From contig CALVCA010000002.1 of the NCBI GenBank assembly GCA_944325895.1, positions 62,001 through 126,000 of the forward strand: a stretch of 64,000 bases of DNA, given 5' to 3'. Source of the stretch: Candidatus Gastranaerophilales bacterium. Lineage in GTDB: Bacteria; Cyanobacteriota; Vampirovibrionia; Gastranaerophilales; Gastranaerophilaceae. How positions within the stretch are numbered: position 1 is the stretch's first letter; each line of letters starts with the position of its first letter. The position numbers and the translations under genes are program-made. Positions 1 to 64,000 of the stretch are shown here, piece by piece. The notes under the pieces were generated by a model. That model ran no database searches. It was not told the DNA's origin and saw only the letters and a program-made list of their open reading frames with translations.

Positions 1-1376
1 ACAGCTGCGTGAGAAGTTGCACCGCCTCTAAGTGTCAAAACACCTTGTGAAACAGCCATGCCGTGAATATCATCAGGACATGTTTCTACACGAACAAGAA
101 TAACCTTTTCGCCTGCTGCACCACGTTCTGCTGCTTCTTCAGTATCAAATACTATTTTACCTACGGCAGCACCTGGAGATGCATTTACACCTGTACAAAT
201 TTTGTGAGCTTCTTCCATTGCTTTTGTATCAAAACAAGGTAAAAGAATTTGGTTAACAGTATACGGATCAACCAATTGAATTGCTCTTTCTTTTGTAATA
301 ATACCTTCTTCATACATATCAACTGCAATTTTTACAGCTGCTGCAGCAGTTCTTTTACCGTTACGTGTTTGAAGAATCCAAAGTTTTCCGCGTTCAATAG
401 TAAATTCCATATCCTGAACATCTTTATAGCCAAGTTCAAGTTTTTTAGCAATATCAACATATTGTCTGTATAAATCAGGCATTTCATGTTCAAGTTCTGC
501 AATAGGTTTCGGTGTTCTGATACCTGCTACAACGTCTTCACCTTGAGCGTTGGTCAAATACTCACCATAGAATTTATTTTCACCGGTTGCAGGGTTACGT
601 GTGAATGAAACACCGGTAGCACAGTCATCGCCCATATTACCGAATACCATTGTTTGAACGTTAACAGCAGTACCGTAATTGTGATCGATTTTGTTCATGT
701 TTCTATAAGCTACGGCACGAGGAATATTCCATGATCTGAATACTGCTTCAATAGCTTCTTCCAATTGAACATATGGATCTTGCGGGAATTCTTTGCCCGT
801 AACTTCTTTAATAACATTTTTATAGATAGGAATTAAAGATTTCCAGCCTTCTGCTGAAATTTCTGTATCTTCTTTAACCCCTTCACGTTCTTTAAGTTTT
901 TCAACTTCTGATTCAAAATATTTTTGTCTGTCCATTTCCCAAGCTACAGAACCGAACATAGTTAAGAAACGACGGTAGCTGTCATAGCAAAATCTCGGAT
1001 TGTTAGTCAATTTTACCATTGCTTCAACAGTTTGATCATTCAACCCTAAGTTCAAAATTGTTTCCATCATACCCGGCATAGAAAGTCTTGCACCTGATCT
1101 AACAGAAACCAACAAAGGATTTTCAGAATCGCCGAATTTTTTACCGGCTTGTTCTTCAACTTCTTTCAAATAATACTTAACTTCATCCATCAACCCTTCA
1201 GGCATCTTGTTTCCGTGGTTAATGTAATCCATACAAGTTTCGGTTGTAATGGTTAAACCCGGAGGAACAGGAAGTCCTAAATTGGTCATTTCAGCAAGGT
1301 TTGCACCTTTGCCGCCGAGAAGATTACGCATGCCTGCATTACCCTCTCTGAAAAGCCATACTCTTTTTTCTGTCAT
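1..1376 (-). CDS. ppdK: pyruvate, phosphate dikinase, N-terminal 458 residues (3' end outside window)
   Basis: Interconverts pyruvate, ATP and phosphate with PEP, AMP and PPi in the cytoplasm; in anaerobes it often serves PPi-linked glycolysis or gluconeogenesis. The reading frame is open from ATG at 1376 to the window edge. It begins MTEKRVWLFREGNAGMRNLL, followed by the ATP-grasp signature LLGGKGANLAEMTNLGLPVP and a SVRSGA motif. The last codons encode GGATSHAA, the phosphohistidine loop; the catalytic His is codon 456 (bases 9-11), close to His455 of the well-studied clostridial enzyme. The PEP/pyruvate-binding barrel lies beyond base 1. An AGGAGA ribosome site sits 7 nt before the ATG. 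Identification is secure; only the C-terminal half is unseen. Confidence 0.97.
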   Translation of the reverse strand, partial: MTEKRVWLFREGNAGMRNLLGGKGANLAEMTNLGLPVPPGLTITTETCMDYINHGNKMPEGLMDEVKYYLKEVEEQAGKKFGDSENPLLVSVRSGARLSMPGMMETILNLGLNDQTVEAMVKLTNNPRFCYDSYRRFLTMFGSVAWEMDRQKYFESEVEKLKEREGVKEDTEISAEGWKSLIPIYKNVIKEVTGKEFPQDPYVQLEEAIEAVFRSWNIPRAVAYRNMNKIDHNYGTAVNVQTMVFGNMGDDCATGVSFTRNPATGENKFYGEYLTNAQGEDVVAGIRTPKPIAELEHEMPDLYRQYVDIAKKLELGYKDVQDMEFTIERGKLWILQTRNGKRTAAAAVKIAVDMYEEGIITKERAIQLVDPYTVNQILLPCFDTKAMEEAHKICTGVNASPGAAVGKIVFDTEEAAERGAAGEKVILVRVETCPDDIHGMAVSQGVLTLRGGATSHAA

Positions 1377-1469
1377 AATTTTTCTCCTGTTTATTTAAAA
1401 TAAATTAAACGACTATACGGTTATAATACCACAAAAAAATAAACATGCATAATAATTTTCAATAAAAAA

Positions 1470-1485
1470 GCGGACTTTTGTCCGC
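1470..1485 (-). terminator. rho-independent terminator of the 1596-1886 gene
   Basis: A 6-bp perfect stem GCGGAC/GTCCGC with a four-base loop. On the minus strand it is followed by TTTTTTATT. It lies downstream of the 96-residue gene and separates it from ppdK. The plus strand also has a short T-run, so it could work in both directions. Confidence 0.8.
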
Positions 1486-1595
1486 ATTTTTATTCGTGTC
1501 ATTCAAAAATTAACCCGGTTCGGAAATAAAAACTGTTTTGTATATAGGTAATTTATAATTTGATACAAAAACTGCAAACATTTCCGGATTTATTT

Positions 1596-1886
1596 TTAAA
1601 CTTTTGTATTGAAGATATTGGCTTGCTTATTAAATTCATTCAATTCTTTTTGAGCTTTGACAGCACCTGAAATTCCTATCAATGATAGTAAAAAACTTAC
1701 TCCAGTCATAGCAAATAAAAGTTTGGGATGCTTAACTGCTAAGCTGTTTTTTGTAAAATGACAACATGCACCATTCAATGTAGAGGCTCCACCCAAGTAT
1801 CCCAATGCCATACTGCGTTTTCTCCTATCTTCTAAAGATTTTGGATAAAATGCACCAACATAATTGTTTACTGAACTAACTGCCAT
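1596..1886 (-). CDS. small hypothetical membrane protein, 96 aa
   Basis: I do not recognise this protein. It has two hydrophobic stretches: about residues 27-45, rich in Gly, Ala and Cys, and about 56-76 (LLFAMTGVSFLLSLIGISGA). A charged tail rich in Lys, Glu, Gln and Asn follows, so a two-helix membrane hairpin is plausible. The ATG at 1886 follows a purine-rich AAAGAAAGGTAGG ribosome site. It is a single-gene unit: a terminator follows at 1470-1485, and upstream lie a TATAAT-like -10 and paired TTACA repeats that are shared with three other unknown genes in the window. Confidence 0.65.
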   Translation of the reverse strand: MAVSSVNNYVGAFYPKSLEDRRKRSMALGYLGGASTLNGACCHFTKNSLAVKHPKLLFAMTGVSFLLSLIGISGAVKAQKELNEFNKQANIFNTKV

Positions 1887-1978
1887 AATTTCCTACCTTT
1901 CTTTACTTTTATACATCTATATAAAAATCTAAAGGCAGATATTTTGCCACAGGCACACTTCGACCATACCATACCGGC

Positions 1979-2029
1979 ATTATAGCTAGGTTTCAGCCCT
2001 TTTGAAACTCATCTTTACATCTTGTTACA
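1979..2029 (-). promoter_or_regulatory. promoter region with TGTAA-N5-TGTAA direct repeats
   Basis: On the minus strand, TGTAAC and TGTAAA lie 10 bp apart (bases 2029-2015). They sit about 30 bp upstream of a perfect TATAAT (1984-1979). This is where an activator would bind beside the -35 region. The same spaced repeat precedes the genes starting at 20313, 29583 and 44483. The regulatory role is inferred. Confidence 0.4.
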
Positions 2030-2080
2030 TTTGATATATAAGTCAATTAATACAACTTATCATTCGCAACATATTACTGA

Positions 2081-2305
2081 CTACTTTTTAAAATAATCAC
2101 AAATTAGTGTTTTTTTACGAGGTAAAATATTTTTAAAAGTTTCAACTATTTTACTTTTTTGCGAATCTTCGATTTCTTTTTTTAGGATGGCTTTTTCCAA
2201 AACAATTTTATTATACAATTCCGAACACACAGAGCTTTTATCAACATGGGCTTTTAACTTTGCCAGCTGAAGTTCTTTCTCCTTTAACAGTAATTCTTTT
2301 TTCAC
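2081..2305 (-). CDS. small coiled-coil hypothetical protein, 74 aa, GTG start
   Basis: I do not recognise this protein. It is highly charged and helical, with Lys/Glu/Leu heptads over about residues 2-55, a short KSSVC break, and a basic tail ending DYFKK. I place the start at GTG 2305 because AAAGAGG lies 6 nt upstream. The longer frame back to an ATG at 2344 adds 13 residues with no ribosome site in front. It lies 74 bp downstream of korC on the same strand, so it may be co-transcribed with the kor operon, but nothing in the sequence ties it to that enzyme. Confidence 0.5.
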   Translation of the reverse strand: MKKELLLKEKELQLAKLKAHVDKSSVCSELYNKIVLEKAILKKEIEDSQKSKIVETFKNILPRKKTLICDYFKK

Positions 2306-2379
2306 TATAAACCTCTTTATTTCGACATGAAACAGAATAAACAATTTTTGAGAAATTTAAATCGACTTTTTAGGTGATT

Positions 2380-2940
2380 TTAACAATTTACAGTCAATAA
2401 ATCATACTTATAGCCCATTTCCATGGCTTTTAAATTTAACGGTAAAAGATTTTTCCTGTGTGGCGGAAGAACAATATCTAAAGCTTTTTCAAGCGTTTTA
2501 ACCGAAAAAAGACCGCTTGTTTTCGAAAGCAAACCTAAAGACAGCATATTCGCCATTTTCACATTACCAAGCTGTTCAGCCATTAAAGAAAGCGGAGCAA
2601 AAATATAATTTATATCGCTGCGATTTTTTTCCTCAGCGGCGAGAGTTGTATTAACAATCAAATAACCGCCGGTTTTAACTTTAGGTTCAAATTTATCAAA
2701 AGATGCCTGATTTAAAACTATTATAAAATCAGCTTCTTTTTTATTGACAGAGCTTACTTCAATATCGCTCATAACTATTTCGCAATTAACTGTACCTCCA
2801 CGCATTTCGGCTCCGTATGACGGATACCATGTAACATTTTTCCCGTCAAGCATAAATGCGTTAGCAAGAACTTCTCCGGCTAACAAGACGCCTTGTCCGC
2901 CGAATCCGGCTATTATAAAATTTTTTTCCGTTTTGTTCAT
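2380..2940 (-). CDS. korC: 2-oxoacid:ferredoxin oxidoreductase, gamma subunit
   Basis: Gamma subunit of a four-part CoA-acylating 2-oxoacid:ferredoxin oxidoreductase, 186 aa. The N-terminus has the family glycine motif IAGFGGQGVLLAGEVLA, and YGAEMRGGTVNCEIVMSD is the usual second block. It is the last gene of korD-korA-korB-korC; its ATG at 2940 overlaps the korB stop by one base (TAATG), so translation is probably coupled. The operon order and subunit sizes fit the 2-oxoglutarate or branched-chain (Kor/Vor) class. The sequence alone does not settle the substrate. Confidence 0.9.
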   Translation of the reverse strand: MNKTEKNFIIAGFGGQGVLLAGEVLANAFMLDGKNVTWYPSYGAEMRGGTVNCEIVMSDIEVSSVNKKEADFIIVLNQASFDKFEPKVKTGGYLIVNTTLAAEEKNRSDINYIFAPLSLMAEQLGNVKMANMLSLGLLSKTSGLFSVKTLEKALDIVLPPHRKNLLPLNLKAMEMGYKYDLLTVNC

Positions 2941-3692
2941 TACGACTCCTTTTGCACATCTTTATAAATTCCAGGAACAAAGACCGGCATCATCTCATTT
3001 CTTACACGTTCATGAGCTTTTTGAGGCGACATATGCCAGTTTGTCGGACAGGTTGACAAAATTTCAACAAAACCAAAGCCCAAGCCTAAAAGCTGAACTT
3101 CAAAAGCTCTTTTAATTGCCTGTTTTGCTTTTCTGATATTAGGAATAGAATCAAGAGAAACTCTTGCGGAAAATGCCGTTCCGTCACAAAGTGCAATATG
3201 TTCTGCAATTTTTATGGGGTAACCGTAATATGGTATGTTACGCCCGAACGGAGATGTTGTCGTAACTTGTCCCAAAAGTGTGGTAGGTCCAAGCTGTCCG
3301 CCTGTCATGCCATAAGTTGTATTATTTATACATATAGCTGAAATTTTTTCGCCACGTAATGCCGAATGCAGGCTTTCACCAATACCAATTGAAGCAAAAT
3401 CACCGTCGCCGGAGTACGTGAATACAAATTTATCAGGATTTGCACGTTTGACACCTGTTGCTACTGCTAATGCACGACCATGAGGAGCTTCTATTGCATC
3501 CATATCCAAAAAATCATATATAGTAACAGAGCAGCCTATTGATGTTGCAGCAATAGTGTTTTCTCTGACGCCCAATTCATCCATAACTTCACCGATAAGA
3601 CGTATTGCAATACCATGATCACATCCCGGACAAAACGTGTATTTAAAATCTTTTTTAAATGATTCGGGTATTTTAAAAACTTGTTTTTCCAT
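2940..3692 (-). CDS. korB: 2-oxoacid:ferredoxin oxidoreductase, beta (TPP-binding) subunit
   Basis: Thiamine-diphosphate-binding subunit, 250 aa. It has the early cysteine motif FCPGCDHG (around residue 20) and the TPP/Mg signature GDGDFASIGIGE followed by NNTTYGMTGGQLGPTT. These residues bind the cofactor and sit close to an Fe-S cluster in related enzymes. It starts one base after the korA stop and shares a base with korC, so the three subunits are made from one message. The enzyme oxidatively decarboxylates a 2-oxoacid to acyl-CoA with ferredoxin as acceptor, or runs in reverse. Confidence 0.93.
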   Translation of the reverse strand: MEKQVFKIPESFKKDFKYTFCPGCDHGIAIRLIGEVMDELGVRENTIAATSIGCSVTIYDFLDMDAIEAPHGRALAVATGVKRANPDKFVFTYSGDGDFASIGIGESLHSALRGEKISAICINNTTYGMTGGQLGPTTLLGQVTTTSPFGRNIPYYGYPIKIAEHIALCDGTAFSARVSLDSIPNIRKAKQAIKRAFEVQLLGLGFGFVEILSTCPTNWHMSPQKAHERVRNEMMPVFVPGIYKDVQKES

Positions 3693-4742
3693 CTACAATA
3701 CTCCTTCCATAGCGGTTGCTAATTCCTCAACACTCGGCCAGGAGCCTACAGGCTTGCCGTAAAATTCCACCGGCACTTTACCGTTCACTGCAAGTTTTAC
3801 ATCTCTCAGCATTTGCCCCATATTAACTTCAACGGTCAAAAATTTCTTAACCTTCTCAGCCAATTCATTTATTCTTTTGTTAGGAAAAGGAAACAGCGTT
3901 ATAGGTCTAAAAAATCCGATTTTTAAACCTTTTCCCCGCAATTCACGAATTGCGGCTTTAACATTTCTTGACAAGCTGCCGAAACTTACCACTACCAAAT
4001 CCGCATCTTCAGTATAAAGTTCTTCGTACATAACCTCATTTTCTTCAAGTTGTCTATATTTTTCAAACAAATGTCTTATGTGATCACACTGAGGTTCTGC
4101 CACAGGAGAATACGAACGAATTATACGAGCTTTTCTGTTTTTTGCACCTGACAAAGCCCACGATGAATTATCGATTTCAGGATACGGATACTCACCAAAT
4201 TCAACAGGCTCCATCATTTGTCCTAAAACTCCGTCCGCTAAAAGCATTGCAGGGTTTCTGTATTTATGAGCCAAATAAAAAGTCTTATATGTCAAATCAA
4301 CAGCTTCCTGAACAGTAGAAGGCGATAGAACAATAACTTTGTAATCCCCGTCACCGCCGCCGATTGTCGCTTGATTATAATCGCCTTGAGAAGGAAATAT
4401 ATTTCCTAACCCCGGCCCGCCTCTCATGACACTAATTACAACAACCGGTAATTCATCTGACGTCGCATATGACAAACCTTCTTGCATCAATGATATTGCA
4501 CAAGAAGATGACGAAGTCATCGCTTTTTTACCGGTAGAACAAGCTCCGATGCACATATTAATAGCACCAAGCTCACTTTCTGCCGACACATATGCTCGCT
4601 TTAATTCCTGCATTTTTCCGCTTAAAAATTCACCTATTTCGCTTTGCGGTGTAATCGGATACCCAAAATAACAGTCACAGCCGGCTATTACCGCAGCATT
4701 TGCTATTGCATAATTACCTTTTATTAATACTTTATCAGCCAT
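3693..4742 (-). CDS. korA: 2-oxoacid:ferredoxin oxidoreductase, alpha subunit
   Basis: Alpha subunit, 349 aa, the usual length for the separate-subunit class. The N-terminus shows the family block KGNYAIANAAVIAGCDCYF, then GYPITPQSEIGE and SSSSCAISLMQEGLSYA. The C-terminal third is the transketolase-C-like region (VVVSFGSLSRNVKAAI). It starts at ATG 4742, overlapping the korD stop by one base. General databases often name this type the VorB subunit of 3-methyl-2-oxobutanoate dehydrogenase. I keep the Kor name with the substrate open. Confidence 0.92.
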   Translation of the reverse strand: MADKVLIKGNYAIANAAVIAGCDCYFGYPITPQSEIGEFLSGKMQELKRAYVSAESELGAINMCIGACSTGKKAMTSSSSCAISLMQEGLSYATSDELPVVVISVMRGGPGLGNIFPSQGDYNQATIGGGDGDYKVIVLSPSTVQEAVDLTYKTFYLAHKYRNPAMLLADGVLGQMMEPVEFGEYPYPEIDNSSWALSGAKNRKARIIRSYSPVAEPQCDHIRHLFEKYRQLEENEVMYEELYTEDADLVVVSFGSLSRNVKAAIRELRGKGLKIGFFRPITLFPFPNKRINELAEKVKKFLTVEVNMGQMLRDVKLAVNGKVPVEFYGKPVGSWPSVEELATAMEGVL

Positions 4743-4954
4743 TACCCTTTATAAACCTCTTTTATAGCCATGTCGGGACATCTCATTGCACACATCGCAC
4801 AGCCCAAACATTCGCCATTTTTATCTTCAAATTCAACTATCTTATCACCCAGCTTATTCGTATTATCGCTTATTTTGATGAGTTTTTTAGGACATTCATC
4901 AATACATAAATAACAAGCCTTACATTTCTCACTATCTATTACAATACGGCTCAT
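4742..4954 (-). CDS. korD: 2-oxoacid:ferredoxin oxidoreductase, delta subunit (2x[4Fe-4S] ferredoxin-like)
   Basis: A 70-residue ferredoxin-type protein with two complete CxxCxxCxxxCP motifs, CKACYLCIDECP and CLGCAMCAMRCP, enough for two [4Fe-4S] clusters. It leads the operon and should pass electrons from the catalytic subunits to free ferredoxin. The ATG at 4954 has AAAGAGG upstream. The 155-bp gap to the divergent coiled-coil gene at 5111 must hold the promoters for both directions. Confidence 0.92.
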   Translation of the reverse strand: MSRIVIDSEKCKACYLCIDECPKKLIKISDNTNKLGDKIVEFEDKNGECLGCAMCAMRCPDMAIKEVYKG

Positions 4955-5110
4955 AATTACCTCTTTTTGTGTAAAACTATTGTACCACTAATTTATCAAA
5001 ATTTGGCTATAATCTTTACATTTGTAATAAATAAACTTAATAATTTTGCTTAATCTGTTATTATTCTGCTAATATAATAATTATGGTATACAATAAGGAA
5101 AATATATAAA

Positions 5111-8100
5111 ATGGCACAAACCGTAGAAGAGCTTGCAGAAATTTTGGATAATATAAAACTTGAAGCAGATCGTAATGCTGAAAACTTTGAAAAACTTTTA
5201 ACGGCAATAAATAATAAAATTGAAATCATGTCCGATAATACCGAAGCTGACGACTTGATAAAAGTTTATTTAACAGAATTAAAAAAAATTCTTGAAGAAC
5301 GGCATTCCGTGATTGTTTCAGAATTTCATAAAATTGATAACTCTTTTAATACACTGAATGAAGAACAAAAACATCTTGCCAAAAATGAAGATATAAATGA
5401 AAAATTTGAAACTTTTTTGGCAAACATGAGAAGTATTGCACAGGAATTAATTAATCAAAAAGAAATACTGGCACAGTATGACCAAAAATTTGCCGATTTT
5501 ACTGCGGATAAAACTGATAAAAATGATATTATAACGGCCGTGTCAGCAATCAAAAATGATGTTGAAATAATAAATAAAGGATTTGAAACATCAATTTCTG
5601 ATATAAATGCCAATATACAATCAATTTTCAAAAATTTAATAGTCATGGATCCTACGGCTCAAAATGATATTGTAAAAAGAGAATTGGAAAATATTTATCT
5701 TTCAACCAATGCCATTTTATCAGCTTTGCATAACGTTGACCAAAAAAATGATGACTTAATTCATCATTTGGATACATTCATAACAAAAGAAAATTTTGAA
5801 GAGTCCCAACAAAAACTAAATTATATCATTGAAACTACTGATAAAATATCTGATAAATTTAAAAATTTAACAGAAAAAACAGACTTAGATTCAATAATAT
5901 ACAAAACATCCGAAATTTCTGAAAAAATAGATAATTTACCTTTAAGAGAAGATTTAAAATATTTTGCAGAAAAGTCTTCACAACTGTCAAATCAAATTTC
6001 TTTATTACCGCAAAAAACTGATATTTCTGATTTGACTGCAGATACTGTTAAGGCAGTGCAAAATTCACTGGACAATATATCCGTAAAGCCTGAGTTAACA
6101 GACCTATCGGAAAAAATAAATGAATTATCAGAAAAATTCACTCCTCTTGCCGAAAAAACCGATTTAGATTTTATCTTAAAATCAACTGCGGAAATTTCTG
6201 ATAAAATGGAAATGTTGTCGCAAAAAAACGATATTGAACAAATTTCAAAATTTAACAAATCACTTGAAGAACAAATTTCCAATCTGCCGCAACAAAATGA
6301 TTTTGCGGATCTTTACAGCAGCATACACGAATTTTCGACTATTTTGGACAATTTAAGAAACAACTTAACTTCTTCAAATGAAAATTCGGGTTTAATGATA
6401 AGAGAACAGCTTGACAGGCTTAATTCTGTTCTGTCTGCCGTTGTAACTGAAAATGATTTTACAGGCTTCAGACATGAGCTTGCAGACTTTGTTCAAAAAA
6501 TTATTGATAATTCAACAGTTTTAAATGAAAACTTAAACTTAAATAAAGACGAACTGCAAAAGCTAATAACAAAAATAGAGGCTCTTGATATACATAAAGA
6601 CATAACAACAATTGCTGATGCTCTTGAAGGTTTAAGAGAAACTTCAACTGATAATATTGTTAATTTAGAAGAAAAAATAAACAATGTGTCAAATGATTTA
6701 AAAAATATTTCTGCCAGCAATATTGAAAATAAATTAGATGATATCGACATCTCTTTGACAGACTTGACAAAAACTTTATCAAATAATCAAATAGAAATAA
6801 TAGAAAAACTCTCTGATGATGACAGCGAAAAATTCCAAAGTATTAACAACAACATTGATTTTTTAAGAGAAACAATAATTACTTCTCAAAATTCAAATGA
6901 CACAAGCTTAACCGAAAAACTGCTTGCTCTCAGAGATATGATATCAACAGGTGTTTCGACACGAGATGAAAAATTTGCCGAATTACAGCAAAAACTTGAT
7001 ACTTATATCAAAAATGTTTCTGAAATATCTGATAATACCGAACTAAAAATAGCCAACTCCATTTCAGAAATTTCAAGCATAAAAACAGAACTTGAAGATA
7101 TTTCAAAAGGGCTTGCCCAATGGGATTTTTCACAAGATGAACGGGATTCCAAAATTGTAAATATGATTTCATCTGAACTCGGTGAAATAAGTGTTACAAT
7201 TTCAACATTACAAGATTCCATTCAAGCCGGGGTGCATCAAGAATTAACTAAAAATACAGAAGCCGCAGAAAATCAATTGACAAAATTAATTGAAACAATT
7301 GAAAATGTCCAAAACAGCCTGAATTCTGACGGTTTACAAACTTCTTTGGAAGAAAGTTTTAAAGAAACAAAAGACAAAATAACCGCAATTAAGCAAGAAA
7401 TAAATTTGGTCAATACTGATATCACAGATGTTTTGACAGCTAAAGCAGAAGCTATCATGATGGAACTGCAGCCGCTAAAAAGCTATCTTGACATGATTTC
7501 AGGAATTAATGAAAAATTAAACAATAATTTATTAAGTATAGAAGATTATGAAAATATCTATACTGGAATTATAAATGAAATAAAAAGCGTAAAAACGCTT
7601 ATAGATGAAAAAATTAATAATACTGGAAATTCAAATATTGACCCAAAAATAGAAATCTTTGCAAATGATATCAAAGAAAGTATTGATAACAAAATCACAG
7701 CCGGCACTGAAAATTTAAAATCGCTTATTTCACTTAACAATGACGATTTGAATCTTGCAATTGACGATTTAAAATCAAATCTTTCTGATAAAGTTAATAA
7801 GTTATTGAACCAAAATTTTGACGAATATTTGAAAAAAACAAACGAAATTTCTGAAAATAATCATTTAAAGGTCACTGATCTTTTAGATATATTAAATCAA
7901 AAAATTGATATTTTAGCTGTTTCACAAGATTCCGAAGCACAACTAAATGAACTTGATGAAATAAAGGAAATGATTTCATCTCAAAAAAATCTTTTTGAAA
8001 GTTATCAATCCTCAAATAATACTGATTTAATTGAAGATAAACTTAAAGAAGTTATTACAAAAATTGATTCAATAGATTTAACTGAATTAAAAGATATACG

Positions 8101-9031
8101 TGAAAGCATAATATCAGCTATCTTGAACGTATTTGAACAAATTTCGTTTATAGAAGAATCTGAAGATATAAAAGATTTTGTTGAAGAAAAAACCGATGAA
8201 ATTAACCAAAATCTTAACGAAGTCAAAGAACAATTAAAACAAATTTCAAACAATGATGACGGATATACCTATACTTTACAAGATGTAGAATCAGATATTG
8301 CAAAACTGAGATTAGTCTTAAACGATTTATCAAGTTCTGCATCGAAAGACGAAATTTCCGAAATATCTGATAATATCCACAGAATTGTAAACTCTGTTGA
8401 AGACTTACAAAATTCGCTTACTCAGGAACAAATATCTGATTTAAAAACTGATTTTGAAAAATTGTCAGAGGATATTCTAAGTATAAGTTCAAGAACAAAT
8501 AAATTGCTTTTAACCTCTGATGAATCATATAATGCCTTAAACACCGGGCTGAATGATTTCAGCAATCTTATATACAAACTTGAAGAACGTATAAATTATC
8601 TTGATAACAAAGAAATAACCGAAAAAATTGAACAAAAAGTTGATAATATAACTAATATTGTAACAACATCGGCGAATTCAGATAAGGTTATGCGTCAGGC
8701 TTTGATATATATGGGAGAATGGATAGACACAACAAGTGAAAATATTCAAAATCTATGTGAACAGTCTGAAAAAATAAATAACATTCAAGATTCTTTAAAA
8801 ACTTTACAGGATACATCATTTAAACAAAAAGAAACTTTAAACACTTTATCCGACAGAATTGAAGAGCAACAAGAAAGAATGGACCGGCTTGAATTAACAC
8901 TTGAAAAAATTCTTTCTGCGATGGATGATATTGATAACACTAAGTTGAGTAAAAAAATAGATAAAATAGAAAAACAAATAAACAAACTTAGTGAAAATAT
9001 AGAGAAATTGACGTCATATGTTGATGAATGA
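5111..9031 (+). CDS. giant coiled-coil protein of unknown function, 1306 aa
   Basis: I do not recognise a family. Almost the whole protein is heptad-rich helix made of Asp, Glu, Asn, Lys, Ser, Ile and Leu. There is no signal peptide and no membrane segment, and I noticed only one Cys and very few Trp. Loosely repeated modules appear around residues 255-430 (TDLDSIIYKTSEISEKIDNL and TDLDFILKSTAEISDKMEML, each followed by a short linker beginning LP). The last 100 residues form one continuous charged coiled coil (IEEQQERMDRLELTLEKIL). It overlaps the next gene by 14 nt, so the two are probably co-translated. A cytoplasmic scaffold, polar organiser or SMC-like spacer is possible; none is demonstrated. 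Confidence 0.8.
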   Translation: MAQTVEELAEILDNIKLEADRNAENFEKLLTAINNKIEIMSDNTEADDLIKVYLTELKKILEERHSVIVSEFHKIDNSFNTLNEEQKHLAKNEDINEKFETFLANMRSIAQELINQKEILAQYDQKFADFTADKTDKNDIITAVSAIKNDVEIINKGFETSISDINANIQSIFKNLIVMDPTAQNDIVKRELENIYLSTNAILSALHNVDQKNDDLIHHLDTFITKENFEESQQKLNYIIETTDKISDKFKNLTEKTDLDSIIYKTSEISEKIDNLPLREDLKYFAEKSSQLSNQISLLPQKTDISDLTADTVKAVQNSLDNISVKPELTDLSEKINELSEKFTPLAEKTDLDFILKSTAEISDKMEMLSQKNDIEQISKFNKSLEEQISNLPQQNDFADLYSSIHEFSTILDNLRNNLTSSNENSGLMIREQLDRLNSVLSAVVTENDFTGFRHELADFVQKIIDNSTVLNENLNLNKDELQKLITKIEALDIHKDITTIADALEGLRETSTDNIVNLEEKINNVSNDLKNISASNIENKLDDIDISLTDLTKTLSNNQIEIIEKLSDDDSEKFQSINNNIDFLRETIITSQNSNDTSLTEKLLALRDMISTGVSTRDEKFAELQQKLDTYIKNVSEISDNTELKIANSISEISSIKTELEDISKGLAQWDFSQDERDSKIVNMISSELGEISVTISTLQDSIQAGVHQELTKNTEAAENQLTKLIETIENVQNSLNSDGLQTSLEESFKETKDKITAIKQEINLVNTDITDVLTAKAEAIMMELQPLKSYLDMISGINEKLNNNLLSIEDYENIYTGIINEIKSVKTLIDEKINNTGNSNIDPKIEIFANDIKESIDNKITAGTENLKSLISLNNDDLNLAIDDLKSNLSDKVNKLLNQNFDEYLKKTNEISENNHLKVTDLLDILNQKIDILAVSQDSEAQLNELDEIKEMISSQKNLFESYQSSNNTDLIEDKLKEVITKIDSIDLTELKDIRESIISAILNVFEQISFIEESEDIKDFVEEKTDEINQNLNEVKEQLKQISNNDDGYTYTLQDVESDIAKLRLVLNDLSSSASKDEISEISDNIHRIVNSVEDLQNSLTQEQISDLKTDFEKLSEDILSISSRTNKLLLTSDESYNALNTGLNDFSNLIYKLEERINYLDNKEITEKIEQKVDNITNIVTTSANSDKVMRQALIYMGEWIDTTSENIQNLCEQSEKINNIQDSLKTLQDTSFKQKETLNTLSDRIEEQQERMDRLELTLEKILSAMDDIDNTKLSKKIDKIEKQINKLSENIEKLTSYVDE

Positions 9032-10388
9032 AGTGATTAAAGACTTAAAAAAAGTATTATCTTCCGATAATGTATTAGAAAAACTGGAGGAAAGATATGC
9101 TTATGCCCAAGATGCTTCAAATACATTTGTCAGCCTGCCTGATGTTGTAGTATTTGCCCAAACGATAAAACAAGTTCAACAAATAGTACACATTGCAAAT
9201 AAGTATTCAATACCTATAATATGCAGAGGGGCAGGAACAAACACCGTTGGAGCTTGCGTTGCCGAACACGGTGGAATCATTTTAAATTTTTCTAAAATGA
9301 ATAAAATTATAGAAATTAATAAAGACAATATGACCGCAAAGGTTGAACCAGGGGTTATAGTCGGAGATTTGCAAAACGAAGTTGAAAAACTCGGACTATA
9401 TTATCCGCCAGATCCTTCAAACCTGAAAGTATCAACAATAGGCGGAAGTATTGCTCAAAATTCTGCCGGAGCAAGGACATTTAAATACGGTTCCACAAAA
9501 GATTACGTAATTGATATGCTTATTGTAACCGCCAATGGTGAAATACTAAGAACAGGCTCAAATACCATTAAAAACGCTACAGGCTATAATTTAGGGAGCC
9601 TTTTTATAGGTTCTGAAGGAACTTTAGGCATTGTCGTTGAAGCTACATTAAAACTTATTCCGAAACCGCAATGTTCAAAAGTTATCATGGCTTACTTTGA
9701 CAGCATTGATGATACCGTAAATGCTGTAACCTCAATAATAGAACAGCAAATATCACCTGCGACGCTGGATTTTATGGACAAAAATGTTTTAAAGACCATT
9801 GAACAATTTTACCCGATAGGACTTTTAACAGATAAAGAAGCCGCCTTAATCATAGAAATAGACGGTTATCAAAGCTCTATTGAAGAGCAAAAAAACACAA
9901 TAACAAATGTTTTAAGGCACTGCAATTCATCAGCCATACAATATTCAGCCACACAAAAAGAAGCTGATCGGATATGGCAGGCAAGACGTTCATCAATGGC
10001 TGCCTGTGCAAAGCTGAAGCCGACAGTAACAACCGATGATGTAATTGTACCACGTGAAAATCTGCCACAGCTTATAAAAGGTATAAATGACATTTGTAAT
10101 AAATACAATTTAACAGTATGTATGGTAGGTCATATAGGGGACGGAAGCATTCATCCGCAAATTCCTATAGACTTTGAAAAAGAATATCAAAATTACAAAT
10201 CAGCTAAAAGCGAAATTTACGATTTAACAATAAAGCTCGGCGGAATAATTTCGGCAGAACACGGTATCGGCAGAGAAAAACGTGAATATATTTCAAAAGT
10301 TGTCAACGCAACTGCTTTGAATTATATGCGGGAAATCAAAAAAATATTTGACCCAAATAATATTTTAAACCCATATAAAATATTTTAA
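9018..10388 (+). CDS. glcD: FAD-binding oxidoreductase, glycolate oxidase GlcD / D-lactate dehydrogenase type
   Basis: A 456-residue flavoenzyme that oxidises a 2-hydroxyacid such as D-lactate or glycolate. The PCMH-type FAD domain contains ICRGAGTNTVGACVAEHGG and NSAGARTFKYG. The FAD-oxidase C-terminal domain contains VGHIGDGSIHPQI and ISAEHGIGREKREYI, the usual active-site and flavin-contact blocks. There is no Fe-S partner gene nearby. Translation starts at ATG 9018 inside the previous gene, or at the in-frame ATG 9024; neither has a strong ribosome site, consistent with translational coupling. Physiological acceptor and substrate are not readable from the sequence. Confidence 0.9.
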   Translation: MLMNEVIKDLKKVLSSDNVLEKLEERYAYAQDASNTFVSLPDVVVFAQTIKQVQQIVHIANKYSIPIICRGAGTNTVGACVAEHGGIILNFSKMNKIIEINKDNMTAKVEPGVIVGDLQNEVEKLGLYYPPDPSNLKVSTIGGSIAQNSAGARTFKYGSTKDYVIDMLIVTANGEILRTGSNTIKNATGYNLGSLFIGSEGTLGIVVEATLKLIPKPQCSKVIMAYFDSIDDTVNAVTSIIEQQISPATLDFMDKNVLKTIEQFYPIGLLTDKEAALIIEIDGYQSSIEEQKNTITNVLRHCNSSAIQYSATQKEADRIWQARRSSMAACAKLKPTVTTDDVIVPRENLPQLIKGINDICNKYNLTVCMVGHIGDGSIHPQIPIDFEKEYQNYKSAKSEIYDLTIKLGGIISAEHGIGREKREYISKVVNATALNYMREIKKIFDPNNILNPYKIF

Positions 10389-10391
10389 AAT

Positions 10392-11414
10392 TTAATTTTC
10401 AATCGGATCGCCTGCATTATAAGGTGTATACTCAATTTTATTATATAACAAAGCATTATTTAACAATTTTTTCTTATTCGGCACAATCTCTCCTGTAGCC
10501 TTTATATCATACCTGTAAATATCAGCTCCGATTTGATTAGGTTCATCAATATTATTAATATCAACATATATGTAACCGCAATTATTGGTTGTAACCGGTT
10601 TAGTCCCGATTTGATTGCCGTTTTCATCTCTTATTATTTCTTCATAAGTAAAAACACATTGTGTATTCATCTTAACCTGAAATATCACACCGTTTGATAA
10701 ATATAATCTGCCATAATTATAAATACCGTCAGCAGTAGCATACACACCATCTTTTAGATAAGGTTCGTTACTTTTTACATCATAATATTTACAGTATTTT
10801 TCATTATTTGATGCCGTACAAACCTTAGCAGTTTTTAAAACGCTTGCTAATTCCGCTGCAACCTCGTCGGAAGTTTTATTTACATCAAACAGACACAATA
10901 AATTTGCACAATTATTCTTTGCAGTGTACAACTGTATTGCATTCATCAATTGCGAATGTGCTTGTTTAACTTTTGTTACCATCACTTTTTCTTGATAATT
11001 TTTGAGTAATGTCGGAATTGTCATTGCAGCCACAATCCCTATAATTCCGAGGGTGATTAAAACCTCTGCCAAAGTGAAAGCGGCATGACGATTATTGTCA
11101 AACGTACCTACGTGCGTAGCACCGCTCCGCTCAGGATGACGTGTGGGACGGAATAAATTCGTTAGTAAGTTATTTTGGTGTAATGCCATAACAACTTTAT
11201 TAAAAAATCCATCATCAGTTTTCTTATTTTCTAAACTATAATTCATAATATCAAAATTATAGTTTAATTTTAATACATAGTCAATCGGGGTAAAAAACAA
11301 TCCTAAAAACGCTTTTAAACACGTTGTTCCTAAAAAATCAATTCTGACTAAGCTTTGAGCAAGTCGCCCCCCCCCTAATAGTGTTCTAAACAATTGTTTT
11401 AAACCTTTATTCAT
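10392..11414 (-). CDS. prepilin A: type IV pilin-like protein with 112-residue leader, poly-G tract in the open (ON) register
   Basis: A 340-residue frame with the prepilin signal AAFTLAEVLITLGIIG at residues 111-126. The peptidase site would be Ala112/Phe113, with Ala instead of the common Gly at -1. The mature part has a hydrophobic N-terminal helix and a C-terminal globular domain containing VDINN. What is odd is the 112-residue leader, which starts MNKGLKQLF, crosses a run of nine G (codons 14-16, read as GGG) and continues RLAQSLVR. The Met found just before the pilin signal in copies B and C is Thr (ACG) here, so translation appears to need the upstream ATG. That ATG has AAAGGAGG and a consensus promoter. 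It is one of four related genes, and the only one in frame. Confidence 0.8.
   Translation of the reverse strand: MNKGLKQLFRTLLGGGRLAQSLVRIDFLGTTCLKAFLGLFFTPIDYVLKLNYNFDIMNYSLENKKTDDGFFNKVVMALHQNNLLTNLFRPTRHPERSGATHVGTFDNNRHAAFTLAEVLITLGIIGIVAAMTIPTLLKNYQEKVMVTKVKQAHSQLMNAIQLYTAKNNCANLLCLFDVNKTSDEVAAELASVLKTAKVCTASNNEKYCKYYDVKSNEPYLKDGVYATADGIYNYGRLYLSNGVIFQVKMNTQCVFTYEEIIRDENGNQIGTKPVTTNNCGYIYVDINNIDEPNQIGADIYRYDIKATGEIVPNKKKLLNNALLYNKIEYTPYNAGDPIEN
11367..11375 (-). repeat. homopolymer G9 tract in prepilin A (in frame)
   Basis: Nine consecutive C on the plus strand, read as GGG GGG GGG on the coding strand, starting 39 nt after the A of the start codon. The flanking coding sequence CGACTTGCTCAAAGC is nearly identical in copies B and D. 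The length of nine keeps the downstream pilin in frame. Confidence 0.85.
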
Positions 11415-11431
11415 AATTTACCTCCTTTTTT

Positions 11432-11460
11432 ATTATACATAATTTGTTAAATTTTGACAA
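11432..11460 (-). promoter_or_regulatory. sigma-70 type promoter of prepilin A
   Basis: On the minus strand, TTGTCA (11460-11455), a 17-bp spacer and a perfect TATAAT (11437-11432), followed by AAAGGAGGTAAATT and the ATG at 11414. The block from the spacer to the start codon is almost identical to the one in front of prepilin B, where the -35 position reads CTCGCA. Confidence 0.75.
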
Positions 11461-11492
11461 GAAACGCAGTTATTTTTGTTATAATACAAAAT

Positions 11493-12299
11493 ATGGAAGC
11501 AAAAGAATTAGTAAAATACTTTAAATCCCTCGGGCTTGAAGTACATACTGCTACGAAAGCCAGGGGACATCAGGGATTTTTTTTGAAAAACAGGATTGAT
11601 ATTTCAAAAAACATTCCTGAAAATCGCAAAATTCCAACTCTTTTACACGAATTTGCACACTATATCCATTCTAAAATAGAACCCGGGATGGAAAAAACCG
11701 GAGGAACTTTTAACGGAATTTTTCAAAATGATAATAAAATAATAGACAAAGAACTTCTAAACGTTACGCATTTTATTGATAAAAATTCATTATGTGAAAA
11801 ATTAGAACAACACAAAAATATTGTAAAAAAACACATTAAAGAACAAGAACAAATTATTAAAACTGAATATCCTGAATTTTTACGGACAAAAAAATTCAAA
11901 GAATTTGACAAATATATAAAAAAATCTGATGCAAAATATCTTTTAAAATATGACCGAATTAAAATTGTACGAGGATTTTTAAAAAAAAGCAGCAAAATTT
12001 ATACAATAGAAACAATTGAACAAGATTTTACAAATATGCCAAAAGCTTTTGCTGCATACATAAGACTAAAATCTTTACAAAAAAAGCAAGCTAAAATATC
12101 TGCAAAAATTAATAAAAACAAAAAATACTATACAAAACCTACCGAACTTTTTGCAAGATTTATTGAAGGTCTGTACCTAAATAAAAATGCAATCCAAGAG
12201 ATAGCACCATATACTTGTAAATTATTTTACGAAAACTTGGAAAAAGGCTACTATAAAGAACTGTCTACACTCTTCCGTACATATCTTCATATCTTGTAA
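11493..12299 (+). CDS. putative zinc metallopeptidase (HExxH), 268 aa
   Basis: Contains LLHEFAHYIH, an HExxH zinc motif with His52, Glu53 and His56 counted from the ATG at 11493. A later block TELFARFIEGLY could supply the third ligand Glu, as in ImmA-like and polyvalent-protein peptidases; this is inference. The rest is Lys-rich and helical, without signal peptide or membrane span. I chose ATG 11493 because a perfect TATAAT lies at 11480-11485, placing the transcription start at about the A of the ATG (a leaderless message); the longer frame from 11454 runs through that promoter. Its 3' end overlaps the convergent cupin gene by 35 bp. Confidence 0.6.
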   Translation: MEAKELVKYFKSLGLEVHTATKARGHQGFFLKNRIDISKNIPENRKIPTLLHEFAHYIHSKIEPGMEKTGGTFNGIFQNDNKIIDKELLNVTHFIDKNSLCEKLEQHKNIVKKHIKEQEQIIKTEYPEFLRTKKFKEFDKYIKKSDAKYLLKYDRIKIVRGFLKKSSKIYTIETIEQDFTNMPKAFAAYIRLKSLQKKQAKISAKINKNKKYYTKPTELFARFIEGLYLNKNAIQEIAPYTCKLFYENLEKGYYKELSTLFRTYLHIL

Positions 12300-12639
12300 T
12301 ATCATTTTCAGATAAATCATCGCCCATCTGAATTTCTATTACCTCTATATCGGTTTCATAAGGATTTTGAAGCGAATGAATAGCTTTAACCGGAATATCA
12401 ATACTATGTCCGGGAGAAAGAATATACTCTTTACTTTCCAAAATAACTTTTGCCGTTCCTGATAATACAACCCAGTGCTCACTTCTGTGATTATGAGATT
12501 GTAAAGAAAGTCTTTGACCCGGATTTACATGTATAATTTTTGTTTGAAAACCCTCGCCATAAGCAATGATTATATAATATCCCCACGGACGAAAGTATTT
12601 TTTATTTAATTCCTGAATATCAATTTTTTCCATAAGCAT
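12265..12639 (-). CDS. cupin protein, mannose-6-phosphate isomerase type II-like domain
   Basis: A 124-residue single cupin matching the C-terminal isomerase domain of bifunctional mannose-1-phosphate guanylyltransferase/phosphomannose isomerase enzymes. Visible motifs are RPWGYYIIIAYGEGFQTKII, PGQRLSLQSHNHRSEHWVVL with metal-ligand His residues, and SIDIPVKAIHSLQNP. The nucleotidyltransferase half is absent, so it is a stand-alone sugar-phosphate isomerase or a regulator using the same fold. It lies 17 bp after thiE on the same strand, likely one transcript. Confidence 0.85.
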   Translation of the reverse strand: MLMEKIDIQELNKKYFRPWGYYIIIAYGEGFQTKIIHVNPGQRLSLQSHNHRSEHWVVLSGTAKVILESKEYILSPGHSIDIPVKAIHSLQNPYETDIEVIEIQMGDDLSENDITRYEDMYGRV

Positions 12640-12656
12640 GCCTTATATATATTATA

Positions 12657-13658
12657 CTATAAAACTTTCAAAAAATTCATTGCCGCAAGCTCGGGATTTT
12701 CTGAATTTATAACAGCTCGTACGACAGCAATCCTTTTAGCACCGTTTGCAATAACTTCAGACACATTATTTAAATCAATGCCGCCTATGGCAAACGCCGG
12801 CAAATCAATATTTTCACTGACCCACCTGACATATTCCAAACCAACCGATTGTCTGCCGGGTTTGGTAGGTGTTATAAAAACAGGTCCGACACCTATATAA
12901 TCGGCTCCGTCTTCAACCGCTTTTTGAGCTTGTTCAAAAGCATGCGTCGAAACTCCTATTATTACACCTTCACCTAAAATTTCCCGTGCCGATTTAACAT
13001 CCATATCGTCCTGTCCTAAATGCACTCCATCCGCATTTAATGCAAATGCTATATCAACTCTGTCATTTACAATAAAAAGAGCATTATATTCCGCACACAA
13101 AAGCTTTACCTTCTTACCAAGCTCCATAATTTTATTTGCAGTCATATTTTTTTCCCTTAACTGCACTATATCAACACCGCCTTTTAACGCTGAGGCTACG
13201 GCATTCAAAAATAAATCTTCCGTCTCAAATTTATCGGAATTTGTTACCAAATAAAGTTTTCTATTCTGTAATCTGCTTTTCTTCAATTTATCCCACATTT
13301 TTTTCTCCAATGAATACGATTTATAACGCAAATTCTCAAATTTATCAAAATTTTCCGGCATATATTCAGCCAACACCCTTAATGACTGCTGCAATCTTTT
13401 TATATTCGCCTTAAAAATATTTTCTAAATTCATGCGTTTATCAGGATTTTTAATTTTAACACCGACATCATTTTCAGTATCACGTGCATTCAAAAATAAA
13501 TCGTAACCACTTTCTTGAATTTGATTAAGTTCATGCCGGATATATTTCAGCTCTTTTGAAATCTCATCTTCATTCATAATAAATCTTGAGATTTCTTCCA
13601 AAACTCTTAAAGCTTCCGTACTTCTGTTTAAATTTGCGTCAATAATTCTTTTCATCAA
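12657..13658 (-). CDS. thiE: thiamine phosphate synthase with N-terminal ThiD2-like domain
   Basis: A 333-residue protein. The C-terminal 200 residues are ThiE, which joins HMP-PP and thiazole phosphate to thiamine phosphate: VDIVQLREKN, FIVNDRVDIAFALNADGVHL, GQDDM, and GVGPVFITPTKPG. The first ~130 residues (RIIDANLNRSTEALRVLEEI and later RLQQSLRVLAEYM) are the helical extension known from cyanobacterial ThiE proteins and the ThiD2 family. This supports a cyanobacteria-related lineage. No TPP riboswitch is visible in the AT-rich 118 bp upstream. The start is ATG 13658; the next codon is also Met. Confidence 0.93.
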   Translation of the reverse strand: MMKRIIDANLNRSTEALRVLEEISRFIMNEDEISKELKYIRHELNQIQESGYDLFLNARDTENDVGVKIKNPDKRMNLENIFKANIKRLQQSLRVLAEYMPENFDKFENLRYKSYSLEKKMWDKLKKSRLQNRKLYLVTNSDKFETEDLFLNAVASALKGGVDIVQLREKNMTANKIMELGKKVKLLCAEYNALFIVNDRVDIAFALNADGVHLGQDDMDVKSAREILGEGVIIGVSTHAFEQAQKAVEDGADYIGVGPVFITPTKPGRQSVGLEYVRWVSENIDLPAFAIGGIDLNNVSEVIANGAKRIAVVRAVINSENPELAAMNFLKVL

Positions 13659-13776
13659 TAATATTATATTCTAAAAAAATAATTTTGTTACAAATATTAA
13701 CAAATGATAAAAAAAAGTAAATTTTATCGTAATAAAAAACTTTATAAATATAAGGTAATGTGTGGAGAATTAGGTT

Positions 13777-14163
13777 ATGAATTTTGACAGTATGATGACA
13801 ACCCCTATGATGTATCGGGATATAGGAAGCAGCTATATGATGAACCCAATGATGTATCCGATGTATCCAATGATGTACCCATACCCTATGATGTATCCAG
13901 GGACATCACTTATGGGACCAGCAGCAGACAAATTTGAAAAACTGCAGACAAAAGATAAAGAAAGTAACAAAAATATTAAACTAACATTATTAGGTGTTGG
14001 TGCTTTAGCAATAGCCGGATGGTTTTTAAGTAAAAGATTTAAAATAAAAGCTCCAAAATTTATATCAAATGCCGGAAATGCAATAAAAAACGGTGCTGTT
14101 TCGGTAAAAAATTGGTTTAAAAAAGGATTTTCAAAAATCTTCACTAAAAAAACAACCCCTTAA
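13777..14163 (+). CDS. small Met/Tyr/Pro-rich membrane-anchored hypothetical protein, 128 aa
   Basis: Not a family I recognise. The N-terminal ~40 residues are a low-complexity stretch of Met, Tyr and Pro (MMNPMMYPMYPMMYPYP). A short charged linker leads to one transmembrane helix (about residues 67-86, TLLGVGALAIAGWFLSKRF), then a strongly basic amphipathic tail with KNWFKKGFSKIFTKK. This suggests a cytoplasmic basic tail with the Met/Tyr/Pro region on the other side, or the reverse. GGAG lies 10 nt upstream of the ATG. It stands alone, 45 bp before yajQ. Confidence 0.7.
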   Translation: MNFDSMMTTPMMYRDIGSSYMMNPMMYPMYPMMYPYPMMYPGTSLMGPAADKFEKLQTKDKESNKNIKLTLLGVGALAIAGWFLSKRFKIKAPKFISNAGNAIKNGAVSVKNWFKKGFSKIFTKKTTP

Positions 14164-14208
14164 ATATCACAAAATTTGTGATATAATAAAATAAAAAAGG
14201 GGGTAATT

Positions 14209-14709
14209 ATGGCTAAAGATTGCAGTTTTGACGTTGTGTCAGAATTTGACAGACAAGAATTGGTTAATGCCGTTGATCAAGTGAAAAGAGAAGTGTCATC
14301 AAGATTTGATTTAAAAGATTCAAATTCCGACATCAATCTTGACGCAGATAAAACTATTACAATAACTACCAATGACGAAATGAAATTACGTAATATATAT
14401 GACATATTACAATCAAAACTCGTCAAAAGAAATTTAAGTATAAGAATTTTAGATGCACAGCCGGTTGAAAATGCATTAGGCGGAAACGTAAGACAGGTTT
14501 ATAAATTAAAAAAGGGGCTGACTCAAGAACTTGCAAAAAAAATATCTGCAGATATAAAAGATATGAAAATAAAAGTACAGCCGTCAATTCAAGGTGACAG
14601 CGTAAGGGTGTCAGGCAGAGATAAAGATGACCTGCAAAAAGTCATACAAATGCTCAGACAAAATGAAGAAAAATATGATTATCCGCTGCAATTTACAAAT
14701 TACAGATAA
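14209..14709 (+). CDS. yajQ: YajQ-family nucleotide-binding protein
   Basis: A 166-residue, full-length YajQ protein: CSFDVVSEFDRQELVNAVDQ, REVSSRFDLKDS near the N-terminus, and the late block IQGDSVRVSGRDKDDLQKVI. Family members bind nucleotides, reported as c-di-GMP for some, and act as small regulatory partners. The window also encodes an HD-GYP protein and a degenerate GGDEF protein, so a c-di-GMP link is possible but not shown. The start has AAAGGGGGTAATT upstream. Confidence 0.92.
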   Translation: MAKDCSFDVVSEFDRQELVNAVDQVKREVSSRFDLKDSNSDINLDADKTITITTNDEMKLRNIYDILQSKLVKRNLSIRILDAQPVENALGGNVRQVYKLKKGLTQELAKKISADIKDMKIKVQPSIQGDSVRVSGRDKDDLQKVIQMLRQNEEKYDYPLQFTNYR

Positions 14710-14711
14710 AT

Positions 14712-15065
14712 TTATTTTTCAATAATTTTGTTATTTTCATCTACCATAACAACTGTTGGAGTAAAGCTGTCCGCTTCTTCGGGGGTAAAGTATGCATATG
14801 CAACAATTATAACTTTATCACCGGGTTGCACTTTTCTTGCAGCAGCACCGTTCAGACAAATACAACCTGAGTTTGCTTGACCTTTAATTACATAGGTTTG
14901 AAATCTTTCGCCATTATTAACGTCAAGAATATCAACTTTTTGACCGACTTTTATATTACTTGCCTTTAATAAAGCTTCGTCTATGGTAATTGATCCGACA
15001 TAGTTGAGATTTGCGTCAGTAACTGTTGCTCTGTGTATTTTTGAATATAAAAATTCTAATAACAT
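14712..15065 (-). CDS. panD: aspartate 1-decarboxylase proenzyme
   Basis: Makes beta-alanine for pantothenate and CoA synthesis. It is 117 residues, with the self-cleavage site YVGSITID placing Gly24-Ser25 exactly where the family processes itself to create the pyruvoyl group. Further matches are [49 protein letters not shown] and VIIVAYAYF. It is convergent with yajQ (2 bp between stops). No other pan genes are in the window. Confidence 0.97.
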
Positions 15066-15116
15066 TTATACCTCGTATAAACATTATATATCGCACAAAA
15101 AAACCGTGCAATAATT

Positions 15117-16835
15117 TTAATGTTGTTTATAAACTTTTCTAGTGTAATTTTCAATAAAAGGAGTATCTATTTCAAATACATGAACTCGTGCGGGTGCAAT
15201 ATTTACTCGCAATTCATTATCCATAACTTGAAATGTACTTTCTTTACCATATGAAGGAAGCAGATTATCAAGTTTTTGTCCGGATTTTAAAGAAGGTATC
15301 ATTATTTTACAGGCAACAGGTCTGTTAATATTTCTGTTTGCAACAACCAACAGAGTTTTTCCTCTATAATGTCTTGCATATGTAATAATTTGATCATCAT
15401 AATCATCTTTTTTATCAAGTTCAATAAATGACCCTTTAGTAATAATATCTGAATATTTATCCCGGAACTTAAAACAAGAAGTCATAAATTCACCGATTTC
15501 AGGGTTAACTCCGCCGGGTTTTCTTGAAAGGTTAAAAAGATCCAATTTTCCGGGATGCACATCCATAACATACTTATCTGTCATAGATACCGGAACTTCT
15601 TTATTCTGATAAGAATATGAATAATAGTCACCGCTTTGGAAACCGTCTACAATATACGGATTAAGCATAGGTAGTGTCACCTGCAAACCGCTGGTTAAAT
15701 TACAGTATTCAGTTTTACCATGATACATCGGCGAAATATCGTCATGTGTTGCAAAAGATCCTATTAATGATTTTCCTTTATTAAGCTTATATGAAAGTTC
15801 CAATTGTTCTTCAACATATTTAATAAACTCAGTTGCGGTGGTCCATTCATGGAAATTGTGATACTGACCGTAAATCATGTCAAAACCTGCTCTTAACAAA
15901 TCTTCCGGTCTGTCAAACGGCATATTAGCCTGCGGAGAGGCATCTTCATACGTATATGTTTCTGCAAGCCAGCCAAACTCAGGATCCAAACGTCTTGAAT
16001 AAGGAATTATGATATCCCAAAATTCAACCGGTTTTGCTCTGGCTACATCCGCTCTTATTCCGTCAATACCTAAATCTACACACATATCAATATATTTTTT
16101 ATGTAATTCTAAAAGCTTTGGATTTAATGCCCGTTTCCCTTCATCTTCCCAAGGTTGAAACATCCTAATATCGTCCCAGCCCTGCGGTGTTTTAGCTAAT
16201 CCGTCACGTTCAATAGCCATTAATTCGGGTTTTTGTATAAACATATCATAAGAAGCACAGCTTGGCAGGTCTAAAATTACCTTTAAATCTCTTTGATGAC
16301 AAGCATCTATAAAAGCTTTAAATTGTTCTTTGTCAGATCTCGGATCATTTTTATCTATTAAAACAGGATCTATAGATAATAAATCCAAAGGTGCATAAAC
16401 TGAACCTGCAGTACCCATTGCCTTAGTTTTCCCGGGAGTATGCACCGGCAAAACATGAATTGCATTAAAACCTTGAGCTTTAAGCTCATCCAGCCTTTCT
16501 ATTGCATTTAAAAATGTTCCGTGTTCTTCTGTTCCGTCTATATACTCATTTCCATTAATATCTTTCGCATTAAAAATCCGTGGAATTATTGCTAAAATTT
16601 TTGCTTCATTATTTACGAACATTGTTCTTAAATTATTTTTATATGGTTTTATCTCATTTTGCGGCTGTTGAACCACCTTATAAATAAATGATTGATTGAT
16701 AACGGCAGTATTATCTAAAAATTCTTTTAATAAATTAGTATTTTCTTTTGCAGCACTATCATATACCGCCTTTTGTGAAGGTTTACTATTATGCATATTG
16801 AACTTTTGAACTAATAAATTGGTCGAATTAATCAT
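15117..16835 (-). CDS. GH13 alpha-amylase family glycoside hydrolase or glucanotransferase
   Basis: A 572-residue protein with a TIM barrel from about residue 70. The GH13 catalytic set is present: the nucleophile Asp in GIDGIRADVA (about 263), the acid/base Glu in GWLAETYTYED (about 292), and the transition-state Asp in SFATHDD (about 365). No signal peptide, so it should act on cytoplasmic glucan. The first ~65 residues are an extension without recognisable domain. It overlaps the preceding 824-aa gene by 8 nt, so it is expressed with it. Exact specificity (amylase, maltosyltransferase) is unresolved. Confidence 0.88.
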   Translation of the reverse strand: MINSTNLLVQKFNMHNSKPSQKAVYDSAAKENTNLLKEFLDNTAVINQSFIYKVVQQPQNEIKPYKNNLRTMFVNNEAKILAIIPRIFNAKDINGNEYIDGTEEHGTFLNAIERLDELKAQGFNAIHVLPVHTPGKTKAMGTAGSVYAPLDLLSIDPVLIDKNDPRSDKEQFKAFIDACHQRDLKVILDLPSCASYDMFIQKPELMAIERDGLAKTPQGWDDIRMFQPWEDEGKRALNPKLLELHKKYIDMCVDLGIDGIRADVARAKPVEFWDIIIPYSRRLDPEFGWLAETYTYEDASPQANMPFDRPEDLLRAGFDMIYGQYHNFHEWTTATEFIKYVEEQLELSYKLNKGKSLIGSFATHDDISPMYHGKTEYCNLTSGLQVTLPMLNPYIVDGFQSGDYYSYSYQNKEVPVSMTDKYVMDVHPGKLDLFNLSRKPGGVNPEIGEFMTSCFKFRDKYSDIITKGSFIELDKKDDYDDQIITYARHYRGKTLLVVANRNINRPVACKIMIPSLKSGQKLDNLLPSYGKESTFQVMDNELRVNIAPARVHVFEIDTPFIENYTRKVYKQH

Positions 16836-19302
16836 TTTTAGACCTTTCCGGAGCTTTCATTTTGCCAAACAGGAACTGCGAAAATACTGTCACTCCTAAC
16901 AATACCGCACCAAAACCTCCAAACATTTTTAGCCATTTTTTAGTATGATACATTTCTTTAAATGTAGTATTAAGCATTTGATCCGGCGGCATGCCTACAC
17001 GTAAAAATTTTGTATATAAAGTAGCTTCCGTTGTAGAATTTCCGACTATATGATACGGTTTTGCAAAATAAAATGCATTACCTACATCTTCAATAAAATC
17101 TTTTCGGTATTGCTTAACCTCATTTGTAATAACAGAATTTGATAATAAATTAACAGTTTCAGGATGTAAATCATTTTCATACATCAAACGCATAACATTT
17201 TTGAAGAAATTTTTATCATTTGGAAGGTCAACCAAATCTTTTGTTTTATTTAAATATTTATTTATAACTTTGCCATCTTTAACTTCTATCTGAGACAAAT
17301 CTGACAAATTCGGATTTGGATTTCTTAAATCGAAAAACTTAGTGGCAAAATCAGCAGTTGTTCCTTCAACCGTAATCTTCTTACACAATTCTACTATTTC
17401 TTCTTTTACTTCACGAGGCAAATTATCCAATGCCTGAATGTTTTTCAATGTAGAAATACGCTTGTAAAAATCCAGTGAGTTTAACAGCCTGTACAATGAA
17501 CTTCTAATTCCTAATAATCTGTTTGAAACATATGAAAGTTGAATATTTTTTAAAGAGCCTTTTGATGATTTAACATTTTTTACATTACCCTCATAAACAC
17601 CAATCAAGCTTTTTGCTGTTTCTTTCATATCAAGATTGTCTAATTTTAAAGCAGCTTCATCAAAAACCGAATCGACAATAGAAACATAACTTTCTTTAGA
17701 AGCAGAAGAAGTATCAAGCATTTTCATTTTAGCATCCAAACCTGAAATTTTATCAATTAACGCTTGAATAACCTGTTTATATTTTGTATTATCAGATGAT
17801 ATTGCTTCAAATCTTTCTCTTATCAACTTACCTGTCATTTTTCTGTCAAATCTTGAATATTGACCGGCTTTAAGATTAATACCAAACAATTCAGGAAAAC
17901 TTGACGTGATTTCATTCCAAGTATTTGCAATAACACTTTCTGGAGCAGCAGCCGCCTTCATATATATAAACTTATCCAAAACATTATTTTTAGCTTTAAA
18001 ATCGGTAAGAATTGCACAAACACTTTTTAACTTTTTCATAACTGCAGGAGTTAAAAGATTTGCCGAATTACTTTTTAAAACAGCCGGCAAAGAATCGTCT
18101 TTTACTAATTTACTAAACAACATTTTAATTTGGTAATCATTTATTGATTCATCCGGATGTACAGAATTAAATTGAAGAATGTTTTGTTTAATTTTTGCAC
18201 AAACCAAACGTAACATCTTATCAGCTTCCTGTTCAGAAAGCTCTTTGTCGATATTGTCTTTTAAAATATTTTTTAAGGTATTTTTATCAAGAAAAATATT
18301 TTTTATACCTGTTTTATGCATTACGCTTTCTACAGTACTTAAAGTTTTATCTAAAACAGAATCATCTATAATATATTTTTTTGACCCGAATAATTCATCT
18401 AAATCGCTATTAACGGCAGAAGATGTAATTCCGTCAAATCCATACGTAATTATTTTCTTTATCTGTTTCACTAATTCAGGAGTAAGCGGCTTATCTTTAT
18501 TTAATTTATAAACATTTTCCAAATTTCTAAAATTTGTATTATCCATATATTTAGGGAAAATTTTAGGGAAATCAGTAATTAATTTATCAGCCTGTTTTGA
18601 ACGATAATCACCGACAAATTTTTTAACAGGTTTTTCACAAGCATTACATACCAACGCACTCATAATAGGTGTTGCAAACCCGGCGGTCAACATCCACATA
18701 GTATTATTTTGAATTGCAGTTTTCTTCATTTTTTCCTGAATAAACTCTCTCCGGTTTGGCAAATCTTTTGGGACACGCATTCTATCCCCTATTTGATTAA
18801 TCTTTTTGTCACTTACCAAATCCCAGGGAATATATTGAGGATCTTGAAAAAACATCTTTTGCCTTCCATAGCTGTCAACATATTCCTGCCGTATGTTAAT
18901 ACCATGAATAAGCTTTGCCGGTAATTGCAGAGCCAATTTAGGCCAAAGAGACATTGCACCGAAAAATGATGCGAAACCCACAAGCTCCATCACTTTCTCA
19001 GAAGGAGGTTGTTTTTTTGTCATTAAATAACCGGCTATTGCCAAGCCGCCTATTTTCATTGCTATGTCATTTATTTTACCAAGTTCGTGATCATTTGCTT
19101 TGCCTTTTAACGCTTTTTTAAAGGAACGTGCGTCGTAACTTAAATCTTTTACAGTTTCTGCAGGAAGCTCCAAAAAATTTTTATGCACAAGATGACCTTT
19201 TGGAGGCAAAGGCTTAATAAAAGTTCTATTCGATAGAACATAGCCGCCGGAATCCTGCTGTGATAAATTATTAAGATAAGAATTAATCAAATTATTACCC
19301 AT
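16828..19302 (-). CDS. large membrane-associated protein of unknown function, 824 aa
   Basis: I do not recognise a family. There are hydrophobic segments near the N-terminus (DIAMKIGGLAIAGYLMTK, then LVGFASFFGAMSLWPKLALQ, and TAGFATPIMSALVCNAC at about 205-225). A long Lys/Leu/Asp-rich helical middle follows (about 240-770). One transmembrane helix lies near the C-terminus (FGGFGAVLLGVTVFSQFLFG) before a basic tail. The layout of membrane anchors at both ends around a soluble helical body resembles the neighbouring 336-aa protein, whose stop is directly adjacent. The pair is probably made together and may form one envelope complex; that is inference. Confidence 0.75.
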   Translation of the reverse strand: MGNNLINSYLNNLSQQDSGGYVLSNRTFIKPLPPKGHLVHKNFLELPAETVKDLSYDARSFKKALKGKANDHELGKINDIAMKIGGLAIAGYLMTKKQPPSEKVMELVGFASFFGAMSLWPKLALQLPAKLIHGINIRQEYVDSYGRQKMFFQDPQYIPWDLVSDKKINQIGDRMRVPKDLPNRREFIQEKMKKTAIQNNTMWMLTAGFATPIMSALVCNACEKPVKKFVGDYRSKQADKLITDFPKIFPKYMDNTNFRNLENVYKLNKDKPLTPELVKQIKKIITYGFDGITSSAVNSDLDELFGSKKYIIDDSVLDKTLSTVESVMHKTGIKNIFLDKNTLKNILKDNIDKELSEQEADKMLRLVCAKIKQNILQFNSVHPDESINDYQIKMLFSKLVKDDSLPAVLKSNSANLLTPAVMKKLKSVCAILTDFKAKNNVLDKFIYMKAAAAPESVIANTWNEITSSFPELFGINLKAGQYSRFDRKMTGKLIRERFEAISSDNTKYKQVIQALIDKISGLDAKMKMLDTSSASKESYVSIVDSVFDEAALKLDNLDMKETAKSLIGVYEGNVKNVKSSKGSLKNIQLSYVSNRLLGIRSSLYRLLNSLDFYKRISTLKNIQALDNLPREVKEEIVELCKKITVEGTTADFATKFFDLRNPNPNLSDLSQIEVKDGKVINKYLNKTKDLVDLPNDKNFFKNVMRLMYENDLHPETVNLLSNSVITNEVKQYRKDFIEDVGNAFYFAKPYHIVGNSTTEATLYTKFLRVGMPPDQMLNTTFKEMYHTKKWLKMFGGFGAVLLGVTVFSQFLFGKMKAPERSKND

Positions 19303-20313
19303 CTAATTCACCACAGACTTTCTGTTTTTATCAATAACATCATTTTTTTGATTTTTAATATTTACAACAGCATTAATAACACCAATGATGGAAGAAGCCG
19401 CTGCCACACCCAGCATAATTTTCCCGGAATGTTTTTGCAGCCCTTTACCGGAGCCTTTAAAAAATGATTTTGCACTATCTACTGCACTACGTTTAAAAAC
19501 TTTTAAAGAATGAATAAATTCTTTAGGTTTCCAAATTTTTAAAGTAGCTGCATTAAGATAATTAAGCCACGGGTCTTGAAAAGCATAACAAACACCTGCA
19601 GCTGCCCATAAATACGAAGACAATATTTTCGCCATATCAGTTTTTATAGCAATTTTTTTAATTAAAGGCTTCACTTCCTGATCAGAATCATTTAAATTAT
19701 CACCCAAGCCTAATTTTTTTGCGACTTTATCATAATATTCATTTCGTTTGTTAACATCCTTATTGTATAGTAAATCCCATCTTGGAAAATCCTTACTTTC
19801 AAAAACTTTATGATTTTCAATATTAGTTATATCGGAATCACTGGGATATTCAGGCAATTCATAATTAACTTTAGCATAAGGAAGCTCCGTATCTACACCA
19901 GTTAACCATTTAACCGGTGTTGTTACAAAAGATTTTGTCACACTTTTTAAAATTCCGTAAAACAAAACACCTAAAGCCATCTTCCGTCCGACAGCACTTG
20001 CTTTTGCACCGGCAAAATGCGAAAAATGCTTATTTGCCGAATTAAATACCGACATAAGCGTAATACTTCCTACGACATAGGGAATCATACCCATTGTCAA
20101 AAATTCATAAAAATTAGCATTCTTACTGCCTTTTAACCCCTTGGTTAAATAAATAGTCAATGCGTTTGTAAACTTATCATAATTAGCTCTCATACGGGTG
20201 TTAAAAGTATTTTCCAAAAGAGTATCTTTATCATACATAAGTTTTTTGTCTTTCGGATCCTTGCCGAAAACACTCATATTATTATTCTTATTAGAACTTA
20301 CCGGTAAAATCAT
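19303..20313 (-). CDS. membrane-associated protein of unknown function, 336 aa
   Basis: Not recognised. Hydrophobic segments are seen at about residues 65-85 (FLTMGMIPYVVGSITLMSVF), 108-122 (MALGVLFYGILKSV), around 235-250 (SYLWAAAGVCYAFQDP) and 300-318 (IMLGVAAASSIIGVINAVVN). The N-terminus is Asn/Lys-rich with no signal peptide. It is immediately followed, without a gap, by the 824-aa membrane protein and then the GH13 gene. GGAG lies 5 nt before the ATG. The short intergenic region upstream carries the TTACA-N5-TTACA repeat, so it may start a new transcript after uppP. Confidence 0.75.
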   Translation of the reverse strand: MILPVSSNKNNNMSVFGKDPKDKKLMYDKDTLLENTFNTRMRANYDKFTNALTIYLTKGLKGSKNANFYEFLTMGMIPYVVGSITLMSVFNSANKHFSHFAGAKASAVGRKMALGVLFYGILKSVTKSFVTTPVKWLTGVDTELPYAKVNYELPEYPSDSDITNIENHKVFESKDFPRWDLLYNKDVNKRNEYYDKVAKKLGLGDNLNDSDQEVKPLIKKIAIKTDMAKILSSYLWAAAGVCYAFQDPWLNYLNAATLKIWKPKEFIHSLKVFKRSAVDSAKSFFKGSGKGLQKHSGKIMLGVAAASSIIGVINAVVNIKNQKNDVIDKNRKSVVN

Positions 20314-20375
20314 TTCTGCTCCGCATGAATATAATACATGTCAAAATATTTTTTTGCTGTTAACTAGATGTCTAT

Positions 20376-20390
20376 TTACATTTTTTTACA
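20376..20390 (-). promoter_or_regulatory. TGTAA-N5-TGTAA direct repeat upstream of the 336-aa gene
   Basis: Two perfect TTACA copies on the plus strand (20376-20380 and 20386-20390) 10 bp apart. The near end is 63 bp upstream of the ATG at 20313 and just beyond the uppP stop codon. Same spacing and orientation as the elements at 2015-2029, 29657-29671 and 44557-44571. Confidence 0.4.
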
Positions 20391-20397
20391 TCAATAT

Positions 20398-21240
20398 TTA
20401 TGAAAAAATTGTAAAAAACACAGCCGTACAAATACCGGCCAAAATACAATAATAACCGAAAATAGCAAGAGAAAATTTAGCGACAAATTTAATAAAATAT
20501 TTAATACATAAATAGCCTACTAAACCGGATACAAAAGTACCTGCAATAATAGCATTCCAATTATAAGTCAATGCTTCATGCAAATCTATTTTAATAAACG
20601 GATAAACCATAGAAGCACCCAATATAATAGGTATACTTAATAAAAAAGAGTATTTAGCTGCGGTCAATCTGTCCAAACCGTTAAACAAGCCTGTTGCAAT
20701 AGTCCATCCGGAGCGTGAAAAACCCGGCAATGCCGCAATACCTTGAGCTATAGCCGTAAATACAGCACTTTTTAAATCGACTTCGGATTTTGTCGGGATT
20801 TGTTTTGAACGATATTCACTATAAAACAATACAAATCCTGTAATAACTAACAAAATACCAACTATTGCAGGTGAATATACCAATTTTTCAGCGACTTTTT
20901 CCAACGGTAAAGCAACAGCAACAGTTATTATTGTTCCTAAAATTATATAAATTCCAAGTTTTGCATTTTTATCGGAAAAATTCTTATTCTTAAGCCCCAA
21001 CCATAACGCTTTTATAATTTCAGCTATTTCTTTTCTAAAAAAAATCAAAACAGCTATTAAAGTTCCGAAATGAAGCATTATATCAAAAAATATTTCTTCA
21101 TTTGAATGTTGAACAATCTCAATACCTTTAAATACTTTATAAAAATTAGAAGTAAAGACCAAATGAGCAGAGCTGGATATAGGTAAAAACTCACTAAGTC
21201 CCTGCACAATCCCCATCAATATTGCCTGTATAAAATTCAT
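20398..21240 (-). CDS. uppP: undecaprenyl-diphosphatase (UppP/BacA)
   Basis: A 280-residue polytopic membrane enzyme that recycles undecaprenyl pyrophosphate for peptidoglycan and polysaccharide export. The N-terminal catalytic block is intact: MGIVQGLSEFLPISSSAHLV. The second block ALPGFSRSGWTIATGLFNGL carries the conserved Arg and Ser. Hydrophobic helices fill the rest. It starts 3 bp after queD, in a kdsD-kdsC-queD-uppP transcript. Confidence 0.97.
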   Translation of the reverse strand: MNFIQAILMGIVQGLSEFLPISSSAHLVFTSNFYKVFKGIEIVQHSNEEIFFDIMLHFGTLIAVLIFFRKEIAEIIKALWLGLKNKNFSDKNAKLGIYIILGTIITVAVALPLEKVAEKLVYSPAIVGILLVITGFVLFYSEYRSKQIPTKSEVDLKSAVFTAIAQGIAALPGFSRSGWTIATGLFNGLDRLTAAKYSFLLSIPIILGASMVYPFIKIDLHEALTYNWNAIIAGTFVSGLVGYLCIKYFIKFVAKFSLAIFGYYCILAGICTAVFFTIFS

Positions 21241-21243
21241 AAA

Positions 21244-21606
21244 TTATTCCTCTTCATAAAATGACGCACAAGATGTATGTGTTTCCCAAACTGAAATTTT
21301 ACTTAACAAAACTATTTTTTCTTTTAATTTGTAATAAATAAATTTAGCAATCATTTCGCTGGACGGACTTTCACCGTTAAATTCGGGAAGTTCATTCAAA
21401 TCTTTATGATCAAGCATATCCAAAACAGCATTCAATTCACGTTTCAGGACTTTGTAATCAATTAAAATATTACTTTTATCAAGTGTTTCACCTTTAACAT
21501 AAGCTTCAACCATCCAATTATGCCCGTGCTGATTTTCACACTCACCATCGTAGTTCAAAAGATGATGAGCCGCTGAAAAAAATGCCTGCGTCTTAATTTC
21601 GTACAT
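21244..21606 (-). CDS. queD: 6-pyruvoyl-tetrahydropterin synthase/QueD family protein
   Basis: About 120 residues. Zinc ligands are visible in FFSAAHHLLNYDGECENQHGHNW (first His pair, then HGH), and the catalytic region includes DMLDHKDLNELPEF and VWETHTSCASFYEEE. QueD makes 6-carboxytetrahydropterin for queuosine and other 7-deazapurines. The start is taken as ATG 21606, with GGAGGAGATA directly in front; an in-frame ATG at 21624 has no ribosome site. The 5' end overlaps kdsC by 14 nt. No other queuosine genes lie in the window. Confidence 0.9.
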   Translation of the reverse strand: MYEIKTQAFFSAAHHLLNYDGECENQHGHNWMVEAYVKGETLDKSNILIDYKVLKRELNAVLDMLDHKDLNELPEFNGESPSSEMIAKFIYYKLKEKIVLLSKISVWETHTSCASFYEEE

Positions 21607-22132
21607 TATCTCCTCCGCCTTCACAAACTATATATTCTTTTTCAATTCCCTGACAATCCAAAATAAAATCACAAAGTTCTCTGACAGCACCTTTACCGCC
21701 GTTTTTGGAAGCAATAAAATGACAAACGGATTTAACTTCATCGACAGCATCATTCGGACAGCAAGCAAGCCCCACTTTTTCAAGGCAGCAAATATCAGGC
21801 AAATCATCCCCCATATAAGAAATTTCATCATAAGAAAGATTGTATTTTTCTTTTAATTCTTCCAATGTAGGCAGCTTATATTTTTTCCCCTGATGAAGTT
21901 CCGTAATATTAAGATTTTTAGCCCGATGAGCAACCGTACCGTTATTTCGGGCTGTAATTATTGCCGTAATAAAACCTGATTTTGCCATCCTCACAAGCCC
22001 ATGACCGTCTTTTGCGTTAAACGTTTTATACTCAACACCGTTTTCATCGTATGTAACGCTTCCATCTGTCATAACACCGTCGACATCAAATGCCATAAGT
22101 TTAATTTTTTTTGCTCTCTCTTTCAAATCCAT
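21593..22132 (-). CDS. kdsC: 3-deoxy-D-manno-octulosonate 8-phosphate phosphatase (KdsC, HAD family)
   Basis: A 179-residue C0-type HAD phosphatase: motif I LMAFDVDGVMTDGSV with both Asp residues, motif II ITARNN, Lys in HQGKKYK, and motif IV YMGDDLPD. It removes phosphate from KDO-8-P in the KDO branch of lipopolysaccharide synthesis. It shares one base with the upstream kdsD (TAATG). Together they are good evidence that the organism builds a KDO-containing outer membrane. The last ~20 residues (EKEYIVCEGGGDNVRN) are a tail with no assigned role. Confidence 0.94.
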   Translation of the reverse strand: MDLKERAKKIKLMAFDVDGVMTDGSVTYDENGVEYKTFNAKDGHGLVRMAKSGFITAIITARNNGTVAHRAKNLNITELHQGKKYKLPTLEELKEKYNLSYDEISYMGDDLPDICCLEKVGLACCPNDAVDEVKSVCHFIASKNGGKGAVRELCDFILDCQGIEKEYIVCEGGGDNVRN

Positions 22133-23118
22133 TATGCCACACCTGCTTTCAAAATATCATGAATATGTATAACTCCGATTGGTTTATCATCAGAACCAAC
22201 GACAGCAAGTGCCGTAATAGAATATTTTTCCATCAAATGCAATGCACTTGCGGCATATTCATCAGCGGAAATTCTTTTCGGGTTAACGGTCATAACGTCT
22301 TTTACTGTTAAATAAGCCGTATCAGGATATTTTATCAAAGTTCTTCTGATATCACCATCTGTCAAAACACCTGTAAGTTTAGCTGAATTATTAACTATCA
22401 TTGCCATACCTAATTTAAATTCGGAAATGACTTTAATAACATCGGTAAATTTATCATTTTCATGGACAATAGGTAATTTATTAATATCATCGAGCATCAA
22501 ATCTTTAACATGATACAAAAATCCCTTACCCAATGCACCTGACGGATGGAAAATAAGAAAATCTTCTTCTGAAAATCCGCGTTTTTCAAGCAAACAAACA
22601 GCCAAAGCGTCACCCATTGCAAGAGTAGCAGTTGTACTTGCTGTAGGGGCTTTATTCAAAGGACATGCTTCTTTTTCAACACCTATATCTAAAACAACAT
22701 CACTGGATTTTGCAAGAGTTGATGTCATATTTCCGGTCATACCAATCATAAGAACGCCAAATCTTTTAATAAGCGGCAAAAGATTTAACAATTCCTGAGT
22801 TTCGCCGCTGTTGGAAATAGCGATTATAACATCATCACGAGTTATAATACCTGAATCGCCGTGCGTACTTTCTGCCGGATGCAAAAAATACGAAGGTGTG
22901 CCTGTTGAAGACAGAGTTGCTGCAATTTTTTTGCCTATAAGCCCGGATTTTCCCATTCCTGTAACTATTACTCTGCCTTTACAATTGTATAAAAATTCAA
23001 CAGCTTTATCAAAATTTTCGCCTATTCTGTCTTTCAATTTTAAAATAGAATTTGCTTCAATTGTCAAAACTTCTTTTGCCAAATCATTTATTGATTTAAT
23101 ACTCATAAGTCCTGCCAT
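22132..23118 (-). CDS. kdsD: arabinose-5-phosphate isomerase (KdsD/KpsF family), SIS plus two CBS domains
   Basis: 328 residues. The SIS sugar-isomerase domain (about 30-180) has VTGMGKSGLIGKKIAATLSS, HPAESTHGDSG and AISNSGETQELL. Two CBS domains follow (about 205-328, VKDLMLDDINKLPIVHEND and VKDVMTVNPKRI). It converts ribulose-5-P to arabinose-5-P, the first step to KDO. It leads the kdsD-kdsC-queD-uppP unit. The start at 23118 has AAAGGGG upstream; an internal ATG four codons later is an alternative. Confidence 0.95.
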   Translation of the reverse strand: MAGLMSIKSINDLAKEVLTIEANSILKLKDRIGENFDKAVEFLYNCKGRVIVTGMGKSGLIGKKIAATLSSTGTPSYFLHPAESTHGDSGIITRDDVIIAISNSGETQELLNLLPLIKRFGVLMIGMTGNMTSTLAKSSDVVLDIGVEKEACPLNKAPTASTTATLAMGDALAVCLLEKRGFSEEDFLIFHPSGALGKGFLYHVKDLMLDDINKLPIVHENDKFTDVIKVISEFKLGMAMIVNNSAKLTGVLTDGDIRRTLIKYPDTAYLTVKDVMTVNPKRISADEYAASALHLMEKYSITALAVVGSDDKPIGVIHIHDILKAGVA

Positions 23119-23200
23119 AAAAATCCCCTTTCAAAAGTATTATACAATAAATATCAGCTTAAAGTATTAAAAAAATATAAAACTTTAATGTTTTTAAACA

Positions 23201-24111
23201 TTAAAGACATTCCCAATATGTTTTGGTTTGATCGTCAGGACAGATGTTTCTTAATGCCCAGTATGCACAACCGACACCATTTTGTGTATCAGTAGAATTT
23301 TTAGAACAATATGCATTATGGTTTGCAAAATTCCAATAGCTATAAACACCTTTACCCATCGGAATAATCGTCTTTTTATCCGCATCAAAGCCAAAATAGA
23401 ATATATCATAGTGCATTAGGTCCTTTGGCACCGTTTACATCGAAAACTATCCAATTTGCAGCACAATTATATATCCCTCCGACAGCAGATCCGTCTGCTA
23501 AAATTTTTGTCGGCAGCTGCGAGCATCCCGGATATGAACCCGATACATTGCCTGCATAATCTTTTAATACAAATAATCTTGTTTTACTGTCAAGATATTT
23601 AAGTTTAAGCCACATATCCTGAGTACTTAAAGTATTATTTTCATCTAATATTTTATAATTCCGCCATAAAGCGTTAAAAAAATCAGACTGTCTTGTAACA
23701 GTACCGCTGTATGCCCCGTAAAATTCATTTTGTATAGGCACAACAGCCTGCATTAGCATGGCATAGGATTTTTTAAACCCTGTTTCCAAAGCTTTAGTTT
23801 GATATTTTGAAATCAATGTAGGAATTGTCATTGCGGCAACAATTCCTATAATCCCGAGGGTGATAAGAACCTCGGCTAGCGTGAAGGCGGCACGACGATT
23901 ATTGTTAGACATATTTACGTGCGTAGCACCCTGAGGCTTTAGCCTAAAGATCTTTTTAATAACTTTATTTAAAAAACTCTCCTCTATCTTAACAAAAATC
24001 CGGCTAATATATTTCCAACGATTAGCAGTAAAAGCTTTTCTAGCTAAGCTTTGAGCAAGCCGCCCCCCCCCCTAGTGACGGTCTACAAAATAGTTTTAAA
24101 TCTTTATTCAT
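23201..24111 (-). pseudogene. prepilin B: type IV pilin-like gene, shifted twice (poly-G register OFF and a 3' frameshift)
   Basis: ATG 24111 with AAAGGAGGTAAATT reads MNKDLKLFCRPSL, then a G10 run that throws it out of frame to a TAG 8 codons later. With G9 the frame would continue through a 75-residue leader (RLAQSLARKAFTANRWKY...) into MSNNNRRAAFTLAEV and the pilin body (23912-23406). The body frame then ends at TGA after VNGAKGPNAL, but the +1 frame continues LMHYDIFYFGFDADKK to 23201, which is the expected pilin C-terminus. A one-base insertion or two-base deletion near 23408 explains this. The internal ATG at 23912 has no ribosome site. So the gene is OFF at the tract and probably also damaged downstream. 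Confidence 0.75.
24063..24072 (-). repeat. homopolymer G10 tract in prepilin B (out of frame)
   Basis: Ten C on the plus strand, G on the coding strand, 39 nt after the A of the start codon exactly as in copy A. One G fewer restores a frame of 75 codons into the prepilin signal. Confidence 0.85.
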
Positions 24112-24243
24112 AATTTACCTCCTTTTTTTATTATACATAATTTGTTAAATTTTGCGAGAAAAGTATATAAACCCAAAATTAACATGATTTAACAAAATAC
24201 TTGCAAATTCTGATTTATATTATAATATAATATTAGCCGAAAG

Positions 24244-24273
24244 TTATGGGCTTTGGTATGCCTATAATTTTTT
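24244..24273 (+). promoter_or_regulatory. 5' leader hairpin plus T-run, candidate attenuator of rpmI-rplT
   Basis: TTATGGGC pairs with GCCTATAA (8 bp with one G-U, loop TTTGGTAT) and is followed by TTTTTT, all inside the untranslated leader 31 nt before the L35 start. This resembles a factor-independent terminator. L20 is known to repress its own operon through the leader in other bacteria; that this hairpin does so is inference. AT-rich TATAAT elements lie at 24221-24231. Confidence 0.45.
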
Positions 24274-24303
24274 AGATACTTTAAACCAAAAGGAGATAAG
24301 AAA

Positions 24304-24513
24304 ATGCCAAAAATGAAAACACACAAGTCTGCTGCAAAACGTTACAAAGTAACTGCAACAGGCAAAATTCAAAAAAGACAAGCAGGTATAGGCCACTTGC
24401 TCCAACACAAATCAGGTTCAAGAAAACGCAGAATTTTCAAACTGGTTGGTGTTTCTGAGTCACACTTAAAACTGGTTTCCAAAGAGTTACCATACAAGAA
24501 GTATTCAAGATAG
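24304..24513 (+). CDS. rpmI: ribosomal protein bL35
   Basis: 69 residues, very basic, with the standard opening PKMKTHKSAAKRYKVTATGK and KRRIFKLVGVSESH. A component of the large ribosomal subunit. AAAGGAG sits 7 nt before the ATG. It is followed 9 bp later by rplT; infC, the usual first gene of this operon, is not present upstream. Confidence 0.98.
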   Translation: MPKMKTHKSAAKRYKVTATGKIQKRQAGIGHLLQHKSGSRKRRIFKLVGVSESHLKLVSKELPYKKYSR

Positions 24514-24522
24514 GAGCAAAAA

Positions 24523-24870
24523 ATGAGAGTAAAACGTGGTAATGTTAGTCGTTTAAGACACAAAAAAATATTAAAACTTGCTAAAGGCTTTAAAGGTGCA
24601 AGAAGCAGAATTTTTAAAGTTGCAAATACTGCTGTTATGAAAGCATTGAAATATGCTTACAGAGATCGCCGCACCACAAAACGCAATATGCGTCGTCTTT
24701 GGATAGTAAGAATTAATGCTGCTGCAAGAGAACGCGGTATGAGCTATTCAAGATTCTTAAATGCATGCAAAAAAGCTAACATAATCGTAAACAGAAAAAT
24801 GTTAGCAGAACTTGCTGTTAATGATAAAGAAGCTTTTGACGTTGTATTCGAAGCTGCAAGTAAAATATAA
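24523..24870 (+). CDS. rplT: ribosomal protein bL20
   Basis: 115 residues, the family length. Matches include [50 protein letters not shown] and [17 protein letters not shown]20 is needed for 50S assembly and is the usual autoregulator of its operon. Ribosome site AGGAG 9 nt upstream, inside the gap after rpmI. A strong terminator follows at 24892-24919. Confidence 0.98.
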
Positions 24871-24891
24871 ATACCTAAAAACACAGTTTAA

Positions 24892-24919
24892 AACAAGATG
24901 ACTTTTCAGTCATCTTGTT
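24892..24919 (+). terminator. rho-independent terminator after rplT
   Basis: A perfect 12-bp stem AACAAGATGACT/AGTCATCTTGTT with a TTTC loop, followed by TTGTAATTATT. It closes the rpmI-rplT unit. Confidence 0.85.
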
Positions 24920-25108
24920 TTGTAATTATTATTAGACATGAAAAGTAAATCCATCCGCTTTATGCAATTCTGAAACATAATATTAGTCCGCCTTTTGAAA
25001 AACGACATTTTGCCTGCGGCATTTTTAAATCTGTTTTTACATAATTATATACACCTGGGTAATTTACCTATTATAAATTTATTAGTTTAATATAATTAAA
25101 TTTTATTA
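24920..25108 (+). other. intergenic stretch with no gene seen
   Basis: AT-rich sequence between the rplT terminator and the repeat and promoter of prepilin C. There is no open frame with a ribosome site, no tRNA-like fold, and no recognisable riboswitch. Only short AT-rich words repeat. Confidence 0.6.
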
Positions 25109-25165
25109 AATCTTTTTCATACTTCCAGCTATTCTTGATCGAGCCTGTTTCAGGCTCGTTTTTTT
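25109..25165 (+). repeat. dispersed intergenic repeat, copy 1 (other copy 29709-29770)
   Basis: The block starting AATCTTTTTCATACTTCCA and running through CTATT and GTTTCAGGCT matches 29709-29770 with a handful of differences. This copy contains an intact terminator hairpin; the other has a broken stem. No coding capacity. Confidence 0.6.
25140..25165 (+). terminator. rho-independent terminator upstream of prepilin C
   Basis: Stem CGAGCCTG/CAGGCTCG with a TTT loop (25140-25158) followed by seven T. No gene ends directly before it on the plus strand, so it may insulate prepilin C from rpmI-rplT read-through. Confidence 0.75.
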
Positions 25166-25167
25166 GC

Positions 25168-25196
25168 TTGACAAAATTTGAAAAATAATATTTAAT
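25168..25196 (+). promoter_or_regulatory. sigma-70 type promoter of prepilin C
   Basis: TTGACA (25168-25173), a 17-bp spacer and TTTAAT (25191-25196). It is followed by AAAAAGGAG and the ATG at 25217. It begins three bases after the T-run of the preceding terminator. Confidence 0.7.
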
Positions 25197-25216
25197 TAAG
25201 AAAAAGGAGTTAAGAG

Positions 25217-26307
25217 ATGAAAACAATTGAAGAATTAGCGGATAAGATAGTCGCCCCCCCCCTGAAGTTAACGTAGCTGAACGCTTTCCGGCATTTTTTA
25301 AGTTTATTGACTTCTTTCTTATTCCAAACTATAATTCTAGTATTATGAATTATAAAAGGGTAAATTGGGTTGAAAAAATAAAGGGTAGATTTTTTAATAA
25401 AGTTACTATGGCACTATGCCAAAATAACTTTTTAACGAACTTATTCCACACAACCCGTCATTCTGAGCGAAGGTGCTACGCACGTAGACACATTAATTTT
25501 GCATTGTCTTCTACACGTCATTCTGAGCGGTGCGAAGGTGCTACACACGTAAGTATGTTTGACAAAAATCGTCGTGTTGCTTTCACGTTAGCTGAGGTGC
25601 TTATCACCCTCGGGATTATTGGGGTCGTTGCGGCTTTGACTATTCCGACTTTGATTAGTAATTATAATAAACGGCAAACAGTTACAAAATTAAAACAAAC
25701 CTATTCTATTTTATCTCAAGCTTTAACTATGGCTCAAGTAAAAGAAGGTGATACCTCAACCTGGGATATCGCAGGAATTTACGGCACTCCGACTGATGAT
25801 CCGAATTTTAACTATGCTCAAACAATAAAAATTTTTTCATCAAAATATTTAATACCATACATAAAAGTATCTAAAGATTATGGATACAAAACTTTAACAG
25901 GATTAAACTATGACGGAATTTATATGCCGGTAAGCAACAGTATTGAAGGGTCTTCAGGATCTTTCGGCTATATAATATTATTATCAAACAATGTTCTTAT
26001 AAAAAATTCAATAGGAACGCAGTGTATAGAACATAATAATGATAATACCTGCCAAAAACGTGAATACAGAAACATTATTTTTACAGTAGATATAAACGGA
26101 TTTAACAGCCCGAATACTATGGGAAAAGATGTATTTTTAATGCATTTTGATTTAACAAAAAAACAATTTGGGTTTAATCATGGTACCTCCAACAAATCAA
26201 GAAATTTTTACCAATCACAATGTACAACAGATGATGGTTCACAATTATGCGGATATTTAATTTATTTAGACGGCTGGCAGATTAAAGAGGATTATCCGTG
26301 GTTTTAA
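25217..26307 (+). CDS. prepilin C: type IV pilin-like gene, poly-C register OFF as sequenced
   Basis: ATG 25217 with AAAAAGGAG reads MKTIEELADKIVAPPLKLT and stops at a TAG (25274-25276) because the run at 25254-25262 has nine C. With ten C the frame reads APPPEVNVAERF and continues unbroken for 363 codons to 26307. The leader would be 122 residues before VAFTLAEVLITLGIIGVVA; the peptidase site is Ala/Phe. The leader shares FFNKV.MAL.QNN.LTNLF with copy A and holds two copies of a TRHSER-coding palindromic repeat. The pilin body ends with VDINGFNSPNTMGKDVF and several Cys. An internal ATG (25555) gives a short leader but has no ribosome site; the frame from ATG 25345 is also without one. Confidence 0.75.
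25254..25262 (+). repeat. homopolymer C9 tract in prepilin C (out of frame)
   Basis: Nine C on the coding strand, preceded by AGTCG and starting 37 nt after the A of the ATG. One extra C restores the long frame. The tract is C on the coding strand here and G in copies A, B and D. Confidence 0.85.
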
Positions 26308-26375
26308 AATACTACTTTCCGGTAATGAAAAATCAAATTAGGCAGTTTATTCTATAGAATGACTGGAGGTAGACC

Positions 26376-26624
26376 ATGAAATATATTCTGACACTATTAA
26401 TTCTATTTGCACTTCCTGCTTTTGCGACTTGCAGCTTAGATAACAGCAAACCTTGTCAACAACCTGAAATACAAACTGATCCTAATCCTATGGAGGAATC
26501 TAATATGACCATTCCATATTATAACGACCTTACAATGCCGCAAAAAACAGTAACAAACAATGCATCCGACTACAACTCTAACTGTCAATTCGGTATATGC
26601 CTACCTGAATCTGATAAAGAATAA
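26376..26624 (+). CDS. small secreted protein with four cysteines, 82 aa
   Basis: No family recognised. The first 18 residues (MKYILTLLILFALPAFA) are a clear signal peptide with cleavage expected after AFA. The mature part of about 64 residues is acidic and Asn/Pro-rich and holds all four Cys (TCSL, PCQQ, NCQFGICLP), so two disulfides are possible. The ATG has GGAGG 7 nt upstream. It lies 68 bp after prepilin C on the same strand and ends in its own terminator, so it may be read with the pilin gene; a role beside the pilin is speculative. Confidence 0.7.
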   Translation: MKYILTLLILFALPAFATCSLDNSKPCQQPEIQTDPNPMEESNMTIPYYNDLTMPQKTVTNNASDYNSNCQFGICLPESDKE

Positions 26625-26627
26625 CGG

Positions 26628-26655
26628 TTGCCGCTTGAAAATTTTCAAGCGGCAA
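26628..26655 (+). terminator. rho-independent terminator after the 82-aa gene
   Basis: A perfect 28-bp palindrome, TTGCCGCTTG paired with CAAGCGGCAA around an AAAATTTT centre, followed by AATATTAATTTTTTG. It separates this gene from dnaK. Confidence 0.8.
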
Positions 26656-26751
26656 AATATTAATTTTTTGTTTATTTTTTTTTAATTTTCTAAAAACAAT
26701 GTTATAACGATAATATAAAAATATAACATTTGTAAAAAGGAGATAATTATT

Positions 26752-28587
26752 ATGGCAAAAACAATAGGTATTGACTTAGGTACAACAAACTCGGTTGTAG
26801 CTGTCATGGAAGGTGGTAAACCGACAGTTATTGCTAACGCAGAAGGTTCACGTACAACACCTTCAATAGTTGGTTTTTCAAAAACAGGCGAAAGACTTGT
26901 CGGACAGCTTGCAAAACGTCAGGCAATTTTAAATCCTGATAAAACAATCGCATCAATTAAAAGACACATGGGTGAAGATTATAAAGTAAATATAGACGGT
27001 AAAGACTACACCCCGCAAGAAATTTCTGCAATGATTTTAAGAAAATTGGCAGATGATGCAAGTGCATATTTGGGTGAAAAAGTCACATCAGCAGTTATCA
27101 CTGTTCCTGCATATTTTAACGATGCTCAAAGACAAGCAACAAAAGATGCCGGTAAAATTGCAGGTTTGGATGTTTTACGTATCGTAAACGAACCGACTGC
27201 AGCTGCTTTAGCTTACGGGCTTGAAAAAGAAAAAAGCGAAAAAGTTCTTGTATTCGACTTAGGCGGCGGTACATTTGATGTTTCAATCCTTGAAATAGGT
27301 GACGGTGTTCATGAAGTTCTTTCAACTTCAGGTGATACTCATTTAGGCGGCGATGACTTCGACCAAAAAATCATGGATTGGATGTGTGATGAATTTAAAA
27401 AACAGGAAGGCATTGATTTAAGAAATGACAAACAAGCAATGCAGCGTGTTAAAGAAGCAGCTGAAAAAGCTAAATGCGAATTATCATCAGTTATGGAAAC
27501 AAATATCAATCTTCCGTTCATTACAGCTGATGCAAACGGCCCTAAACACCTTGATTTGAACTTAACAAGAGCTAAATTTGAAGACTTGAGCCGTGATTTG
27601 CTGAACAGATGTAAAACTCCTGTTGAAAACGCATTAAAAGATGCCGGCGTTACAAAATCAGATATCAACGAAGTTGTATTGGTCGGCGGTTCTTCAAGAA
27701 TTCCGGCAGTTCAACAACTGGTAAAAGAATACACAGGCAAAGAACCTAACCAATCAGTTAACCCTGATGAAGTTGTAGCGGTTGGTGCAGCAATTCAGGC
27801 AGGTGTATTGGCAGGTGAAGTGAAAGACATCGTATTATTGGACGTAACTCCTTTAACATTAGGTATTGAAACTTTGGGCGGTGTTATGACACCGTTAGTT
27901 CCTAGAAATACGACTATACCTGTTTCTAAATCACAGGTATTCTCAACTGCTGAAAACAACCAAACAGCTGTTGATATCCACGTGCTGCAAGGTGAAAGAC
28001 CAATGGCTAAAGATAACAAATCTTTAGGTATGTTCAGATTAGACGGTATTCCACCTGCAATGAGAGGTTTGCCGCAAATTGAAGTTACATTTGATATTGA
28101 TGCCAACGGTATTGTTAATGTTTCAGCTAAAGATAAAGCTACTAATAAAGAACAAAAAATAACTATCACAAATTCTTCCAACCTTTCAGAAGCAGACATT
28201 GACAAAATGGTTAAAGAAGCAGAAGCCAATGCTGCTGAAGATAAAAAGAAAAAAGAAGATGCTGAAATTAAAAACAATGCAGCAAGTTTAATCAGTTCTG
28301 CCGAAAGAATTGTAAAAGACTTTGAAGGCAAAATTGATGAAGCTGATAAGAAAAAACTTGATGAACAAAAAGAAGCTCTTCAAAAAGCTATTGACGAAAA
28401 CAAACCGACTGATGAATTGAAAAAATTGTCAGAAGAATTGCAGCAAACAATGTTCGGCATTTCTCAAAAAGCATACGAAGCCGTTCAAAAAGAAGAAAGC
28501 CAATCTGCAAATAGCGAAAATGCTTCTTCTCAAGACACAAAAGGCTCAGATGATGATGTTATAGATGCTGAATACACTAAAGAGTAA
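26752..28587 (+). CDS. dnaK: chaperone DnaK (Hsp70)
   Basis: A 611-residue Hsp70 with ATPase signatures [37 protein letters not shown] and [16 protein letters not shown], a substrate-binding domain, and the conserved C-terminal [19 protein letters not shown] is 9 nt before the ATG. No grpE, hrcA or dnaJ neighbour and no CIRCE inverted repeat is visible in the 96 bp upstream. A strong terminator follows. Confidence 0.99.
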
Positions 28588-28601
28588 AAACTGTGTTCTA
28601 T

Positions 28602-28633
28602 AAAAAAAGATGACTGAAAAGTCATCTTTTTTT
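28602..28633 (+). terminator. bidirectional terminator between dnaK and the convergent repeat gene
   Basis: Stem AAAGATGACT/AGTCATCTTT extended by A/T pairs, GAAA loop, with A-runs before and T-runs after. It can serve dnaK on the plus strand and the 28639-29583 gene on the minus strand. Confidence 0.85.
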
Positions 28634-28638
28634 ATGTA

Positions 28639-29583
28639 TTAATAATTCCATTGGTAAAAACCAATTCTATCAACAGTACGACCATCAGATTTATAGCATA
28701 TGGTTTTTATTACTTCCCCAGTTCTAGGGGAATATTCGTGAACATAGTCCACTTTACCATCTGGTAGATACTCAAAATATTTTGTCCGTTTCCCAGTTTC
28801 AGGAGAATATTCGTAAACATATTTCAATGTTTTACCATCCTGTCGATACTGAAGATATTTTATCCGTTTCCCTGTTTCAGGAGAATATTCATAAATCCCA
28901 TCTACCTTCTTGCTATCCGGTTGATACTTGGTAAGCTTTTTCAATTTACCAGTTAAAGAATTATAATCCAAAGCAAAAACTATCTTTTTGCCATCCGATT
29001 GGTACTGAGTAAGTTTTATAAGCGGTACTGTTGAAGGATAACTCAATATAGAATATTTTTCAACTCTATCCAGTGTCTTGCCATCTCGTCTGTATTTTAT
29101 AAATTTTGACCTTTCGTCTGTTTCGGCAGAATATTCCGTAATACTGTCTAATGTCTTGCCATTTGGTCTGTATTTAATAAATTTTGACATTTTACCTGTT
29201 TCAGGAGAAAATTTAGCAACACTATCTACCGTCTTGCCATCTTCTTGATACTCGGTAACTTTTAATTTTTTACCAGTTTTAGGTGAATATTCCATAACGG
29301 CAGATAATTTATCGCCATACACTGAAATAAATTTCTTTTTCACTTTGCCGCCTCTATCACTTTTTAATACACAATATAAATCACGATAGTCAGCAAGCAA
29401 ATCTTCATCTAAAAATTCCGAGTAGGGTTCTCGTTCATCCATACCGGCTGCAATTTCTCTCGCTAATTCCTCTACATCATCCAAACCTATATTTTCCGCA
29501 GGTGATACGTTACCATTTTTACAAGCTGAAAATTGTATAGGCAATCGTTTAACCATTCCATAATTACTGAATGTTACCTTCAT
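28639..29583 (-). CDS. tandem 26-residue repeat protein (DUF2963-like/MORN-like), 314 aa
   Basis: From about residue 75 to the end the protein is built of roughly nine ~26-residue repeats of the form EYSPETGKxxKxxxYxxDGKT, with recurrent Gly, Tyr and DGK. This resembles DUF2963 repeats known from phytoplasmas and MORN/YwqK-type beta repeats (from memory, not searched). The N-terminus MKVTFSNYGMVKRLPIQFSA is shared with the paralogue at 43605-44483. I use ATG 29583, which has AAAGGAG upstream; the open frame reaches back to 29856 but crosses the conserved promoter region. No signal peptide. Function unknown; a repeat-based binding surface is likely. Confidence 0.7.
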   Translation of the reverse strand: MKVTFSNYGMVKRLPIQFSACKNGNVSPAENIGLDDVEELAREIAAGMDEREPYSEFLDEDLLADYRDLYCVLKSDRGGKVKKKFISVYGDKLSAVMEYSPKTGKKLKVTEYQEDGKTVDSVAKFSPETGKMSKFIKYRPNGKTLDSITEYSAETDERSKFIKYRRDGKTLDRVEKYSILSYPSTVPLIKLTQYQSDGKKIVFALDYNSLTGKLKKLTKYQPDSKKVDGIYEYSPETGKRIKYLQYRQDGKTLKYVYEYSPETGKRTKYFEYLPDGKVDYVHEYSPRTGEVIKTICYKSDGRTVDRIGFYQWNY

Positions 29584-29656
29584 TATTTTCTCCTTTATTC
29601 TGCGTATTATTTTAAGTTGTGAAAATAAAATATTTGTTATTTTTATATAATCCTCT

Positions 29657-29671
29657 TTATATTTCGTTACA
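29657..29671 (-). promoter_or_regulatory. TGTAA-N5-TATAA direct repeat upstream of the DUF2963-like gene
   Basis: Plus strand TTATA (29657-29661) and TTACA (29667-29671), 10 bp apart, with the near end 74 bp upstream of the ATG. The block from here to the start codon is largely conserved with the one before the paralogue at 44483, where the distance is also 74 bp. Confidence 0.4.
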
Positions 29672-29708
29672 TCAAATATATAAACTATTATTACTTGATA
29701 CACACAAT

Positions 29709-29770
29709 AAATCTTTTCATACTTCCAACTATTATTAATTGAACCGGTTTCAGGCTTATTTGTTTGGCAG
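29709..29770 (+). repeat. dispersed intergenic repeat, copy 2 (other copy 25109-25165)
   Basis: Matches the 25.1-kb copy over CATACTTCCAACTATT and the GGTTTCAGGCTTATTTG end. The terminator stem is disrupted here (GAACCGG versus CAGGCTT). It lies between two divergent genes. Confidence 0.55.
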
Positions 29771-29788
29771 AAAAAATTATTTTTACTA

Positions 29789-29816
29789 TTGGAAAAAAAG
29801 ATATTAATGATATAAT
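29789..29816 (+). promoter_or_regulatory. promoter of ruvC, placing transcription start at the ATG
   Basis: TTGGAA (29789-29794), a 16-bp spacer and a perfect TATAAT (29811-29816). The start codon at 29823 falls 7 nt after the -10 box, where transcription would begin, so the message is probably leaderless. Confidence 0.6.
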
Positions 29817-29822
29817 TATTAT

Positions 29823-30296
29823 ATGAAAATTCTAGGTATAGATCCGGGTATGGCAATAGTAGGATACTGTCTGCTGGATTTTGACGGAGAGCACATAAAT
29901 CTTCTGCATTCAGGCTCTATTCAGACATCAAAAGATGACCGAGAGTCTAAACGCCTTTTAGAAATTTTTAATGACATGTCAACAATTATTGAAAAATACA
30001 AACCTGATGAAGCAGCTATAGAAAAATTATTCTATTTTAAAAACCAAACTACCGTCATGCCGGTTGCACACGCAAGAGGAGTAATTCTTACTGCTTTAGA
30101 AAAATTCAATATCCCTATTTTTGAATACACACCGATGGAAGTTAAACAAGTTTTGACCGGTTATGGCAGAGCCGATAAAAAAGAAGTTGACAGAATGGTT
30201 AAAATAAGCCTCGGAATTGAAAATTTGCCTAAACTTGACGATACTGTTGATTCAATCGCCATTGCTATTTGTCATACAAGGAGTAACTTATGTTAA
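29823..30296 (+). CDS. ruvC: Holliday junction endonuclease RuvC
   Basis: 157 residues. The four acidic catalytic positions are visible: Asp7 in LGIDPGMAIVGY, Glu in AAIEKLFYFKN, and the Asp pair in LDDTVDSIAIAICH. RuvC resolves recombination junctions together with RuvAB, which are not in this window. No ribosome site precedes the ATG, consistent with the leaderless promoter arrangement. It overlaps the next gene by 7 nt. Confidence 0.97.
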   Translation: MKILGIDPGMAIVGYCLLDFDGEHINLLHSGSIQTSKDDRESKRLLEIFNDMSTIIEKYKPDEAAIEKLFYFKNQTTVMPVAHARGVILTALEKFNIPIFEYTPMEVKQVLTGYGRADKKEVDRMVKISLGIENLPKLDDTVDSIAIAICHTRSNLC

Positions 30297-30748
30297 ATAA
30301 AAATATTTTACAAAAATCAGGATTATTAAGCCTTATACTCGGAGCAGCTTTAGGCATCCTGACAACACTCCCTTTTATCGGACAAATATTTTTTATAATG
30401 TTGATGTGCTTTTCATCGGTTTTAATAATAATTTTTATGAATAAAGCAAACAATTTCAATATAAAATCTACGCACGCAAGTATTATATTAGGAGCCTATA
30501 TTGGTTTTTTAAGCTTTTTAACTTTTTCGATTTTCTATCTTACAATAACAATGATTTTTGCAATTTTTTTTCAAATATACACTAACTATGGCATTTCAAC
30601 AGCAATAAGTAATTCAACATTTGGAATAATATTACTTTTTATAATATTTATGGCAGTGCTTTGTGCAACTGTTAATGCTTTTTCAGGATTTTTAACGTTT
30701 TACGGTATAGAATTTTATAACCAAATTACAAAATCGGAGGACAAATGA
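30290..30748 (+). CDS. small polytopic membrane protein, 152 aa
   Basis: No family recognised. Four hydrophobic helices are evident: about 12-30 (SLILGAALGILTTLPFIGQ), 32-48 (FFIMLMCFSSVLIIIFM), 63-95 (a long Phe/Ile-rich span) and 110-140 (FGIILLFIIFMAVLCATVNAF). It sits between ruvC (7-nt overlap) and mtnA (4-nt ATGA overlap), so the three are one transcript. The start ATG follows AAGGAG. The context gives no functional clue beyond co-expression. Confidence 0.75.
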   Translation: MLNKNILQKSGLLSLILGAALGILTTLPFIGQIFFIMLMCFSSVLIIIFMNKANNFNIKSTHASIILGAYIGFLSFLTFSIFYLTITMIFAIFFQIYTNYGISTAISNSTFGIILLFIIFMAVLCATVNAFSGFLTFYGIEFYNQITKSEDK

Positions 30749-31794
30749 CGGAATTTATATCTAAAATCAGAACAATACAATGGATAGACACTTATTCAAG
30801 AATGGTAGATCAAACGCTTTTCCCGTATGAATTTAAATATGTAGATATAAAAACCGGACAAGAAATGTATGATGCAATTAAAAACATGATAGTACGAGGA
30901 GCACCCGCAATAGGAATAGCCGGAGCTCACGGAGTTGTATTATACGCACAGGAACTTAAAAATTTAAACCGTGAAGATTTCATAAAAAAACTTCTCGAAA
31001 AAGCTGATTATATGGCAACTTCCAGACCAACCGCCGTAAATCTTATGTGGGCAGTTGAAAAACAAAAAGAAATCATTAAAAATTCAAATTCAAATGTAAA
31101 TGGCATTATAGAAGAACTTAAACAAAATGCTATAAAACTTGAAAATGAAGATATAGAAATAAACAAAAAAATAGGTGATTACGGGGCTCAAATAGTACCT
31201 GAAGGTGCAACAATCTTAACTCACTGCAATGCAGGAGCGTTGGCAACAGTCGGCTACGGAACTGCCTTAGGAGTTGTACGTTCCGCTTTTGCAAAAGATC
31301 CTACCGTAAAAGTTTTTGCTGATGAAACAAGACCCCGCCAACAAGGTGCAAGAATTACTACTCTTGAACTTACCATGGACGGTATCCCTACAACCCTTAT
31401 TACTGACGGTATGTGCTCATATTTTATGAAAAAAGGTATGATAAACCTTGTAGTAGTCGGAGCTGACAGAATTGCAGCAAATGGTGATACAGCAAATAAA
31501 ATAGGAACTTATACCGTTGCAATTGCCGCTAAATACCATAATATACCTTTTTATGTGGCAGCTCCGCTTTCAACTATTGATACAAAAATAAAATCAGGAG
31601 ATGAAATTCCTATTGAAGAACGTTCACATGAAGAAGTTACTCATATTAACGGAAAGTCGATTTGTGCAAAAGGCGTAAACATAATAAATCCCGGGTTTGA
31701 TGTAACTCCCCATGAACTGATTACCGGCATAATTACAGAAGCAGGGATATTAAAACCCGACTTTAACAAATCAATTGCTGAAGCTTTTAGCTAA
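30745..31794 (+). CDS. mtnA: S-methyl-5-thioribose-1-phosphate isomerase
   Basis: 349 residues. Converts methylthioribose-1-P to methylthioribulose-1-P in methionine salvage. Family blocks: MIVRGAPAIGIAGAHG, ILTHCNAGALATVGYGTALG with the catalytic Cys, TRPRQQGARIT, and VGADRIAANGDTANKIGTY with the catalytic Asp. It also ends in ICAKGVNIINPGFDVTP. The ATG overlaps the previous stop by 4 nt and has CGGAGG upstream. No other methionine-salvage gene is nearby. Confidence 0.96.
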   Translation: MTEFISKIRTIQWIDTYSRMVDQTLFPYEFKYVDIKTGQEMYDAIKNMIVRGAPAIGIAGAHGVVLYAQELKNLNREDFIKKLLEKADYMATSRPTAVNLMWAVEKQKEIIKNSNSNVNGIIEELKQNAIKLENEDIEINKKIGDYGAQIVPEGATILTHCNAGALATVGYGTALGVVRSAFAKDPTVKVFADETRPRQQGARITTLELTMDGIPTTLITDGMCSYFMKKGMINLVVVGADRIAANGDTANKIGTYTVAIAAKYHNIPFYVAAPLSTIDTKIKSGDEIPIEERSHEEVTHINGKSICAKGVNIINPGFDVTPHELITGIITEAGILKPDFNKSIAEAFS

Positions 31795-32116
31795 AAATGT
31801 CACGGTCTGCTTCTTTTAAACAAACTTTTAAATATCTGATACTCTTATCAATGTAGCTTACCGAATTTGTCAAGAATTTTTTTATCTCGCTTAAATCACC
31901 TTTCATTAAAGATTGATTAATATTATCTTTATTTTGATTAAAAACAGATAAGAAAAGTTCGTTTTCTTTATTGTTTTTCTTGACATTCAAAACAGCTTTA
32001 TATTCAAATACATCAAAAACAACAGACGGATTTTCTTTATTCAGCCTGTGTTTTAATTTTTTGCACGCTTTTTGCGTCGGGGCAACAGAAAGATATTTAC
32101 TAAAATCTATTTTCAT
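31787..32116 (-). CDS. hypothetical protein, 109 aa
   Basis: Not recognised. A soluble, Lys/Asn-rich protein with predicted helices at the C-terminus (DLSEIKKFLTNSVSYIDKSI) and a mixed N-terminal half containing VVFDVFEYKAVLNVKKN. No signal peptide or membrane span. It converges on mtnA with an 8-bp overlap of the 3' ends and lies 38 bp downstream of tsaC on the same strand, so it may be the last gene of the murA-tsaC transcript. A ribosome site is weak. Confidence 0.55.
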   Translation of the reverse strand: MKIDFSKYLSVAPTQKACKKLKHRLNKENPSVVFDVFEYKAVLNVKKNNKENELFLSVFNQNKDNINQSLMKGDLSEIKKFLTNSVSYIDKSIRYLKVCLKEADRDIFS

Positions 32117-32154
32117 AATATAAATATTAAAACACGAAAAAAAAATTATTGCTA

Positions 32155-32739
32155 CTATAAAATATTAATTTCACCTTGTCTGAATATTTTTATTTCATCA
32201 TCAAACACACCGCAGACTGTTGATTCTAAACCTTTACACTTGAACCCGTAATCTTCAATAATCATATCCGCTAAACCATTCATATTTTCATATGCCTGCT
32301 CATAACTTTTAGCAGACGGTTGATGCGAAAGATTTGCACTTGTTGTAGCAAGAACATGCCCAGGAATTATTTCACAAATACGCCTAAAAACTTCATTGTC
32401 AGGAACTCTTATACCCACCGTTTCCATATTTGAGGTAATATAATTTGGTGTATTTTTACTCTTTTTTACAACAACCGTCAAAGCTCCCGGAAAATATTTT
32501 TTAATAAGCCTGCAGGCTTTTTCCGGTAAAGGTTCAACATAATCCAGCAAATTATACACCTCATTTGACATCAAAATCAAAGGCTTTTGTGCCTCACGCT
32601 TTTTTATATCATAAATTTTTTTAACAGCATTTTCATTATCAGGTAAACACCCCAATCCCCATACCGTATCTGTTACATATGTTATAACTCCGCCGTTAAT
32701 AAGTGTTTTTACAATATCTTCTTCGCCTTTTATTTGCAT
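32155..32739 (-). CDS. tsaC: L-threonylcarbamoyladenylate synthase (TsaC/Sua5/YrdC family)
   Basis: 194 residues, a single YrdC domain: GGVITYVTDTVWGLGCLPDN, KKREAQKPLILMSN, FPGALTVVVKKS, VGIRVPDNE and ATTSANLSHQPSA. It makes threonylcarbamoyl-AMP for the t6A37 modification of tRNAs reading ANN codons. The Sua5 C-terminal domain is absent. The start overlaps the end of murJ by 10 nt. Confidence 0.94.
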   Translation of the reverse strand: MQIKGEEDIVKTLINGGVITYVTDTVWGLGCLPDNENAVKKIYDIKKREAQKPLILMSNEVYNLLDYVEPLPEKACRLIKKYFPGALTVVVKKSKNTPNYITSNMETVGIRVPDNEVFRRICEIIPGHVLATTSANLSHQPSAKSYEQAYENMNGLADMIIEDYGFKCKGLESTVCGVFDDEIKIFRQGEINIL

Positions 32740-34319
32740 AATTTACCTTTCAATCTGTTTAATAATTCCATTGCATATTCCATTTTAAATAATATATTTA
32801 ACCAAATATAAAAGCCTAAACAAATAAACCCTACAAATAAAATTTTAACACTCTCAAATACATATTTCGGAAGATCTATAAATCTGTCAAATAAAATACT
32901 CGCTAATAAACATATTAAAAATGTTATTATACCGGCTGCAAACATCTTTAAAAAATTTTTAAATAAAACTGCATAATCAAGCTTGATTTTTTTAGAAATT
33001 AACAGACCTAAAATACAAGCATTAAACAAAGTAACCAATGATGTTGAAAACGTAATACCGCCTATACCCATATGCAATTTATTTATAAATAATATATTTA
33101 AAAGAACCTTCAAGACAATAGACGAAAACGCAACCATAAACGGTGTTGCAGAGTCGTTAAAAGAATAATAAACTCTTGTTATACTGTCACGAAAGACATA
33201 AGGTATAATAGAAAACGACAAAAACCACAAAGCTTCAGCAACCATAAATGTAGCGTTAGTGTCAAATGCACCACGTTCAAATACAAGTCTTACACCGTCA
33301 ATTCCAAGAATTAGTATTCCGATTATTATAGGAATAGCACCAAAAAATAAAACCCCGACACCTTTATTAAAATAACTTTTTATTCCGTTCAAATCATTAT
33401 CAGCAACAAGCCTTGAAAAAATCGGGAATAACGGAACTAAAAAAGCCGTAACTAATATCCCGACCGGAAATTGAAAAACCCTGTTGGCATAACCTATCGC
33501 AGTCCACACACCTTCCTTCAATGATGATGCAAAAAACATATCCACATAAATATGTATTTGTCCGACAGTTGAGCTTAATACCGCAGGAAATAAAAGTTCG
33601 CATATATTTTTAAACTGAATGTTATTAAAAAAATCAAAATTAGGTTTAAACTCAAATCCCAATTGTCTTATTTTTGGATACTGCAATATAAATTGACATA
33701 CAGCACCAGCAGTTGTTGCCCAAGCCAAAATTACACCTGCATTATCTGACTTTGATGTTGTTATAACCATAACAATTATAACCAAACTCATCACTATCGG
33801 TGATAAATTAGGCAGCATGAAGTATCTGTATGTAACGAGCAGACCGTAATAAATTCCTACAATACCACCTATAATTAAAACCGGTGACATGATTTTTAAA
33901 TGTTGAGCAGCTAAATTAATAAGCTCGGGACTCCCGCCCGATACAATTATATTCATAATCGGTGTTGCGAAAAAATAACAAATTAATGCTAATACCGCAA
34001 ATAAAAGTATTGTCCCCGTCATAAAAGTAGAAAATAATTTACGGACTTCAAAATTAGGTTTTTCTTTTAAATTTGGTATTAACTTAGAAAATACGGCAAC
34101 CGTTGCACTGTGAAACGGACCGCCAACACCGCCTAATAAAATAATTGCAAGTGCTGGAATTTGATATGCATAAAAATATGCATCCGATACCAGTGACGTT
34201 CCGTAATAATTCGCTATAACAACATCTCTCACAAACCCTATGAGCTTACTGAATATCGTCACAACAGCAATAAGCCATGCCGCCTTTAATACACTTGTCG
34301 AGTCAGAATGTGTTGTCAT
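32730..34319 (-). CDS. murJ: lipid II flippase MurJ
   Basis: A 529-residue polytopic membrane protein of the MOP superfamily, with about 14 hydrophobic helices. Matches: AAWLIAVVTIFSKLIGFVRD at the N-terminus, the conserved GGVGGPFHSATVAVFSKL, and IPYVFRDSITRVYYSFND. It carries peptidoglycan precursor across the inner membrane. It overlaps the preceding SpoIID-like gene by 17 nt. Together with murA in the same operon it points to coordinated cell-wall synthesis. Confidence 0.95.
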   Translation of the reverse strand: MTTHSDSTSVLKAAWLIAVVTIFSKLIGFVRDVVIANYYGTSLVSDAYFYAYQIPALAIILLGGVGGPFHSATVAVFSKLIPNLKEKPNFEVRKLFSTFMTGTILLFAVLALICYFFATPIMNIIVSGGSPELINLAAQHLKIMSPVLIIGGIVGIYYGLLVTYRYFMLPNLSPIVMSLVIIVMVITTSKSDNAGVILAWATTAGAVCQFILQYPKIRQLGFEFKPNFDFFNNIQFKNICELLFPAVLSSTVGQIHIYVDMFFASSLKEGVWTAIGYANRVFQFPVGILVTAFLVPLFPIFSRLVADNDLNGIKSYFNKGVGVLFFGAIPIIIGILILGIDGVRLVFERGAFDTNATFMVAEALWFLSFSIIPYVFRDSITRVYYSFNDSATPFMVAFSSIVLKVLLNILFINKLHMGIGGITFSTSLVTLFNACILGLLISKKIKLDYAVLFKNFLKMFAAGIITFLICLLASILFDRFIDLPKYVFESVKILFVGFICLGFYIWLNILFKMEYAMELLNRLKGKLCK

Positions 34320-36012
34320 CTTTTGCTACCAATTCTACAAATAATCTTATTCCTTTATTTATACCTTCATCTTTTGGATAATAAAAAATTATGGTATTTT
34401 TGCCTGTCTTAATATATCTTGAAATATCAAATCTTTCCACACGGTTAAATATACCTTTTGAAAGTTCAATATCTTTTTCTTTACCATTTATCATAACCAA
34501 AAAATGAGACAATTTGTACTTATTATCAACAATTATTTCGGCTGATTTGTGCTTCGTATAAAAATCTTGTTCAATAACATTTTGATTATCAGACAATACA
34601 ACCGGTTTTGTAGCGAGAGTAATATCAGTGTAATAATGTTTAAGAATTTTCTCGTAAGGTAATTTTAATTCAACAGCCATAAATCCGGCACCGTATTGAC
34701 TCAAACCCACACCGTGACCGTAGCCTCCGCCATATGCCTTCAGAGATAAAAGATTACCGTCATTATCGAATTCATGTTCAAAAACAACATTTGCACTAGG
34801 TAAAGCCTTACCTTGATTTGTAAAAAGCCTTCTTATTACAAGTTCCTTAAAAACAGTGTAATTTTGATTTTTAGTAACAATTTCAAGTTCAATAATTTTA
34901 CCGGATTCACCACGTTTTTTTACATCAATTTTTAAAATTTCTCCTAAATTATCACCTTTTTTAAATACCGGATGAACAAATCCGGTTGCCGACTGTGATG
35001 GGAGATTGTTCTGTAAAACTTTTTGCAAATCATCTTTAGTCCAAGTCTTTTCCCATCTGAAATACGGAGATTTAATATCGTAAGAATCCGGACGGGATTT
35101 GTAAAATTCCGTAACTGCTTCTTCATTGTTCAAAGGTTTTTGGCTCAACATATCCGGTTTTGCAAGTAAGTAAGGTTTAGAAACAGAAGGAAACATTTTT
35201 GTCGTAGGGTCTGAAAATACATTTGAAAAACTTTCAGTATACCCGCCAGCTGTGGAAGAATATTGAGCCAGTATTAAATCCCAATTGTACAAAGCAACAA
35301 CCCCCTGAGTTTCTTTTACTGCTTGATTTGACAGTTCTTTCTCCGAACCTGCACCAAAATAAACTTGACTTGCCACACTATCTACTACATCAAATGCGTC
35401 ATAAGCCTTTATCCTGGGCGATAAAACATAATTTCTCGCTGCAATACTTTGGGCTTTCAATGCTTCCAGTCCGAAATGCACAGGCATTTCATTAGGTACA
35501 ACCCCTTTCAAATAATCTTCCACATCTATAACATTTACAATATGAAAATAACCATTTTTTTTATTATATTTTGTAATTTCAATTTCCCCTCGGTAAAAAG
35601 CCTGCCTGCCGACACGCTTAAGCCCTTTTACAGCCAAAAAACCATTTTTACAGACAAATTTTACAGGACCTTTTACCTGATCAATAACTTCGCCGTTATC
35701 ATAGGTCAAAACAAACATATCAGAAGAAAGCTTTATATTAACTGTTTTATTAGCCGGAACAGATAACAAAAATAAATCTCCGTCAACAATGTCCATACCT
35801 TCCGTAGAAAAAATCCCTGCACTATCATAATAGTACTTGTTAAACGAATTATCCCCAATACCCACTCTTACGATTTCAGAACTTTTAACTGCATTTTTAA
35901 TTTCAGCACTGCGTGCAATATCCAAAGTTGTTTTCGGAATATTATCCAATACCCCGGCATATACAGCTTGGCACATAAAAAAAATATATATAAATACTAA
36001 AAATCTTTTCAT
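34303..36012 (-). CDS. SpoIID/LytB domain protein, secreted, 569 aa
   Basis: Starts at ATG 36012, sharing one base with the glyA stop. From there the first ~20 residues ([19 protein letters not shown]) are a signal peptide. The longer frame from 36039 would bury it. The SpoIID core follows: DVEDYLKGVVPNEMPVHFGLEALKAQSIAARNYV, the conserved Glu in NEM, then AQYSSTAGGYTE and GGGYGHGVGLSQYGA. Family members are peptidoglycan glycan-strand lytic or remodelling enzymes of the periplasm. The last ~120 residues are an added domain. A second, shorter SpoIID protein is at 57360-58238. Confidence 0.88.
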   Translation of the reverse strand: MKRFLVFIYIFFMCQAVYAGVLDNIPKTTLDIARSAEIKNAVKSSEIVRVGIGDNSFNKYYYDSAGIFSTEGMDIVDGDLFLLSVPANKTVNIKLSSDMFVLTYDNGEVIDQVKGPVKFVCKNGFLAVKGLKRVGRQAFYRGEIEITKYNKKNGYFHIVNVIDVEDYLKGVVPNEMPVHFGLEALKAQSIAARNYVLSPRIKAYDAFDVVDSVASQVYFGAGSEKELSNQAVKETQGVVALYNWDLILAQYSSTAGGYTESFSNVFSDPTTKMFPSVSKPYLLAKPDMLSQKPLNNEEAVTEFYKSRPDSYDIKSPYFRWEKTWTKDDLQKVLQNNLPSQSATGFVHPVFKKGDNLGEILKIDVKKRGESGKIIELEIVTKNQNYTVFKELVIRRLFTNQGKALPSANVVFEHEFDNDGNLLSLKAYGGGYGHGVGLSQYGAGFMAVELKLPYEKILKHYYTDITLATKPVVLSDNQNVIEQDFYTKHKSAEIIVDNKYKLSHFLVMINGKEKDIELSKGIFNRVERFDISRYIKTGKNTIIFYYPKDEGINKGIRLFVELVAKDDNTF

Positions 36013-37250
36013 TACTGATATAAAGGATATTTTTTGCATAGTTTTAAAGAACGTTCCCGCAAATTTTGCAATGCAACTTCATTATCGCAAGCAAAAATAG
36101 CAGAAGCAATGATTTTAGCGACTTCTGTCATATCATCTTCTTTAAACCCTCGTGTTGTAACAGCAGGAGTTCCAAGTCTTATCCCTGAAGTAACAAAAGG
36201 ACTTTGCGGATCATTCGGTACCGTGTTTTTATTTGCGGTAATACCAACTCGTTCTAAAACATTTGCCATATCTTTACCGGTTTTGCCGGTTCTTCTTAAA
36301 TCAAGTGTCATAAGATGATTTTCAGTCATACCGCCGACAATATCCATTCCTTCATCCATTAATCCCTGAGCTAAAGCTTTTGCATTCTTTATAATTTGTT
36401 CCGCATAAATTTTAAACTCAGGTAAAGATGCCTCATGCAAAGCAACAGCTTTTGCCGCAATAATATGTTCCAAAGGTCCGCCCTGAATCCCAGGGAAAAC
36501 AGCCTTATCAATACCTAAGGCATGTTCTTGATTGCACATTATTATCCCGCCCCTGGGACCTCTTAAAGACTTATGAGTAGTTGTTGTAACAAAATCAGCA
36601 TAACCGGCAGGAGACGGATGAAGTCCTGATGCGACAAGACCGGCAATATGAGCGATATCCGCTAAAAGCAAAGCTCCAACCTCATCAGCAATTTCTTTAA
36701 ATTTTTTAAAATCTATAATTTTTGAATAATTGCTGGCACCACATATGATTAATTTAGGTTTATGTTCTTTTGCTTTTTTTAAAACATCAACATAGTCAAT
36801 ATTACCGTTATCATCAACACCGTAGCTTACAACATCAAAATACAATCCTGAAAAATTAACCGGTGAGCCGTGTGAAAGATGACCGCCGTTTGACAAATCC
36901 ATACCCAAAACTTTATCACCCGGTTTCAAGCAATACATAAAAACTGCCATATTCGCCTGGGCACCACTATGCGGCTGAACGTTTGCATGGTCCATATGAA
37001 AAAGTTCGCAAGCACGTTTTTGAGCGGTTTCTTCAATAATATCCACATATTCACATCCGTTATAAAATCTTTTATGGGGCTTGCCTTCTGCGTATTTATT
37101 GGTTAAAACACTTCCGGCAGCTTCCATAACAGCTAAAGATGTAATATTTTCGCTCGCAATTAATTCTATTGTTTCTTGCTGGCGTTTCAATTCCAATTCT
37201 ATTTGCTCTGCAATAAGAGGATCGACTTTTTTTATATGTTCTAAATTCAT
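36012..37250 (-). CDS. glyA: serine hydroxymethyltransferase
   Basis: 412 residues. PLP-dependent interconversion of serine and glycine with tetrahydrofolate. Visible: [38 protein letters not shown], and the PLP lysine motif [15 protein letters not shown]. The C-terminal block [20 protein letters not shown] is also present. It sits in the middle of the envelope operon, 23 bp after the PPIase gene and coupled by TAATG to the SpoIID-like gene. Confidence 0.98.
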
Positions 37251-37273
37251 CTATACACCTACATAACTTTTAA

Positions 37274-38398
37274 CTATTTAGTTGGTTTGGTTTGTTGAGT
37301 TTTGATATCTTCAACCTCTTGCTGCATTGTTTTTTGAATATTTTTCGGATCAAATTCCGGATTTACATATTCAATTTTAGCATTTTTCTTTAATGATTCA
37401 ATTAAATTATCAAGTAACACAAGCTGTTTTTCATTTGTTAACGAATAGATAATATCATCTTTAGCTTTTTCAAAAGGAATTTGTCCTGCTTCAACTCTGT
37501 CGGTTACGAGAATAATATGATAACCGTATTGAGTTTTTACAACAGGACTAATTGAATTTGGACGTTGTGAAAACGCTGCTTTAGAAAATTCAGGAACCAT
37601 TTCTTCTTTTGCAAAGAAACCTAAATCACCGCCTTGAACTGCGGATGTAGTGTCATCAGAATTTTCTTTTGCAAGTTTTGCAAAATTATCAACATCAGCT
37701 TTTGCTTCGTTATATAATTTATCAGCTTTTGCTTTTCTTGCATTCATTTCTTCATTAACTTTTGCTTTTATTTCTTCAGGTTTCAAATCCTTATTTTTTG
37801 CATCGGAAGTTATTACTTCTTCAATTTCAACCGGGTTGGCAGAAACTAAAATATGAGAAGCTCTAACTTTTTCTGGGTATTTAAATTTTGCGATATTATC
37901 GTTATAATATTTCTTTGCTTCAGCTTCTGATACACTGCTGTCGCCTAATTGTAATGCAAGTTTTTTCATCTTAACTTCTTCTTTTAATTCATTTTTAAAT
38001 CTTGATGAAGAAATGCCGTTTCGTTGAAGCATAAGGTTTAATTGTTCTTTTGAACCGACTTTGTTGATTATTTCCTCAACCGCATTATCCACATCTGCAT
38101 TTGTAACTTTTATTCCACGTTTAGTCATTTCTTCTTCAAGCAAAGTTTTTACTATCAGTTCATTTATAACTCTGTCTTTCAACATTAAATACATCAGACC
38201 TGATTTATTTTGTTTTAAATCAACACCCATTTTATCAAATCCAAAATTATCAATTTGTTTGTCGAATAATTTATCAAATTGCCCTTGAGTGATAACTTCA
38301 TCGTTAATTTTCATCACTGCTTGCATTGATTTTAAACCGCAACCTGAAAATAAAACTGCCGATATAGCAATTGTTGCTAATAATTTCTTTCCCTTCAT
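37274..38398 (-). CDS. SurA/PrsA-like peptidyl-prolyl isomerase, lipoprotein
   Basis: 374 residues. A lipoprotein signal peptide with lipobox LFSGC puts the lipidated Cys at 20. A SurA-N-like helical region (about 28-165: INDEVITQGQFDKLFDKQ) is followed by a parvulin domain (about 180-300: VRASHILVSANP, TTSAVQGGDLGFFAKEEM, VVKTQYGYHIILVTDR). A Lys/Gln/Thr-rich tail ends the protein. It should help fold outer-membrane or secreted proteins. Lies 12 bp after mfd, with AAAAGGAG before the ATG. Confidence 0.9.
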   Translation of the reverse strand: MKGKKLLATIAISAVLFSGCGLKSMQAVMKINDEVITQGQFDKLFDKQIDNFGFDKMGVDLKQNKSGLMYLMLKDRVINELIVKTLLEEEMTKRGIKVTNADVDNAVEEIINKVGSKEQLNLMLQRNGISSSRFKNELKEEVKMKKLALQLGDSSVSEAEAKKYYNDNIAKFKYPEKVRASHILVSANPVEIEEVITSDAKNKDLKPEEIKAKVNEEMNARKAKADKLYNEAKADVDNFAKLAKENSDDTTSAVQGGDLGFFAKEEMVPEFSKAAFSQRPNSISPVVKTQYGYHIILVTDRVEAGQIPFEKAKDDIIYSLTNEKQLVLLDNLIESLKKNAKIEYVNPEFDPKNIQKTMQQEVEDIKTQQTKPTK

Positions 38399-38410
38399 TA
38401 TTTTCTCCTT

Positions 38411-41400
38411 TTAATATTTGTAAATTATCTTATACATATAATAAAACAAATCTGTCAAAATGTTAAATACTTCATCAAAATTCATATATAAATTATTTAA
38501 CAAAATTATAGAATTGCCGTCAACACAAGACTTTGGAGCAATTGTAAATTTTATTTTCTTTAATATATTTCCGGGTAAAGTTCTTTGAATAATATTCCAC
38601 TCAGCCTGATTATAAGGTGTATAAATCCTTATATTTTGCGGGGTTTCACGTATTAAAGAAATTTTAACATCAGTTGCTGCCAAACGAATTTTAATCAATT
38701 TTATTAAATTTTCAACAGATACAGGAGGTTTTGAAAACCTGTCTTTCCACTCCTCAGTAATATAATCCAATTCAGTTTGGGATTTTACATCCGCCAATCG
38801 TTTGTATTCAATCATTTTTTGTTCGCCGGAGCCGACCCATTCATCAGGAATAAACGCTGTTGTATTTATATCAACAACAGTCGGAGAAATTTTTTCTACC
38901 TGTTCACCTTGCAATTCCTGTACAGCTTCTTCAAGCAACTGACAATAAGTATCAAAACCTACATTTATCATATGTCCGTGTTGCTTTGTACCTAAAATAT
39001 TCCCGACACCTCTGATTTCAACATCTCTCAAAGCGATTTGATAACCGCTGCCCAAAGTTGTAAATTCTTTTATGGCTTTTAATCTTTGTATTGCATCTTT
39101 TGATATTTCTTTGCTTTTTCTGTAAAAACAATAACAATAAGCCTGTCTTTGTGAACGTCCGACACGTCCTCTCAATTGATAAAGCTGAGCCAAACCGAAC
39201 CTGTCAGCATCATGGATTATCATTGTGTTAGCATTTGGGATATCAATACCGTTTTCAATAATTGTTGTGGCGAGCAAAATATCATATTGATGGTTTGCAA
39301 AATCAACAATCACTTCTTCCAGTTGTTTTTCATCCATTTGTCCATGCCCGACGGCTATTTTAGCATTCGGCAAAAGCTGCTGTAAATGGAATTTAAATTC
39401 TTCAATAGTTTCGACCCGGTTATACAAATAAAACACCTGTCCTTCCCTATCGAGTTCATGAATTATTGCATTTTTAACCATGTTTTCATTCCATTCACCC
39501 ACATATGTTTTTATAGGCAGTCTGTTTTTAGGCGGAGTATTAATTACGGACATATCTTTTATTCCTGATAAAGACATGTATAAAGTTCTTGGAATAGGTG
39601 TTGCGGACATGGTAATAATATCTATATTTTCTTTAAATTGTTTTAATTTTTCTTTATGCCTTACCCCAAACCTGTGTTCTTCATCAATTACCAGCAGTCC
39701 TAAATCTTTAAAAATAATCCCGTCCTGTAAAAGTCTGTGAGTACCTATTACAACATCACAATCACCGCTTGCAAGTTTTTTTATGGTTTCTTTTTGTTCT
39801 TTTTTACTTCTAAAACGTGATAATAGTTCAACATTAACCCCGAATGGTTTAAATCGTTCAGACATAGTTTGAAAATGCTGTAATGCAAGAATTGTTGTCG
39901 GTACAACAACAGCGACTTGTTTACCTGAAGTTACAGCTTTAAAAATAGCTCTCATGGCGACTTCTGTTTTACCGAAACCTACATCACCGCAAATAAGCCT
40001 GTCCATTGGCTTATCACTTTCCATATCGGCTTTAACTTCATTAATAGCACGCATTTGATCGGGAGTTTCCACAAATTCAAAAGCTTCTTCCATTTCAACC
40101 TGCCATGTAGTATCAGGTAAAAATTGAATACCTTGCTGCATTTTTCGTTTTGCATAAAGCCTCAGCAGGTCATATGCAACTGCTTCAACTTCTTTTTTAA
40201 CCTTAGCCTTTGTATTTTCCCAATCTTTACCGCCCATACGGGACAGTTTAGGCTTAACAGAACCCGAGCCTCTATATCTGACCAGCATATTTATTTGTTC
40301 TGCCGGGATATGCAGCCTGTCTTTTGCTGCATATTCTATTGTCAAATAATCTTTTAACTGTCCGTCAATCTCTTGCTGCGTAAGTCCCCTGTAAATACCT
40401 ACACCATGAATTGTATGAACTACATATTCACCTTCTTGAATATCGTTTATATTTTCAATATATTCCGGTTTTTCTTTGTAATATGAACGTTTTGACGAAG
40501 TAATTTCTTTAGAACGTTTATTAAAAAGTTCTCTATCTGTCATGACAACTGTTTTAAAATCTTCCAAAATACAGCCTGTACATGCCAAACTATCAGTAAA
40601 TTCGACATCAAAAACTTCTCGTTCATTTAAAATTTGTCTGACTCGTTCCGGATAATCAGTTGCTATTATTATTCTGTAACCCTGTTTTTCTTTTATAAAT
40701 TCAGCTATGGAATCCAAATTCGCTTCAAAATTATGCAAAGGCAATGTATTAAATTCAATAATTTCGTCCATTTCTGAATCAATAAAATTATTTAAACCAA
40801 TTTTTACAAAATAAGAAGTTTTTCTTAAAAAATCTTCGAAAGTAAAATGATTTTTAGATTTTAATGGTTTTAAAAGTTCCAGTTTTAAATTTTCTTCAAG
40901 CTGTTTTTCAAAGTTATTATCCACAAATTCATACTTGGAATAAATTTCAGTTGTTTCATCAAAAATCAAAAGATAATCTTTAAAATAATCCAATACACCT
41001 ACCAAATTATTATTAAAATAACTTTGATAAACTTCTATCCCTTCAAAATATCCTGTTTCCAAATTATTTTGTTCAGCAATTTCATCATCACAAATAAATT
41101 TATATACTGGTAAAATTTCAACTGTTTTTGTTTTTTCAATTGATTTTTGTGTTTCATTGTTAAAATATCTTATATCAACAACTTCATCACCCCAAAATTC
41201 AATTCTGACCGGATGTTCATCAAGTGAAAAGATATCAGCAATATCGCCTCTTATACTAAATTCTCCGATATCGCTAACCATTGTTGCTCTTTTATAACCC
41301 AAATTAACCAGCTTTTGGCTTAACTCCTTTAAGTCAATAACATCACCCGTTTTTATATTTAAACTGTTTTTTTCAAAAAAATCTTTTGCAGGGAACTTTT

Positions 41401-41755
41401 CCAATAACGTTTTAACCGGACATATTACCAAATCAGGTTCAGCCCGCAATATTTTTATTTGTTCCGAATAATCATACAAATTCGGAGTAATTTCTTCATA
41501 CATTGAAATATTTTGAAACGGGATTAAAACCGTATTTAAATCAAAAGCTTTTTTAAAATCATTTTGAAATTTCAGTGCATTTTGTTCAGTTGAAGTTACA
41601 AACAATATTTTTTTCTTAGAATATTCAAGTGCAGATTTTACCAATAATAAACGTAAAACCGATGTCAATCCCGTAACTGCAAAAGAGCGGGATTTTTTAA
41701 CATAATCCCTGAATTCCAAAAAACTTTCACTTGACAAACAATCTATAGAAAACAT
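38411..41755 (-). CDS. mfd: transcription-repair coupling factor Mfd
   Basis: 1114 residues. UvrB-homology N-terminal modules, then the CarD-type RNA polymerase interacting domain (GEYVVHTIHGVGIYRGL at about 450). A RecG-like helicase core follows: Walker A in ICGDVGFGKTEVAMRAIFKA, DEEH box in LLVIDEEHRFGVRHKE, motif III MSATPIPRTL, and RGRVGRSQRQAYCY. A TRCF C-terminal domain is present. It releases stalled RNA polymerase and recruits UvrA. The start is 2 bp after the 120-aa frame ends. Confidence 0.97.
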   Translation of the reverse strand: MFSIDCLSSESFLEFRDYVKKSRSFAVTGLTSVLRLLLVKSALEYSKKKILFVTSTEQNALKFQNDFKKAFDLNTVLIPFQNISMYEEITPNLYDYSEQIKILRAEPDLVICPVKTLLEKFPAKDFFEKNSLNIKTGDVIDLKELSQKLVNLGYKRATMVSDIGEFSIRGDIADIFSLDEHPVRIEFWGDEVVDIRYFNNETQKSIEKTKTVEILPVYKFICDDEIAEQNNLETGYFEGIEVYQSYFNNNLVGVLDYFKDYLLIFDETTEIYSKYEFVDNNFEKQLEENLKLELLKPLKSKNHFTFEDFLRKTSYFVKIGLNNFIDSEMDEIIEFNTLPLHNFEANLDSIAEFIKEKQGYRIIIATDYPERVRQILNEREVFDVEFTDSLACTGCILEDFKTVVMTDRELFNKRSKEITSSKRSYYKEKPEYIENINDIQEGEYVVHTIHGVGIYRGLTQQEIDGQLKDYLTIEYAAKDRLHIPAEQINMLVRYRGSGSVKPKLSRMGGKDWENTKAKVKKEVEAVAYDLLRLYAKRKMQQGIQFLPDTTWQVEMEEAFEFVETPDQMRAINEVKADMESDKPMDRLICGDVGFGKTEVAMRAIFKAVTSGKQVAVVVPTTILALQHFQTMSERFKPFGVNVELLSRFRSKKEQKETIKKLASGDCDVVIGTHRLLQDGIIFKDLGLLVIDEEHRFGVRHKEKLKQFKENIDIITMSATPIPRTLYMSLSGIKDMSVINTPPKNRLPIKTYVGEWNENMVKNAIIHELDREGQVFYLYNRVETIEEFKFHLQQLLPNAKIAVGHGQMDEKQLEEVIVDFANHQYDILLATTIIENGIDIPNANTMIIHDADRFGLAQLYQLRGRVGRSQRQAYCYCFYRKSKEISKDAIQRLKAIKEFTTLGSGYQIALRDVEIRGVGNILGTKQHGHMINVGFDTYCQLLEEAVQELQGEQVEKISPTVVDINTTAFIPDEWVGSGEQKMIEYKRLADVKSQTELDYITEEWKDRFSKPPVSVENLIKLIKIRLAATDVKISLIRETPQNIRIYTPYNQAEWNIIQRTLPGNILKKIKFTIAPKSCVDGNSIILLNNLYMNFDEVFNILTDLFYYMYKIIYKY

Positions 41756-41757
41756 TT

Positions 41758-42096
41758 TTACTGTTGGTTATTAGGACTTTTATAGTCAATTCCCATTTCT
41801 TTAAGCGTATTAATAAAATTTTGAGCACAAATCTTTTGTGCCTCAGGAGGCACAATCCTTAATATTTCAACTGTTTTTGAAATAACAGGATCTTTGTCAT
41901 ACCAGCGATTGTTAGCATTAACCGGTTTGACCATTGCATAAAATTTATCGACAGTTTCTTTTGAAACTTTTTCTTCAATCTTTTGCAAAAAAATCTCAGC
42001 CTGGGCTCTCAATTCAGTCTGATAATTTTTAAGCAAATCAATTACTTCCATAAGTAAAGGATCATGATCATACCAGCGTTTATATGTAGGATTCAT
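41758..42096 (-). CDS. small protein with duplicated RWYDxDP motif, 112 aa
   Basis: No known family recognised. The protein is an internal duplication: KRWYDHDPLLMEVIDLLKNY near residues 6-25 and NRWYDKDPVISKTVEILRIV about 60 residues later, each followed by a helix with a Glu-Lys-rich end. ATG 42096 is chosen because GGAGG precedes it by 9 nt; an in-frame upstream start at 42120 has nothing comparable. It overlaps the murA end by 17 nt and ends just before mfd, so it belongs to the envelope operon. Soluble, no signal peptide. Confidence 0.7.
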   Translation of the reverse strand: MNPTYKRWYDHDPLLMEVIDLLKNYQTELRAQAEIFLQKIEEKVSKETVDKFYAMVKPVNANNRWYDKDPVISKTVEILRIVPPEAQKICAQNFINTLKEMGIDYKSPNNQQ

Positions 42097-43402
42097 TACG
42101 TACACCCTCCGTAAGCTCAACAGGAGAAACTACCTCATCTTTTCTCTCTATTTTGCCTCCTAACAATCTTATCTTATTTTCAAAATTTTCGTATCCTCTA
42201 TCTATATGATGTAATTTTTCAATAACGGAATTTCCTTCTGCCATTAATGCGGCAACGCACAAGGATGCACCTGCTCTCAAATCACTTGCGGTAAGTGTTG
42301 CTCCGGTAAGTTTTTTTACACCTTTTATGATTGCATGGTTTCTGTCCTGATGAATATCCGCCCCCATACGTCTTAATTCAGGAACCTGCATAAACCTGTT
42401 TTCATACAAACTTTCCGTAATTATGCCCACACCGTTTGCAGTCGTTAACAGAGTCATTGCCATTGATTGCAAATCAGTCGGGAAACCCGGATAAGGCTGG
42501 GTTACAAAATTTATAGAATTAAGTCTATTCTTGCAGGCAACTTCAATAGATGTCGGATCAACAAGTTTTATATTAGCACCCATTTTAAGCAATTTATCCG
42601 TAAAAAACGTCAAATGTGCCGGATAAATATTTCTGATAACGGCTTTTCCCTTAGTTCCTACAATTGCAGCCATAAAAGTACCTGCTTCAATTCTGTCAGG
42701 GATTGTTGTGTATTCAATCGGATGCAAATCCTCCTGTCTTACACCGTTTATAACGACTTCCGATGTTCCGGCACCGATTATATCCGCACCCATTGCATTC
42801 AAAAAGTTTGCCAAATCAACAATTTCAGGTTCCTGAGCTGCATTTTGAATTCTTGTAGCACCTTCTGCCAAAACTCCAGCCAGCATCAAATTTTCGGTTG
42901 CACCAACTGACGGCAAGTCCAAACATATTTCTGTTCCGACAAGCTTGCTTGCTTTTGCATGAACATATCCGTTTTCTATCTTCAATTTAGCACCTAAAGC
43001 CTCTAAACCTTTTATATGAAAATCAACCCGTCTTTCTCCAATGGCACAGCCGCCGGGTAATGCTACTATTGCCTCTTTACAGCGGGAAACGAGTGCTCCC
43101 AAAACATTAAACGATGCACGCATTTTACTTACCAGCTCATATTTTGCCGTAATACTCGTAATATCCGTTGCATCAATTGTTAAAGATTTTTCTTCTTTAT
43201 TATATGTAGTTTTGGCTCCTAAACTATTTAAAACTTGAAGCATTATTTCAACATCAGTTAATTCAGGAACGTTATAAATTTTTGATTCACCTTTTGCAAG
43301 CAGAGATGCAGCCATCAGTTTTAAAACAGAATTTTTTGCACCGCCTATTGAAACTTCACCTTTTAAAGGCGTTCCGCCTTTTATATAAAATTTTTCAACC
43401 AA
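42080..43402 (-). CDS. murA: UDP-N-acetylglucosamine 1-carboxyvinyltransferase (MurA), TTG start
   Basis: 440 residues from TTG 43402. GAGGG precedes this codon by 7 nt, and the protein then opens (M)VEKFYIKGGTPLKGEV as the family does. The alternative ATG 43444 would add 14 residues over the promoter-like AT-rich stretch. Visible: GGAKNSVLKLMAASLL, the PEP-reactive Cys in LPGGCAIGERRVDFH (so fosfomycin-type target residue retained), and FPTDLQSMAMTLLT. It makes the first committed step of peptidoglycan synthesis and leads the murA-to-tsaC transcript. Confidence 0.95.
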   Translation of the reverse strand: MVEKFYIKGGTPLKGEVSIGGAKNSVLKLMAASLLAKGESKIYNVPELTDVEIMLQVLNSLGAKTTYNKEEKSLTIDATDITSITAKYELVSKMRASFNVLGALVSRCKEAIVALPGGCAIGERRVDFHIKGLEALGAKLKIENGYVHAKASKLVGTEICLDLPSVGATENLMLAGVLAEGATRIQNAAQEPEIVDLANFLNAMGADIIGAGTSEVVINGVRQEDLHPIEYTTIPDRIEAGTFMAAIVGTKGKAVIRNIYPAHLTFFTDKLLKMGANIKLVDPTSIEVACKNRLNSINFVTQPYPGFPTDLQSMAMTLLTTANGVGIITESLYENRFMQVPELRRMGADIHQDRNHAIIKGVKKLTGATLTASDLRAGASLCVAALMAEGNSVIEKLHHIDRGYENFENKIRLLGGKIERKDEVVSPVELTEGVRNESYI

Positions 43403-43534
43403 TTTTTTTCCCTCAAAGTCTGTTATAATAAAATAATAATACAATGATACGACTTTGGTGTAAATATTTTAAAATATGTAAACAAAGTTTTTTGTGATAT
43501 CAAATTAATCAAAAAATTAAAAAATGCTGCATTA

Positions 43535-43569
43535 TTTAAAGGATGACTTTTAAAAAGTCATCCTTTAAA
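43535..43569 (-). terminator. terminator after the second tandem-repeat gene
   Basis: A 16-bp perfect stem TTTAAAGGATGACTTT/AAAGTCATCCTTTAAA with a 3-base loop, flanked by A/T runs. It lies between the stop of the repeat gene (43605) and the murA promoter region. Its core GATGACTTT is like the dnaK terminator, a shared terminator style. Confidence 0.8.
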
Positions 43570-43604
43570 ATTTTAACAATACTATTTTGCTATGCTGTAA
43601 CTTT

Positions 43605-44483
43605 TTAAGACAATTTTTTAACCTTAGCTACTGTGCCATCTGCATTATATACTGTTCTTGTTGAATGTGAATAGTCGTCGATGTAATCTATCGTCTTGCC
43701 ATCTTTTTGAAAGTATGTTAATTTTAACTTTTCCCCTGTCTCAGGTGAATAGTCTTCAACGTAATCTATCGTCTTACCATCTATTTGAAAGGCTGTTGCT
43801 TTCAATAATTTCTCTGTCTTAGGTGAATAGTCTTCAACGTAATATATCGTCTTGCCATCTGTTTGAAAGGCTGTTGCTTTCAATAATTTCCCTGTTTCAG
43901 GTGAATAATCAGAAACCCAATGTGGTGCCTTACAATCTGCATGGAAGCATGTTTCTTTTATCATTTCCCCTGTTTCAGGTGAATAGTCTTCAATATAATC
44001 TGTCTTCTCGCCATCAGGTTGGAATTTTGTTGCTTTTAAGATTTTTCCTGTTTCAGGTGAATAGTCTTTAACCCAACTTAGCGTCTTGCCATCTGCTTGA
44101 AAACCTATTTCGTATAATAATTTTCCTGTTTCAGGTGAATATTCTTTAACCCAACTTAGCGTTTTACCATCTGCTTGAAAACATGTTTCTTTTAATAATT
44201 TCCCTGTCTTCGGTGAATATTCTTCAATACTGGATACAGTCTTACCATCTTTTTGTAAGTGTGTAGTTGTTAATTTTAATTTTTTCCCTGCTAATGTATA
44301 ATATTCTGTAACATTTAAAGAACTGTCTTTCTTTATACCGGCTGCTATTTCTCCGGCTAATATCTCTGCTCCTGTCATATCATCCATAAATCGCTCTTTT
44401 ATACTGTTATCTTTATGACCTGAAAATTGTATCGGTTTTGGCAACCGGTTAACTCCTACATAATTACTCAATGTTACTAACAT
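43605..44483 (-). CDS. tandem 26-residue repeat protein (DUF2963-like/MORN-like), 292 aa
   Basis: Paralogue of the 28639-29583 protein with cleaner repeats: about eight consecutive 26-residue units DYSPETGKLLKATxFQxDGKTxxxVE, visible also as 78-bp periodicity in the DNA. The N-terminus reads MLVTLSNYVGVNRLPKPIQF, with the PIQFSG block shared. ATG 44483 has AAAAGGAG upstream; the frame extends to 44624 but overlaps the tpiA terminator. No signal peptide. The repeat type matches DUF2963 from memory; the function is unknown. One unit (ETCFHADCKAPHWVS) is degenerate with extra Cys. Confidence 0.72.
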   Translation of the reverse strand: MLVTLSNYVGVNRLPKPIQFSGHKDNSIKERFMDDMTGAEILAGEIAAGIKKDSSLNVTEYYTLAGKKLKLTTTHLQKDGKTVSSIEEYSPKTGKLLKETCFQADGKTLSWVKEYSPETGKLLYEIGFQADGKTLSWVKDYSPETGKILKATKFQPDGEKTDYIEDYSPETGEMIKETCFHADCKAPHWVSDYSPETGKLLKATAFQTDGKTIYYVEDYSPKTEKLLKATAFQIDGKTIDYVEDYSPETGEKLKLTYFQKDGKTIDYIDDYSHSTRTVYNADGTVAKVKKLS

Positions 44484-44556
44484 TTTCTTCTCCTTTTTTA
44501 TGCGTATTATTTTAAGTTGTAAAAATAATATATTTGCTACCTTTATATAATCCGTT

Positions 44557-44571
44557 TTACATTTCGTTACG
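44557..44571 (-). promoter_or_regulatory. TGTAA-N5-CGTAA direct repeat upstream of the second repeat gene
   Basis: Plus strand TTACA (44557-44561) and TTACG (44567-44571), 10 bp apart, near end 74 bp from the ATG at 44483. The same distance and a similar intervening sequence occur before its paralogue. Confidence 0.4.
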
Positions 44572-44596
44572 TTTAATGCATAAGTACATAAATAAA

Positions 44597-44621
44597 AATG
44601 GCTCCCTTTAAGGGAGCCATT
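44597..44621 (-). terminator. rho-independent terminator of tpiA
   Basis: Stem AATGGCTCCC/GGGAGCCATT with a 5-base loop. On the minus strand it is followed by TTTTTATTT. It lies 24 bp after the tpiA stop. Confidence 0.88.
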
Positions 44622-44644
44622 CAAACTGAATAAAAATCAAATAT

Positions 44645-45439
44645 CTATACGGCAACTTTCATAGTATTTGCAATAATTTCATTAAAGCTGTCAGCTTTCA
44701 ATGAAGCACCGCCGACCAAAGCACCGTCAATATCAGACTGAGCCATCTGTTCTTCGATAGTTGAAGGTTTAACGGAACCACCGTAAAGAATTCTGATAGA
44801 ATCAGCAGCATTACTGCCTGCTACCTCTTCTACAACGCTTCTTATCATTTTAATAACTCTGTTTGCTTCAGCTGAATCGCAAGTTTTACCGGTACCGATT
44901 GCCCAAATAGGTTCATAAGCAATGACAGATTTAGCAACATCTTCTGATGATATACCCGATAATGCAGCTCTGATTTGTGATGCAATATGTTCGTCAGTCA
45001 TACCTGCTTCTCTTTGTCCTAAAGTTTCACCGCAGCATATAATCGGTATTAAACCGCCTGCTAAAATTGCTTTTGCTTTTTTGTTAATCATTTCATCAGT
45101 TTCTGAAAAATATTGTCTTCTTTCAGAATGCCCGATTATAATATAATCGCAGCCGGCATCCTTTGCCATTGCAACAGAAATTTCGCCCGTATAAGCACCT
45201 GAATTTTCCCAGTGGCAATTTTGAGCCGCAACATAAATTTTATTTCCGCCGCATCCGCAGTCACATTTAACAGAGCTTACTTCGCATAATGATGTAAATG
45301 TCGGAGCTATAACAACTGTCGGCAATTGAGGTGCCGTATAATCTTTTACAAAAGATTTTATACCTTCAAAAAGTTCTTTTGCTTCTGAACGGAGCAAATT
45401 CATTTTCCAGTTCCCTGCAATAATCGGTTTTCTTGACAT
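44645..45439 (-). CDS. tpiA: triose-phosphate isomerase
   Basis: 264 residues, slightly longer than the usual ~250 because of a Cys/Gly insertion near residue 55 (VKCDCGCGGNKIYVAAQN). Key residues: Asn/Lys in AGNWKMNL, His in IIIGHSERRQYF, and Glu in VIAYEPIWAIGTGKT. The phosphate loop RILYGGSVKPST is present. Interconverts DHAP and GAP in glycolysis. A single-gene unit with its own terminator; AAAGGAG lies upstream of the ATG. Confidence 0.98.
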   Translation of the reverse strand: MSRKPIIAGNWKMNLLRSEAKELFEGIKSFVKDYTAPQLPTVVIAPTFTSLCEVSSVKCDCGCGGNKIYVAAQNCHWENSGAYTGEISVAMAKDAGCDYIIIGHSERRQYFSETDEMINKKAKAILAGGLIPIICCGETLGQREAGMTDEHIASQIRAALSGISSEDVAKSVIAYEPIWAIGTGKTCDSAEANRVIKMIRSVVEEVAGSNAADSIRILYGGSVKPSTIEEQMAQSDIDGALVGGASLKADSFNEIIANTMKVAV

Positions 45440-45510
45440 AATTCTCTCCTTTTTAATTGATAACCTACATTTGGAATTTTACTTTAAACAAAAAAAATTA
45501 TCAATAAAAA

Positions 45511-45526
45511 ATGCCGTTTCCGGCAT
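45511..45526 (-). terminator. terminator overlapping the stop region of the Hsp20-like gene
   Basis: Stem ATGCCG/CGGCAT with a TTTC loop. On the minus strand it is followed by TTTTTTATTG. It starts one base after the stop codon of the 45527-46048 gene. Confidence 0.8.
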
Positions 45527-46048
45527 TTATTCAACAGGAATTGTGATAATATACATATCGCCTTTTCGTTTCTTTGTTAATTTTGTTAAATCAACATCAT
45601 CCCCAAACATATAGCTTTGAGTAAATTCTACTATTGATTTTCTCTCTCCAAAACCATGCATTCCCATCGCTTTTACGGTTAGAATATTACCGTCTGTTTT
45701 TACTTCAACATTTTTTTCACTGTTGTTTAACGGAACTAAGTCAACAAGAATTTTGTATTCATCATCCGTTTGTTCCAAACGTATAACATGATTTGCACGT
45801 TCCTGCAATCTTTCTGTCCCTTTAAAAGCCTTTTTGAAAGCTTTTTCCATTTGTCTGTCATGATGTTCAATTGTTCTGTCCATTCTTCTCATTTGGCTTA
45901 CAGGATCAATCATAGCCTTAAAATACCAGTCTGTTACAACATAAAATGCTAAAAATGCCCCGATTAATGCCAATAAACCGTAAAGTAAGTGCTTTAATAC
46001 CGGATGGCGATGAAAAAAACAATCATGATGGTTGTTATATTCGTCCAT
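45527..46048 (-). CDS. membrane-anchored protein with Hsp20/alpha-crystallin-like domain, 173 aa
   Basis: A His-rich N-terminus (MDEYNNHHDCFFHRHP) leads to one transmembrane helix (about 19-42, LLYGLLALIGAFLAFYVVTD). A charged helical linker (about 55-88) follows, then a ~85-residue beta domain reading like an Hsp20 fold: YKILVDLVPLNNSEKNVEVK, GNILTVKAMG, and KGDMYIITIPVE at the end. The match to the small heat-shock fold is by pattern, not search. No IxI tail is seen. It would be an unusual membrane-tethered small chaperone. Single-gene unit between two terminators or promoters. Confidence 0.65.
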   Translation of the reverse strand: MDEYNNHHDCFFHRHPVLKHLLYGLLALIGAFLAFYVVTDWYFKAMIDPVSQMRRMDRTIEHHDRQMEKAFKKAFKGTERLQERANHVIRLEQTDDEYKILVDLVPLNNSEKNVEVKTDGNILTVKAMGMHGFGERKSIVEFTQSYMFGDDVDLTKLTKKRKGDMYIITIPVE

Positions 46049-46170
46049 AATCTCTCCTTTCTTTTGCTCTAATGTTATTAAAATTTTAATATTTTGTCCA
46101 TAACCTATCCTACTTAATTCGGTTGCGGAATATAAAAAAATATGTTAAAATTTGATAAAAGGAACAAATT

Positions 46171-46359
46171 ATGGCAAAAATTCTTATAACCATGCCGGAC
46201 GATTTTTTAAATAAAGTAGACGGTCTCGCATTAACTGAACAAAAATCCCGCAGTCAATTAATAAGGGAAGCTTTAAAAACATATATGCACAGATTGAGTA
46301 AATCACAAGAAAAATCCGCCCAAAAAAATGCGGATATTCTTGAAAATCTTATCGGTTAA
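46171..46359 (+). CDS. ribbon-helix-helix (CopG/MetJ-Arc type) DNA-binding protein, 62 aa
   Basis: The beta strand ILITMPDDFLNKVDGLAL followed by the helical pair SRSQLIREALKTYMHRLSK is the classic RHH arrangement. Such small proteins repress their own operon or act as antitoxins. No toxin gene lies next to it, so it appears to be a stand-alone regulator. AAAGGAAC precedes the ATG. Its 3' end overlaps the convergent regulator gene by 11 bp. Confidence 0.85.
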   Translation: MAKILITMPDDFLNKVDGLALTEQKSRSQLIREALKTYMHRLSKSQEKSAQKNADILENLIG

Positions 46360-47614
46360 ACTCGTTTATAAATGTTTCAACCCATTTAAGCAAACTTGAT
46401 AATTCATACGGTTTCGGCAAATATAAATCAACACCTGTACTTAATATTTCTTCTTTGTCATGAAAAATTGATGTTACTATAAATTTAGTTTCGCTATACT
46501 TTTGTTTAAGCGTACAGATATGATCTTTATTAATACTGTCTTCTCCGGTATCCAATATTATTACTGCAGGAATATCGTCCCCTTCAATAATCTCAAAACC
46601 TTGAAGCTGCAATATCGTTTTAAGTAAAAGATACATAGATTCATCAGGTTCAATTATAGATATTTTGTTATTAAAACTTTTTTCAAATACACTGTTTTCA
46701 GCCGAAATTTTTGGTCTGTCTATTAAATAATTTGATTTTAAAGGATTATGTGCCATACTTTTGGTCTGAATAAGTTCATTCATTAAATGTTTTACATCAC
46801 TAAAATTACTGAACCCGCTTGTGACTATCCCTATTGAAATATGCATAAAATCACATCTTCTGCCTGCATATTCATCACCTCGCATCATGACATATCCCCG
46901 TTTTAAATCTTGATTTGAATAAAATTTGGGAGCTACAGATTCAAAAGCAAATATCAAATAATTCGCAATTTTTTCAGCTTTATAAATGTCTGTTATAACA
47001 AGAAATTCTGATTCTGAAATTACACCTAAATATTCATTATGCCCTAATGCAGATTGAATAATTGCAGAAAAAGTTTGAAGCAGTTTATCTGATGCAAGCT
47101 CTGTATATGTCTTTTTATAATTAGAAAAATTATCAATAGTTATAAACATTGCTGCCCAATCCGAATTTGTTTTCATAACCCTTTTTAGGGCACGTATTGA
47201 ATAATTTAAATTTGGTAAATGACACTTGAAATCTAAATTACTTTCATATTCACGTCTGATATGAGCTTTTATCCGCACTGCAAATTCGTCCGAATTTACA
47301 GGTTCCCCTATAAAATCATCAGCACCGTTTTCTAACACTTTTAATCTGTCGTCAATTTCTGAAGATTTTGAAACCGCAATAATCACAGGACGCATATTAT
47401 ATGTCAATGCACGAATTTTTTTACAAAATTCCGATAAATCTTCATCAATACTATCTGAAACAATAATTACATCAGGTTCAGTATCTTGAATGGTCTTCAT
47501 CGCAGAAATTAAATTTTTTGCAACAATCACATTATTACCTTCAAAAGAAAGTAATTTTTTATATTTTGTAGAAAGCTCACGTCTTTTGTCTATCAATAAT
47601 GTTACTGATTGCAT
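46349..47614 (-). CDS. REC - degenerate GGDEF - REC signalling protein, 421 aa
   Basis: The first receiver domain (about 1-120) has Asp in VIIVSDSIDED and the switch region NGADDFIGEPV. The centre (about 130-300) has the length and pattern of a GGDEF domain, but the signature position reads SESEF, so diguanylate cyclase activity is unlikely. A second receiver-like domain (about 310-421) ends LYLPKPYELSSLLKWV. It overlaps the upstream kinase gene by 13 nt, so the kinase is the probable partner. The output is unclear: no DNA-binding domain. Confidence 0.8.
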   Translation of the reverse strand: MQSVTLLIDKRRELSTKYKKLLSFEGNNVIVAKNLISAMKTIQDTEPDVIIVSDSIDEDLSEFCKKIRALTYNMRPVIIAVSKSSEIDDRLKVLENGADDFIGEPVNSDEFAVRIKAHIRREYESNLDFKCHLPNLNYSIRALKRVMKTNSDWAAMFITIDNFSNYKKTYTELASDKLLQTFSAIIQSALGHNEYLGVISESEFLVITDIYKAEKIANYLIFAFESVAPKFYSNQDLKRGYVMMRGDEYAGRRCDFMHISIGIVTSGFSNFSDVKHLMNELIQTKSMAHNPLKSNYLIDRPKISAENSVFEKSFNNKISIIEPDESMYLLLKTILQLQGFEIIEGDDIPAVIILDTGEDSINKDHICTLKQKYSETKFIVTSIFHDKEEILSTGVDLYLPKPYELSSLLKWVETFINEFNR

Positions 47615-48315
47615 CTTACCCTCGCCTGTTCTTCTACATTTCTTATCGGAAGCAAAACTTCAAAAGTTGTTTGTCCGCCTCCCGATAATACAGAAATTCT
47701 GCCGCCCATCCTGTCTACAAGATTTTTGGTAATATATAATCCCAAACCGCTGCCTTGAACCTTCCGTGTTAAAGGATTATCAATTCGTGAAAACTTTGTA
47801 AATATCTTATTATAATTTTCCGGCAATATACCGATACCTCTGTCCGTAACTTTAATAGAAACAAACTCTCCTGCAGGTACAATATCTATATCTATTAAAG
47901 TATTATCATCCGAATATTTGGCAGCATTTTCTATCAAATTTGTCATAATCTGCTGCAATTTATCTTTATCTGTAATTATATCAGGTACATTCCTGCTGCA
48001 ATTTAAAATAAAACTATGATTTTGATATGCATTTTTTATAATAGCTATAACCGGTTCTATCGCCTGTCTTAAATTTGTCTGAACATATACAAATTTATTA
48101 TTCTCTGATTGCAATTTGCTGACGGAAAGCATGTTCTCAACTAATCCTATAAGCCTGTTTGATTGATCTTCTATTATTTTCAAAAATTTTTTTTTGCTAT
48201 CATCGTCAAGCATATCCCAAGAATTAAGCATGGTTTGAGCAAAACCTCTGATAGACGTCAAAGGTGTACGAAGTTCATGGCTTACCGTTGATATAAAATC
48301 TTCATAATTTTCCAT
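47602..48315 (-). CDS. sensor histidine kinase without sensor domain, 237 aa
   Basis: HisKA dimerisation domain with the phosphorylated His in STVSHELRTPLTSIRGFAQ (about residue 13), then a HATPase with N-box MTNLIENAAKYSDDNTL, G1 VTDRGIGILPE and G2 GSGLGLYITKNLVDRMGG. There is no membrane span or N-terminal input domain, so it is cytoplasmic and may depend on another protein for its signal. Followed in the same operon by the REC-GGDEF-like-REC protein, and 36 bp downstream of prs. Confidence 0.9.
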   Translation of the reverse strand: MENYEDFISTVSHELRTPLTSIRGFAQTMLNSWDMLDDDSKKKFLKIIEDQSNRLIGLVENMLSVSKLQSENNKFVYVQTNLRQAIEPVIAIIKNAYQNHSFILNCSRNVPDIITDKDKLQQIMTNLIENAAKYSDDNTLIDIDIVPAGEFVSIKVTDRGIGILPENYNKIFTKFSRIDNPLTRKVQGSGLGLYITKNLVDRMGGRISVLSGGGQTTFEVLLPIRNVEEQARVRCNQ

Positions 48316-48351
48316 ATTTTAATTATAACAAATTCTTAAAAAATTTAAAGA

Positions 48352-49365
48352 TTATGAAACTTGAATATCTTTTTCAAATCCGAATAAAGAACTTACGGAT
48401 TCATCGTCATGGATTCTTGAAATTGCCTGTCCTAAAAGCGGAGCTACAGAAAGCTGTTTTATATTAGGAGGCATTTTAGACATATCTAACGGAATTGTAT
48501 TAGTGACAACACATTCCTTAATCGGAGCATTAGCAAGTCTTTCAACCGCAGGTCCTGAAAATACCGGATGGGCAGCACATACATATACATCTTTTGCACC
48601 TTCTTTTACCAAAAGTTTTGATGCTTCGCAGATTGTACCGGCAGTATCTATCATATCGTCAAACATTACACATACTTTGCCTTTTACATCACCTATAACA
48701 TGAGATGCTATAGCTTCATTGTGTTTATCACGACGTTTATCAATTATAGCCAAAGAACAGCCCACTTGTTTTGCAAAATGCCTTGTCCTTTGAACACCGC
48801 CTGTATCAGGGCTTACTGCAACCATATCATCAGGATCTATATTTAAACTTTTTATATAATTTACCAAAATAGGTGTTGCGAAAATGTGATCCACAAGAAT
48901 ATTAAAAAATCCCTGAATTTGCCCGGTGTGCAAATCCATTGCCAATACTCTTGTTGCTCCGGCTGTTGTCAACAAATCTGCAACAAGTTTTGCAGTAATT
49001 GCTTCTCTTCCGGAAGTTTTTCTGTCTTGACGTGCATATCCGTAATACGGTATAACCGCCGTAATTGTCTTTGCACTCGCTCTTTTAAATGCGTCAATGA
49101 TTATTAATAATTCCATCAAATTTTCATTAACCGGATTACATAACGGCTGAATAATAAAAACATCATCTCCACGGACGCTTTCTTGCACCTGTACATAAAT
49201 TTCACCGTCTGCGAAATTTTTAATAACCATAGGTCCTATTGAAGTTCCTAAATAATCAGCTATTTCCTGAGCAAGTTTCGTATTGGAACGTCCCGCAAAA
49301 AGTTTAATATCATGAGTAGGGTTTATAGCACGCTCCAAATTCGGAAATGTCATTTCTAAAACCAT
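48352..49365 (-). CDS. prs: ribose-phosphate pyrophosphokinase
   Basis: 337 residues. Makes PRPP from ribose-5-P and ATP for nucleotide, His and Trp synthesis. Blocks: LFAGRSNTKLAQEIADYLG, DGEIYVQVQESVRGDDVFII, YYGYARQDRKTSGREAITAK, DLHTGQIQGFF, and the PRPP loop MFDDMIDTAGTICEA. AAAGGA upstream of the ATG at 49365. Lies upstream of the histidine kinase gene and may share its transcript. Confidence 0.97.
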   Translation of the reverse strand: MVLEMTFPNLERAINPTHDIKLFAGRSNTKLAQEIADYLGTSIGPMVIKNFADGEIYVQVQESVRGDDVFIIQPLCNPVNENLMELLIIIDAFKRASAKTITAVIPYYGYARQDRKTSGREAITAKLVADLLTTAGATRVLAMDLHTGQIQGFFNILVDHIFATPILVNYIKSLNIDPDDMVAVSPDTGGVQRTRHFAKQVGCSLAIIDKRRDKHNEAIASHVIGDVKGKVCVMFDDMIDTAGTICEASKLLVKEGAKDVYVCAAHPVFSGPAVERLANAPIKECVVTNTIPLDMSKMPPNIKQLSVAPLLGQAISRIHDDESVSSLFGFEKDIQVS

Positions 49366-49469
49366 TATTCTTAATCCTTTCTGTTATGCATGTTTATTAT
49401 AAAACTTAGCACGTTTATCTACAAGTTTATTTTAAGTAATATTACCAAAAACCGTAAAAATATATTTTG

Positions 49470-50201
49470 CTATTTATCAATCCAATTTGCACAAATCATA
49501 CATAAATCTTCCCCATTATCAGCGTTTTTCAGTACATGGTTTGTAATATTCTCCTCAACCCGGATTTGTGAAAGGACTTTATTTCCATACTTTATTTCTT
49601 TTTTAAAAACTATATCCAAACTTTTTAACTTTTTTAAATGTCTAAATTCAAAATCTAAAGGTTCAAATGCCCATATCAAATAATTTGCGTTATTTACATG
49701 TTTATTAACGTCAATATCATCATATCTTATCTCAAATACTTTTTCTCTATCAACTTTTTCTAAAGGTCTAACTTTACCATAAGTTAAATCTTGTTCACGC
49801 TTTTCAAACCTTGGCATATTAGAATTAAACTCCAAAGCTTCCGAAACAGGTACAATATTTTTTGTATCCAAATCAACTAAAGACCAGGTGCTTGCCGCAC
49901 GCCCAAGCAAGTATTCTCCGTTATAAAAAGCAAAATCACGATAAGCAAAAAGTTTATTATAACCCCTTGGTTCGGTAAAAATTTTCAACTCGTATAAACC
50001 TGACGGATAATCTTCAAATTCAATTCTGTATTTTAAAAGAAACCATGCCAAATTTTTCTTTATAATATAAGAATATCCAAAACCTAATTGTTCCGCATTA
50101 TCACTTGCCAAATCCTGCATAAATTGCAGCAAAAAAGAAGGTTTTAATACCAAATCCAAATCCATTTCAGAATATCTTATTTTAACAATTTCACTAAACA
50201 C
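49470..50201 (-). CDS. acyl-ACP thioesterase (FatA/FatB family)
   Basis: 243 residues, two hot-dog domains. The N-terminal domain has IRYSEMDLDLVLKPSFLLQF and a helix QDLASDNAEQLG. The C-terminal domain has YDDIDVNKHVNNANYLIWAF, the conserved Asp/Asn/His region of bacterial acyl-ACP thioesterases. Releases fatty acids from acyl carrier protein. It shares one base with the upstream acetyltransferase gene (TAATG), so it is part of a pentapeptide-GNAT-thioesterase unit with no evident pathway. Confidence 0.85.
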   Translation of the reverse strand: MFSEIVKIRYSEMDLDLVLKPSFLLQFMQDLASDNAEQLGFGYSYIIKKNLAWFLLKYRIEFEDYPSGLYELKIFTEPRGYNKLFAYRDFAFYNGEYLLGRAASTWSLVDLDTKNIVPVSEALEFNSNMPRFEKREQDLTYGKVRPLEKVDREKVFEIRYDDIDVNKHVNNANYLIWAFEPLDFEFRHLKKLKSLDIVFKKEIKYGNKVLSQIRVEENITNHVLKNADNGEDLCMICANWIDK

Positions 50202-50695
50202 TATCTATACTCCATTATATAATCATCCATTACAAAACCTTTACCTATATCAGTTACAACAGACTCAATTATCCTAAAACCCCATTTAATATATGCATTA
50301 ATTGAATTTTTATTATATTTATTCACTGTCAAACGTATTTTATTGTATTTATTTTTAGATGCAATTTTCTTAATTTCATCAAATGCTCTTGTCCCTATCC
50401 CATTATATCTAAAATCTTTTTTTATATAAATTTTAGATAAAAAAAGATAATCTTTTTTACAAGATATACCAAAATATCCAATATTTTGACCGTCAAATTT
50501 TATGAAATAATATGTATAATTTTCATAGTCAATTTGGTCTTTTATAGCACTTTCTGATTGAAATTTCTCAAGCATATAATCAATTTGTTCAGAAGATAAA
50601 AGATTAACCCAATATTCATGCCAAATATCATAAGCCAATTCAGCAAGCAAATTTATTTCAGAATTACTGACAATTTCAAACATATTAATAATCAC
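50201..50695 (-). CDS. GNAT-family N-acetyltransferase
   Basis: 164 residues. The acetyl-CoA binding motif A is LSKIYIKKDFRYNGIGTRAF (Arg/Gln-x-x-Gly-x-Gly/Ala type), followed by NKIRLTVNKYNKNSINAYIK and a late WGFRIIESV. The substrate is not predictable. In-frame starts at 50695 and 50683 (MFEIVSNSEI) are both possible. Overlaps the pentapeptide gene by 11 nt and is coupled to the thioesterase. Confidence 0.85.
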   Translation of the reverse strand: MIINMFEIVSNSEINLLAELAYDIWHEYWVNLLSSEQIDYMLEKFQSESAIKDQIDYENYTYYFIKFDGQNIGYFGISCKKDYLFLSKIYIKKDFRYNGIGTRAFDEIKKIASKNKYNKIRLTVNKYNKNSINAYIKWGFRIIESVVTDIGKGFVMDDYIMEYR

Positions 50696-51215
50696 TTACT
50701 TGCGTATCTTCATCATCTCTTAACATAGATAAATCAGCACTGCAATTAGGATTAAAATCTTCCGGTAAATATTCACTGTCCGGCCATACAGTATCTTCAT
50801 CATAACGTGATGCATGCAAATTATACGAAGTTGTCAAATCAGAATTACTCAAATCCGTTTCTGAAAATATACAACCGGCTAAATCACAATCAGTAAAATT
50901 GCAATAAGTCATTATCGCATAACTGCAATCTGCACCTGTTAAAGAACTTTCGGTAAAATCACAGTCCAAAACCTGTGCTCTTGTAAAATCTACCGACATT
51001 AAATCAGCATTAGTAAAATTAACAAATGATAAATTACAGTCTGCAAATGAACTTGAATTCAAATCTACACCGGTAAAATCTATATCACGTAAAGTTAATC
51101 CTGAAAAATCAACTTCACTCAAATCAACATCCTCTTGCTCATATTTCCATTCATTAAATTTTTCGGGGTTTTTTCTTAATAATTCTACAAGTTCTTCCTT
51201 TGTATAATCTATCAT
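50685..51215 (-). CDS. pentapeptide repeat protein, 176 aa
   Basis: About residues 30-130 are tandem five-residue repeats of the A(D/N)LXX type: VDFSGLTLRDIDFTGVDL, SFADCNLSFVNFTNADLMSV and CNFTDCDLAGCIFSETDL, predicting a right-handed quadrilateral beta-helix. The N-terminus DYTKEELVELLRKNPEKFNE is a short helical cap, and the C-terminus is acidic. Such proteins are binding scaffolds; a DNA-mimic or gyrase-protecting role exists in some but cannot be claimed here. Ribosome site AGGAG before ATG 51215. Confidence 0.9.
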   Translation of the reverse strand: MIDYTKEELVELLRKNPEKFNEWKYEQEDVDLSEVDFSGLTLRDIDFTGVDLNSSSFADCNLSFVNFTNADLMSVDFTRAQVLDCDFTESSLTGADCSYAIMTYCNFTDCDLAGCIFSETDLSNSDLTTSYNLHASRYDEDTVWPDSEYLPEDFNPNCSADLSMLRDDEDTQVSDY

Positions 51216-51348
51216 TTTTTTCTCCTATAATTCATTATTCTATATATCAAATCCAGTTTCTTAAAGATACTATAATATATTTCAAGGGTTAAACAACTCT
51301 TTACGATATTCATTATAACAAGAATATCTTTTGTTGCAACAATTTTAG

Positions 51349-51990
51349 TTAAACAATTTTATTTTTCAAAGCCTTTAAAGCTGCTTGTAATCTGTCGTCA
51401 ACTTCAAGTTTTTGCAAAATATTTGCCACATGAGCTTTTGTAGTATTAATACTTATAACAAGTATTTGAGCTATTTCCATATTGCTGTAACCTTCGGTCA
51501 TCAGCTTAAGGATTTGAGCTTCACGAGCAGTCAAATCATAATCTTTGTAATTATTATTTGTATCTGAACCGGAAAAATTAGCACTTGCCTTCAGAACAAT
51601 ATGAGCGATGCTCGGATCAAACCAAGCTGCTCCGTCAGCCACTGATTGAACAACTTGAACAAGTCTTTGAGGATTAATTTCTTTTGAGCAATAAGCATTT
51701 GCTCCCGCTTTTAAACTGTTTAATACCTCTTTTTCATCGTTGTGAGATGTCAACATAATGACTTTAACATCTTTATTTGATTGACGAATTTGCTTGGTTG
51801 CGTCAATACCGTTCATTTTCGGTAAACCCAAATCCATAATTATAACATCTATATGGTTATTATTAAAAATCTCTATTGCACTTTCGGCCGAATCAGCCTC
51901 AAAAATCTCGTCAATATAGTCAACACCTTCAAATGTTGTTTTTAAACCGAATCTTGTTAATTCATGGTCTTCCACTATAAGTATATTCAT
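51349..51990 (-). CDS. NarL/LuxR-family response regulator
   Basis: 213 residues. The receiver domain has the acidic pair in ILIVEDHELTRFGL, phospho-acceptor Asp in VIIMDLGLPKMNG (about 53), Thr/Ser in VIMLTSHND and Lys in NAYCSKEIN. The LuxR HTH has LTAREAQILKLMTEGYSNMEI and INTTKAHVANILQKL. It is the last gene of an HD-GYP, TPR, regulator operon, with a 4-nt ATGA overlap to the TPR gene. The cognate kinase is not in the operon; the orphan kinase at 47602 is of a different output pair. Confidence 0.95.
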   Translation of the reverse strand: MNILIVEDHELTRFGLKTTFEGVDYIDEIFEADSAESAIEIFNNNHIDVIIMDLGLPKMNGIDATKQIRQSNKDVKVIMLTSHNDEKEVLNSLKAGANAYCSKEINPQRLVQVVQSVADGAAWFDPSIAHIVLKASANFSGSDTNNNYKDYDLTAREAQILKLMTEGYSNMEIAQILVISINTTKAHVANILQKLEVDDRLQAALKALKNKIV

Positions 51991-53519
51991 ATGCTCAATT
52001 CCTCTTTTGCCGGTACATAATTCGGATTTAATTTCAGGCTTTTTCTAAAACTTCTTTTGGCATCACCGGTTAAACCTTTATTTTTATAAACCAGCCCTTG
52101 ATAATAATAATATCTAAAGTCATTTTCGTCAATATATTTTGCAATTGCAAGATATTTTGAAGCTGTGTCAAGTTTGTTGTTATCAATTTCGGTTCTTGCT
52201 AAATCTATCCAACCGTCTTTAAAATCAAGATTAATCGCTACAGATTTTTTCAAATAAGGAACCTCACGGCTTTTATCAAGCAATGCCATATTATAATAAG
52301 AAATATAAGAATCTGAATTGTATTTTAATATCTTTGCAAAAATTTCCGTGGCTTTTTTAACATTACCAGTTTTTAAATATGCAGATGCTGCTTTTTCATC
52401 GGATATAAAAGATTCATCAGCAGACGCATCTTCATAATATTTTATTGCTTCTTCATAATTTTCATTTTTATATGCCAAATCTCCCAACACCAAAAGAGCA
52501 ATTTGATTTGATTTATCAAGCTTATGTGCTTTTAAAGCGTTATCCTGTGCTTTTTCATATTCTTTTAAATCAAAATAAACACGTGACAAAAGTGCATAAA
52601 TATTTTTGTTATTGCTTTTTTTGGTGTTAAAAGCTGTTTGAAGCGTCCTCATTGCTTTATTTAGTTCATTTTCATAATAATAGTAATATGCCAAATGATA
52701 TTTTTTCTCAAACTCATTTTTCTTTGTTTTATATAAAATATATTGTTCAATTGAATTTATTTTTTTATTAAATTCAGTTGTTAAAAAATCTTGCGATTTA
52801 ATCTCATTAACAATTTTGACAGCATTTTGAGGTTTAGAAGTTTGAGATAAAATTTCAGCTTTTAATTTTTTATAGTTAACATTTTTCGGATTTTTAGAAA
52901 CCGCTATATTAATATATTTTTCAGCCTCAGCAATATTATTTGATTTATAATATCCAAGTGCTGTCAAATAATTTGCATAATCATACTTATTCAATAATGC
53001 AGTATTTTTAATCAACTCAGCTGTCACTTCCTGACTTTGTTGATTATAAACAATATTAGAAAACATTTCAGCTAAATATATCTCATCTTCTCTGGATAAT
53101 TTTACAGCCGGAAAATAAAATCTTTTGACATCTTCTGTCTGCATATATGCGATATCGTCATCTAAAACTTTCGACATAGCAAGCTCCGACAGCCGGAACA
53201 AACCTAATTCAGCCATTTTACCGGACATTTCTAAATAAACATAATCTGATGGCGAGATATTTTCTATTAAAACTTCAAAATCCATATATGAAGATCGCAC
53301 ATTACTTTGAATAAATCTATTTAAAGCTATGGCATACTGATTATGAATATCATTTTTTGTTAAAGTAACCTTTTTAGGAACGGATATTGATTCTTTAACC
53401 ACAGGCAACGGCACATCCAAAGGGTTTGCAGGTTTAATAAGGTCGTTAATATTCACGGCAAAAGCATTTTCTGCCATCAAAAATCCTATTAAACTCAACA
53501 CCAATTTTTTCTTCATCAA
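51987..53519 (-). CDS. secreted TPR-repeat protein, 510 aa
   Basis: Signal peptide (about 1-21, LVLSLIGFLMAENAFA), then a Pro-rich linker (PANPLDVPLPVVKESI) and, from about residue 160 on, at least eight tetratricopeptide helices such as ALLSRVYFDLKEYEKAQDNA, LVLGDLAYKNENYEEAIKYY and YYQGLVYKNKGLTGDAKRSF. It is likely periplasmic or outer-membrane-attached and binds protein partners. It sits between the HD-GYP gene and the response regulator with 4-nt overlaps on both sides, so the three are made together. Confidence 0.85.
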   Translation of the reverse strand: MMKKKLVLSLIGFLMAENAFAVNINDLIKPANPLDVPLPVVKESISVPKKVTLTKNDIHNQYAIALNRFIQSNVRSSYMDFEVLIENISPSDYVYLEMSGKMAELGLFRLSELAMSKVLDDDIAYMQTEDVKRFYFPAVKLSREDEIYLAEMFSNIVYNQQSQEVTAELIKNTALLNKYDYANYLTALGYYKSNNIAEAEKYINIAVSKNPKNVNYKKLKAEILSQTSKPQNAVKIVNEIKSQDFLTTEFNKKINSIEQYILYKTKKNEFEKKYHLAYYYYYENELNKAMRTLQTAFNTKKSNNKNIYALLSRVYFDLKEYEKAQDNALKAHKLDKSNQIALLVLGDLAYKNENYEEAIKYYEDASADESFISDEKAASAYLKTGNVKKATEIFAKILKYNSDSYISYYNMALLDKSREVPYLKKSVAINLDFKDGWIDLARTEIDNNKLDTASKYLAIAKYIDENDFRYYYYQGLVYKNKGLTGDAKRSFRKSLKLNPNYVPAKEELSI

Positions 53520-55222
53520 TCCTCGTTACCTGAATAATAATGGTTAAACAACTCGACAATATGTATATTATTACTGTTATTAATAAAATTATAAATATCC
53601 AAAAGATTATAATCACTTAAAATTTTCTTATCTTCTTCCTTAAAAACAATATGACTTTCGGTTAAGAAAACATCAATTATTTTATCTAAAGATATTGATA
53701 AAAATACGTCAACAATATTTTTGTCAAAATGCGAACCTGAATCATTTATCAAAATTTTAATAACATTCGCAATAGGCATTTTATCACGATAGTGACGTTT
53801 TGATGTAATAGCATCGAAAACATCTGAAACCGCTAAAATTCTGCCGCCAAAAGGAATATTTTCACCGCTTAAATGCCGATAATAACCTGTACCATCCCAT
53901 TTTTCATGATGAGAACAAGCAATATCCGTTATCAATTTAAAATCATCAGACATATGAATTTTATCCAAAATATCATGAGTAATTTTAACATGCTGCTGGA
54001 TATGTGCATATTCTTCAGGAGTTAATTTACCTTCTTTTTGCAAAACAGAATCTTTAATTCCGATTTTTCCTATATCATGCAAAATAGCAGCTTTTTCAAT
54101 AATTTCTTTGTCATGCAAATTCATATTCAAAGCGTTAACAATCAACATTGCATACAATTTAACTCGGCTGGAATGACCGGATGTAATCTTGTCACGAGCA
54201 TCAATAGACGTTGCAAGCGTATCAATAAAACTGTCAAACAGTTGTTTTTGTTCTTTATATAACTCTTTTTGCTGCTCAAAAAGCTGAGCATTTTCCAAAG
54301 CTATACTGGCACTGCCGCCTATGGCAACCAATAAATCTTCATCATTTTTCGTAAACACACCGTTAAGTTTATTCAGAACCTGAAATGCTCCGATAATTTC
54401 CTGATTATTATTTTTTATTGGCATACAAAGAATTGATTTTGTATGATAACCTGATTTAATATCTACATCTTTATTAAATCGAGGATCAGTGTAGGCATCT
54501 GCAATATTAACACTTTCGCCGGTTTTTGCGACATAACCTGCAAGCCCTTTATCAGCCGGAAAACGTATTTCTTCCATCCCTAAAGCTACTTTAGACCACA
54601 ATTCATTTTTTTCTTTGTCATATATAAATACAGTACACCTATCAGCCTGTAGAGCATTTTTTGTTTCTTCCGCAATAACTTTTAATAATACATCTATATC
54701 AGTCAATGCTGTAATTGAACGCCCAATTTTTACAAGCGAAACCAACGGATCGCTTTTGGTAGGTAATGAATAATCCAAACCGTTTTCAACCTGATTTATT
54801 CTAGTATTTATATAATCTGCCATTAAAAATTCATCATTTTTTTCCGCAAATTTTTTAGCATTGTTATAATGTAAAAGTGCAACATCACTATTATGTTCGT
54901 TAAAATTTATATTTCCCTGAACAATTTCCGCAAAAAGTTTTGCCGTATCGCTTTTTGAATATTGTGCCATATAAACCGCATCATTTACAATTTGCAAAAC
55001 ATCATCGTAACTTTCAAAATTACCTAAATAAGCTGACAATGCACCCAAACTCATACATACCGAAATATATTCGCTGGATTTTAAAACAGTAAAAATCTTT
55101 TGAGCTTGTGCAAATTTATTTTTTGCAGACTCATAATTTTTATCATTTAAATCACTTATCCCCTTACGGATTAAGTCTTTCGCTTCTATTTCCGAATTAA
55201 CATTTACCACTTCTGTCATCAA
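53516..55222 (-). CDS. GAF and HD-GYP domain phosphodiesterase, 568 aa
   Basis: The N-terminal ~160 residues are helical and TPR-like (KNKFAQAQKIFTVLKSSEYI). A GAF domain spans about 180-320 (TDIDVLLKVIAEETKNALQA, GMEEIRFPADKGLAGYVAKT). An HD-GYP domain spans about 340-500: HSSRVKLYA, the HD pair in AAILHDIGKIGIKD, and SHHEKWDGTGYY. The signature Pro is replaced, reading GYY rather than GYP, but the metal-binding His/Asp residues remain, so c-di-GMP hydrolysis is possible. First gene of the signalling operon. Confidence 0.9.
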   Translation of the reverse strand: MMTEVVNVNSEIEAKDLIRKGISDLNDKNYESAKNKFAQAQKIFTVLKSSEYISVCMSLGALSAYLGNFESYDDVLQIVNDAVYMAQYSKSDTAKLFAEIVQGNINFNEHNSDVALLHYNNAKKFAEKNDEFLMADYINTRINQVENGLDYSLPTKSDPLVSLVKIGRSITALTDIDVLLKVIAEETKNALQADRCTVFIYDKEKNELWSKVALGMEEIRFPADKGLAGYVAKTGESVNIADAYTDPRFNKDVDIKSGYHTKSILCMPIKNNNQEIIGAFQVLNKLNGVFTKNDEDLLVAIGGSASIALENAQLFEQQKELYKEQKQLFDSFIDTLATSIDARDKITSGHSSRVKLYAMLIVNALNMNLHDKEIIEKAAILHDIGKIGIKDSVLQKEGKLTPEEYAHIQQHVKITHDILDKIHMSDDFKLITDIACSHHEKWDGTGYYRHLSGENIPFGGRILAVSDVFDAITSKRHYRDKMPIANVIKILINDSGSHFDKNIVDVFLSISLDKIIDVFLTESHIVFKEEDKKILSDYNLLDIYNFINNSNNIHIVELFNHYYSGNED

Positions 55223-55358
55223 TCACAACCTCTTTTAAATTAATTGTACAATATTTTATCAAATTTTTCAAAAATAGTTACATTTTTTCAAAAATAATTT
55301 ATGTATATGAGGTAAAAAACAAATTAATGCACTAAAATAAAAAACAAGGAGAATAAAT

Positions 55359-55874
55359 ATGGCAGATAATTTTCAAACACTAAAATGTCCGGCTTGTCAA
55401 AAAGAGATGACAAAAGTATTTGTGCCGTCAGAAGGTGTAAATATAGATATATGTCTTGACGGATGCGGCGGAATGTATTTTGACACAAGAGAGTTTAAAT
55501 ATTTTGACGAACAGCATGAAAATATAGACGAAATTTTAAAAGCAATTGAAGGCAAAACTTTTACCCCTGTGAACGAAAAACTCCCGAGGACATGTCCTGT
55601 TTGCGGAGCAAGAATGGTTAAAAATTATACAAGCACAAAACAAGAAGTCCAAATTGATGAATGTTATGCCTGCGGCGGTAAATTTTTAGATCACGGCGAA
55701 CTTGAAAAAATAAGAGCGGAATATGCAACAGAAGAAGACAGACGTGATGATATGATGAAAGCCGTATATGATACGGTAGGTGTTGAAATCAAACGTTTAG
55801 ACGCAGAAACTGCAAAACTTCGTGCCGAACGTTCCTTGATGAAAAAATTATTTGATAAAATGATTTACGGTTAA
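55359..55874 (+). CDS. zinc-ribbon protein with two TFIIB-type CxxC pairs, 171 aa
   Basis: Two copies of a zf-TFIIB-like unit: LKCPACQKEM with CLDGCGGMYFDTREFKYF, then RTCPVCGARM with DECYACGGKFLDHGELEKI. Each has two CxxC halves and the GG(K/M)(Y/F)(L/F)D motif of the family. A charged helical tail follows (LDAETAKLRAERSLMKKLFD). Presumed cytoplasmic metal-binding adaptor of unknown role. AAGGAG 9 nt before the ATG. The stop is 12 bp from the convergent prepilin D. Confidence 0.85.
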   Translation: MADNFQTLKCPACQKEMTKVFVPSEGVNIDICLDGCGGMYFDTREFKYFDEQHENIDEILKAIEGKTFTPVNEKLPRTCPVCGARMVKNYTSTKQEVQIDECYACGGKFLDHGELEKIRAEYATEEDRRDDMMKAVYDTVGVEIKRLDAETAKLRAERSLMKKLFDKMIYG

Positions 55875-55886
55875 TTGTTCGCAATA

Positions 55887-56799
55887 CTAATCAAAAGGAT
55901 AATCTTCGGAGATTTTCCATCCGTTGCGTATTATTTTGTCAGCACAACAAAAACCATTTCCGTTTGGTTTGCAATTATCATTAACATAATTATTATTGTC
56001 CTTATAACAATAAGGTCTGACTACATTTTTATCAAAATCTATAACAAATACAAATACGTCCTTTCCAAAAGTGTTTGGACCGTTTACCCCGTTTATATCC
56101 ACAAAAATTCTTTGCATAGATGTATATTTTGCAACGTTATTTCCGTTTTCTTCTAAAACCCAGGACATAACATAAATTAACAAAATAGTACCATCATTCA
56201 ATCTCACACAAATTCTACCGTTTGAATAAATAGTTTTAATTGAAAATTGATAAAGACTGCCGTCTAATAAAGAATATCCAAAATCATCACTACTATAAGG
56301 TGATTGAAAATCAGGGATGACATCTTTTACTTTTAAATAAGGTAACCAATAAGTATTAAAAAACTTTTTTGTTGTATCTGCTGTGACTTCTGCTCCTATT
56401 TTTAAATAATTATTTACAGAACCATTTTCATAAAAAGAACGAAGAATTAATTGATTCAATACAGAATTAACCTTCTTAAGTTGTGAAACTGTTTGTTTTT
56501 TCTTATATGTCACGACTAAATTCGGAATAGTCATAGCGGCAACAATTCCGATAATCCCGAGGGTGATAAGCACCTCGGCGAGGGTGAAAGCGGCACAACG
56601 ATTATTGTCAAATGTACTGGGGGTTGGGTGGTATACGTCATCCTGAGGCTTTAGCCGAAGGATCTCTTTAATAATTTTATTTAAAAAATTTTCCTTTATC
56701 TTAACAAAAATCCGGCTAATATATTTCCAACGATTAGCAGTAAAAGCTTTTCTGACTAAGCTTTGAGCAAGCCGCCCCCCCCCCTATTTCATATTTCAT
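55887..56799 (-). CDS. prepilin D: type IV pilin-like gene, poly-G register OFF as sequenced
   Basis: ATG 56799 (AAAGGAG 9 nt upstream) reads MKYEI, then a G10 run shifts it to a TAA 17 codons past the tract. With G9 the frame is open through a 70-residue leader (RLAQSLVRKAFTANRWKYIS...) to TFDNNRCAAFTLAEV and the pilin body to 55887. The Met of the short leader is replaced by Thr (ACA), so no conventional start exists next to the prepilin signal; the frame otherwise first meets a GTG inside the signal helix. The body contains VDINGVNGPNTFGKDVFVF and a Cys-rich C-terminus (GFCCADKI) like copy C. The promoter is TTGCAA-N17-TATATT. Confidence 0.75.
56640..56663 (-). repeat. palindromic repeat inside the prepilin D leader
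   Basis: An imperfect hairpin built on ATCCTGAGGCT and AGCCGAAGGAT (9 of 11 pairs). It is encoded in frame in the long leader. Related TCATTCTGAGCG and TCATCCTGAGCG elements occur in the leaders of copies A, B and C, joined to GGTGCTACGCACGTA. It resembles dispersed palindromic repeats seen in many genomes. Confidence 0.6.
56775..56784 (-). repeat. homopolymer G10 tract in prepilin D (out of frame)
   Basis: Ten C on the plus strand, G on the coding strand, 15 nt after the A of the ATG. Same right flank (CGGCTTGCTCAAAGC) as copy B. One G fewer opens the frame into the prepilin. Confidence 0.85.
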
Positions 56800-56818
56800 C
56801 AGACAATCTCCTTTATAA

Positions 56819-56847
56819 AATATAACACTTACGTCAAATTTTTGCAA
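56819..56847 (-). promoter_or_regulatory. promoter of prepilin D
   Basis: On the minus strand TTGCAA (56847-56842), a 17-bp spacer and TATATT (56824-56819), ending 20 nt before the start codon. It lies directly after the HU terminator, so the gene is independently transcribed. Confidence 0.55.
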
Positions 56848-56850
56848 TAA

Positions 56851-56875
56851 AAAGAGCCAGCAGTGCCGGCTCTTT
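56851..56875 (-). terminator. rho-independent terminator of the HU gene
   Basis: Stem AAAGAGCC/GGCTCTTT plus an inner GC pair around a mismatch. On the minus strand it is followed by TTATTGC. It lies 13 bp after the HU stop. Confidence 0.8.
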
Positions 56876-56888
56876 TACCAAAAAATTA

Positions 56889-57161
56889 CTATTTAACCAA
56901 TTCTTTGAATTTTTTACCAGCAGAAAATGCAGGAACTGTTTTAGCAGCAATTTTCAATACTGCACCTGTTTGAGGATTTCTACCAGTTCTAGCAGCTCTC
57001 TTACGCGGTTCGAATGTACCAAAACCAACTAATGTTACTTTTTTACCTTTAGCAACAGTTTTTTGAATTGTTTCTAAAGTTGCTGCAATAACGTCAGCAG
57101 ATGCTTTTTGAGAAACTTTTGCTTTTTTTGATACTTCTTTTACTAATTCTTCTTTGTTCAT
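56889..57161 (-). CDS. hup: HU-family DNA-binding protein
   Basis: 90 residues, the family length. MNKEELVKEVSKKAKVSQKA, KKVTLVGFGTFEPRKRAART, the arm motif GRNPQTGAVLKIAAKTVPAF and FSAGKKFKELVK match HU. It bends and compacts DNA as a dimer. Only this HU copy is in the window. It has a strong promoter (TTGCCA-N16-TATAAT) and its own terminator. Confidence 0.97.
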   Translation of the reverse strand: MNKEELVKEVSKKAKVSQKASADVIAATLETIQKTVAKGKKVTLVGFGTFEPRKRAARTGRNPQTGAVLKIAAKTVPAFSAGKKFKELVK

Positions 57162-57235
57162 TACGAACCTCCTTCTTCCTTTCGCCTACCCAGAAACCAT
57201 CTCTCTGTGCATGCTTTTGTATATCGACAAAACTT

Positions 57236-57263
57236 ATTATAGCATTTTTTTTTGTTTTGGCAA
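57236..57263 (-). promoter_or_regulatory. promoter of the HU gene
   Basis: On the minus strand TTGCCA (57263-57258), a 16-bp spacer containing a run of nine A, and a perfect TATAAT (57241-57236), about 75 nt before the ATG. Confidence 0.65.
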
Positions 57264-57359
57264 GTACTTTTTTAAAAAATTCTTAAATATATACTGAATA
57301 TACGACATAATACACAGCCAAAAACCAGTAAATACAATAACTTACAGGTATATAAAACT

Positions 57360-58238
57360 TTAATTATAGTATTCTGGATTTATACGTGCAAAACGCACAT
57401 TTTTGTAAAAATATTGTAAAATTTGGTATGCATTATAGCCCTGCTTTGCTAAATTATTAGCCCCATGCTGGGACATACCGACACCATGCCCGTTTTTCTT
57501 TACGTTATCATCAAAAGAGGGAACGGAACGAATAAACGGTAAATCACTCCCCCATGCCGCAGAGGCATTTATTGTCTGACCGCCGGCGGATGCAGAGTAA
57601 TATGCCGGTATAATTTTTAAATCATATATCAAAACAAGTCCTTTTGTATCATCTACAATTTGGTTTGTTTTAGCTGTTTCGCTTGAGGCTCCGCCATATA
57701 CCTGATCTTCCGTTGTATCGTTTAAATCATAACCGTATTTTGCACGTTTACCTAAATTAGCCAAAGCAAAACTTCTTGCTGCAATCGCCTGAGCTTTTAA
57801 AGCTTCCGCTTCCCATCCTGAGGGCATTTCTGACGGTAAAACCCCTTTTATGTAATCTTCTATATTTACATTATTAATAACTGTTAATTTACCGTCTTTA
57901 TTTTGTATCATTAAATTTCCACGATACCATTTATTTTTAACACTTACAAACCCAGGAGTTTCTGTTTTTAAAACAACATTATCACTGTCTATTTTATAAT
58001 ATTTCCCGTTATATTTTATAGCAATTTTATTCCTGTACGGACGGATTTCATATCCACGCATCGCATCCAGCGAGCATATACTATGATTTGTATTTGCATC
58101 AATAATAACAGCCGCAACACTGGCACCGACACCTATACTTTTCACATCGGTTTGAAGCCCAATTTTTATTGCATAACTTGGAGCTTGCATCAAAATATTA
58201 ATAAAAAATATAAAAAATATTACAACAATCTTTTTCAC
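57360..58238 (-). CDS. SpoIID/LytB domain protein, secreted, 292 aa
   Basis: Signal peptide at the N-terminus (IVVIFFIFFINILMQAPSYA). Then an SH3-like front part and the SpoIID core: VNIEDYIKGVLPSEMPSGWE, AEALKAQAIAARSFAL, AYYSASAGGQTINAS and NGHGVGMSQHGANNLA. Catalytic Glu in SEMP is retained. It is about half the length of the other SpoIID-like protein (34303-36012) and lacks its C-terminal domain. Probably a peptidoglycan-remodelling enzyme. This organism shows no sporulation genes here, so the name reflects the domain only. Confidence 0.9.
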   Translation of the reverse strand: MKKIVVIFFIFFINILMQAPSYAIKIGLQTDVKSIGVGASVAAVIIDANTNHSICSLDAMRGYEIRPYRNKIAIKYNGKYYKIDSDNVVLKTETPGFVSVKNKWYRGNLMIQNKDGKLTVINNVNIEDYIKGVLPSEMPSGWEAEALKAQAIAARSFALANLGKRAKYGYDLNDTTEDQVYGGASSETAKTNQIVDDTKGLVLIYDLKIIPAYYSASAGGQTINASAAWGSDLPFIRSVPSFDDNVKKNGHGVGMSQHGANNLAKQGYNAYQILQYFYKNVRFARINPEYYN

Positions 58239-58272
58239 AAAACTATTATAACATATTTAATAATCAAATTAC

Positions 58273-58827
58273 TTAAGCCATATAGTCGATTTTTGAACTT
58301 TTTCCTGACCAATTTGTCTTAACTTCTTTTGCCATATTTTTCCCTAACGCTTCACCAACAGAATAAGAACCGATAGATGCCCCGACAAACAGCAGACCTT
58401 TTATAACAGCACCCATTTTACTACCTACAGGTAATTTTTTAATCAGCTTTGGCAAAATTTTCTTAGCAACTGCCTCGCCGGCAAACATAGTAGCCAATGC
58501 AGCACCTTCTTTTATTCCGGTAGAAATTTTATCATCTGACCTAAAAACTTTTATACCGCTTGAAATACAAATCAACGGATTGACATTCTTTGTTGCCCAA
58601 TTAACACCTTTTATTCCATATCTGACAATCTTACTTTTATCAGCCCACTTATCAAAAAGTTTTGTCGTAAGTTCAGCACCTTTTGCAATAGCTTTATTAT
58701 ACTTTGCTGCCTGATTTACAACATTAATTGATTGAGCAGCCGCAACTGGAGCTCTGCCGACGTCACCATGCTGGGTTTTATCAACGTTTCTACATGCAAA
58801 TATTGCTGATGAAATTATATTAGACAT
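58273..58827 (-). CDS. hypothetical membrane-associated protein, 184 aa
   Basis: Not recognised. Begins MSNIISSAIFACRNVDK at ATG 58827; a GTG four codons upstream is the only other start and has no ribosome site. The middle is alkaline and Ala/Lys-rich (KYNKAIAKGAELTTKLFDKW), and the C-terminal half has two hydrophobic segments: AALATMFAGEAVAKKILPKL and VIKGLLFVGASIGSYSVGEA. It ends with a small charged tail. It resembles in style the 96-aa and 128-aa small membrane proteins of this window but shares no clear motif with them. Confidence 0.65.
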   Translation of the reverse strand: MSNIISSAIFACRNVDKTQHGDVGRAPVAAAQSINVVNQAAKYNKAIAKGAELTTKLFDKWADKSKIVRYGIKGVNWATKNVNPLICISSGIKVFRSDDKISTGIKEGAALATMFAGEAVAKKILPKLIKKLPVGSKMGAVIKGLLFVGASIGSYSVGEALGKNMAKEVKTNWSGKSSKIDYMA

Positions 58828-58957
58828 ATTTATACACACCTATCTACAAATATATAAAGTGTTTTATTATAAAAAAATTGCATTTTTTTAAGAAATATTT
58901 ACATTTTTAACAAATATAAAATTGCTATTTATACAAAAACTGTTATAATAATAGTTA

Positions 58958-59566
58958 ATGAAAAAATTTTTTATATTTTTAATATTAATATTTGGCTTAT
59001 CAACATTTACAGAATCGGCAGAATTAGACAATGTACAATTACCTATGCGAAATTATGACGGCATAGAATTACCTGCCGGAACTTTTATACCAATAATTAA
59101 TACACAAGATATCTCAACACAATATTGCCCTGAAGGATACAAAGTAAAATTTATTTCCACAAGCGATTTATACATGTATGATACAAACGTAATACCGAAA
59201 GGGACAGTATTTTACGGATACATTGAAAAAATACACGAACCTGTTGTGGGTACACACGCATCAATGAAAATAAAAATAACAAAACTGGTTTTACAGGATA
59301 CATTTGAAATCCCGATAAAAGGTTATATTTATACATCAAACAATAATCTTATAGGCGGCGGATTAACAGCTCCTGAAGAATATACGACTGTTCCGCACTA
59401 TCAACAAAGATTTCAAGGGAACTTTTGGTCGCATAGAGGACCAACTCTTCAAATACGTCCCGGCGGCAAAAGAAAAATGGGAGAGCATACAAGAGTCAAT
59501 GCCGGCGAAGAAGGAATTATTGTATTGACAGCCCCGGCCTGGATAACACATACCTTAACAAATTGA
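58958..59566 (+). CDS. secreted protein, paralogue of the next gene (VirB10/TrbI-like beta domain?), 202 aa
   Basis: A signal peptide (FFIFLILIFGLSTFTESA) leads to a beta-rich domain with the pattern LPAGTFIPIINTQDIS, STSDLYMYDTNVIPKGTVFY and IKITKLVLQDTFEIPIKGYI. This pattern (AGT.IP, an ...IPKGT turn and a late rl..PdG-like strand) recalls the C-terminal domain of VirB10/TrbI; that is only a resemblance. A perfect TATAAT at 58944-58949 puts transcription start within 2 nt of the ATG. It directly precedes a paralogue and a tonB-exbBD operon, all on the plus strand. Confidence 0.65.
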   Translation: MKKFFIFLILIFGLSTFTESAELDNVQLPMRNYDGIELPAGTFIPIINTQDISTQYCPEGYKVKFISTSDLYMYDTNVIPKGTVFYGYIEKIHEPVVGTHASMKIKITKLVLQDTFEIPIKGYIYTSNNNLIGGGLTAPEEYTTVPHYQQRFQGNFWSHRGPTLQIRPGGKRKMGEHTRVNAGEEGIIVLTAPAWITHTLTN

Positions 59567-59611
59567 CATTAGAATTATAATATTTTACAATATTAAAAAA
59601 GGGGAGAGCTT

Positions 59612-60358
59612 ATGGTCAAAAAAAATTTAATTTTAATTGCTGCAATAATTATAGGAACAACATCTGCAATTGCCGCAAACAATTATAATTATACAGAGAA
59701 CACACCTGTGCCTTTATATCAACCTAATAATTATCCGCAAAATAATTATAATATAAATAATGGAACCTTAAAAGGCAGTGTCGTGTCCGTACCGGCAGGA
59801 CAGCAATTTAAAACAATTGTTACAACCCCTCTGAGTTCCCAAACTTTGACTCTCGGGCAAAATGTAACATTAGCACTGGGCTCTGATTTTTATTACGGAA
59901 ATAATTTAATAGCTCCGGCAGGAAGTTCTGTTACAGGAACAGTACTGGAAGTTTCAAAAGCTAAACACGGCAGCATAAACGGAAAACTTTTAATAAGATT
60001 TACGCAACTTGTAACTCCGTATGGAATTCAAATTCCGATATCCGCCGTAATCAAAACCGATGATAACACAGGTGTATTAATAGGCGGTACAAAACTTGAT
60101 GTCACAAAAGAATATACAAAAGATATTGCTGTAGGAACAGGTGCAGGTGCCTTATCAGGTGTTGTATTCGGAGCACTTTCCGGAGGCAGCGTAGGTAAAG
60201 GTGCAGCTTTAGGCACAGCTGTTGGTGCAGGCGGAGGCTTGGTAAAATCTCTTTGGGATAAAGGAAATGATGTTGAAATCCCTGCCAACGCTTCTATAGA
60301 CCTGGTTCTTACACAACCTATTACAGTAAGCCCTGCTGTAAACCAATCCAATTATTAG
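59612..60358 (+). CDS. secreted protein with VirB10/TrbI-like beta domain and glycine-zipper segment, 248 aa
   Basis: Signal peptide (LILIAAIIIGTTSAIA), an Asn/Tyr/Pro-rich stretch (about 25-50), then the same beta domain as the preceding protein: VPAGQQFKTIVTTPLSSQTL, LIAPAGSSVTGTVLEV and LLIRFTQLVTPYGIQIPISA. A Gly/Ala-rich segment follows (about 178-205, GAGALSGVVFGALSGGSVGK), typical of glycine zippers that cross or line a membrane, and a last strand DLVLTQPITVSP. AAAGGGGAG lies before the ATG. It may be an envelope-spanning part of the TonB-ExbBD system encoded next; inferred from position only. Confidence 0.65.
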   Translation: MVKKNLILIAAIIIGTTSAIAANNYNYTENTPVPLYQPNNYPQNNYNINNGTLKGSVVSVPAGQQFKTIVTTPLSSQTLTLGQNVTLALGSDFYYGNNLIAPAGSSVTGTVLEVSKAKHGSINGKLLIRFTQLVTPYGIQIPISAVIKTDDNTGVLIGGTKLDVTKEYTKDIAVGTGAGALSGVVFGALSGGSVGKGAALGTAVGAGGGLVKSLWDKGNDVEIPANASIDLVLTQPITVSPAVNQSNY

Positions 60359-60414
60359 TAAATTAGGCAATAATTTTATTTTAAATTTAAAATAAAATTA
60401 TTTAGGAAAAGAAA

Positions 60415-61512
60415 ATGTCTATATTAGGGAAATATACAAATTTAACAGATAAAGAAGAAACGTCCTTTGGATATATAATGCCGACAATGTTAAAGGAAGA
60501 CAAAGACGAGCTGCCTTTTAAAAATGCCGTTATTATCTCGACAATTTTACACCCGTTAACACTTGGCTTAATTTGGCTTTTTATAGCAATATTGACCCTT
60601 TTAGGCATAAATTTAGTATTATTTGAAAAACCAAAACCTAAAATGAACGATATAGAATTTGTTTTAGTAGACAAAGAAGGAATACCTAAAGATAAAAATA
60701 CAAAATATAGATCTGCTATAAATTCACGGACAGGCGGGAAAAATGACCCTAAAAAACTGGTTTCAATGCCGTCATCGCCAAAACAAGCCGCAGCACCTGC
60801 CGCACCTACTGCGGCAAGCAAAAAAAATGTACAACAGCCTGTAAAACAGCCTCAAACTGTGAAACAGCCGGTACAACAAGCTACTAAACCTCAGCAAGTT
60901 CAGTCAAAACCACAGCCGCCAACGGCAAGACCTTCAATAAAACCGCCATCAACACCAAAAGCAATACCAAAACCAACATCAGCATTCAAAATTCCGGTAC
61001 CTTCAGGTGGACAAAAATCAGGCAGCTACTCGACAGGACCCATAAGTGGTTCGGGTACGGCCGCAAAAAGCGGCGGCAGCTACGCTCCTACTCCGTCACT
61101 TGCACCAACCGGCGGCAGTAGTGCCGGTACAAGATTAGCTACCGGCGGAGGAGGAACAGGTAACATCGGAAATCCAGGCGGAGGAGGCGGGGCACCAGGT
61201 ATTGATGCCATAAGAGAACCTGACTTCGGACCTTATATGAGAGATCTTCAAAGAAGAATTAAGATGAATTGGGATCCGCCAAAAGGCAACGAAAGCAAAC
61301 GTGTTGTTCTGCTGTTTAAAATAGCCAAAGACGGACGTCTGCTTAGCTGCCGGGTATTCAAATCATCAGGACTACAAAGTGCGGACAATGCCGCATTAAA
61401 TGCGGTTAAACTAACCGCACCTTTCAGACCTTTGCCCGCAGATTTCAGAGGATCTGATATAGATATACAATTTACGTTTGACTATAACGTATTTGGAGCA
61501 GCACAATTTTAG
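60415..61512 (+). CDS. TonB-family energy transducer, 365 aa
   Basis: A cytoplasmic N-terminus (~40 residues) precedes one transmembrane helix (about 50-70, LTLGLIWLFIAILTLLGINL). Then comes a long periplasmic Pro/Gln/Lys and Gly/Ser-rich linker (about 110-265) and a C-terminal TonB domain: YMRDLQRRIKMNWDPPKGNE, RVVLLFKIAKDGRLLSCRVF and LNAVKLTAPFRPLPADF. It transmits proton-motive force to outer-membrane proteins. Followed 14 bp later by exbB. The absence of a nearby receptor gene leaves the cargo unknown. AGGA upstream of the ATG. Confidence 0.88.
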   Translation: MSILGKYTNLTDKEETSFGYIMPTMLKEDKDELPFKNAVIISTILHPLTLGLIWLFIAILTLLGINLVLFEKPKPKMNDIEFVLVDKEGIPKDKNTKYRSAINSRTGGKNDPKKLVSMPSSPKQAAAPAAPTAASKKNVQQPVKQPQTVKQPVQQATKPQQVQSKPQPPTARPSIKPPSTPKAIPKPTSAFKIPVPSGGQKSGSYSTGPISGSGTAAKSGGSYAPTPSLAPTGGSSAGTRLATGGGGTGNIGNPGGGGGAPGIDAIREPDFGPYMRDLQRRIKMNWDPPKGNESKRVVLLFKIAKDGRLLSCRVFKSSGLQSADNAALNAVKLTAPFRPLPADFRGSDIDIQFTFDYNVFGAAQF

Positions 61513-61526
61513 ATGAGGATAAAATT

Positions 61527-62174
61527 ATGGATTTATTATTACATTCAATTAAATTAGATTGGCCAGTACTAACACCGATTGCAATATGTTCAATTTTAGT
61601 CGTGGCAGTTGTTATCAAGAAAATTTATCTTTTTTCAAAAAACAAAAGAGATATAAATCGTCTTATTCCAAGGCTGCAAAGAGCATTAGCAAAAAAAGAT
61701 TTTAAAGAAGCACAAGAAATTGCTACAGATTGCGGCGGAGTATACGGCATAGTTATACGAGAAGGAGTAAGAATTTTTACTGAACAAAGAGAAGGATTTT
61801 CCCGCTCCTTTGATATTGCAGCTGAATTAGCAATAAGAAAATTAGAAAGATTTTTAACAATACTTGGAACCATTGGCGGCGTAGCACCATTTTTAGGGTT
61901 GTTCGGAACTGTTGTAAGAATACTTTATACATTCCAGGATTTAGCAGTGCAAGGAAATCAATCGGCAGCTGTAGCAATGGGGATAGGCTCTGCATTAATA
62001 GCTACAGCCTTTGGTCTTGGTGTTGCAATTGTCGCAGTAATATTTTACAACTCTTTCCAATCCATAGTAAAACGCTATGAAGAAAATTTCCAGTTAATTA
62101 AATTATTATTCTTGAGTTTTGCAGACTCGGAAGAAAATGAAACTTCTGTTGCACCTAAATATATAAAGGATTAA
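61527..62174 (+). CDS. exbB: ExbB/TolQ-family proton channel protein
   Basis: 215 residues with three membrane helices (about 15-34, then about 115-137 and 155-180) and the conserved middle block LTILGTIGGVAPFLGLFGTV followed by GIGSALIATAFGLGVAIVAV. This is the MotA/TolQ/ExbB channel family. With the ExbD partners it forms the proton-powered motor that drives TonB. Gene order tonB-exbB-exbD-exbD, gaps of 14 and 3 bp. Confidence 0.93.
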   Translation: MDLLLHSIKLDWPVLTPIAICSILVVAVVIKKIYLFSKNKRDINRLIPRLQRALAKKDFKEAQEIATDCGGVYGIVIREGVRIFTEQREGFSRSFDIAAELAIRKLERFLTILGTIGGVAPFLGLFGTVVRILYTFQDLAVQGNQSAAVAMGIGSALIATAFGLGVAIVAVIFYNSFQSIVKRYEENFQLIKLLFLSFADSEENETSVAPKYIKD

Positions 62175-62177
62175 CCA

Positions 62178-62612
62178 ATGAATTCCCAAAAAGGAAAATT
62201 ATTTACAGAAATAAATATAACACCTTTGACAGATATATTTTTAGTTCTGTTAATCATTATGATGGTTATTGCTCCAACATTTCAATCTGTTGACAATAAT
62301 ATATCAATTCCTGAGATAAACAGCGGAGTTGCAATAGAACAAAACAGAGCGGAAATTGCAGTAACCAAAGAGGGCTTGATGTTTATCAACGGTAAACAAA
62401 TTACGGATGACAAACTCGTTGAAGAGCTTGTTCTAATTAAAGATACCCTTGAAAAACCGGAGGTTGTCGTAAAAGCCGATTCACAGGTAAAAAGTTCAAA
62501 AATAATGACTATAATGAACGCAGCACAAGAAGCTGAATACAAAAAACTTATTGTAGCAGGTGAACCGCTAAGTAAAAAAGAACAAAAAGAGCTTGAAAAT
62601 GCAAAAAAATAG
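62178..62612 (+). CDS. exbD: ExbD/TolR-family protein, copy 1, 144 aa
   Basis: N-terminal helix block EINITPLTDIFLVLLIIMMV with the essential Asp at about residue 18, then a periplasmic domain containing GLMFINGKQITDD and EVVVKADSQVKSSKIMTIMN. The C-terminal ~25 residues (KKLIVAGEPLSKKEQKELEN) extend past the usual end and overlap the next exbD by 20 nt in a different frame. Its first 69 bp after the start region are almost identical to those of the next gene. Confidence 0.93.
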   Translation: MNSQKGKLFTEINITPLTDIFLVLLIIMMVIAPTFQSVDNNISIPEINSGVAIEQNRAEIAVTKEGLMFINGKQITDDKLVEELVLIKDTLEKPEVVVKADSQVKSSKIMTIMNAAQEAEYKKLIVAGEPLSKKEQKELENAKK

Positions 62613-62991
62613 AAAAACATTTAATGAAATAAATATAACACCTTTGACAGATATATTTTTAGTTCTGTTAATTATTATGATGGTTATTGCTCCACTGTTA
62701 GATCAACAGGGTCTGAACTTAACAGTGCCGGAAATGGTTAGTCAAGAACAAATAAGCGATAAAGAAACTAAAATTTTGACAGTGACAGTAACAGATCAAG
62801 ATAAATACCTAATTGACGGGGAAGAAATATCTGCTAAAGACCTGGCAGCCACTTTAAAAAGCAAAGCCTCAGACTATCCGGACGGAATGCTGATTGAATC
62901 CGGCGGTGATGCTTCGCATGGTGCGGTTGTAAAATTAATGGATGATGCAAGAAATTCAGGGATTACAAGCATTTCTATAACTGAAATTTAG
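62593..62991 (+). CDS. exbD: ExbD/TolR-family protein, copy 2, 132 aa
   Basis: Again EINITPLTDIFLVLLIIMMV, then a periplasmic domain that differs from copy 1: LDQQGLNLTVPEMVSQEQIS, TVTDQDKYLIDGEEISAKDL and GGDASHGAVVKLMDDARNSG. The ribosome site GAAAATGCAA lies within the preceding gene. Tandem but divergent ExbDs suggest a heteromeric ExbD in the motor. Together the four genes form one unit from tonB. Confidence 0.93.
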   Translation: MKMQKNRKTFNEINITPLTDIFLVLLIIMMVIAPLLDQQGLNLTVPEMVSQEQISDKETKILTVTVTDQDKYLIDGEEISAKDLAATLKSKASDYPDGMLIESGGDASHGAVVKLMDDARNSGITSISITEI

Positions 62992-63500
62992 GTATCTTCA
63001 ATACTTTTCAGCAACAATCTTATCCTTTGAATAGAATTATTGATATTCATGCTGTTCCCAAAAGTAGCAAGTTCTATTTTTGCATCCTCCGCATTACTTA
63101 ACAAATCAACACCCAAACTCTGTGCACGCTTTTCCATACATTCAATAAAACGCATGCAATGATCATATCGCTGAGTAGGTGTTGCTCCATCCAAAAATGC
63201 CTGAATAAAACTTTTACCGTAGTTTTTACCGTACATTTCATCCCAAGCATCCATAACGTCAAATATATTACTGCAATCTACCTTAGAGATTGCTCTTTCA
63301 AATCCTATATTATCAGTACCAAAACATTCAATAGCATCAAACAACCAATCACAAATTTTCTCTATTTCTTCTATATTTTCAGAATTTTTCACAACAAGTT
63401 TTAACTCACGCACACCCCCGTTATCAATCTCTGCGGATGACGAGTCTGTCAGATCTGCACTAAGCAGTATTCTCCTAATATCATTAAAACCGTTTACCAT
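62988..63500 (-). CDS. hypothetical protein, 170 aa
   Basis: No family recognised. A soluble helical protein: GFNDIRRILLSADLTDSSSA, GGVRELKLVVKNSENIEEIE, YGKNYGKSFIQAFLDGATPT and QRYDHCMRFIECMEKRAQSL. It contains several Cys. I place the start at ATG 63500, preceded by GAGG at 6 nt; the frame continues to 63605 with further Met codons that have no such site. Its 3' end overlaps the convergent exbD by 4 bp. Confidence 0.6.
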   Translation of the reverse strand: MVNGFNDIRRILLSADLTDSSSAEIDNGGVRELKLVVKNSENIEEIEKICDWLFDAIECFGTDNIGFERAISKVDCSNIFDVMDAWDEMYGKNYGKSFIQAFLDGATPTQRYDHCMRFIECMEKRAQSLGVDLLSNAEDAKIELATFGNSMNINNSIQRIRLLLKSIEDT

Positions 63501-63664
63501 TAATATCCTCATGTATATAAAAAATTTTAAGTAAAAAAAATTGCTTCTGATAAGATTTTTGTTAACATTCAGCAACATTTTAAATACTGTAGAATACAAA
63601 CGCAAAAATGTAGATTTTTTAACATTTTTGAGATATAATAAATAAAAAAAGAGAGGTTAGTTAA

Positions 63665-64000
63665 ATGAATAAAAATCAATCCGCAGGTATGTATATAGTT
63701 TTAGCAATTATAATACTCGTATTTGTTTCGTCAGTATTTATGGCAGGTCCCGTAACAAGTACTACGGAACTTTCGTACTCTAATTTTTTAGAAAAATTAG
63801 CTGCAAATGATTTCAAAAAAATTGAAAAAGCAGATAATTATCTTATAGCAATACCTGCAAATCAGCCTGAAAATTCTGAAAAAACAATAAAAGAACAAAG
63901 TCCTTTCGGTCCCATAGAAAAAAAAATTCCACAGGTGCAATATAAAGTATTAACTCCAAATGATCCTGATTTAATGAAAAAACTTGAAGCATCTGATGCT
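63665..64000 (+). CDS. ftsH: FtsH-like ATP-dependent metalloprotease, N-terminal 112 residues (gene continues outside window)
   Basis: An N-terminal membrane helix (MYIVLAIIILVFVSSVFMA) is followed by TELSYSNFLEKLAANDFKKI and an extracytoplasmic domain, the layout of FtsH before its second membrane helix. AAGAGAGG lies 8 nt before the ATG and a TATAAT-like box (TATAATAA) further upstream. The AAA and zinc-protease domains are outside the window, so the call rests on the start and on FtsH-ext-like spacing. Confidence 0.7.
   Translation, partial: MNKNQSAGMYIVLAIIILVFVSSVFMAGPVTSTTELSYSNFLEKLAANDFKKIEKADNYLIAIPANQPENSEKTIKEQSPFGPIEKKIPQVQYKVLTPNDPDLMKKLEASDA

Follow-up and report, generated by a model that had tools for sequence, protein, structure and literature searches.

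How does a prepilin gene that lacks a start codon of its own come to be translated? The window, i.e. the whole stretch of 64,000 nucleotides that was analysed, contains such a gene on its minus strand, downstream of an HU gene. The prepilin frame is open from 56783, within a G10 tract, to the stop codon at 55887. It has no ATG inside, and its first ATG, GTG or TTG is the GTG at 56573, within the signal helix. The ATG at 56799 lies 89 nt beyond the HU gene and reads five codons before the G10 tract; its frame, which encodes MKYEIGGGAACSKLSQKSFYC, terminates at 56734. The preliminary description had proposed that the pilin has no start except through this out-of-register tract, that G9 instead of G10 would give a continuous 303-codon gene and that ordinary gene callers would truncate the protein. 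All of this is borne out: the 913 nt from 56799 to 55887, minus one G, make 303 codons plus a stop, and a mechanical caller gives a 228-aa ORF starting in the signal helix. That description had also provided the ATG with a ribosome site and a promoter. The former is confirmed, whereas the promoter-like sequence is weak (Table 1). A search of the leader of this gene for an in-frame start with a Shine-Dalgarno sequence (SD) found none.

Table 1. Coordinates of the features discussed, as positions in the window
Feature	Position	Strand	Remark
HU-type DNA-binding protein gene	56889..57161	minus	conserved upstream neighbour; Pfam PF00216, E=1.6e-30
Promoter-like TTGCAA-17-TATATT	56847-56819	minus	weak: 1 match, 0.7 expected by chance
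Shine-Dalgarno AAAGGAG	56814-56808	minus	read from the sequence
Start ATG	56799-56797	minus	SD-led; read from the sequence
Short ORF, 21 aa (predicted OFF product)	56734..56799	minus	from the ATG through the tract; stop TAA 56736-56734
G10 tract (candidate switch)	56784-56775	minus	in frame at 9; read from the sequence
CGGCT	56770..56774	minus	differs by 1 base from CGACT, the flank conserved 3' of G tracts
Leader, 62 aa	56589..56774	minus	in pilin frame; segment of repeat modules shared by paralogues (EILRLKPQDDVYHPTP)
Mature pilin-like domain, 233 aa	55890..56588	minus	FTLAEVLITLGIIG...; PF07963, PF20318; stop 55889-55887
G10 tract of paralogue	24063..24072	minus	ATG 24111; out of frame
G9 tract of paralogue	11367..11375	minus	in frame (ON), from ATG 11414 through to 10392
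C9 tract of oppositely oriented paralogue	25254..25262	plus	AGTCG-C9, which is the G9-CGACT core in reverse complement

A candidate phase-variation switch in front of a pilin-like gene

The mature part of the product matches PF07963 (N_methyl, E=5e-6) and PF20318 (DUF6613, E=6e-6) and carries the N-terminal methylation motif with Glu5 (FTLAEV). Its AlphaFold2 model consists of a helix (residues 3-55) followed by a beta-rich head (pLDDT 92). The structure search against solved pilins returned full-length but weak matches only, such as the PAK pilin over residues 1-221 (Z 4.6, no significant Foldseek E-value). Unlike the short leader peptide of typical type IV prepilins, that of the window gene has 62 aa, and the term pilin-like therefore rests on the mature part. 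No LPXTG motif occurs in its pilin frame. The genome encodes a prepilin peptidase (PF01478, 34 bits, over the cut-off), as well as MutS1 and MutL.

The G10 tract is probably an ON/OFF switch for phase variation by slipped-strand mispairing, and one of about 30 pilin-like loci of this kind that are biased towards OFF and oriented with replication. Translation from the ATG would enter the tract and leave the frame, so that the majority genotype would make the 21-aa peptide only. Slipped-strand mispairing at replication might drop one G and thereby fuse the start to the leader and pilin, giving a 303-aa prepilin that the peptidase would cut before FTLAEV. With about 30 loci mostly OFF, switching within the population would lead each cell to express and display on its surface few of many pilin-like proteins.

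The arrangement is that of a contingency locus: a homopolymer of at least eight bases lies between a real start and an intact frame, some lengths being in frame and others not. Runs of eight or more G are far commoner than chance predicts in the window, which has 33% GC (10 positions observed, 0.30 expected), and each of its four tracts lies upstream of a prepilin frame. The presence of MutS1 and MutL counts against a switch, since it should lower the rate of slippage.

A family of tract-led prepilins with open leaders

In the genome (1.69 Mb, 47 contigs), the AFTLAEVLITLG signature is matched exactly 39 times, and tracts of at least eight G or C number 37. About 30 of these tracts lie upstream of a prepilin frame, just after the start, with lengths of 8-11; these copy numbers are a lower bound since the assembly breaks at the pilin repeat family. 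Contigs C10, C17, C22, C27, C30 and C39 end within pilin leaders or signal regions. Four species, each represented by one genome, were compared locus by locus (this genome, G000, and G009, G010 and G014). A set of 114 loci comprises their SD-led tract-pilins and single loci from other genomes.

In the four genomes, 99 of 100 tract-pilins have an SD and a start. Their leaders are of two types, G-type (GGGRLAQSL...) and C-type (DSRPPP...), span 6 to 191 residues between tract and pilin (median 107) and share repeat modules (TRHSERSEESLNEILRLKPQGATHV...). Most leaders (e.g. 11100-11180 on the minus strand of the window) are mosaics of such modules, always in pilin frame, and some contain an internal AAFTLAE-GATHV duplication. 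In 96 of the 100 loci the leader frame is uninterrupted between tract and pilin, and 10,615 leader codons contain 4 stops in the pilin frame versus 902 and 1121 in the other frames. Therefore, the leader frame is coding. Conservation of the leader amino acids was looked for and not found, variable codons being synonymous in 4 cases and nonsynonymous in 12. Hence, openness is the sole feature that leaders are shown to keep. Translation starting inside the leader was considered and rejected, only 7 of the 100 loci having an SD with an in-frame start there.

Several copies deserve separate mention. The paralogue near 24 kb has a second frameshift near 23406 (23390-23440, minus strand), in the pilin body; its frame ends ...GPNAL* and a homologous frame resumes downstream, so that, its G10 tract aside, this copy seems defective. 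The C9 paralogue starts at an ATG at 25217, has its pilin motif at 25582 and is out of frame, needing +1. Another locus (L033, G000:C1:11388) encodes another sort of prepilin (FTLAEMMVVMLVLT), whose G10 tract is in frame and whose long NTAIGxxAL repeat region resembles YadA-type heads; at the beginning of contig C11 a tract and start of similar form lie on the opposite strand. Furthermore, a non-pilin family of three copies (L072, L073, L076) carries G9 after MKKN(R/K)AEKFLAEVT..., out of frame with a continuation of 56-59 aa (GGGYTS...).

Outside this genome, no close homologue with a conserved different start and no tract, which the preliminary description had named as contrary evidence, was found in related species. 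The majority of the best homologues there (39-52% identity) are closely preceded by a G or C tract, and in G010 the pilin that follows HU likewise carries a G9 in the wrong register. The relative G012 has similar long leaders with an ordinary ATG and SD and no tract, and some other pilins of G012 have ordinary in-frame starts without a tract; these are not close homologues of the window gene. Of 16 genomes of the genus, 12 contain the AGYCGC8 core; the exact 14-mer is present in only 4 of 41 sampled genera of the family, chiefly this one. We take the AFTLAEVLITLGIIG signature to point to Gastranaerophilales (Vampirovibrionia). Scans of viral contigs for both leader types gave no matches, and a scan of genome contigs gave a single one, in an unrelated Sphingomonas.

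Out-of-frame register and tract length

Only 11 of the 114 SD-led tract-pilins are in frame (3 of 30 in this genome, 1 of 33 in G009, 5 of 27 in G010, 2 of 9 in G014 and none of 15 other homologues), and the other 103 are out of frame. Loci that would be in frame at length 10 have length 9 in 87 cases and 10 in 8, whereas those in frame at 9, which include the window gene, have length 10 in 9 cases and 9 in 3. Since 10-readers sit at 9 and 9-readers at 10, it is the OFF register that persists and not a particular length. The Fisher test gives p=1.2e-6 for this association, a value that overstates it: the paralogues do not count as independent cases, a single length and its register could have spread by recombination, and one leader family of this genome supplies six of the nine G10 loci that would read through at 9. 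A preference for an OFF majority genotype would give this pattern; lengths that depend on register are not what a systematic error in length, or a mutational bias alone towards nine bases, would yield.

The wrong register noted in the preliminary description thus stands, but its view of the tract as something to re-sequence and correct was too narrow: the arrangement recurs in about 90% of the 114 tract-pilins, in several species and with frame-dependent lengths, and is therefore biological. Furthermore, two orthologues with pilins 86% identical differ in length, the one in G009 (L208) having G9 (OFF) versus G10 (ON) in G010 (L096). Two further orthologue pairs differ by an inserted GA. Compared with pilins of other species that are 98-100% identical, L142 and L149 have G10A where the others have G9, which amounts to an added GA.

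Strand polarity, gene replacement and alternative readings

The tracts share features at the DNA level. In 93 of 99 loci CGACT adjoins the G run, whichever way the gene points and with both leader types; the amino acids read from the G9-CGACT core differ with context and strand. Neighbouring tracts on a contig have the same G strand in 58 of 61 cases, including 17 of 19 pairs of genes that point in opposite directions; the three discordant neighbours lie at skew flips (G014:C1, G009:C30, G000:C4). As judged by third-position skew, the G strand is the G-rich (leading) strand for 40 of 42 core tracts; at the remaining two, the skew signs of the two gene strands disagree. At two loci that G000 shares with G009, where the gene runs in the same direction, both the skew-judged direction of replication and the tract type differ (C9 in L009 and L004, G9 in L196 and L193). 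Composition gives a G/C ratio of 1.15, with G4 runs at 1.4:1 and G5 runs at 1.1:1. GC skew as the only cause of the polarity was rejected: it predicts about 3.5:1 for nine bases (about 78%) versus the 95% observed (p=0.002). Hence, the polarity exceeds the expectation from composition, though not overwhelmingly. That the G strand is the leading strand at nearly all loci would suit a process at the replication fork, and the mutability of G-run motifs depends strongly on leading-strand orientation (PMC12344412). A genome-wide chi-like motif was also considered and dismissed, GGGGCGACT being hardly present outside tracts. A second class of tracts, followed by CAGTA (L220, L247 and L255, in G009 and G014), has a G strand that does not follow the skew.

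The genes behind the tracts vary at fixed positions. Between species, upstream flanks are 79-96% identical, yet the pilins are often unrelated (29-50%), and homology resumes in the downstream flanks of several pairs (L084/L149, L103/L117, L203/L099). At the window locus, the flank as far as the HU region is 84% identical with that of G010, where the position after HU is also occupied by a tract-pilin, but a different one (36% identity). Such conserved flanks around differing pilins argue for replacement of pilin genes in place. In several pairs of closer species homology stops 14-25 nt past the tract start, while in pairs with G000 it breaks upstream of the tract; these apparent breakpoints are blurred by the mutual resemblance of leader starts. 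The tract itself may be the recombination site.

Three other readings have to be weighed against a switch. If RNA polymerase slipped or the ribosome shifted at the G/C run, an out-of-frame gene would always be partly expressed, and this programmed recoding would account for the conservation of the wrong register at 103 loci and for downstream frames left intact despite OFF; the presence of mismatch repair genes also agrees with it. However, the run in the RNA is of G or of C, depending on the gene, and it is the orientation of the DNA strand to replication and the DNA flank that stay constant; this polarity and flank fit an event at the replication fork and fit recoding little. Moreover, most loci would need a shift of +1 nt and others one of -1, without a uniform slippery site, and 11 loci are in frame without any shift. 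We therefore consider recoding unlikely. Decay into permanently silent genes, or homopolymer errors of assembly, could be invoked for a copy such as the 24 kb paralogue with its second frameshift. This explanation is largely refuted and highly improbable: 96 of 100 leaders remain open to the pilin, length follows register systematically, a relation to which any error process is blind, and the pattern is repeated across several assemblies.

The remaining reading holds that pilin cassettes are swapped between loci at G9-CGACT and that tract and co-orientation are kept for this purpose and not for switching. The contrast between upstream flanks and pilins, the end of homology shortly past the tract start in several pairs, its return downstream in some (L084/L149, L103/L117) and the conservation of the core in both orientations all agree with it. 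It leaves the dependence of length on reading frame unexplained and its breakpoints are the blurred ones mentioned above, and as a substitute for the switch it appears very doubtful. Junction and switch are mutually compatible. Tentatively, G9-10-CGACT could be a dual DNA element at some 30-40 fixed pilin loci, both a fork-oriented switch kept OFF and a junction for cassette exchange, largely specific to the genus and inverted where the locus is replicated from the other side.

To return to the phase-variation switch, its closest precedent is the G-tract pilus switch of Bifidobacterium. In B. breve UCC2003, the sortase-dependent pilus loci bbr_0113 and bbr_1889 are silent at the consensus G-tract length, and the pili are expressed after reframing, replication slippage turning them ON (PMC9187656). 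An upstream ORF with start and SD, a G tract, a pilin frame without its own start and an OFF consensus are common to both systems; B. breve has two sortase (LPXTG) pilus loci in place of about 30 type IV-like prepilin loci and, unlike here, no fixed replication polarity or common flank is reported in the parts consulted (PMC9187656). The kind of switch is already known; it is the scale, the orientation to replication, the common DNA core and the replacement of genes in place that set this case apart. A search of open-licence papers on pilins or phase variation in Melainabacteria/Gastranaerophilales found no report of such a system. Contingency loci of Campylobacter and Neisseria likewise have, close to the 5' end of genes for surface proteins, a poly-G or poly-C run of 8-11, with frame-dependent ON and OFF states. 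In contrast to them, the loci described here belong to one paralogous pilin family, are nearly all OFF, have G on the leading strand and coexist with MutS1 and MutL. As with pilE/pilS of Neisseria, there are many pilin genes, whose coding sequences are probably replaced at fixed loci; pilS cassettes are silent and lack promoter and start, whereas almost every copy here has its own SD and start and would be gated by reading frame. In further contrast to the Neisseria system, a run of 9-10 G is too short for an intramolecular quadruplex of four runs.

Standard annotation truncates or misses tract-gated pilins. If the switch reading is correct, an uncultured lineage would possess a large combinatorial set of replication-slippage switches acting on surface fibres. 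Furthermore, more than 100 loci in both gene orientations would then offer a natural test of selection on slippage switches for the direction of replication.
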